From a virus, in IMG/VR virus record IMGVR_UViG_3300031565_004895, positions 1 through 26,294 of that record: DNA of 26,294 bases. One strand, written 5' to 3'. A program made the position numbers and the translations under genes. Below are positions 1-26,294 of this stretch, piece after piece. The stretch's first letter is position 1. Every line of letters starts with the position of its first letter. Below the pieces are notes generated by a model, which saw only the letters and a list, made by a program, of their open reading frames with translations, was not told the DNA's origin and made no database searches.

Positions 1-25
1 GGAGCCCTACTGCCGGGAGATCGGA

Positions 26-262
26 ATGAGCCCGATGGACGACGGCACTCTCCGGGCGGGTTGTCCCGTGCGTCCCGAGGGCGGCGAGGGCAGCGAGGAG
101 CGCGCCCCCTGCGAGGCCGAGCTCTGCTCCCAGAAGTGGGAGTGCAACGGTCAGCCCTACCCGCCGTACAGGGGCAACGCCGCGCAGAGCAACTGCCGTG
201 GGCATTGGAGGACGTGGTGCTCCGCGCCCGGATCCACCGCGGTGCTCGAGGGGGACCGGTGA
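26..262 (+). CDS. Small Cys-rich protein of unknown function (possibly the 3' end of a longer gene)
   Basis: I do not recognise this 78-residue product. It has six cysteines at residues 13, 29, 34, 40, 57 and 65, so a metal-binding or disulfide fold is possible, but no classic zinc-finger spacing is clear. An ATG at 26 is preceded by GGGAGA at 15-20, a plausible ribosome site. The same frame stays open to the window edge, so the gene may begin upstream. Its TGA at 260-262 overlaps the GTG start of the next gene (GTGA), the coupling pattern used throughout this cluster, which argues it is real. Lying just before the terminase genes, it is probably a late or packaging-region gene. Function is not inferred. 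Confidence 0.5.
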   Translation: MSPMDDGTLRAGCPVRPEGGEGSEERAPCEAELCSQKWECNGQPYPPYRGNAAQSNCRGHWRTWCSAPGSTAVLEGDR

Positions 263-687
263 GCAAGCAGTCTGTCCTCCAGGCGGCCGGGAAAATGCCT
301 CTCATGGAGAGGGGCAAGGACTCCGGCCGCTTCACGAACAAGGTGGGCAAGAAGACTGTCGTCGCAGAGATCGCCCGCTCGATCCTCGAGCAGCCAGCGC
401 ACATCAAGATGCTCAAGAGTCAGGCCCGCAACGGCGTCGGAAAGGATTCGGACCAGCTTCCCCCGGCGACCCACAAGATGCTCTTCGAGTACGCCTACGG
501 GGGGCCGCCCAGGGCGAAGGAAGACGACCTCGACAAGGAGAAGATGGCGGCTCTCCAGGCCGCGGCTCGAGCGTACCTGCGGGAGCACCCGGACAGGGCC
601 CGGGTGATCGACATCAGCGTCCAGCGTTCCGCTGCGGCGCTCCCAAGGACGAAGGCACCGGATGGCGACGATCCCACAGGAACATGA
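259..687 (+). CDS. Candidate terminase small subunit
   Basis: This 142-residue, charged, mainly helical protein lies directly before the large terminase and overlaps it, the usual place for TerS. Phage TerS recognises packaging sites and regulates the TerL motor. The GTG start at 259 is chosen because GAGGGGGA lies just upstream (248-255) and it overlaps the previous stop. The longer frame back to 61 encodes Arg-rich shadow sequence. The N-terminal half has a basic GRFTNKVGKKT segment, then a helix and the segment LPPATHKMLFEYAYGGPP. A similar hydrophobic 'YA(Y/F)GxP' segment occurs in small phage proteins beside TerL. A second helix (KMAALQAAARAYLREHPD) follows. The assignment rests on position and general character, not on a diagnostic motif. 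Confidence 0.5.
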   Translation: MSKQSVLQAAGKMPLMERGKDSGRFTNKVGKKTVVAEIARSILEQPAHIKMLKSQARNGVGKDSDQLPPATHKMLFEYAYGGPPRAKEDDLDKEKMAALQAAARAYLREHPDRARVIDISVQRSAAALPRTKAPDGDDPTGT

Positions 688-2197
688 GTTCCAACATCTC
701 CTGAGCCCCCTGGCTCTGGCGATGAGCACGACTCAGCACCAAGCCGAGCCCTACGTCCACGCCCGCCATCTCCACGTTCTCTCCAACGAGCTCGTAGACC
801 TTCACCGCCGCGACGGCCTGCGGAACCTGATGGTCTTCATGCCACCCCGGCACGGGAAGTCTGAGCTCTGCTCTCATTGGTTCCCGGTCTGGGACCTCGC
901 CCTGGACTCCACGGACAAGATCGTCCTGTGCTCCTACGAGGCCGACGTGGCCGCCCGGTGGGGCCGCGCCTGCCGGCGCACGATCAACGAGCACTACCAG
1001 TACATCGGCTCGAAGATCCTCGAGGACTCCAGGGCCGCGAATCGGTGGGAGACGACCGACAGGGGTGGGATGGTCACGGCCGGCGTCGGAGGCCCGATCA
1101 CGGGCAAGGGCGGCAGCGTCCTGATTCTCGACGATCCGATCAAGAACGCCGAGGAGGCGAACTCCCAGGTCATGAGGGAGAACCTCTGGGACTGGTGGCA
1201 GACGACCTTCCTCACCCGCGCCCAGAAGGGCCGAGAGAACACCGACTCGATCATCGTCTTCATCATGACGCGCTGGCACGAGGACGACCTCGCCGGCCGC
1301 ATCCTGAACAGCGAAGACGCCACCGACTGGCGCGTCGTCGACCTCCCCGCCCTGGCCGGAAACGACGACCCTCTCGGCCGGCCGGAGGGGGCCGCCCTCT
1401 GGCCCGAGCGATACGACGAGGTGGAGCTCGAATCGAAGAAGCGGAAGATGGGCTCGCGGAACTTCACCGCGCTGTACCAGCAGAAGCCCAGCCCGCCCGA
1501 GGGATCCGCAATCCACCGACTCTGGTGGAAGTGGTACGAAGACACCCCCGAGGACTTCGACCAGATCATCCAGTCCTGGGACCCGGCGTTCGATGACGCC
1601 GAGACATCCGACTTCACGGTGGGCCAGGTCTGGGGCCGGCGAGGAGGGGACTTCTACCTGATCGACTGCGTGCGCGAGCGGCTCAACATGCCGGACACCC
1701 TGCGAGCGATCAAGCAACTCACGAAGCAGCATCCGCTGGCCCGCTACAAGCTGATCGAGAAGTCAGCCTCCGGGTTCGCCATCGTGCAGACCCTCCAGCG
1801 GGAGATGGGCGGGATCCTGCCCACCGGCACAAAGTCGCGGTCGAAGGAAGCACGGTTGACCTACGGCGTGAACAACGTCGCCGCGGTGATAGAGCGCGGA
1901 CAGGTCTTCTTGCCCCGAGGCCGCGCTCACTCCACCGTTCTCGTAGACGAGGCGGCGCAGTTCCCCCACGGCACACACGACGACATGATCGACACGATGG
2001 TCATGGCGGTCGAGTACCTGATGCCGAAGGCGTGGGTGTGGGACGCGGACCAGATGCGGCAGGCGGCGAACGCGCCGCCCACCAACAACATCGAGTTGTT
2101 CAACCAGCAGCTTCGTAAGGCCATCCAGACGCGGATCAAGGAACAGGCGGCGAGCAGCGACGAATCGCAGCACTCACCGTGGGGAGGGGGACTCTGA
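662..2197 (+). CDS. terL: Terminase large subunit (packaging ATPase-nuclease)
   Basis: This 511-residue protein is the ATP-driven motor that translocates DNA through the portal and cuts concatemers. The ATPase domain shows a Walker A-type PPRHGKSE (61-68), a Walker B-type SVLILDDP (152-159) and a coupling motif MTRWHEDDL (202-210). The C-terminal RNase H-like nuclease shows QSWDPAF with D307, LIEKSASG with E366, and a late acidic cluster HDDMID (439-444). Length is normal for the family. The ATG at 662 has AAGGACGAAGG upstream, and the gene overlaps the end of the candidate TerS by 26 bases. Its TGA shares bases with the ATG of the next gene. All catalytic elements appear intact. Confidence 0.97.
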   Translation: MATIPQEHEFQHLLSPLALAMSTTQHQAEPYVHARHLHVLSNELVDLHRRDGLRNLMVFMPPRHGKSELCSHWFPVWDLALDSTDKIVLCSYEADVAARWGRACRRTINEHYQYIGSKILEDSRAANRWETTDRGGMVTAGVGGPITGKGGSVLILDDPIKNAEEANSQVMRENLWDWWQTTFLTRAQKGRENTDSIIVFIMTRWHEDDLAGRILNSEDATDWRVVDLPALAGNDDPLGRPEGAALWPERYDEVELESKKRKMGSRNFTALYQQKPSPPEGSAIHRLWWKWYEDTPEDFDQIIQSWDPAFDDAETSDFTVGQVWGRRGGDFYLIDCVRERLNMPDTLRAIKQLTKQHPLARYKLIEKSASGFAIVQTLQREMGGILPTGTKSRSKEARLTYGVNNVAAVIERGQVFLPRGRAHSTVLVDEAAQFPHGTHDDMIDTMVMAVEYLMPKAWVWDADQMRQAANAPPTNNIELFNQQLRKAIQTRIKEQAASSDESQHSPWGGGL

Positions 2198-2451
2198 TGT
2201 TCGAGTGCAAGGGTTGTGCGGCGAAGGATCAGGAGATCGACCACCTTCGCGCCAACATCGAGAAGCTCCTCGAGCAACTCGAGAAGGCCCAGGCCCGTGT
2301 CATGGAGCTCGCGGAGCCGGGGGTAAATCGCCGGATGAACCCGCCGGCCGAGGTCCACAAGCGGCCGGCGCAGCATTGGCGGGTTCCGCCGGAGCTTCCA
2401 GGGTACGAGCCGCGACTCGAAGCCGTTCTTGAAGTGGACGACACCCCATGA
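2197..2451 (+). CDS. Small CxxC/coiled-coil protein between terminase and portal
   Basis: This 84-residue protein begins MFECKGC, with a CxxC pair at residues 4 and 7. It continues into a heptad-like helix (KDQEIDHLRANIEKLLEQL and on) and ends in a proline-containing tail. The start is placed at the ATG at 2197 because it overlaps the TerL stop (TGATG) and follows a purine run GGGGAGGGGG at the right distance. An in-frame ATG at 2179 lies inside terL without such a site. A short CxxC plus coiled-coil protein at this spot is something I have seen in other phages, but its role is unknown to me. One CxxC pair could bind zinc only as a dimer. The stop overlaps the portal start (ATGA). Confidence 0.8.
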   Translation: MFECKGCAAKDQEIDHLRANIEKLLEQLEKAQARVMELAEPGVNRRMNPPAEVHKRPAQHWRVPPELPGYEPRLEAVLEVDDTP

Positions 2452-5189
2452 GCCCCATCGGCCCGCAGGACAAGCGTCAGGGGAAGCCCGAGTGGCTGCA
2501 TCTGCCGACCCTGAACTCCACAGACGAGGAGATCCGGGGCTATTTCAACGAGCAGATTTCCCCCAACTCCGACCGCCGGCGGTTTCACACCCAGCGGTCA
2601 GCCCTGAACCTGTGGTTCTACCTGGGCCGCCAATGGATCGAGCCTCGTTCCACGCTCGCCCCCGGGAACGGCTCCTATCACTTCCGGGAAATCTACCGGA
2701 ACTCCCAGGCGGCATTCCCGCGCCCGGTGACCAACATCATCGCGCCCTCGGTGGACAACGAGATCGCCCGTCTGGGCCGGAAGGAGCTCGTCCCAGACAC
2801 CAGCCCCGCGAAGAACAAGCCGGAGTGGCAGGCCGCAGCGCGGCTCGGCAAGGATCTCCTGATCGCGGAGATGGCGAAGCAAATCTGGGCCGACAAGCGG
2901 GACGAGCTCTACCTGAACTTCACGCTCGAGTCCGTCGCCTGCCTCCGCACGGCCTGGGACGAGAACGACCGCGACCGGACGCTCGTGGCCTCCCCAGACA
3001 CCGTGTATTGCCCGATGTGCCAGCGCAAGTACGCATCGAAGACCGTGCCTCGCTCCTTCTCCAGCCTGGGCATTCCCGGCGAGATGGAAGAGATGGGCCC
3101 GGTGGATATGCGGCACACCGAGACGCTCTCCGACTTCGAGGAGAAGGGCGAAGCGTCGGCCATGCACCCCCAGGGCATCCCTCGCGTCAACATGCAGGAC
3201 TGCCCCTACTGTGAGAAGGCCACGAAGCTGGAGCCCTACCCCGTGAACGAGGAGGAGGCCGGGGAATCCGACACCTTCGGTCGTCCCATGGGCCTGATGG
3301 TCCCGACCGGATCCGGCGAGATCGACCCCGTGTCTATCCACGAGTATTTCCCGGAGAACGGAGGCATCCAGATCGAGCCGCGGGAACAGGTTGTCTTCCA
3401 CCGGATGACCGTGGAAACCCTCGAGAATATCGCGCTCCGCTACAGCGAGCTCGGCGACGAGATCCGTCCCGAGGCCCCGGCGACCCTCATCCGCATGAAC
3501 CCGCTCTACGCCGAGCCGACGCTCTCCGGTGGCGCGGCGACCGGGATGGAGTGCTTTCGCAACCACGCGAGACTCCAGGAGTGCGTCGTTCTGCCCCAGC
3601 CCCACATCCAGGGCCTCGAGCGCGGAGCCATCTTCCACCGGATGGCCGAGGGCAATCGGGTCCTCAAGAAGGAACTGATGGTCGAGGTGGAGGGCGACGA
3701 GGGCAAGTACAAGTACGTCCCCCGCATTGCCTACCACTTCGCCCGGTTCAAGCGGATCCCCAAGAACTTCTGGGGCCGCTCCTTCGTGGACGACCTCATT
3801 CCGATCCAGCGCCGACTCAACGAGCTCGACGCCCAGGTCGTTGACCTCCGCGAGCGCGGCAAGCCCTCGATGTATCTGCCGAAGGGCACCACCATCGCCA
3901 CCCGCGAAGACGTGCAGGGGTCGATGGTCTTCATCGAGTACGACTCCCCGGACCCGACGTGGCAGCCAGGACAGGCCCTCTTCCCGGGCGTTCCGATCAC
4001 GGGCAACCCCTACTTCCAAGAGCGCAACCAGATCATGCAGGACGCCCAGGCGGTGGGCTTCCCGCAGGACATCGAGATGGGCCAGTCCCCCGGATCGGTG
4101 AAGACGACCTCCGGGCTCATGCTGATCTCTGAGGAGGCCAGCCAGAAGCGGGCCCCCCGCGAGCGGGCCCTGGCGCTCATGTACGAGGGCGCGTTCACCC
4201 ACCTTCTCCAGATGAACTGGGCCTTCCGCAAGGAGGATTCGGCCTACGAGGTGCAGACCGAGGCCGGGACCTTCGAGCAGAAGTCGTTCACCGGGACGGA
4301 CCTCGTTGGCGATCTCCGGGTCAAGGTCAACGCCCGCGCCGGGTACGACCAGACGCTCTACAACAAGGAGGCCGCGGCCGAAGCGATGGACCGTGGACTC
4401 TACATCGTGGACAGCTCCGACGCACGCGACAAGCTCCTCGACATCATGAAGCTGCCGAAGGACATCAACGAGGGGGCCGGCATCCAGATCCGCCGAGCCG
4501 AGATGGCGTGGTCGGACTTCATGCGCCTGAACAAGATCCCCGAGCCCGACTACTCGATGTGGGACTTCCAGACGTGGCACGGGATCTTCACGAAGCGGTG
4601 GATGGACGACGAGTGCTATGCCCGCCAGCAGGAAGTTATCTTCGCCGACATCTGGACCGAGCTCATCACCTGGGAAGACAAGCTCCAGCAGGCCGACGAT
4701 ATGGAGGAGCAGTTCGCGCTCTACAAGGAAACGCCGCCCGAGGAGTGGCAGGCGATCTTCCAGCAGGGCACCCAGAAGGTAGACGAGGCGAAGCGGGCGT
4801 TCGAGCAGACCATGCTCCGCTTCAATCAGGTCCAGTCCAGCGCGATGCAGGCCCAGGGTGCCCCGCCGGCTCCCCCGGCCCCTCCCCCGCTGGAGCAGTT
4901 CCCGCCGCCGCCGCCGGAGGGCTTCCAGTTCCTGCCCGACGCACTCCACGAACGGCTGTACGAGGTGTGGAAGCGGATGCTCCCGCAGATGAGGACCGGC
5001 CTCGAGGCCGCCAAGACGACCCAATCCATGGGCGTACCTCAGCCCCAGGCGAAGAAGATGATGGACCTCGATCTCCTCCTGCGAATGCGGGCGATCATCG
5101 AGGCGTTCAGGCTGTTGGCCGCACCCCCGCCGATGGGGCCGGAAGGAATGCCGCCAGGAGGGGCCCCCGACGCGGGGCCGCCACAGTAG
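2448..5189 (+). CDS. Portal protein, P22-like, with zinc-ribbon-like insertion
   Basis: A 913-residue portal, the dodecameric ring at the packaging vertex that TerL docks on and to which the tail attaches. Features typical of P22-type portals are an N-terminal RRRFHTQRSALNLWFYLGRQW segment, a central WGRSFVDDLIPIQRRLNEL helix (stem/wing region), and a QSPGSVKTTSGLMLISEEAS segment. The gene is far longer than P22 gp1 (725 residues). The extra length includes a cysteine-bearing insertion, CPMC at 188-191 and CPYC at 252-255, that looks like a zinc ribbon, and a Pro-rich C-terminal stretch near 805-825. It then has a helical tail ending Pro/Gly-rich. The ATG overlaps the preceding stop. The family call is firm; the fold of the insertion is inference. 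Confidence 0.93.
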   Translation: MSPIGPQDKRQGKPEWLHLPTLNSTDEEIRGYFNEQISPNSDRRRFHTQRSALNLWFYLGRQWIEPRSTLAPGNGSYHFREIYRNSQAAFPRPVTNIIAPSVDNEIARLGRKELVPDTSPAKNKPEWQAAARLGKDLLIAEMAKQIWADKRDELYLNFTLESVACLRTAWDENDRDRTLVASPDTVYCPMCQRKYASKTVPRSFSSLGIPGEMEEMGPVDMRHTETLSDFEEKGEASAMHPQGIPRVNMQDCPYCEKATKLEPYPVNEEEAGESDTFGRPMGLMVPTGSGEIDPVSIHEYFPENGGIQIEPREQVVFHRMTVETLENIALRYSELGDEIRPEAPATLIRMNPLYAEPTLSGGAATGMECFRNHARLQECVVLPQPHIQGLERGAIFHRMAEGNRVLKKELMVEVEGDEGKYKYVPRIAYHFARFKRIPKNFWGRSFVDDLIPIQRRLNELDAQVVDLRERGKPSMYLPKGTTIATREDVQGSMVFIEYDSPDPTWQPGQALFPGVPITGNPYFQERNQIMQDAQAVGFPQDIEMGQSPGSVKTTSGLMLISEEASQKRAPRERALALMYEGAFTHLLQMNWAFRKEDSAYEVQTEAGTFEQKSFTGTDLVGDLRVKVNARAGYDQTLYNKEAAAEAMDRGLYIVDSSDARDKLLDIMKLPKDINEGAGIQIRRAEMAWSDFMRLNKIPEPDYSMWDFQTWHGIFTKRWMDDECYARQQEVIFADIWTELITWEDKLQQADDMEEQFALYKETPPEEWQAIFQQGTQKVDEAKRAFEQTMLRFNQVQSSAMQAQGAPPAPPAPPPLEQFPPPPPEGFQFLPDALHERLYEVWKRMLPQMRTGLEAAKTTQSMGVPQPQAKKMMDLDLLLRMRAIIEAFRLLAAPPPMGPEGMPPGGAPDAGPPQ

Positions 5190-5199
5190 GAGAATGAAG

Positions 5200-5523
5200 A
5201 TGGGCAAGATGACAGGGAACATGAAGAGGGTCGGCACCGACATCCCGGGGGCCCCCGACCAGAACCCGCCCGCAGGGCTCAAAGGCTCGTTCGATCGGGT
5301 CGCCGGGAACGAGACGACCTACTACGACGAGAAGCTCCGGCCGGGTCCGCACCTGATGCGCCCCGCCAAGCGCGGGAAGCGGATCTCCGGCATGAGGACC
5401 GCCAACGACGCCGCGATGGCGCTCTCCGAGGCCTTCCGCAAGCGGTTCGACTCGAGCTCGGATGCCGGGTACTCCAAGAAGAACAAGAAGAAGTTCTTCC
5501 AGGGCATCGGATACTCGGGGTAG
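5200..5523 (+). CDS. Small basic phage protein, unknown function
   Basis: A short protein of 107 residues (109 if the ATG at 5194 is used). The ribosome site AGGAGA at 5188-5193 directly abuts the ATG at 5194, so the in-frame ATG at 5200, six bases further on, is the better start. The product is hydrophilic. Its N-terminal half is Pro/Gly-rich with a KLRPGPHLMRPAKRGKR segment, followed by a helix (NDAAMALSEAFRKRFDS). The end is strongly basic (SKKNKKKFFQGIGYSG). It has no cysteine and no membrane segment. Its place between portal and a Gly/Pro-rich protein suggests a minor head component, but I recognise no family. Confidence 0.75.
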   Translation: MGKMTGNMKRVGTDIPGAPDQNPPAGLKGSFDRVAGNETTYYDEKLRPGPHLMRPAKRGKRISGMRTANDAAMALSEAFRKRFDSSSDAGYSKKNKKKFFQGIGYSG

Positions 5524-5532
5524 GAGGCCGCC

Positions 5533-6789
5533 ATGGGACGCTGGAGCTTCGAGGGCGGTTCGCCGCTCTACATCCCGGACGAGGGCGAGGAGGGCGGCGG
5601 CAGTATGCTCGGCCACCTCGGCATGGGGATCGGTAGCACGCTCGGGGACATGGGGAACGCCCTGGCTGGCGCTGCCGACTTCCCCGGCATAAAACAGGGG
5701 CTCAACGCTCTAGCGATGCCCCAGCGGGCCGTCACGGCCACCGGCCATGCCCTGGCCGGCAGCACCGGCAAGACCGATCCTCTGGACTTCATCATGACGG
5801 GCGAGAGGGAGGACCCGGAGGATCTCGCCGGGTACGGCGACCTCCTGGCCGACACAATGGAGGCCGAGGGGACGATCAACGAGCAGGGCCTCGCCGCCAA
5901 GGCGATCCGAGACGTGGGGAACCTGATCTCCGACCCGCTGGTTCTCTTCGGGGCCGCCCGCGGCGTGGCGAAGATGGCCTCCGGTGGTCGACCGGCCCCG
6001 CGATCCCTCTCGAACACGGGCGAGATGCCGCGATCGAGGCTCTCCCCGAACCAGCCCAGGCCGATGGACACCACCCCGGGCCAGGCCGGAGGGGGCCCGC
6101 AGTTCCCCCGCGGCGGCGGCGGGGCCGGGATGGAGACGGGCGAGATGGGCTGGACCCAGGTTGCCCCCAAGAGGCTCGGCAGAGCGGCCGACACCGGAGC
6201 TCTCCGTCGCGGACTCATGGAGGGGGCCGAGGACGTGCCCGGAGCCCCGAAGCTCCTGGGCGAAGGGAAGGCCCCGGGCGGCGGCGGTGTCTCCGGCGGG
6301 CCCGGGAGCCCCAGGCCCCGGACTCGCTACCGCCAGCCCCCTGCCGATCGACCGTCTGCGGCCTCCCAATGGCCCTCCGTGCCCCTGGACGCCGACCTTG
6401 CGTCACCCGGCGCGTTCACGACCGGCGGGGCGAAGAACCTCCCCCGGGCCAGGAACGTCCCGCCGGCCGCGGCGAGGCCGCTCGACGCCGATCTCGCCAC
6501 CGGCCGCGGCGGGGTGGGCAACCTCCCCAGGACGAAGAACGCCAAGGCCCTCGACCGGGCGACTGGCCGGATGAAGAAGGAGCAGCTTGGCGAGGGCGAG
6601 GCCGCGATGAGGACCGAGCAGGCCCGTCAGGATCCGATGCTCGCCACTCAGCCGATCCCCATTGCCAGCCAGGGACCGATGGCGGCCCCGATGCCGCGAG
6701 ACGCCCTCCGGGCCATGATCCAGGCCGCGGTCGAGAACGGAGCCTCGGCAGACGACGTAATGAAGCTGTTGTCCAACCTCGGAGGGTAA
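5533..6789 (+). CDS. Gly/Pro-rich probable internal virion protein
   Basis: A 418-residue protein with a good ribosome site (TAGGAGG) before its ATG. Residues 25-75 are Gly/Ala-rich and mildly hydrophobic. Residues 124-147 carry an amphipathic stretch containing ISDPLVLFGAARG. Residues 150-330 are low-complexity Pro/Gly/Arg sequence with two related blocks, VPLDADLASPGAF and RPLDADLATGRG, followed by similar NLPRARN and NLPRTKN segments. A C-terminal helix (ALRAMIQAAVENGASADDV) closes the protein. Disorder and position among head genes suggest a minor capsid or ejected protein. The ISDPLVL segment resembles LTDPVAM in the giant protein at 23297. It is followed three bases later by the co-chaperonin gene. 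No enzymatic motif is visible. Confidence 0.8.
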   Translation: MGRWSFEGGSPLYIPDEGEEGGGSMLGHLGMGIGSTLGDMGNALAGAADFPGIKQGLNALAMPQRAVTATGHALAGSTGKTDPLDFIMTGEREDPEDLAGYGDLLADTMEAEGTINEQGLAAKAIRDVGNLISDPLVLFGAARGVAKMASGGRPAPRSLSNTGEMPRSRLSPNQPRPMDTTPGQAGGGPQFPRGGGGAGMETGEMGWTQVAPKRLGRAADTGALRRGLMEGAEDVPGAPKLLGEGKAPGGGGVSGGPGSPRPRTRYRQPPADRPSAASQWPSVPLDADLASPGAFTTGGAKNLPRARNVPPAAARPLDADLATGRGGVGNLPRTKNAKALDRATGRMKKEQLGEGEAAMRTEQARQDPMLATQPIPIASQGPMAAPMPRDALRAMIQAAVENGASADDVMKLLSNLGG

Positions 6790-7086
6790 ATGACCGAATG
6801 GAACGTGCTGTACGACAAGGTGCTCGTCAGGAGAGACGCGGCCGCGACGGAAAAGGGAGGGCTGGCCGTGCCGACGCAGGCCCAGCGCAAGCAGAGCCAG
6901 GGCACCGTAATCTCTACGGGCCTGGGCCGACCGAACGGTAACGGGGGCCTCACGCCTCTGACCGTTCGCCCGGGCGACGTGGTGCGTTTCACCTCGTTCT
7001 CTGGCGTTTCCCTGTCCGACGACGACGAGGATGTGATCCTGCTCCGCGAGGATGAGCTTCTCGCCTACCAGCGGGACGGAGTGTAG
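6790..7086 (+). CDS. groES-like: GroES/Cpn10-type co-chaperonin
   Basis: This 98-residue protein matches Cpn10 along its length. It opens with YDKVLVRRD (8-16), equivalent to HDRVLVKR of GroES. A mobile-loop region at about 17-36 keeps the GG-plus-hydrophobics element (GGLAV, 23-27) that binds GroEL. It then has GTVISTGLGR (38-47), VRPGDVVRFTSFSGV (59-73) and VILLREDELLAY (82-93), the equivalent of the family's usual C-terminal ILRExDILA. GroES caps the GroEL cage in the cytoplasm. Phage versions such as T4 gp31 adapt host GroEL to fold the coat protein. Its place just before scaffold and major capsid genes fits that role. GGAGGG lies at 6781-6786, and the ATG directly follows the previous stop (TAAATG). 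Confidence 0.92.
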   Translation: MTEWNVLYDKVLVRRDAAATEKGGLAVPTQAQRKQSQGTVISTGLGRPNGNGGLTPLTVRPGDVVRFTSFSGVSLSDDDEDVILLREDELLAYQRDGV

Positions 7087-7095
7087 AAATGGAAG

Positions 7096-7141
7096 GGGGC
7101 CGTCCGAGAGGAGCTTTCTGGTTCAACTCTCGAACGGCCCC
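7096..7141 (+). terminator. Long hairpin downstream of the co-chaperonin gene
   Basis: Arms at 7096-7110 (GGGGCCGTCCGAGAG) and 7127-7141 (CTCTCGAACGGCCCC) pair over 15 positions with a single mismatch, around a 16-base loop. It starts ten bases after the co-chaperonin stop. There is no U-tract after it, so it could be a non-canonical terminator, an RNA processing site or an mRNA-stabilising structure rather than a classical terminator. Confidence 0.6.
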
Positions 7142-7143
7142 AG

Positions 7144-7196
7144 ACAGGCTTCGGACCTGTTACGAATGGTAACATAACCGCACGGTCGCCCCGTGC
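7144..7196 (+). promoter_or_regulatory. Run of small inverted repeats ahead of the scaffold gene
   Basis: Three further inverted repeats follow the long hairpin. First, ACAGG (7144-7148) and CCTGT (7156-7160) enclose a C(TTCG)G tetraloop with one bulged A. Second, TGTTAC (7158-7163) and GTAACA (7169-7174) form a perfect repeat. Third, GCACGG (7180-7185) and CCGTGC (7191-7196) lie just before the ribosome site AAGGAG at 7197-7202. The first two share bases 7158-7160 and cannot form together. The 7158-7178 part is AT-rich against a GC-rich background, so it could hold an operator or promoter. No convincing -35/-10 pair was found. Confidence 0.4.
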
Positions 7197-7209
7197 AAGG
7201 AGAAACCGA

Positions 7210-8361
7210 ATGTCGCAAGAAGCGCCAGCACCCGTGGAGACGCCCTCCGCCGAAGGTGCGCCTGAGCTCGAGACCCCCGAAGGGGCCGAGATCGAAGAGG
7301 GGACGCCCCCCGAAGATGGAGACGAAGGGCAGCCGGAAGCCCCCCAACCGGACGAGTCGGAAGATGACCAGGAGACGCCCCCTGTTCCCCCTGGATTCGA
7401 GAAGCTCCGGGCCAAGTACCCGAACCTCTCGGACGAGGAGTTCCAGGAGGTCGTAGCCGAACACTACTGGTCGACCACAAAGGAAATCTCCAGCCGCGAG
7501 AAGACGATTCGTGAGCTCCAGAGGAAGTTGGATGCGGCCGAGGAGGCCGCCTCTCCACCCGAACCCGAGGAGCCCATCAGGAATCCTCAGATCGACCGAC
7601 TCGATCAGCGCATCAAGTCCCTCTACGACCGAGGGCAGTCGTTCCAGTCCGAGCAGCAGGAGCTCCTGCGGGAGTTGCCCAAGCTCGACCGCGAAATCGC
7701 CAAGGCCGAGGCCCGGATCGAGGACGCCAGCGATGGCGACTACGCCGACCCCCAGAAGGTGACGAGGTGGGAAGGCGTGAAGGGCACCAACGAGACGAAG
7801 CGAGATGCGGTTGTCCGTCAGCTACGAGACCTCCACTACAAGCGAGAGCAGGCCGACTTCGAGATGGAGACGCTCCTGGCCGACAAGGACTGGATGACCA
7901 AGGTCGCGGAGCAGCAGAGGAGTCAACAGAAACACGAGCAGCAGAGCGTCCAGCAGTTCAACGACGAGTTCCCCGACTACGTTGACGGGCTCATCAACGA
8001 GGCCGCGAATTCTCTGGGAGCACCGAAGGACCCGAAGGTCAGGGAGTCCCTGTGGAAGCACGTCAATCGTGCGACCACGATGGACTTCTGGTCTATGGCT
8101 CGCAAGGGGCTCAACTCCGTAGACGTGCCCGATCTGGTCATGGCGCACGTCAAGGAGTACCTCGAGGACCGTGATCTCGTGGGCCGCGTCAAGTTCCAGG
8201 AGAAGTCGAAGGCGAAGCTGAAGGTCGCTGGGAAGGCCCCAAGGGCCGCTCCCGCTCCGGCCGCTGTCAAGTCGCCGGTGTCTGTCACTCAACTCAACAA
8301 GGGTGATCTAACCCCAGGGATGTCCGCGGCGAGAAAATATCTCGCGGGCAAGGGGCTCTAG
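7210..8361 (+). CDS. Capsid scaffold protein
   Basis: A 383-residue hydrophilic protein directly before the major capsid gene, where scaffold genes normally lie. Residues 1-65 are acidic and Pro/Glu-rich. The centre is highly charged and helical, with coiled-coil-like stretches around residues 85-125 and 130-240 (for example QRIKSLYDRGQSFQSEQQELL). Residues 325-383 are basic, with an Ala/Pro-rich linker and a final helix (MSAARKYLAGKGL). In P22 a basic C-terminal helix-turn-helix binds coat protein, and this tail could do the same. The scaffold templates procapsid assembly and then leaves or is degraded. AAGGAG at 7197-7202 precedes the ATG. The call rests on position and composition. Confidence 0.8.
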   Translation: MSQEAPAPVETPSAEGAPELETPEGAEIEEGTPPEDGDEGQPEAPQPDESEDDQETPPVPPGFEKLRAKYPNLSDEEFQEVVAEHYWSTTKEISSREKTIRELQRKLDAAEEAASPPEPEEPIRNPQIDRLDQRIKSLYDRGQSFQSEQQELLRELPKLDREIAKAEARIEDASDGDYADPQKVTRWEGVKGTNETKRDAVVRQLRDLHYKREQADFEMETLLADKDWMTKVAEQQRSQQKHEQQSVQQFNDEFPDYVDGLINEAANSLGAPKDPKVRESLWKHVNRATTMDFWSMARKGLNSVDVPDLVMAHVKEYLEDRDLVGRVKFQEKSKAKLKVAGKAPRAAPAPAAVKSPVSVTQLNKGDLTPGMSAARKYLAGKGL

Positions 8362-8382
8362 CGAACCCGCATAGGCATTTCC

Positions 8383-9684
8383 ATGGCGAACGTAGGCGCA
8401 TTCGAGGACATCACCACCGAACTCAAGAACGCATACCCCCCGGGGACGTTCGAGGAGCCGGTGAACAAGGAGTCGAAGTACCGGCGCGACCTCCAGCGGG
8501 TCGATCTGATGATGAACGAGGGGATCGCGAAGTTCCCCCTCGGCATCGCGTCGGCCTGGAACGTCGGCCTGATCGCAGACGTGGGCAACTTCCCCACGCC
8601 CTACGATCCGACCCGCGTGCAGGGCGAAGTCACGCCGGAGCTCTTCGTGGGCTCCTTCCAGATCGGCGTGAAGACCAAGGTGGCCGCGAAGTCCACCAAG
8701 GGGACGTTCAACCAGGGCGGCATCATGGCCGACCGCGTGGAGAACACCGTCGCGGAGCTCGGCAAGTACATCAACAAGGTCTACGCCGGTTCGCAGGGCC
8801 AGACCGCCATCGGCGGCGTCTACGGCGGCGGCGTCATGGCGACCGTCGAGTCCAACGACGGCGCGTCCACCCTCACTCTGGACAAGCCCCTCGGGGCCGA
8901 GCTCCTGAACCGCGGAATGCGGATCTCCATCGTCAACCCCGGCGCGGCCGTCCGCGCTGGCTGGGGCACCCCCGGCGTTCTGGCCGAGCGCGTCATCAGC
9001 GCGATCGACCGTGACGCCCGCACCATCACCTACACCCTCGGCGACGACGCCACCGTGGCGGCCGGCGACGAGGTGTTCGTCTTCGGGACCTACGGCCGCA
9101 CCATCTGGAGCCTCTCCATGATCATCGGGGACTCCTCGGACTCCGCGGAGATCTTCGAGCAGGCCCGGGCGACCTACCCCGAGCTCAACTCGTTCATCGT
9201 GGATGCGGGTGGGGCCGACCTCACCGAGCAGCTCATCCTGCAGTCCTTGGATCTGCCGCGTCGGGAAACCGGCAAGCGGATCTCCAAGGCCCTGACCAAC
9301 ACGGGACAGGCCCGCAAGTACGTCGAGTTCATCCAGGCCGAGCGGCGCTACCCCGGTCCCACCGGAAGCGCCCCCCGGTACACCATCGGCTACGACGAGG
9401 ACTCCCTCCAGATCCTCGCCCCCGGCATCAACGTCAAGCTCGAGGTGGACTTCGACATCGAGCCCCGGCGGATCTACTTCCTGTGCTGGGAGACGTTCGG
9501 TCGTTACACCTCGATGGACGTCGACTGGATCGACGACGATGCCCTGCTGAAGATGATCCCCACCGATGGGGGCCACAAGGCCGGGTTCCTGGCCTACGTC
9601 GGCTGCGTCGAGAACCAGATCAACACCATGCCGCGTGCGTCCTCGCGTCTCGAGAACCTCGCGGATCCGATCTGCGGCGACTAG
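8383..9684 (+). CDS. Major capsid protein with inserted beta domain
   Basis: This 433-residue protein forms the shell and probably has the HK97 fold. An N-terminal arm (residues 1-60) precedes VGLIADVGNFPTPYDPTRV. A long helix follows at about 112-136 (ADRVENTVAELGKYINKV), the expected spine helix. Residues 150-237 read as an inserted beta domain (GMRISIVNPG through DEVFVFGTYG), as in several podovirus coats. The remainder holds the A-domain-like SFIVDAGGADLTEQLIL and a C-terminal sheet region. The gene follows the scaffold by 21 bases. Its ribosome site is weak, only TAGG seven bases before the ATG, which is unexpected for what should be the most abundant virion protein. Alternative identities are unlikely given position and size. 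Confidence 0.88.
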   Translation: MANVGAFEDITTELKNAYPPGTFEEPVNKESKYRRDLQRVDLMMNEGIAKFPLGIASAWNVGLIADVGNFPTPYDPTRVQGEVTPELFVGSFQIGVKTKVAAKSTKGTFNQGGIMADRVENTVAELGKYINKVYAGSQGQTAIGGVYGGGVMATVESNDGASTLTLDKPLGAELLNRGMRISIVNPGAAVRAGWGTPGVLAERVISAIDRDARTITYTLGDDATVAAGDEVFVFGTYGRTIWSLSMIIGDSSDSAEIFEQARATYPELNSFIVDAGGADLTEQLILQSLDLPRRETGKRISKALTNTGQARKYVEFIQAERRYPGPTGSAPRYTIGYDEDSLQILAPGINVKLEVDFDIEPRRIYFLCWETFGRYTSMDVDWIDDDALLKMIPTDGGHKAGFLAYVGCVENQINTMPRASSRLENLADPICGD

Positions 9685-9740
9685 CCCTCCAGAGAAGACC
9701 CAGAGTCACTTTCAAAGAAACAGAGAAAGGCAAACAGATC
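9685..9740 (+). other. Short A-rich leader between capsid and fibre-like genes
   Basis: This 56-base gap separates genes in a region where most neighbours overlap. It is richer in A than the surroundings and contains AAAGG (9726-9730), the probable ribosome site for the gene at 9741. I see no strong hairpin and no convincing promoter in it. Confidence 0.5.
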
Positions 9741-11591
9741 ATGCGAACCAAGATCACCGCCCTGGCTCTGGGTCTTCTCCTCCTCGTCGTGCCGGGTGCC
9801 TTTGCCCAGTACGGCGGCGGGGGGGGGGCCCAGACCTTCACCGTACCCACTCTCACCGTCGGCCCCGGCCCGTTCACCGCGTCCGGCGCGATCTCCTTCA
9901 CGGGGGACTTCACCGTCGGCTCGGGGGCGCAACTGTTCCTGCCGAATGGGACAGTGAGCGATCCCGCGCTCGCCTTCACCAATTCGCTCGACAGCGGGCT
10001 GTATCTGCACACCGCCGACGAAACCCTCGGGTTCGCTATCGACGGCAGCCTGTTCTTCGATCTGGACGACAACGGCTCGATTGCGCGGTGGAACCTCTAC
10101 AACCAGTACGGCACCCAGGGCGTCGCTGTCCGGGGTTACGGCTCGGCAGCCTCGAACTACCTCGCTGTGTTCAATCCGGGCTTCGGGTCCGGGACTGGCC
10201 CGATCAAGCTGTTTGCCGACGCCACGGACCAGTACCTCGTCATCGACGGGCAGGGAACCACCGCCTCGGGCGGCATCCGCCTCGAAACGGACGACGGGGC
10301 CACGGCACCTTACATCCAGTGGATCGCCAACGCGACCCTCGCGGGTAGCGCAACGACGCTGTCTCTGGTCGGCCCCGCCGCACCCAGCGGCGGACCGCAC
10401 ACCATCACGCTGCCCAACGCCACCGGGACCGTCGCCTTGGTCGACGCGGCCAACATCGGAGCGGGAACCACCAGCCTGACGACCACGGCCGCCACGGACG
10501 TTGGCACCTACTCCTTCGGTGCGGCACTCGCCGAGCTGTCTGTCTCGGACGGAACGGACATCGCCCGTCAGCAGATCGACTCGACCGGCATCCTGATCGA
10601 CGGCGACTATGACAACGACGGGTCCGGGGTGGTCACCATCAGCACGGACAACTCCCTCCAGTCGGTCGGCCTCTCCGCTACACAGGTCAACCTTGCTTCA
10701 AACAACCAGATCGTCTCGACGGCGCTGGCAACGAATTTCAGCTCTGTGGTCACCCAGGACGCTACTACATCGACAGTGACCCCGTCCTTCAACGTGGACG
10801 TCGGTGACGCCAACACCGGAACCACCGGGACGCTCAACCTCAACATGGGAACCACCGCAGCGACCAGAGGCCTGAGCTTCAGCAACAACAGCTTGGCTAT
10901 CAACACGGATATTGAATTCGACCTCGTCGACACGCTCAACGACGGCTGGCTCATCTTCACCGACGTCGCTGTACCGACCAACGTCGTCACCTACACGCAG
11001 CGGGCAGATAGCAACCCCGGCTTCACCGAGATCGCTACGAACGGTACGACTACCGCCGGGCTCGATGTGGAGTCTGGGATCAACCCGCTGATGCATCTCG
11101 ACGTCAATACCGCCACCAACCAGACAAGGTTCAGCGTCGACTCCCTTCAGGGCGGGCGGTTCGAGTACCTCAACTCCGGCAACACGGCTCAGATGTGGAC
11201 CGACAACATCGCGTTCACCGACGCGGCGACCATCGGCCTCATGACAATCGGGATCACCAACGGTCTTCAGGTGTCGGGTCAGCTCAGCTACACCGCTGTC
11301 GAGTCCGGTGGTGGAATCATCATCGCCAACCGTGGCGTCTTCAGCTTTGCTTGCGTCAACGAAGCCGACGCTGAGGTTTGTACCTCTGGTAGCCCTGCCG
11401 GAACCGCCTTCGCCGAACACTCGGCTGTGGACGGTGACTCTGGGGCCACGATGGCCTGCACCCCGGCTATCACTCCAGGCACCAACGCCGTGGCGCTTAC
11501 TCTCGCGTGCAACACCAGCTCGTCTGCTGGTGGGACGATCTACTGGAAGGTCGAAAGCGAGAAGGACGCTACCAACGTCACCATCCCGTAA
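9741..11591 (+). CDS. Large beta-rich fibre-like protein with predicted signal peptide
   Basis: A 616-residue protein from the ATG at 9741, chosen because AAAGG precedes it and the upstream frame is shadow within the capsid gene. Residues 1-23 look like a classic Sec signal: basic MRTK, a hydrophobic core (ALALGLLLLVV) and a probable AFA cleavage site before Q23. The mature part is Gly/Thr/Ser/Ala/Asp-rich and beta-prone, with repetitive stretches typical of fibres or adhesins and acidic DxD-type loops (for example DYDNDGSG from residue 289). The only cysteines are C538, C547, C573 and C590 near the C-terminus, consistent with disulfides after export. I infer a surface or tail-fibre-like adhesin. 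No known family is recognised. Its stop overlaps the kinase-like gene. Confidence 0.75.
   Translation: MRTKITALALGLLLLVVPGAFAQYGGGGGAQTFTVPTLTVGPGPFTASGAISFTGDFTVGSGAQLFLPNGTVSDPALAFTNSLDSGLYLHTADETLGFAIDGSLFFDLDDNGSIARWNLYNQYGTQGVAVRGYGSAASNYLAVFNPGFGSGTGPIKLFADATDQYLVIDGQGTTASGGIRLETDDGATAPYIQWIANATLAGSATTLSLVGPAAPSGGPHTITLPNATGTVALVDAANIGAGTTSLTTTAATDVGTYSFGAALAELSVSDGTDIARQQIDSTGILIDGDYDNDGSGVVTISTDNSLQSVGLSATQVNLASNNQIVSTALATNFSSVVTQDATTSTVTPSFNVDVGDANTGTTGTLNLNMGTTAATRGLSFSNNSLAINTDIEFDLVDTLNDGWLIFTDVAVPTNVVTYTQRADSNPGFTEIATNGTTTAGLDVESGINPLMHLDVNTATNQTRFSVDSLQGGRFEYLNSGNTAQMWTDNIAFTDAATIGLMTIGITNGLQVSGQLSYTAVESGGGIIIANRGVFSFACVNEADAEVCTSGSPAGTAFAEHSAVDGDSGATMACTPAITPGTNAVALTLACNTSSSAGGTIYWKVESEKDATNVTIP
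9819..9828 (+). repeat. Ten-G homopolymer just after the signal peptide
   Basis: An uninterrupted run of ten G residues lies inside the fibre-like gene and encodes part of a Gly run right after the predicted cleavage site. Tracts of this length are prone to slippage and to sequencing error. Changing the length by one or two would shift the frame for nearly the whole mature protein. Confidence 0.7.
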
Positions 11592-12127
11592 TGCTCAGCT
11601 TGGCTCTAATCGCGTTGCTCTCCTCGCCCCTCTCCTGGGACGTTGCGGAGGACTTTCTTCGCACCGCCTCGGTAGAGGGGCGGGAGGACACCGCGATCGG
11701 GGACACCAAGCCAGAGCGGCTCACGCTGTCTCAGGACGGCGTGACTGCTCGTGCCATCTGGAAGACCGTCGACAGCACCGGCGGCACGCTGCACGACTAC
11801 TGGGGCTTCGAGGTGGCGGCGTACAAGCTGTCTGAGGCTCTGGGGCTCGGCATCGTACCGCCGACGGTTCGACGCACCATCGACGGGGTCGAGGGCTCTC
11901 TCCAGCTCTGGATGGACGACTGCGAGATGCTCTCGGATCACGGCATCCACGGGGTCGACATGGTGCAGCTCAAGCGGGTTCGGATGCTTGGGGTAATCAT
12001 GAACAACCTCGACGCGCACAACGGCAACATTCTGGTCTGCGAGGGTGGCAAGAAGGTCTACGCCATCGACGCCTCGCGGGCCTTTCAGGACAGGACGAGA
12101 CTCTACATCCTGCTCATGCACAACTGA
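11591..12127 (+). CDS. Compact protein-kinase-like (PI3/4K / HipA / Fam20-like) protein with hydrophobic N-terminus
   Basis: A 178-residue protein starting at an ATG that overlaps the preceding stop (TAATG). Residues 1-16 (MLSLALIALLSSPLSW) are hydrophobic and could be a signal or anchor, though no basic residue precedes the core. The rest reads as a small kinase-like domain. It has ARAIWK with candidate ATP-binding K58, WGFEVAAYKL with E74, and a hinge-like LQLWMDD (104-110). A catalytic-loop-like NNLDAHNGNIL gives D141 and N146, and VYAIDASRAF gives metal-binding D160. The order matches bacterial kinase-fold proteins whose motif is NxDRHxGN followed by IDH(T/S)RAF. The usual Arg after the catalytic Asp is Ala here. 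The substrate is unknown. The tail after D160 is short, so it may be a reduced or inactive kinase. Confidence 0.65.
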   Translation: MLSLALIALLSSPLSWDVAEDFLRTASVEGREDTAIGDTKPERLTLSQDGVTARAIWKTVDSTGGTLHDYWGFEVAAYKLSEALGLGIVPPTVRRTIDGVEGSLQLWMDDCEMLSDHGIHGVDMVQLKRVRMLGVIMNNLDAHNGNILVCEGGKKVYAIDASRAFQDRTRLYILLMHN

Positions 12128-12136
12128 CGCGAACAA

Positions 12137-12167
12137 GCCCCCCGGGCGGGAAGAGACGCCCGGGGGC
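12137..12167 (+). terminator. GC-rich hairpin after the kinase-like gene
   Basis: CCCCCGGGCG at 12139-12148 pairs perfectly with CGCCCGGGGG at 12157-12166 around the loop GGAAGAGA. One more G-C pair is possible past a bulged C. It begins about ten bases after the kinase-like stop and ends just before the ribosome site GAAGGAAGGA (12171-12180) of the next gene. There is no U-tract, so termination may be partial; it could also be a processing or stability element. Confidence 0.65.
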
Positions 12168-12188
12168 ATAGAAGGAAGGACAAATCAC

Positions 12189-12548
12189 ATGGCTCTCAAG
12201 TCTGGTCAGTTCAACGGCGGGACCGTTCGCGCCAAGGTGTCCACCGTCATCTCGCACACCCGCAAGGACTTCTTCGAGATCGAGTTCGTTGCGGACCCCA
12301 ACAACACGGGGCAGGTCTACCTGGGCCCGGTCACCGTGACCGACGCCGGAGTGGCCGCCACGATGCAGCTCAACGCGGGCTACTCGAAGCGGTTCGGCCC
12401 ATACAACGCGGGCGGCGGCTTCATCCTCGACCCCACGACCCTGTACGTCGTCGGGTCCGCGGCGAGCCAGGTCTGCTACATCAACGCGATCACCGCCGAG
12501 GGTCGTCGGATCCCGATCCAGGGCCCCGGCACCGTCACCGACTCGTAA
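12189..12548 (+). CDS. Small beta-rich protein, candidate capsid decoration protein
   Basis: This 119-residue protein starts at the ATG at 12189, preceded by GAAGGAAGGA. The longer upstream frame overlaps the kinase-like gene and the hairpin, and is shadow. The sequence alternates hydrophobic and polar residues in beta-like strands (FFEIEFVADPNNTGQVYLG, then PTTLYVVGSAASQVCYI), with Gly/Asn turns and little helix. Similar short all-beta phage proteins, with strands ending LYVxGSAANQ-like, are often found near coat genes and may decorate the shell or form head fibres. The place two genes after the coat fits, but I cannot name a family. An alternative is a small tail or baseplate component. Confidence 0.7.
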   Translation: MALKSGQFNGGTVRAKVSTVISHTRKDFFEIEFVADPNNTGQVYLGPVTVTDAGVAATMQLNAGYSKRFGPYNAGGGFILDPTTLYVVGSAASQVCYINAITAEGRRIPIQGPGTVTDS

Positions 12549-12558
12549 AGGAGGTCGA

Positions 12559-13263
12559 ATGTTCGTCCAGATCGGCGATGACCAGTATTCCTGCGTGGCT
12601 CCCCCTGGGTTCGAGAAGGACCCCGCGGTCACTGCCGCAATTCAGGAGTTCGACGCGGGGGTCATCCCGATCTGGCGACTTCAGCGGTGGCGCTTCCCCG
12701 GGGAGCCCAGGATCACCCTCGTGGTGCATCACGGGCTTGGGAGGTACTACCCGTTCCCGAGGCAGCTTCGCCGTCACTTCCACGTTCTGATGCCGCTGGG
12801 GGCCGAGTACCCGGCCCCCAACTTCCTCGACGCCATCTTCGAGGACACGTCCACCGTGTCGTACCAGATGGGCGGGCCCGGGACGTACATGCCCTGGGAC
12901 TGGTCGACCTACCGCTGGTGCCGCCAGAAGTTCGACGCGATCACCGTCAAGAAGTGGGAGGCGATGGCCGAGGCCCACCGGGCGCGGCTGGAGAGGTATC
13001 ACAAGGAGTTCGAGGCGGAGCTCGAGTACAGGAAGCGGAGCATCGAGCCCTGGATCCAGAAGAAGCTCGAGAACGAGGTGTCCGACGCCGACTGGATGCA
13101 GCTCCTCAACTTCCACGCCGAGAACGAGAGACGCCGGAAGCTGGGCATCGAGCCCATCCGTCGCAACGCACGATCGCCACAGGTGGCGGTCGGAGCGATC
13201 CTGGGTGGTCGCCCCGCCGGGGATGAAACATACGGGAGGGTCGCCCCCTCTCAGGGAGAGTAG
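12559..13263 (+). CDS. Phage structural-region protein, unknown function
   Basis: A 234-residue protein with a near-ideal ribosome site (AAAGGAGGT) before its ATG. The N-terminal 120 residues mix aromatic and basic residues (IPIWRLQRWRFPGEPRITLV, then a PFPRQLRRHFHVLMPLG segment). They look like a small alpha/beta or beta domain. Residues 130-200 form a long charged helix (KKWEAMAEAHRARLERYHKE and on), probably a coiled coil. The tail is Gly/Arg-rich. It lies between the candidate decoration protein and another unknown, ahead of the adaptor, so a minor head or connector role is plausible. I recognise no family or catalytic motif. Confidence 0.75.
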   Translation: MFVQIGDDQYSCVAPPGFEKDPAVTAAIQEFDAGVIPIWRLQRWRFPGEPRITLVVHHGLGRYYPFPRQLRRHFHVLMPLGAEYPAPNFLDAIFEDTSTVSYQMGGPGTYMPWDWSTYRWCRQKFDAITVKKWEAMAEAHRARLERYHKEFEAELEYRKRSIEPWIQKKLENEVSDADWMQLLNFHAENERRRKLGIEPIRRNARSPQVAVGAILGGRPAGDETYGRVAPSQGE

Positions 13264-13266
13264 CGA

Positions 13267-14076
13267 ATGAAGGTCAAGAGACTCTGGAACCGCGTCAACG
13301 GCCAGATTTTCGTGTGGGCGGGCGAGGAACCGAAGGAGGTCAAGTACAGCGGATTCCGATTCAAGCTCCCGCCGCGCACCGAGACGGCGAAGCTAGGGCC
13401 CGGATCCATCTACAGATTCGAGTCGGTGCGGGACTCCAAGGACGAGCTCATCCCCGGCACCGCCTGGGTCACCGATGTTGTCGTCTCGAGCGACTCTGGC
13501 GGCCGGCATCGTGTCTTCGACGTGAGCGCCTGCTGCGAGTTCCTGCAGGAGAGCAAGTCCAAGCTGTTCGAGGAGGGCTTCGCTATCGTCTCGGACGTGA
13601 ACGACGTTCGGCCCGCGATGGAGGAGCTCCGGCCGCTCTACGACAAGTCCCAGGACGTTCGCGCCCAGGGCATCCTCGGATCCGAGCTCGATCGCCAGAG
13701 GAAGTACCAGGACAAGGGCCAGGCGGTGCCCGAGCCCGACAACCCGGAGCGCGTCGAGTGGGCGATGAAGCACATGGCTCGCCGACGCAAGAGCATGAAG
13801 CCGACACACGGCATGGACAACATCCAGGCCGTCCTCGAGGGCCGCTTCGATGACGTGGTGAGGGCCGACAAGAGCAACGGCACCCCCGCGCCGATCGCCG
13901 CCTTCAATCCCGAGCCGATGGACGGCCGTGAGTTGTTCAAGGAGTGCAACGAGTGGGGAGTCCGTCTCTCCAAGCGTGAGGTGGAAGCTCTCCTCGAGGG
14001 CGACGAAGAGCAGATCGCCTTCATCGTCGCCAAGTTGAAGGTCAAGAGGGAGGCGACTACGGCGTCCCCAGCCTGA
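13267..14076 (+). CDS. Phage structural-region protein, unknown function
   Basis: A 269-residue protein three bases after the preceding stop, with GGGAGAG as ribosome site. The N-terminal 85 residues look beta-rich (GQIFVWAGEEPKEVKYSGFR, then RFKLPPRTE), followed by a charged helical middle (FLQESKSKLFEEGFAIVSDV, then DRQRKYQDKGQ). A C-terminal helical segment follows (SKREVEALLEGDEEQIAFIV). Two adjacent cysteines (CCEF) fall near residue 88. No membrane segment or enzymatic signature is visible. It probably belongs to the head or connector set because it immediately precedes the adaptor. No family is recognised. Confidence 0.75.
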   Translation: MKVKRLWNRVNGQIFVWAGEEPKEVKYSGFRFKLPPRTETAKLGPGSIYRFESVRDSKDELIPGTAWVTDVVVSSDSGGRHRVFDVSACCEFLQESKSKLFEEGFAIVSDVNDVRPAMEELRPLYDKSQDVRAQGILGSELDRQRKYQDKGQAVPEPDNPERVEWAMKHMARRRKSMKPTHGMDNIQAVLEGRFDDVVRADKSNGTPAPIAAFNPEPMDGRELFKECNEWGVRLSKREVEALLEGDEEQIAFIVAKLKVKREATTASPA

Positions 14077-14098
14077 GTCGCCCCCACAAGGAGGGGCC

Positions 14099-14788
14099 GT
14101 GAACGTCACGGAGATCATCAACCAAGTTCTCGCTCGTGACGATAACGTCAGCGAAACGGACGCGGACAACGCGACCCGTCGCACACGGCTCCTCGAATAT
14201 CTCCGAGAGGTGGTGGCCGAGGTCTGGTGGCGGCGCGACTGGACGTTCAAGAAGAAGCGCGACACCGTGACCGTGCCGGCCGGCCAGGGCTACGTCTCCC
14301 TGCCGGCCGACTTCGCCAGCATCGGCTTGTACGGGGGGGTCTATCTCCCCCGCGGGGGCGGTTCCGGGGACGGGGCAAAGCTCGAGATGAAGCCCGAGTC
14401 GGTCATCACCGACGTTCGGGAGTCTGGCACCAGCAACTCGCTGCCGACCGTGTACGCCCTCTTCGGGCAGGACCCGACGACCTACCTCCAGTACATCCAG
14501 ATCCCGACCAACCCGGGCGCGGTGACCCTCGCCATCTGGTATCAGCCGAATCAGCCCACCATAGACGAGGGGGCGAACGTCGAGAACATCAACATGATCC
14601 CGTCGAAGTACCACCAACTCGTCATCGTCCCCGGGCTCCGTGCGAAGGCCCGCGAGTCGAAGGGTGACGCCCGCTGGCAGACCGCGATCGCGGACTACGA
14701 AAAGGGCTTCGTCTGGATGCAGTCCGAAGAGAATCGCTTCCAGGGCGAGTACCGGCAGTTGCCGTCGTTCTTCGGGAGGGGCTCTTGA
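14099..14788 (+). CDS. Head-to-tail adaptor protein (gp4 / tail tubular A-like)
   Basis: A 229-residue protein starting at GTG, with AAGGAGGGG at 14088-14096 as ribosome site. It resembles short-tailed-phage adaptors that bind beneath the portal. It opens with a helix (INQVLARDDNVSETDADNAT), continues with the LLEYLREVVAEVWWRRDWTF segment, and then has a beta region (TVTVPAGQGYVSLPADFASI). LAIWYQPNQPTID follows, and a helical segment with YHQLVIVPGLRAKARESKGD. Size and this helix-sheet-helix order agree with the family. GCCCC (14080-14084) can pair with GGGGC (14093-14097), leaving AAGGA in the loop, so the ribosome site may be structured. The stop overlaps the TTG start of the next gene. Confidence 0.78.
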   Translation: MNVTEIINQVLARDDNVSETDADNATRRTRLLEYLREVVAEVWWRRDWTFKKKRDTVTVPAGQGYVSLPADFASIGLYGGVYLPRGGGSGDGAKLEMKPESVITDVRESGTSNSLPTVYALFGQDPTTYLQYIQIPTNPGAVTLAIWYQPNQPTIDEGANVENINMIPSKYHQLVIVPGLRAKARESKGDARWQTAIADYEKGFVWMQSEENRFQGEYRQLPSFFGRGS

Positions 14789-16518
14789 GCAAGGAAACTC
14801 CAGACCAGGGCGTCAAGCGGTTCGAGCACCGGGCCGGAACGGAGGAGGTTCCGACCATCGGCGGGATGTCCCGCCTGGGCGACGAGGCGCAGATCCCAGT
14901 CCGACAGCACCACCTTCTCGTGAACGTCCGGTTCGGGCCGGGCGAGATGAGCTCCCGCCCCGGCCTCGAGGAGACGGACGACCTGGGCGAAGCGGCGTGC
15001 ATCACCGGCCTCATCGAGACGGTCGAGAACACCGGCACCGGCGGGGGCCTCGTGACCGGTCTCCTCACGGGCTACTGGTACGGGTACGGCCCGGACCCCA
15101 GCAACGACCACTACCTCTACCTGAACCCGGATGATGACGACGCTCGGATCTCCGGCGACCCCACCCAAGCTCGCCCGCTCATCAAGACGCCGGCGGTGTT
15201 CGGCGACGGGGCCCACGTCACCGAGAGCTTCTGGCCCGCAGGCGGGATGATATCGCACTACTGGGGGATATTGGGATGTGGGCCCTCAGAGCCGGTGGTG
15301 GGCCCGCTCAACCCGTTCACCTTCCAGGGGAACACTTGCGTTCTGGGCGGCACGCCAGACCTCGGCATCTTCGCGGTCGTGGCCGCCGACGACAACAGCT
15401 CCGGGGCCCTCAACCGCATCAACAACTTCGGCAACTACGCCCCCGTGTCCTCGGTCATTCGCGAGGAGATCATCGGCGGCGCGGTCACCCAGGTGCTCTA
15501 CTTCAGCGCCACCGACGGGAACGTCTACCGCTTCGACGGGACGACCCTGAGCCTCTGGTGGAGCGCGACAGTGGCCCTCGCTGAGGTCTTCTACTGGAGG
15601 CTGTTCGTCTCCGGCCAGGAGATGCTCCTCCTGGGCGACCACACCGTGGCGGTAGATCTGTCAGGTAGCGCTTTGCCGCCCGGGACTGCCACATTCGGGC
15701 AGGGGGTCATCTACTATCAGGCGGCCCCTGGTGGGGTGATCTCGTTCTGCTCGATCACGGCCACGAACTACAGTATGAATCGCGACCCGGTGACGGGAGA
15801 GACGGCCAACCGCTCTATCGGCTGGACCGGGGCCACCCGCTACCGGGACAAGTGGTTCGTCTTCCTCCAATGCCAGCCGGCTAGCCAACACACTCCGCCG
15901 CCTTACCTCATCCCGGAGGCCTACTCTCAGATCCTCGAGGCGACGGTGGGGGCCGCAGCCCTGTCCTTCACGGTGGTCTGGGACGACGTGTTATTTCTGC
16001 CCGGGCCTGGGGGCGAGCCAAGCCAGGTCTACGTTTCTCAGCCGGTGACATTCAAGGATGATGTCTACTTCTTCACCGGGTGGTTCTCGAGGTGTGTCGG
16101 GAACGGTTCAGATATACGGATCCCGGAGGACTTCTTTCCAGACGACCACTCTCTCTGGCTCGGGAGGTTCGACGGGGTGACGTGGGATCCGTTCTACGTC
16201 AATCTTCTGCAAGTGTTCCCCTGGGACGGTGCCGTTACGGGGGCTTTCTTCGAGCTCGCACAGCCCAACTGGCTGTACCCGAACGGGGACATCCTGATTG
16301 CCAGCGTCTCCGCCGCCCCCCTCGCCGCCCCTCCCGTCCCGCCGGTGGAGTCCCTATACTTCTGGCGGGATGTGGACGCATTGGGGCCATTCCCCTTCGG
16401 CAACGTCGAGGACGTCCGTTTCGTCACCAGTCCGGGTCTGCCGCCCACAGCGGGCTCATTGCTACTCCCTCTGGGCTCCAAGAGCGTGTACTACGCGATC
16501 CCGGACGAGGTGGACTGA
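14785..16518 (+). CDS. Tail hub / stabilisation-like protein 1 (propeller-like)
   Basis: A 577-residue protein with a TTG start at 14785 overlapping the adaptor stop (TTGA), with GGGAGGGG just upstream. The N-terminus has the pattern of short-tail hub proteins: VRQHHLLVNVRFGPGEMSSR followed by PGLEET, i.e. a run of strands and then an RPG loop. The remainder is beta-rich with repeated blades separated by Gly/Pro loops (for example VLYFSATDGNVYRFDGTTLS and DVYFFTGWFSRC). Propeller-like plugs such as P22 gp10 follow the adaptor in related phages, and this gene lies in that slot. I infer a tail hub or plug. A receptor-binding or glycan-cleaving role cannot be excluded. It overlaps the next gene by one base. 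Confidence 0.65.
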   Translation: MSKETPDQGVKRFEHRAGTEEVPTIGGMSRLGDEAQIPVRQHHLLVNVRFGPGEMSSRPGLEETDDLGEAACITGLIETVENTGTGGGLVTGLLTGYWYGYGPDPSNDHYLYLNPDDDDARISGDPTQARPLIKTPAVFGDGAHVTESFWPAGGMISHYWGILGCGPSEPVVGPLNPFTFQGNTCVLGGTPDLGIFAVVAADDNSSGALNRINNFGNYAPVSSVIREEIIGGAVTQVLYFSATDGNVYRFDGTTLSLWWSATVALAEVFYWRLFVSGQEMLLLGDHTVAVDLSGSALPPGTATFGQGVIYYQAAPGGVISFCSITATNYSMNRDPVTGETANRSIGWTGATRYRDKWFVFLQCQPASQHTPPPYLIPEAYSQILEATVGAAALSFTVVWDDVLFLPGPGGEPSQVYVSQPVTFKDDVYFFTGWFSRCVGNGSDIRIPEDFFPDDHSLWLGRFDGVTWDPFYVNLLQVFPWDGAVTGAFFELAQPNWLYPNGDILIASVSAAPLAAPPVPPVESLYFWRDVDALGPFPFGNVEDVRFVTSPGLPPTAGSLLLPLGSKSVYYAIPDEVD

Positions 16519-18581
16519 TGGCGATAATCCCCGTCTGGCAGAAAGTCGTCGGCGGCGTCGCTGAGACGAACGTCGGCGAAGGGGTTTACACCTCCGACTA
16601 CTGGGAGGCCCAGGGGATCTACTCCACCACCAGCCGCCCCTGCATCGTGGAGTTCCGCGGGGACTACTACATCGTGGGGGCGTACACCCGGCCCGTCTAT
16701 CGCTCGATCGCTACCAAGCTCTTCTACCCGGCTGGCGTCGTGCCCCCCTTCTTCGCGGTCGCTGGGGCCCTGACCGGAACCGGCACCGGGGTCAGCGGCC
16801 TCGCCCTGGGGTACATCACCTTCCTTCAGAAGCTCGGCGACCGGGTGCTCCAGGAGTCGAATCCGTCGAACGTGGTGGACTTCGGAACGATGGCCGGCCA
16901 GTTCCGGTCGTGGTCGAACATCCAGAACTCCGGCCAGGAGAGCCACGTCACCCACGTCCGCGGGTACGTCTCGATGGACGGGGCCGACTACCGCATGGCC
17001 TGGGAGGCCCCCTTCGGCCTGACGACAATGGTGGAGGCCGTGGCGACGACGCGGCTCTCCCACAACGGCCCGGACTTCGACCACAATATCCCGCCCTCGG
17101 GGCTCCAGTTCGCGCACCCCTTCGCAGGCCGGATGTTCTACGCCAACAACTCGAAGCATCCATACCGGGTGTGGTTCTCGAAGGCGGGGCAGCCCCAGTA
17201 CGTCCCCACCGATCAGTTCCGCGATACCTTCGCCCGCGAGCCAATCACCGGGATCTGGAGGGGCCGCAACGAGCTCGTGGTCTTCTGCCAGCGCAACTGC
17301 TACCTCATCCGGCAGTTCGGCACCGGCGAGAACGACTTCGTGCTCGAGCGACTCGACTCCGACGTGGGGTGCATCTCGCACTTCGGGATCCAGGAGATCC
17401 ACAACCGGGTCTGGTTCCCCGCCGAGGATGGCATCTGGATCTACGACGGGGCCTTCCACTACCTGATGCCGGATCTGCGGAAGCTCTGGCAGACTGACTA
17501 CGCCGCGAACAAGGAGCAGTTCCGCGGCGGCTTCGGGGCCCAGGATCGGATCAACAAGGTCTACGTCTTCTTCACCAACCGGCCCGATCAGGACGAGTGG
17601 GAGAACACGGAGCTCGAGCCCGGGACGGTTCGCTACGTCGGCTACTACGCCAACTTCGAGCCCTCGATGCTCGGCCAGGAGCGTTACCCGGACTGGTCCC
17701 TCGACATGCTCGACCGCTTCGACTCCGCGGCTCTCTACACCATCGACGGGGAGATGATGATCGCCTCCTGCGACGGCATCGTGCGGAAGCAGTCCGACAC
17801 GAACGGAGACGACGACGGAGACCTCATCGGCAAGGAGCTCATCGTCCGCACCGGCCACCGTCTGATGTACGAGCCCGGGGGCGACATCCAGAGCGCGAAG
17901 ACGCTGAAGCAACTCTGGTCCCACGTCGAATCCGAGCAGACCGCCTGGACCCTGCGGTGTCTCGGCGGGGACGCGGACGCCTGGAGGCAGATCCCGCCCG
18001 ACAACGTGAACGAGTTCTGGAAGGACTCGAAGGCGGCCTCGGAATTCACTCGCGGGATCACCCTCTCCGGGAACACCTACGTCTACCACTACTGCGCGAA
18101 GAGCGTTCACTTCCACCTCCCGGAGAAGGTCAGCGGGCGCGGGTTCACCTTCGAGATCCGCGGCACCACGCCGATCAACCTCAAGTACCGGGGCTTCGGC
18201 GGGTTCTGGGCTCCTGGGCCTGCCCAGCGTTCCCCGATGAGCCGCGAGCTCTGCACCTATGGGACGGTCATCACAGAGGGTTCCCACACGGCCCCGGTTG
18301 GATCCCTTACCGTTAACCATCTGGACGACGGCAGCGTCGGGGTCGTGTACTGGCGCATCGAGCTCCTCAAGGCATCATCGCTTCAGCCAAATCCGGACTG
18401 GACGGTCGTCCAGACGGACGAGGGGACGAACCCCCTGACGGTGCTGGTCACGCTGGCTCCTGCCGATGTCGGGTGGCCCCACATCGCCCGCGTCACCGGG
18501 TGGGACAAAATAATCCCGACCTTCCCGGAGTGGGAGCCGTGCGGCGCGTCTGCCGACACTACCATCACGGTTGTACCGTAA
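16518..18581 (+). CDS. Tail hub / tubular-like protein 2 (propeller-like)
   Basis: A 687-residue protein from the ATG at 16518, sharing its A with the previous stop (TGATG). The longer upstream frame is shadow in the previous gene. A beta-propeller-like core is visible: PFAGRMFYANNSKHPYRVWF (201-220), GIWRGRNELVVFCQRNCYLI (245-264), then CISHFGIQEIHNRVWFPAED (285-304) and GIWIYDGAFHYL. This series, in which a displayed parameter is compared with the device state, is typical of phage tail hub and tubular B-like proteins. After about residue 560 a separate beta-sandwich-like domain follows (TYGTVITEGSHTAPVGSLTV). Its place directly after hub protein 1 suggests both form the tail below the adaptor. 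Confidence 0.7.
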   Translation: MAIIPVWQKVVGGVAETNVGEGVYTSDYWEAQGIYSTTSRPCIVEFRGDYYIVGAYTRPVYRSIATKLFYPAGVVPPFFAVAGALTGTGTGVSGLALGYITFLQKLGDRVLQESNPSNVVDFGTMAGQFRSWSNIQNSGQESHVTHVRGYVSMDGADYRMAWEAPFGLTTMVEAVATTRLSHNGPDFDHNIPPSGLQFAHPFAGRMFYANNSKHPYRVWFSKAGQPQYVPTDQFRDTFAREPITGIWRGRNELVVFCQRNCYLIRQFGTGENDFVLERLDSDVGCISHFGIQEIHNRVWFPAEDGIWIYDGAFHYLMPDLRKLWQTDYAANKEQFRGGFGAQDRINKVYVFFTNRPDQDEWENTELEPGTVRYVGYYANFEPSMLGQERYPDWSLDMLDRFDSAALYTIDGEMMIASCDGIVRKQSDTNGDDDGDLIGKELIVRTGHRLMYEPGGDIQSAKTLKQLWSHVESEQTAWTLRCLGGDADAWRQIPPDNVNEFWKDSKAASEFTRGITLSGNTYVYHYCAKSVHFHLPEKVSGRGFTFEIRGTTPINLKYRGFGGFWAPGPAQRSPMSRELCTYGTVITEGSHTAPVGSLTVNHLDDGSVGVVYWRIELLKASSLQPNPDWTVVQTDEGTNPLTVLVTLAPADVGWPHIARVTGWDKIIPTFPEWEPCGASADTTITVVP

Positions 18582-18599
18582 AATGGATAGGGGATTCTG

Positions 18600-19676
18600 A
18601 TGGGACGACAAGGCGACGACGACTACGACCCTTCCACTGCGCGCGCACGCTCGTCCGGGGGCTACAATCCTCCCGCGGGTGGAGCAGCTCCACAGCCGCC
18701 GCCACAGACGCCGGCCGCACCGGCCGCACCGGCCGCACCCCAGGGCTACCAGGGCGAGCGCCGCGACGACTCCTCCGTGGGGGAGAAGGACTGGGATCCC
18801 AACTGGGAGAAACGGGTCCACAAGAAGCTCCCGGGCGAGAAGGGCGACCTGAACGACCCGAAGTACCGCGACTATCTGAACCGGAAGCTGAAGAAAATGC
18901 GGAAGGGTGGCGGGCAGCCCAAGCCCGTCCCCGGCGGGACCGAGCCAGGAGACGGCTCCGGCGTGCCCACCGGCGGCGTCGATCCGCCCCCCACCGGCGG
19001 CGTCGATCCGCCCCCCACCGGCGGCGTCGATCCGCCCCCGACCGGCGGCGTCGATCCGCCCCCGACCGGCGGCGGGGGCCCGGTCAACCCGGTGGGCGGC
19101 TGGATGCCGAATCAGGCCGCGCTCCCGTGGGGCGGGGGCGGCCGTGTGAACTGGGGCCAGGGCCCCGCTCCGAGCCAGGGCTATCCCGGCGGCGGCGCAG
19201 GCTACCCCGGAGCTCCGAACTACCCGGTCCCAGGCCAGAGCTCTCCGCTCCCCGGCTATCCGGGTGGGCCGGTGTCGACAAACCCGGGACAGCCGAATCC
19301 GTCCACAGCCGGCGGCTATCCCGATATGCCCCCTGCCGGCCACGGCTATCCCAAATGGCCCCAGAACGGCCTCGAGGACAGACAAGCTCCGGGAGGGAAT
19401 GTGGATCCCACCCAATATCCCCAGGCCGGCGGCGGTGCCGGCGACTCCAAGCAGGAGAGCTACGAAACAGGCAGACAGCCCGGTCCCCAGCAGCCCAATA
19501 CCGGCGGCGGGCCCCGTCGGCTTGGTCCCGGCGAGACTCCCCCTCCAGGCCGCGGCTACCCGCGGTGGCCCGGAGGCCGAGCTCCCGAGTGGGGCCCCCG
19601 CAGGCCGTGGGGCTCCGGGCAGCGACAGGTGGATCCGATGGCGGCGTATCAAGCGACTCAGGGGAGGACCTTCTGA
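18600..19676 (+). CDS. Pro/Gly-rich disordered virion protein with tandem repeats
   Basis: A 358-residue protein with AGGGGA before its ATG. It is dominated by Pro, Gly, Tyr and Gln. Residues 35-50 are Pro/Ala runs. A charged helical patch (KDWDPNWEKRVHKKLPGEKG and LNRKLKKMRKGG) covers about 60-102. Four perfect TGGVDPPP repeats follow (about 124-155). Residues 165-340 are Gly-Tyr-Pro-rich with recurring GYP elements, including GYPKWP and GYPRWP. The sequence should be largely disordered. Such proteins can be ejected internal proteins or flexible surface material. No enzymatic feature is visible. It overlaps the next gene by one base and opens the block of unusual proteins that runs to the window end. 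Confidence 0.75.
   Translation: MGRQGDDDYDPSTARARSSGGYNPPAGGAAPQPPPQTPAAPAAPAAPQGYQGERRDDSSVGEKDWDPNWEKRVHKKLPGEKGDLNDPKYRDYLNRKLKKMRKGGGQPKPVPGGTEPGDGSGVPTGGVDPPPTGGVDPPPTGGVDPPPTGGVDPPPTGGGGPVNPVGGWMPNQAALPWGGGGRVNWGQGPAPSQGYPGGGAGYPGAPNYPVPGQSSPLPGYPGGPVSTNPGQPNPSTAGGYPDMPPAGHGYPKWPQNGLEDRQAPGGNVDPTQYPQAGGGAGDSKQESYETGRQPGPQQPNTGGGPRRLGPGETPPPGRGYPRWPGGRAPEWGPRRPWGSGQRQVDPMAAYQATQGRTF
18969..19064 (+). repeat. Four tandem 24-base repeats encoding TGGVDPPP
   Basis: Four head-to-tail copies start at 18969, 18993, 19017 and 19041, with a partial fifth at 19065. Copies 1 and 2 are identical and copies 3 and 4 are identical. The two pairs differ only at the last base (C versus G). This points to recent slippage or duplication. 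The period is a multiple of three, so changes in copy number keep the frame. Confidence 0.95.
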
Positions 19677-19939
19677 TGCCGGCGAAGCCTGTCACTCCGA
19701 TGGGGCAGAAAGGTAGCGGGCTCTGTCCTGGCGGGACCGAGAGCAAGTCGATCCCGAATCCCAAGGCCGGTGGCCCGGGCGAGCCCCCGTACATTTCCGA
19801 GTGCGTCCCGATGGGGATGAGCACAGCGGACCAGTTCGGCTCGACGGGCCCGCGCTCCGGGATGACCTTCCCGCAGGCGCAGCCCGCGCAGGCGTTCAAC
19901 GCGATGAACGAGCAGCAGGCCAGAAAGGCAAGGCAGTAA
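19676..19939 (+). CDS. Small Pro/Gly-rich protein
   Basis: An 87-residue protein with GGGGAGGA upstream of an ATG that overlaps the previous stop (TGATG). The middle is Pro/Gly-rich (NPKAGGPGEPPYISECVP) with cysteines at about residues 17 and 43. The C-terminus is a short helix, PAQAFNAMNEQQARKARQ. The segment PAQAFNAM recurs as PAQAYNAM in the protein at 20899, which suggests a shared binding or sorting element. No family is recognised. It is co-translated with its neighbours and is likely a minor virion component. Confidence 0.7.
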   Translation: MPAKPVTPMGQKGSGLCPGGTESKSIPNPKAGGPGEPPYISECVPMGMSTADQFGSTGPRSGMTFPQAQPAQAFNAMNEQQARKARQ

Positions 19940-20886
19940 TGGTAGGAGCACTTGGCGGCGGCGGCTCTCCGGGCGGCGTCGAGCAGCCGGAATTCAACCC
20001 TGACGGGAGTCCCCGTCCGAAGGTCCCAGAGGGCCGCGGCCGGAACAGTGACTTCCGAACGCAGCCCTGCCCGGAGGGGACGTACAAGCAGTCTAACGGA
20101 ACCTGCGCGGGCGGGCGCGATAACCAGGCCGGGGCAGGACTGATCCCCTGGGGCGAGCCGTGCCCAGGTGGGATTGGCACGGCGGGTGGGGTCAGGGATC
20201 CCGACTGGTGCCACAGGAACCTGAACAGCGGCCCGAGTGGCGGCGGCATGGGGGGCTTCCCCGGCATGGGTGGCATGGGTGGCGGAATGGGTGGCGGCGG
20301 CGGAATCCCCGCTGGCGACGTCAAGCGCCCGAAGCTCCCGCCCATCGACCCCCAGGCAGAGTTCGACCCGGAGCTCGAGGCGTACCGTGAGCAGTTCAAG
20401 GGACACCTGGGGAATCTCGAGCAGGGCACGGGCCACGCGATGGACGTGCTCCGGGGCGGGCAGCAGGACGCGCTCGAGGCCGACGTGGAGCGAGCTCGTC
20501 AGTCCGCAGCGGCGTCGGGTATCCCGTTCAACGAGGCCGAGTTCAGATCGGAAGCCTCCCGAGGCATCAATGCCTCGATGGCCCAGGAGAAGCTCGGCCG
20601 CGAAGCGATGATGACCCAGGCGTACACCCAGGGGCTCGGGATCATCGCGGAGCCGGCGTCGGAGCGGTTCAACCGCCTCGAGCTCGACCTCCGGCGTGAC
20701 GTGGCCGACTCCGAATCGGTCCTCGACCTCTACGGCCGCGACATCCAGAAGTACGGCGTGGACATGGCCGCCGCGACCGCCGCCAACAACGCCCTGATGT
20801 CCTTTTACTCGCAGCTCATGGGCGGGATGATGAGCGGGATCGGAAGCGTCGGCGGCAACATCAGCTACAGCAACCAGTATTCGTAA
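19939..20886 (+). CDS. Gly/Met-rich probable internal/ejection protein
   Basis: A 315-residue protein with its ATG fused to the preceding stop (TAATG) and AAGG upstream. The first 130 residues are Gly/Pro-rich, with four cysteines (CPEGTYKQSNGTC, then EPCPGG and DWCHRN) and a run of GGMGGFPGMGGMGGGM type. Residues 145-295 form a long helical domain (for example QFKGHLGNLEQGTGHAMDVL and AEFRSEASRGINASMAQEKL). The end, LMGGMMSGIGSVGG, is Gly-zipper-like and could insert in membranes. That combination resembles proteins ejected at infection, but no homologue is recognised. The bias toward Gly and Met at the N-terminus is striking. Confidence 0.75.
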   Translation: MVGALGGGGSPGGVEQPEFNPDGSPRPKVPEGRGRNSDFRTQPCPEGTYKQSNGTCAGGRDNQAGAGLIPWGEPCPGGIGTAGGVRDPDWCHRNLNSGPSGGGMGGFPGMGGMGGGMGGGGGIPAGDVKRPKLPPIDPQAEFDPELEAYREQFKGHLGNLEQGTGHAMDVLRGGQQDALEADVERARQSAAASGIPFNEAEFRSEASRGINASMAQEKLGREAMMTQAYTQGLGIIAEPASERFNRLELDLRRDVADSESVLDLYGRDIQKYGVDMAAATAANNALMSFYSQLMGGMMSGIGSVGGNISYSNQYS

Positions 20887-20898
20887 GGGAGACTCACG

Positions 20899-21636
20899 AT
20901 GGCACTCGACGAAACGTCGCAGGCACCAGTTCCGGGCCCTGGCCGTGGGGAGTTCCGTCAGCGGAGGGGTCAGATGGGTGGCGGCTGGAATTTCATGAGC
21001 AGCATCACCCCGATGCTCGAGGCGATGTTCAATCGCTACGACCGCATGGGCCGGATTGTGGAGCGCGATGCGGCGCTCTCTCCGTCGCGGAACCAGCTTG
21101 CCTTCCAGCAGCAGCAACAGCGATGGGAGGACGAGAACAGGGGGGTCCGAGAAGACCGGAATCAAGCCAAGATCGACCGAGACCGTCAGGCAAAAGCAGA
21201 TTCAAACGCGGAGACCGACCGTCGGGCGCGGATAGGCGAGGCGTATCGCCAGAAGGCCCTCCTGGCCTCCCGAGGGGTCGTCGCGGGCCCCGGCTCCGGG
21301 GCAGAGTTCGCGCACCAGTCGGGCGCGCAACTCGATGCTTACGGGACCGACATCGGCGGCGGATACACCCAGGGCACGGGGGAGAAGCCACCCGTCAGGT
21401 ACACGCCCGGGGTCGCGGATGACGTGACATCCGGCGGCGCGGGCGGCGTCTACGTCACTCAGAACGCCTCCCCCAGCATGGCGTCGGCCCCGCCTGCTCA
21501 AGCCTACAACGCGATGCTGGCGCAAGGGGGCTTCGGCGGGATGAGCTACCAGCCGTTCAACACCGGATTCATGACGGACTTCGAGTCGGCCAACATCGAC
21601 AAAGAAGAGGACGAGAAGCGCCGACGAGGGTTCTGA
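20899..21636 (+). CDS. Gln/charged coiled-coil protein, probable virion component
   Basis: A 245-residue protein with AAGGGAG before its ATG. A Pro/Gly/Arg-rich start leads into a helix (NFMSSITPMLEAMFNRYDRM) and then a long polar helix rich in Gln, Glu, Asp and Arg, residues 65-120 (QQQQQRWEDENRGVREDRNQ and on). This should be a coiled coil. The later part is Gly/Ser/Ala-rich, contains PAQAYNAM near residue 200, and ends in a charged KEEDEKRRRGF tail. No catalytic or membrane feature is visible. Position among other biased proteins suggests an internal or ejection protein. Confidence 0.72.
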   Translation: MALDETSQAPVPGPGRGEFRQRRGQMGGGWNFMSSITPMLEAMFNRYDRMGRIVERDAALSPSRNQLAFQQQQQRWEDENRGVREDRNQAKIDRDRQAKADSNAETDRRARIGEAYRQKALLASRGVVAGPGSGAEFAHQSGAQLDAYGTDIGGGYTQGTGEKPPVRYTPGVADDVTSGGAGGVYVTQNASPSMASAPPAQAYNAMLAQGGFGGMSYQPFNTGFMTDFESANIDKEEDEKRRRGF

Positions 21637-21637
21637 C

Positions 21638-21829
21638 GTGTCTCTGAAAAACTGGAAGAACTTCAAGTGGCCCTACGAGCAGATGGACCGCTTCACTCGC
21701 TCGGAGCCCTTCCCTTCTGGTGAGCTCAAGGATACCTACGTCACCGGGATGGGGAAGCCTCGGAAGAAGGACACGAAGATGATGTACAACGCCTTGCAGA
21801 AGCGGTGGGTGAGGAAGAAACCGTCATGA
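21638..21829 (+). CDS. Small basic protein
   Basis: A 63-residue protein beginning at GTG, with GAGGG seven bases upstream, one base after the previous stop. It is rich in Lys, Trp and Tyr (SLKNWKNFKWPYEQMDRFT) and ends in a basic KRWVRKKPS tail, so nucleic-acid binding or charge neutralisation in the capsid is conceivable. The TGA overlaps the start of the next gene (ATGA). No family is recognised. Confidence 0.6.
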   Translation: MSLKNWKNFKWPYEQMDRFTRSEPFPSGELKDTYVTGMGKPRKKDTKMMYNALQKRWVRKKPS

Positions 21830-22158
21830 GCCCGAGAACGAACTACGACACACGCGAGACGCCCGGGGCCGAGGACTATCGCCGTCGCCGGGACGCGAAG
21901 ATCGCCAGGAACCCTCGTCGCCAGAACCGTGGCCGTCTCCGCCCGGGCGGAGCGCACCGCGAGGGCGACTACCGTTCCCCGGAGGAAGTAGCCGAGCAGG
22001 ACGACTACGAGTTCGAGTTCGGTTCGGAGATGGACCGCGAGTACGAGCTCAACCGTCGAGCGGCCGGCCCGATCGTGAGCGGCGGTGAGGACGACGAGTT
22101 CACCACCGCCGACGCCGCCGAAGCCCTGGCCGATCGCAAGAAGAAACGGAGGAAGTGA
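21826..22158 (+). CDS. Highly charged small protein
   Basis: A 110-residue protein from the ATG at 21826, which overlaps the previous TGA. An in-frame ATG at 21805 gives only seven further residues and lacks the overlap. The N-terminal half is Arg-rich (DYRRRRDAKIARNPRRQNRG), the middle acidic (EEVAEQDDYEFEFGSEMDRE), and the C-terminus a short helix plus basic DRKKKRRK. It is almost certainly disordered or partner-dependent. A DNA-binding role in the virion is possible but not shown. Confidence 0.65.
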   Translation: MSPRTNYDTRETPGAEDYRRRRDAKIARNPRRQNRGRLRPGGAHREGDYRSPEEVAEQDDYEFEFGSEMDREYELNRRAAGPIVSGGEDDEFTTADAAEALADRKKKRRK

Positions 22159-23285
22159 TGGGCGGCTCGAATCCCAGCATCCCGTACTACGGCCAGCGCA
22201 AGGTCGAGAAGCCGACAATGGACTCCTTCATGGAGGGGATGGAGCGTGTGATCCCGCGCTGGCGACGGGGCGACGACGGAGCCCTCGACTTCGGAGTCAC
22301 ACCGTCTCGGTCCACCGTGCGCGACATGGCGGCGGCGACGGCCCCGGAGCCCAGGGATATCGACAAGAAGATGCGGGAGGAGTACGCCAAGAACGAGGCC
22401 CGCAGCGTGGCGGCCGGCGAGGCCCCGCGGAATACGACCGACCCGGCGAACCCCCCGACCGACCCGGCCGAGCGGAAGGTGGGGACCGGACAGCCGCTCA
22501 CCAGTCACACCCCGGTCGCCGAGCGCAGGGCTTCCGAGGCGTCTGGCGACGGCCCCGGAATCGTGCGGATGCCCGATGGCCGCATCATCGTCTCCGGTGA
22601 TCCCATGGCGGCGGCGGCGGGCGGTGGCTCGATCGACCCCCCCGGGGCTCGAGCGAACGTCGTGTCCGGGGTCGCCGGCTCGGTCTTCTCGTCCCCGGAG
22701 CGTGCCCTGATCGGCTCCGGCGGCGCGAACATGAGTCAGGTCAACCTTCCGACCGACGAGGACCGCTCCCCCGGATGGGCCACGCGCAAGGTGTACAACG
22801 ATCTCTACGCTTCCGGCGATCTGTCGATGGACCCGCGCAACATCGAGGACCGGCGGAAGTGGGAGTCGTCCGAGGAGGCCCGCGAGAGCGACATCGAGCT
22901 CGCCCGCGCCCGCCGGGACGCCGCCATCATGCAGTCCCAGGTGCAGCCCGTCGACCCCTACCGGATCGCGGAGATCGAGGCCGAGGCGAAGTGGGGCGGC
23001 AAGGCCGTCGAGCTCGAGGCCGAGCAGCGGAAGATCGCGTCGGCGCTCGGGTACTACGCCCACATCGGAAAGCAGATGGAGGCCATTCAGGAGCAGCTCT
23101 CGCAGATGGATCCGGGATCGGCTCAGGCCGCAGCACTTCAGGAGACGCTCGATCGTCTCACCACCGAACGCCGGGAATGGGCGAACATTGCCCAGGGATT
23201 CAAGATCCAGGACCCGAAGTTCAACCCCTTCGCCGCGATGATGGGCGCACTGACCCCCGCTCCGGCACCGGGGGGGAGCGAATAG
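22158..23285 (+). CDS. Coiled-coil protein with disordered centre, probable virion component
   Basis: A 375-residue protein. The ATG at 22158 is chosen because GGAGG lies five bases before it and it overlaps the previous stop (TGATG). A GTG three bases upstream is the alternative. Residues 1-100 are charged and partly helical. Residues 100-190 are Pro/Gly/Ala-rich and low complexity. Residues 200-350 are helical with heptad-like spacing (YRIAEIEAEAKWGGKAVELE and KQMEAIQEQLSQMDPGSAQA), likely a coiled coil. The tail is Pro/Ala-rich. No catalytic motif is visible. It sits directly before the giant gene and is likely assembled with it. Confidence 0.72.
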   Translation: MGGSNPSIPYYGQRKVEKPTMDSFMEGMERVIPRWRRGDDGALDFGVTPSRSTVRDMAAATAPEPRDIDKKMREEYAKNEARSVAAGEAPRNTTDPANPPTDPAERKVGTGQPLTSHTPVAERRASEASGDGPGIVRMPDGRIIVSGDPMAAAAGGGSIDPPGARANVVSGVAGSVFSSPERALIGSGGANMSQVNLPTDEDRSPGWATRKVYNDLYASGDLSMDPRNIEDRRKWESSEEARESDIELARARRDAAIMQSQVQPVDPYRIAEIEAEAKWGGKAVELEAEQRKIASALGYYAHIGKQMEAIQEQLSQMDPGSAQAAALQETLDRLTTERREWANIAQGFKIQDPKFNPFAAMMGALTPAPAPGGSE

Positions 23286-23296
23286 CGAGGGGGTAG

Positions 23297-26294
23297 ATGG
23301 CGACCAACTTCCGTAGCCCCCCTCGGCAGTCGAAGCACCTCCAGGGTTACATCGACAGGCTCCGCTCGCAGTATCAGGAGCTTCCGACCCCGCCTGATCC
23401 GACGACCTACGTCCCTCCCACGGCCGCTCCGGCCGACGAGCCCGGTGCGTTTGAGGAGGCGATGGCCCAGATCGGGCACGTCATGTCGATCCCGGGCATC
23501 CCGTTCCGGGAGCTCGCCAGCGACCAGTACCGGAAGCACATGCGGGCCCAGTCCGGGTGGACCCCGGAGATGGGGACTCCCCCGCCGAAGTTCGCAGACC
23601 TCGGAACGGACACGATGCTCAAGGCCGCCGCCTTCGACGCGGGCCGGCCCCCGTCCGGTCACGGAGAGGCTTTCCTCCGCGGCGCGACGGAGATGGCTGG
23701 CGGGATGTTGACGGATCCCGTAGCGATGACCCTGATCGGCGGCGGCATGGGCGCGCTCCCCGCCGGGTTGGCCCGCACCGGGGCCCACTACGGCATGATG
23801 GGGATGCTCGGGTACGGCGTGGTCGAGGGCTCGAAGGAGACGGCCGCCGAGTACGAGCGCCAGGGCGCGTGGACCCCGGAGGTCACCGAGAAGGCTGCCC
23901 GCCCGGTCCTCGACGCTGCTCTGCTTCTCTCCCCCTACGTCTGGAGCAAGATCCGCCGGAAGCCCGGGACGCCGGAAGCGCCCAGGCGCGGGAGGCCGTC
24001 TGAGCCGCTCGACACCGACTTCGTGGGCCCCGACTTCATAGGCCCCGACAAGCCGTGGTCGCCCGACACGAGCGCCGGAGCGAAGGAAGCCTACGAGAGC
24101 CCCACCGCCCGCCGCATGGGCCGCTTCGAGGTGCTCGCCATGCGCGAGCGCATGAAGGGGACCGAGGCCGGAGCGCAACTCGCCGAGGCCCTGGACCTGT
24201 ACGGCTCGAAGGTGGAGGGAGTCCGCGGCTGGGCCGATCCGATGTCGGAGCTCGGGGGCCCCGCCGGGATCGAGAACCTCGTCCGGGAGGGCCGGATCAC
24301 CCGGGCTGAGGCCGCCCAGATTATGGACGCCGGCAAGTCCCTTCAGGACGCCAGGGTCCAGATCGAGCAGCGGGCGTCGATGGGCGAGAAGGGCGACGCC
24401 TCCGCGCTGGTGAATCAGGCCGCGATGGCCGAGTTCCATCTGATGCGGTACGCCAACCGCTTCGGGTCGAAGGCCCACCTGGGCGTGCCGGCGAAGCGGG
24501 CCTCCGGGAAGGCCGCGCAGGAGGCCGTCACCGAAGCCATCAGCGCCCTCGAGGCCGAGCGCGAGCGTTCCCTCCAGCGTGGGGACATGCCCGGAGCCGA
24601 GGCCGTCCAGATCCGCATTGACGCCCTCCGGGAGCGGTACACCGCCGAGGAGGGTGTCGCTCCCCCGCCCCCGCCCAAGGGACCGCCGGAGAACGTGGGC
24701 GAGGCCATCAATCGTCTCTGGAACGAGATCCAGGCCGCGGAGTTCGCCGGGGACGCCCCCAGGGCCAACGCCCTCCGGGCCCGGTACGAGCAACTCGAGG
24801 CCCAGTACCCGCAGCAGGCCGGCCGTCCAGCCACAGAGGACGTGGGGGCGCAGCCCGCCGCCAGGGGCCCACAGGGCCCCGAGCAGTTCCGAATGGGCGG
24901 GGAAACCACCCAGGATGCCGCCACCCGACTCTGGGATGAGATCAGCCGGGCCGAGGAGATGGGCGACACCAACCTCGCAGACAGTCTCAGGGCCCGCTAC
25001 GGGGAGCTTGAGGCTGCGGTCGGCCGCGGGGAAGGCGGCAGGCCAGCCGAGGACGTAGAGCCTCCCCAGGGGCCTCCTGGCGCTCCTCCTGGCCCATCTG
25101 AAGGCCCCGGTCTACCTCCCGGACCCCGGGAACCCACGGAACCCGGCGAATTGGGCGCTGGATTGCCGGTTCCTCCCACCGGCCCGCCCCGGACGCCGAC
25201 GGGAGGGGGGGCCGGTGCTGCACCGACCCCCGCGCCCGCGCCCGCGCCGACACCCAGGAAGGGGCCCGCGACGGCGACGGCGACGGAAGCCCCCGGGGGC
25301 GGCGAACTGGGCGCTGGATTGCCGGTCCCGCCGGCCGGCGGCGGGGCTGGCCCCAGGGGAAAGATCACCGGAGTCCAGGCCGGCAAGCTCGAGCGTCTGC
25401 TGGCCGAGTCCGAGAATCGGTTCGGGCCCGAGGTGCGGAAGAAGGCCGAAGACCTCGTGCTCGCCCAGGCCGAGAAGCTCAAGGCCGCCCGGGACGCTGA
25501 GGGAAAGGGCCCCGCCCAGACCGCCTACGAGAAGGGCTGGAAGGACGCCGAGGCCGACGCCTTCGACATCTACGGGATGAGCGTCACCCAGATCCGGGAC
25601 ATCCGGGAGGAGCTCGAGACGGCCCCGTCGCCGGTCGTCACGCCCGCAGAGCCCCCGCCCGCCCCGGAACCGACCCCGGAACCGGAGCCGGAACCGCCTA
25701 CGCCCACGCCGCCGGCAGCAGCTCCCGCCGCCCCGGAACCGGAGGAACCGCCGGAACAGGCCGCCGCCCCCACCGACGCGGAGATCGCCGCCGCCGTCCC
25801 CACCCGGGCCCCCAAGGGCGTGTCGGGGAAGCAGCGGTGGGTGCTGAAGCTCGGGGACAGGAACCTCCCCGGCGTCCCCAGCGCGGAAGGCAGCGATGTC
25901 GAGGGCTTTACCACGTTCCCGAGTCGGAAGGCAGCCGAGGCGGCGCAGAAGATGGCCCGGATCAGGGCCGAGACGGATCGCCGCACGGTTCGCGCCACGG
26001 AACTCGATCCCTGGGAGCAGACCCTCGTCGCCCAGGACTACCTCGATCCCAACGTGGAGCTCATCGGTCCCCACGGCGAGCCCTACGACCGGGAGTTCCT
26101 CGAGGAGTGGTACGACAACGGGCAGCACGCGGCCCCGCCGGCCGTCTACCGGGCCGTCGCCAACGCCATCCAGATGGGCGAGGACGTTCACCCGTCCTGG
26201 GCGAAGCGGTTCCCGGCCCTGCGCGAAGTCGAGACGACGGGGAAGCGGAAGCGCATCCCCAAGGGCCCGACCCCTACCGAGCCGCCACCGCCCC
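23297..26294 (+). CDS. Very large multi-segment protein, 3' end beyond the window
   Basis: From the ATG at 23297 (GAGGGGG just upstream) the frame stays open to the end of the window: 999 full codons and no stop. An N-terminal Pro-rich start leads to a Gly/Ala/Met-rich hydrophobic region (about 125-180, including LTDPVAMTLIGGG and YGMMGMLGYGVV) that may be membrane-active. A helical region follows (245-460). Three helical repeats of about 40 residues lie at 409-453, 465-507 and 537-580. A Pro-rich spacer has GELGAGLPVPP twice. A Lys/Ala-rich helix follows (LERLLAESENRFGPEVRKKA), then a Glu/Pro-rich linker and a final alpha/beta segment (DPWEQTLVAQDYLDPNVELI). The size and modular design recall phage internal giant or polyvalent proteins. 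No catalytic motif is clear so far. Confidence 0.85.
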   Translation, partial: MATNFRSPPRQSKHLQGYIDRLRSQYQELPTPPDPTTYVPPTAAPADEPGAFEEAMAQIGHVMSIPGIPFRELASDQYRKHMRAQSGWTPEMGTPPPKFADLGTDTMLKAAAFDAGRPPSGHGEAFLRGATEMAGGMLTDPVAMTLIGGGMGALPAGLARTGAHYGMMGMLGYGVVEGSKETAAEYERQGAWTPEVTEKAARPVLDAALLLSPYVWSKIRRKPGTPEAPRRGRPSEPLDTDFVGPDFIGPDKPWSPDTSAGAKEAYESPTARRMGRFEVLAMRERMKGTEAGAQLAEALDLYGSKVEGVRGWADPMSELGGPAGIENLVREGRITRAEAAQIMDAGKSLQDARVQIEQRASMGEKGDASALVNQAAMAEFHLMRYANRFGSKAHLGVPAKRASGKAAQEAVTEAISALEAERERSLQRGDMPGAEAVQIRIDALRERYTAEEGVAPPPPPKGPPENVGEAINRLWNEIQAAEFAGDAPRANALRARYEQLEAQYPQQAGRPATEDVGAQPAARGPQGPEQFRMGGETTQDAATRLWDEISRAEEMGDTNLADSLRARYGELEAAVGRGEGGRPAEDVEPPQGPPGAPPGPSEGPGLPPGPREPTEPGELGAGLPVPPTGPPRTPTGGGAGAAPTPAPAPAPTPRKGPATATATEAPGGGELGAGLPVPPAGGGAGPRGKITGVQAGKLERLLAESENRFGPEVRKKAEDLVLAQAEKLKAARDAEGKGPAQTAYEKGWKDAEADAFDIYGMSVTQIRDIREELETAPSPVVTPAEPPPAPEPTPEPEPEPPTPTPPAAAPAAPEPEEPPEQAAAPTDAEIAAAVPTRAPKGVSGKQRWVLKLGDRNLPGVPSAEGSDVEGFTTFPSRKAAEAAQKMARIRAETDRRTVRATELDPWEQTLVAQDYLDPNVELIGPHGEPYDREFLEEWYDNGQHAAPPAVYRAVANAIQMGEDVHPSWAKRFPALREVETTGKRKRIPKGPTPTEPPPP
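24521..25036 (+). repeat. Three diverged helical repeats of about 40 residues in the giant gene
   Basis: Copies at 24521-24655, 24689-24817 and 24905-25036 share the pattern A-x3-L-x2-E, then GD-x3-A-x2-(L/V)-x4, then a Leu near the end. Copies 2 and 3 are closest (AINRLWNEIQAAEFAGD versus AATRLWDEISRAEEMGD, then LRARYEQLEA versus LRARYGELEA). Each reads as a helical hairpin. The spacers between copies are Pro/Gly-rich. Confidence 0.75.
25145..25333 (+). repeat. Direct repeat encoding GELGAGLPVPP twice
   Basis: Two 33-base copies begin at 25145 and 25301, exactly 156 bases (52 codons) apart, in frame and nearly identical in DNA. The sequence between is Pro/Ala/Thr-rich. This looks like an internal duplication in a linker region. 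Confidence 0.8.

Follow-up and report, generated by a model that had tools for sequence, protein, structure and literature searches.

A gene for a predicted FAM20/PI4KII-fold kinase-like protein between structural genes of a phage

The locus and its empty counterpart

The window, a stretch of 26,294 nucleotides of viral DNA (IMG/VR record IMGVR_UViG_3300031565_004895), carries at 11591-12127 a gene for a kinase-like protein of 178 residues, here named P0001; this gene and the flanking features listed below lie on the plus strand. The ordered kinase-like elements that the original prediction had read from this open reading frame are in place, and every residue that it named is present, among them K58, E74, D141, N146 and D160. 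The protein begins with an export-like hydrophobic N-terminus (residues 1-21; 11591-11653), followed by an FLRTA...GDTKPERLTL...IWK element that is common to an exported bacterial family and ends with K58 (11654-11764). The catalytic loop NNLDAHNGN, with D141 and N146, and the metal-binding IDAS, with D160, are encoded at 12005-12079, where A142 stands for the Arg of the usual DR(H/N).

The left flank is formed by the gene of the major head protein (8383-9684; phrog_14242) and by a gene for a fibre-like protein whose signal peptide looks classical (MRTKITALALGLLLLVVPGAFA/QYGG; 9741-11591). The stop codon of the latter overlaps the ATG of P0001 in the sequence TAATG, so that translation of the two genes may be coupled. 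If extended in frame as far as possible, P0001 would start within the fibre-like gene, at a GTG at 11507. On the right, a strong G+C hairpin without a T run (12138-12167; -27.1 kcal/mol, z -5.5) is followed by a gene of the virion module encoding 119 residues (12189-12548). Neither a T-run terminator nor a sigma-70-like promoter was found around the P0001 gene, and its codon positions resemble those of the rest of the phage (GC3 0.86).

Over 14.4 kb a second viral contig is a 99.91% match to the window, with ten base differences and one short gap, and the two may represent one virus population. An assembly chimera is unlikely, because the second contig carries the P0001 gene identical at every base. 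The differences between the two contigs are mostly clustered at 16210-16392, perhaps a variable tail-protein segment or an effect of assembly.

The same major head protein is encoded on twelve contigs, and wherever these cover the region the kinase is absent, save on the near-identical contig. Among phage relatives that cover the site the nearest is L170, whose capsid protein is 88% and whose 119-residue protein is 83% identical; it has the signal-bearing fibre and, conserved 3' of the fibre gene, the hairpin, without a kinase. There the fibre stop codon is followed by a few bases, then by TGACGTGAAC and the hairpin; in the window the kinase gene is followed by TGACGCGAAC and the same hairpin, which forms the right border of an insert of about 535 bases. 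The TGA stop codon of P0001 lines up with phage sequence of this empty-site relative and may, judging from the alignment, have been supplied by the phage at the junction. Since L170 provides a natural empty site with fibre and hairpin, the P0001 gene is with high confidence an accessory insertion that shows no tie to the fibre. As the kinase is present in one lineage only, the event would be a gain here and not a loss in all the others.

The coupling of kinase and exported fibre proposed in the original prediction was not upheld: a signal-bearing fibre or similar protein is conserved in L170, L175 and L177, all without the kinase, which occurs in one virus only. That an exported kinase modifies the phage's own signal-bearing fibre protein would suit two adjacent, overlapping genes whose products both have export-like N-termini, but it is very hard to reconcile with the retention of the signal-bearing fibre in L170, and of signal-bearing proteins in the same slot in L175 and L177, where no kinase exists, and it is the least credible of the explanations considered. 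In other relatives the fibre slot holds a different protein of 270-360 residues without an obvious signal peptide. Elsewhere, the N-terminal part of the product of the window's gene at 14785 matches two separate places in each of two relatives (13446-13691 and 15139-15384 in L170; 13272-13523 and 15044-15385 in L176).

Predicted fold and relatives

The AlphaFold2 model of P0001, made from an alignment of 39 sequences, is confident (pLDDT 88, pTM 0.83) and has a two-lobed kinase fold of the PI4KII/FAM20 type; its weakest parts are residues 1-10 (pLDDT 58) and the last block. The top VIA-align matches were hydra Fam20 (Z 13.8, rmsd 3.4, 173 of 178 residues) and PI4KII (Z 13.5), followed by other Fam20 proteins, CtkA and Rio kinases. 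Foldseek agreed, with PI3K and PI4KII entries in the lead. A family profile working on sequence alone found PI4KIIalpha at 7.5e-18 and FAM20A at 4.9e-17. The PI3/4K- and Fam20-type fold that had been claimed for the protein is thus borne out by model, fold matches and profile matches, and LQLWMDD, described as hinge-like, coincides with the strand at which the model would have its hinge (residues 100-106).

Pfam PF00454 (PI3_PI4_kinase) reached E=0.0012 and 19.2 bits, below its gathering cut-off of 27.1, and SCO1664 (TIGR03843) reached a significant E=1.4e-12 and 47.6 bits, below its curated cut-off of 172.4. Pfam gave no HipA match for P0001 and only a weak YjjJ match (E=0.035); HipA is a distant fold match of L036, a full-length bacterial relative. 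CotH was not among the listed profile and fold matches, an absence that proves little. The protein AMPylases SelO and Fic gave no profile match, and PHROGs contained no family for P0001. Among the matches listed, a phmmer search of the PDB returned only chains of HIV envelope gp120, aligned to residues 44-102 with a best E of 3.2e-05 and otherwise at 0.05 or weaker, which were judged to be due to chance, the fold being unrelated to the model. Searches with P0001 gave weak matches only in a phage collection and two weak matches in a plasmid collection, one of them annotated as SCO1664 family.

Relatives gathered by patterns and profiles fall into three groups: phage proteins, an exported-looking bacterial family and the SCO1664 family of actinomycetes. 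When P0001 was left out of the HMMs, that of the exported bacterial group scored it at 143 bits, that of the phage fusions at 104 bits and that of SCO1664 at 70 bits; 500 shuffles reached at most about 8 bits in the same test, so the kinase signal is far above chance. A tree of 91 rows places P0001 with the exported bacterial group (support 98/88), outside the bacterial members and on a separate long branch (1.01); its best identity to any relative is about 42%. P0001 is accordingly very probably both a protein of the FAM20/PI4KII fold and kin of the exported bacterial family. With that family it has in common the FLRTA element, the hydrophobic N-terminus, EVAAY..VPPTV..GSLQLW and the D/N/D active-site residues; it differs in being phage-borne, in the missing C-terminal helices and in having no Arg next to the catalytic Asp. 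The FAM20 proteins (Fam20A/B/C) are alike in fold (Z 21.1 for full-length L036) and, presumably, in exported location, whereas P0001 is much shorter, is 18% identical and has an Asn in the catalytic loop where FAM20A (NMDRHHYE) has another residue. The type II PI4-kinases PI4K2A/B have the same fold, NxDxxxxN loop and IDxxxxF motif, but P0001 is shorter and only about 21% identical over the fold. The SCO1664 proteins, unlike P0001, have H at the position of N146 and no hydrophobic N-terminus.

The exported bacterial family, for which no curated name was found, occurs in 35 of 199 sampled Acidobacteriota genomes and in Neiella and Kangiellaceae. Acidobacteriota copies number up to seven matches in one sampled genome, and another, searched separately, gave 11 matched stretches; several paralogues per acidobacterial genome were observed (L036, L038, L039, L040, G003-G006). 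In the Neiella and Kangiellaceae members the kinase domain is joined to a phosphoesterase-like region. In L034, L035 and L037, bacterial proteins that look exported, a FAM20-like kinase domain is combined with a calcineurin-like phosphoesterase, which Pfam matched in L034. Such fusions suggest that phosphate may be cycled within the envelope. When viral contigs were scanned for the exported family with short patterns, no other phage with a member of that clade was found, an absence that is not proof. An alignment of only five relatives, all highly divergent, was not strong enough for scanning.

Kinase domains of the same superfamily also occur on other phage proteins. PI3/4K-like domains follow a MuF, minor capsid 2 or portal domain (Pfam) in proteins of many uncultured phages (L012, L013, L015, L019, L020, L022, L027, L028, L029, L033), and these kinase-fused head proteins are candidates for head-packaged, injected kinases. 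The same kinase domain lies at one end of very large phage proteins of about 1900-2030 residues that appear polyvalent-like (L165, L166, L167, L004), of which L167 starts with a stretch that looks Nudix-like by eye. Intein- or Hint-like insertions (weak Pfam matches) lie within the kinase-bearing head-type proteins L012 and L025. The open literature searched yielded no description of phage head proteins that carry PI4K/FAM20-like domains.

P0001 could itself be an effector that is packaged in the head and enters the host along with the DNA, as has been proposed for enzymatic domains on MuF-type head proteins. Its gene lies within the head module, and at least ten phage proteins carry a kinase domain of its superfamily C-terminal to MuF, minor capsid or portal domains. 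Those domains, however, are joined to head proteins, have a longer C-terminal part and occupy a separate part of the tree, whereas P0001 has no MuF, portal or minor capsid domain, begins with a hydrophobic segment and groups with the exported bacterial family and not with the phage fusions; the injection of P0001 is consequently improbable.

Active-site residues, truncation and the export-like N-terminus

The nucleotide-binding Lys (K58) and the helix-C Glu (E74) of P0001 align to conserved columns, and K58, E74, D141, N146 and D160 are all kept in 17 of 17 phage relatives compared. Wherever a row has a letter at that position, D160 is conserved, and D141 is conserved in all rows but one. In the exported, mainly bacterial group, a label that in the tree and in these counts includes a few misfiled phage rows outside the bacterial clade (L003, L024, L031-L033), N146 is kept in 53 of 57 rows and E74 in 46 of 57, while the K58 column has R in 16 and Q in 8 (24/57). 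N146 is present in all phage rows, E74 in all rows of the other groups, and K58 in all phage and SCO1664-type rows. The conservation of K58, D141, N146 and D160 among homologues on which the original prediction depended was therefore found, K58 being the least conserved of the four.

P0001 departs from its relatives at three near-invariant positions (D134G, R142A and H/N161A); position 142 is R in 85 of 90 relatives. It ends 18 residues after D160, where relatives run on for about 50 residues or more, and lacks the complete C-lobe with its C-terminal helical tail, which in the model of full-length L036 (the source of the Fam20 match at Z 21.1) comprises helices 255-263, 266-273 and 279-303 beyond the end of P0001. 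A detached C-lobe was sought elsewhere in the window with a family HMM built including P0001, which matched P0001 alone. The missing helices and the replacement of the near-invariant Arg (142) and Asp (134) make catalysis uncertain, and the loss of the helices and of the Arg makes a pseudokinase a serious option. Iyer et al. 2017 (PMC5512222) described another, distinctive group of phage kinases, without mention of PI kinases or Fam20, that lacks the C-terminal subdomain and keeps the active-site residues; the loss of the C-lobe in P0001 thus need not mean a loss of function. P0001 has about even chances of being catalytically active.

A captured fragment, neutral or decaying, would also be truncated: only the N-terminal two thirds would have been taken up, with a stop codon from the recipient junction and an inactive product. 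The missing part is conserved in the relatives, the TGA aligns with phage sequence in L170, near-invariant residues are changed and a single virus carries the gene, all of which this explanation accommodates. Against it, the frame is intact at a best identity of about 42%, so that the gene has either been retained or arrived complete not long ago, the ATP- and metal-binding residues survive and model confidence is high over most of the protein. A neutral or decaying fragment is on this evidence rather unlikely.

A hydrophobic stretch before the domain was found in a plain hydropathy test in 61 of 67 exported bacterial rows, an approximate figure in that some genes are represented by two rows and the start was in some cases set too far upstream, as against 1 of 73 SCO1664-type open reading frames. 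The hydrophobic start of P0001 scores 2.49, a value reached by 24 of 2000 shuffles; no basic residue precedes it and no clean cleavage site follows from the sequence. The export-like N-terminus claimed for P0001 is plausible, because the closest bacterial relatives look exported and nearly all begin in the same way, and with such weak signal features of its own export is likely by kinship and not by direct demonstration. On that footing P0001 is probably exported.

Proposed role and significance

P0001 is best explained, with a probability of roughly 0.6, as an accessory late gene ('moron'): a C-terminally truncated, phage-borne offshoot of exported bacterial FAM20/PI4KII-like kinases that acts, if at all, in the host envelope. 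The predicted fold, the family kinship, the conserved ATP- and metal-binding residues, the truncation and the natural empty site are the established parts of this explanation. An exported bacterial kinase gene would have been captured, shortened and inserted between the fibre stop codon and the conserved hairpin. Its product would be translated late, alongside the structural proteins, through TAATG coupling to the fibre gene, and the hydrophobic N-terminus would take it into or across the inner membrane, where host envelope components would be its target. It might act there as a phosphotransferase of compact form or, as a pseudokinase that binds nucleotide, interfere with an exported kinase of the host itself. 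Counting against this explanation are the weak signal features of the N-terminus, the occurrence of the gene in one virus population only and the poverty of the periplasm in ATP; the replaced near-invariant residues and lost helices, which speak against an active enzyme, may mean that P0001 is inactive. The more specific proposal, that the phage exports a minimal FAM20-like kinase late in infection which functions without the C-lobe helices and phosphorylates or nucleotide-modifies host envelope proteins or glycans, appears unlikely.

FAM20-type kinases that are exported are known chiefly from the secretory pathways of animals. Their structural relatives described here form an exported-looking, little-described family of Acidobacteriota, often with several copies per genome and in some members fused to a phosphoesterase, of which a phage has taken up a shortened member. 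The kinase domains on phage head proteins point, in addition, to a possible class of injected phage effectors. An inactive P0001 would be a clear example of gene capture for which a relative preserves the empty site; an active one would be a virus-encoded kinase directed at the envelope of bacteria and an unusually compact functional version of the fold.
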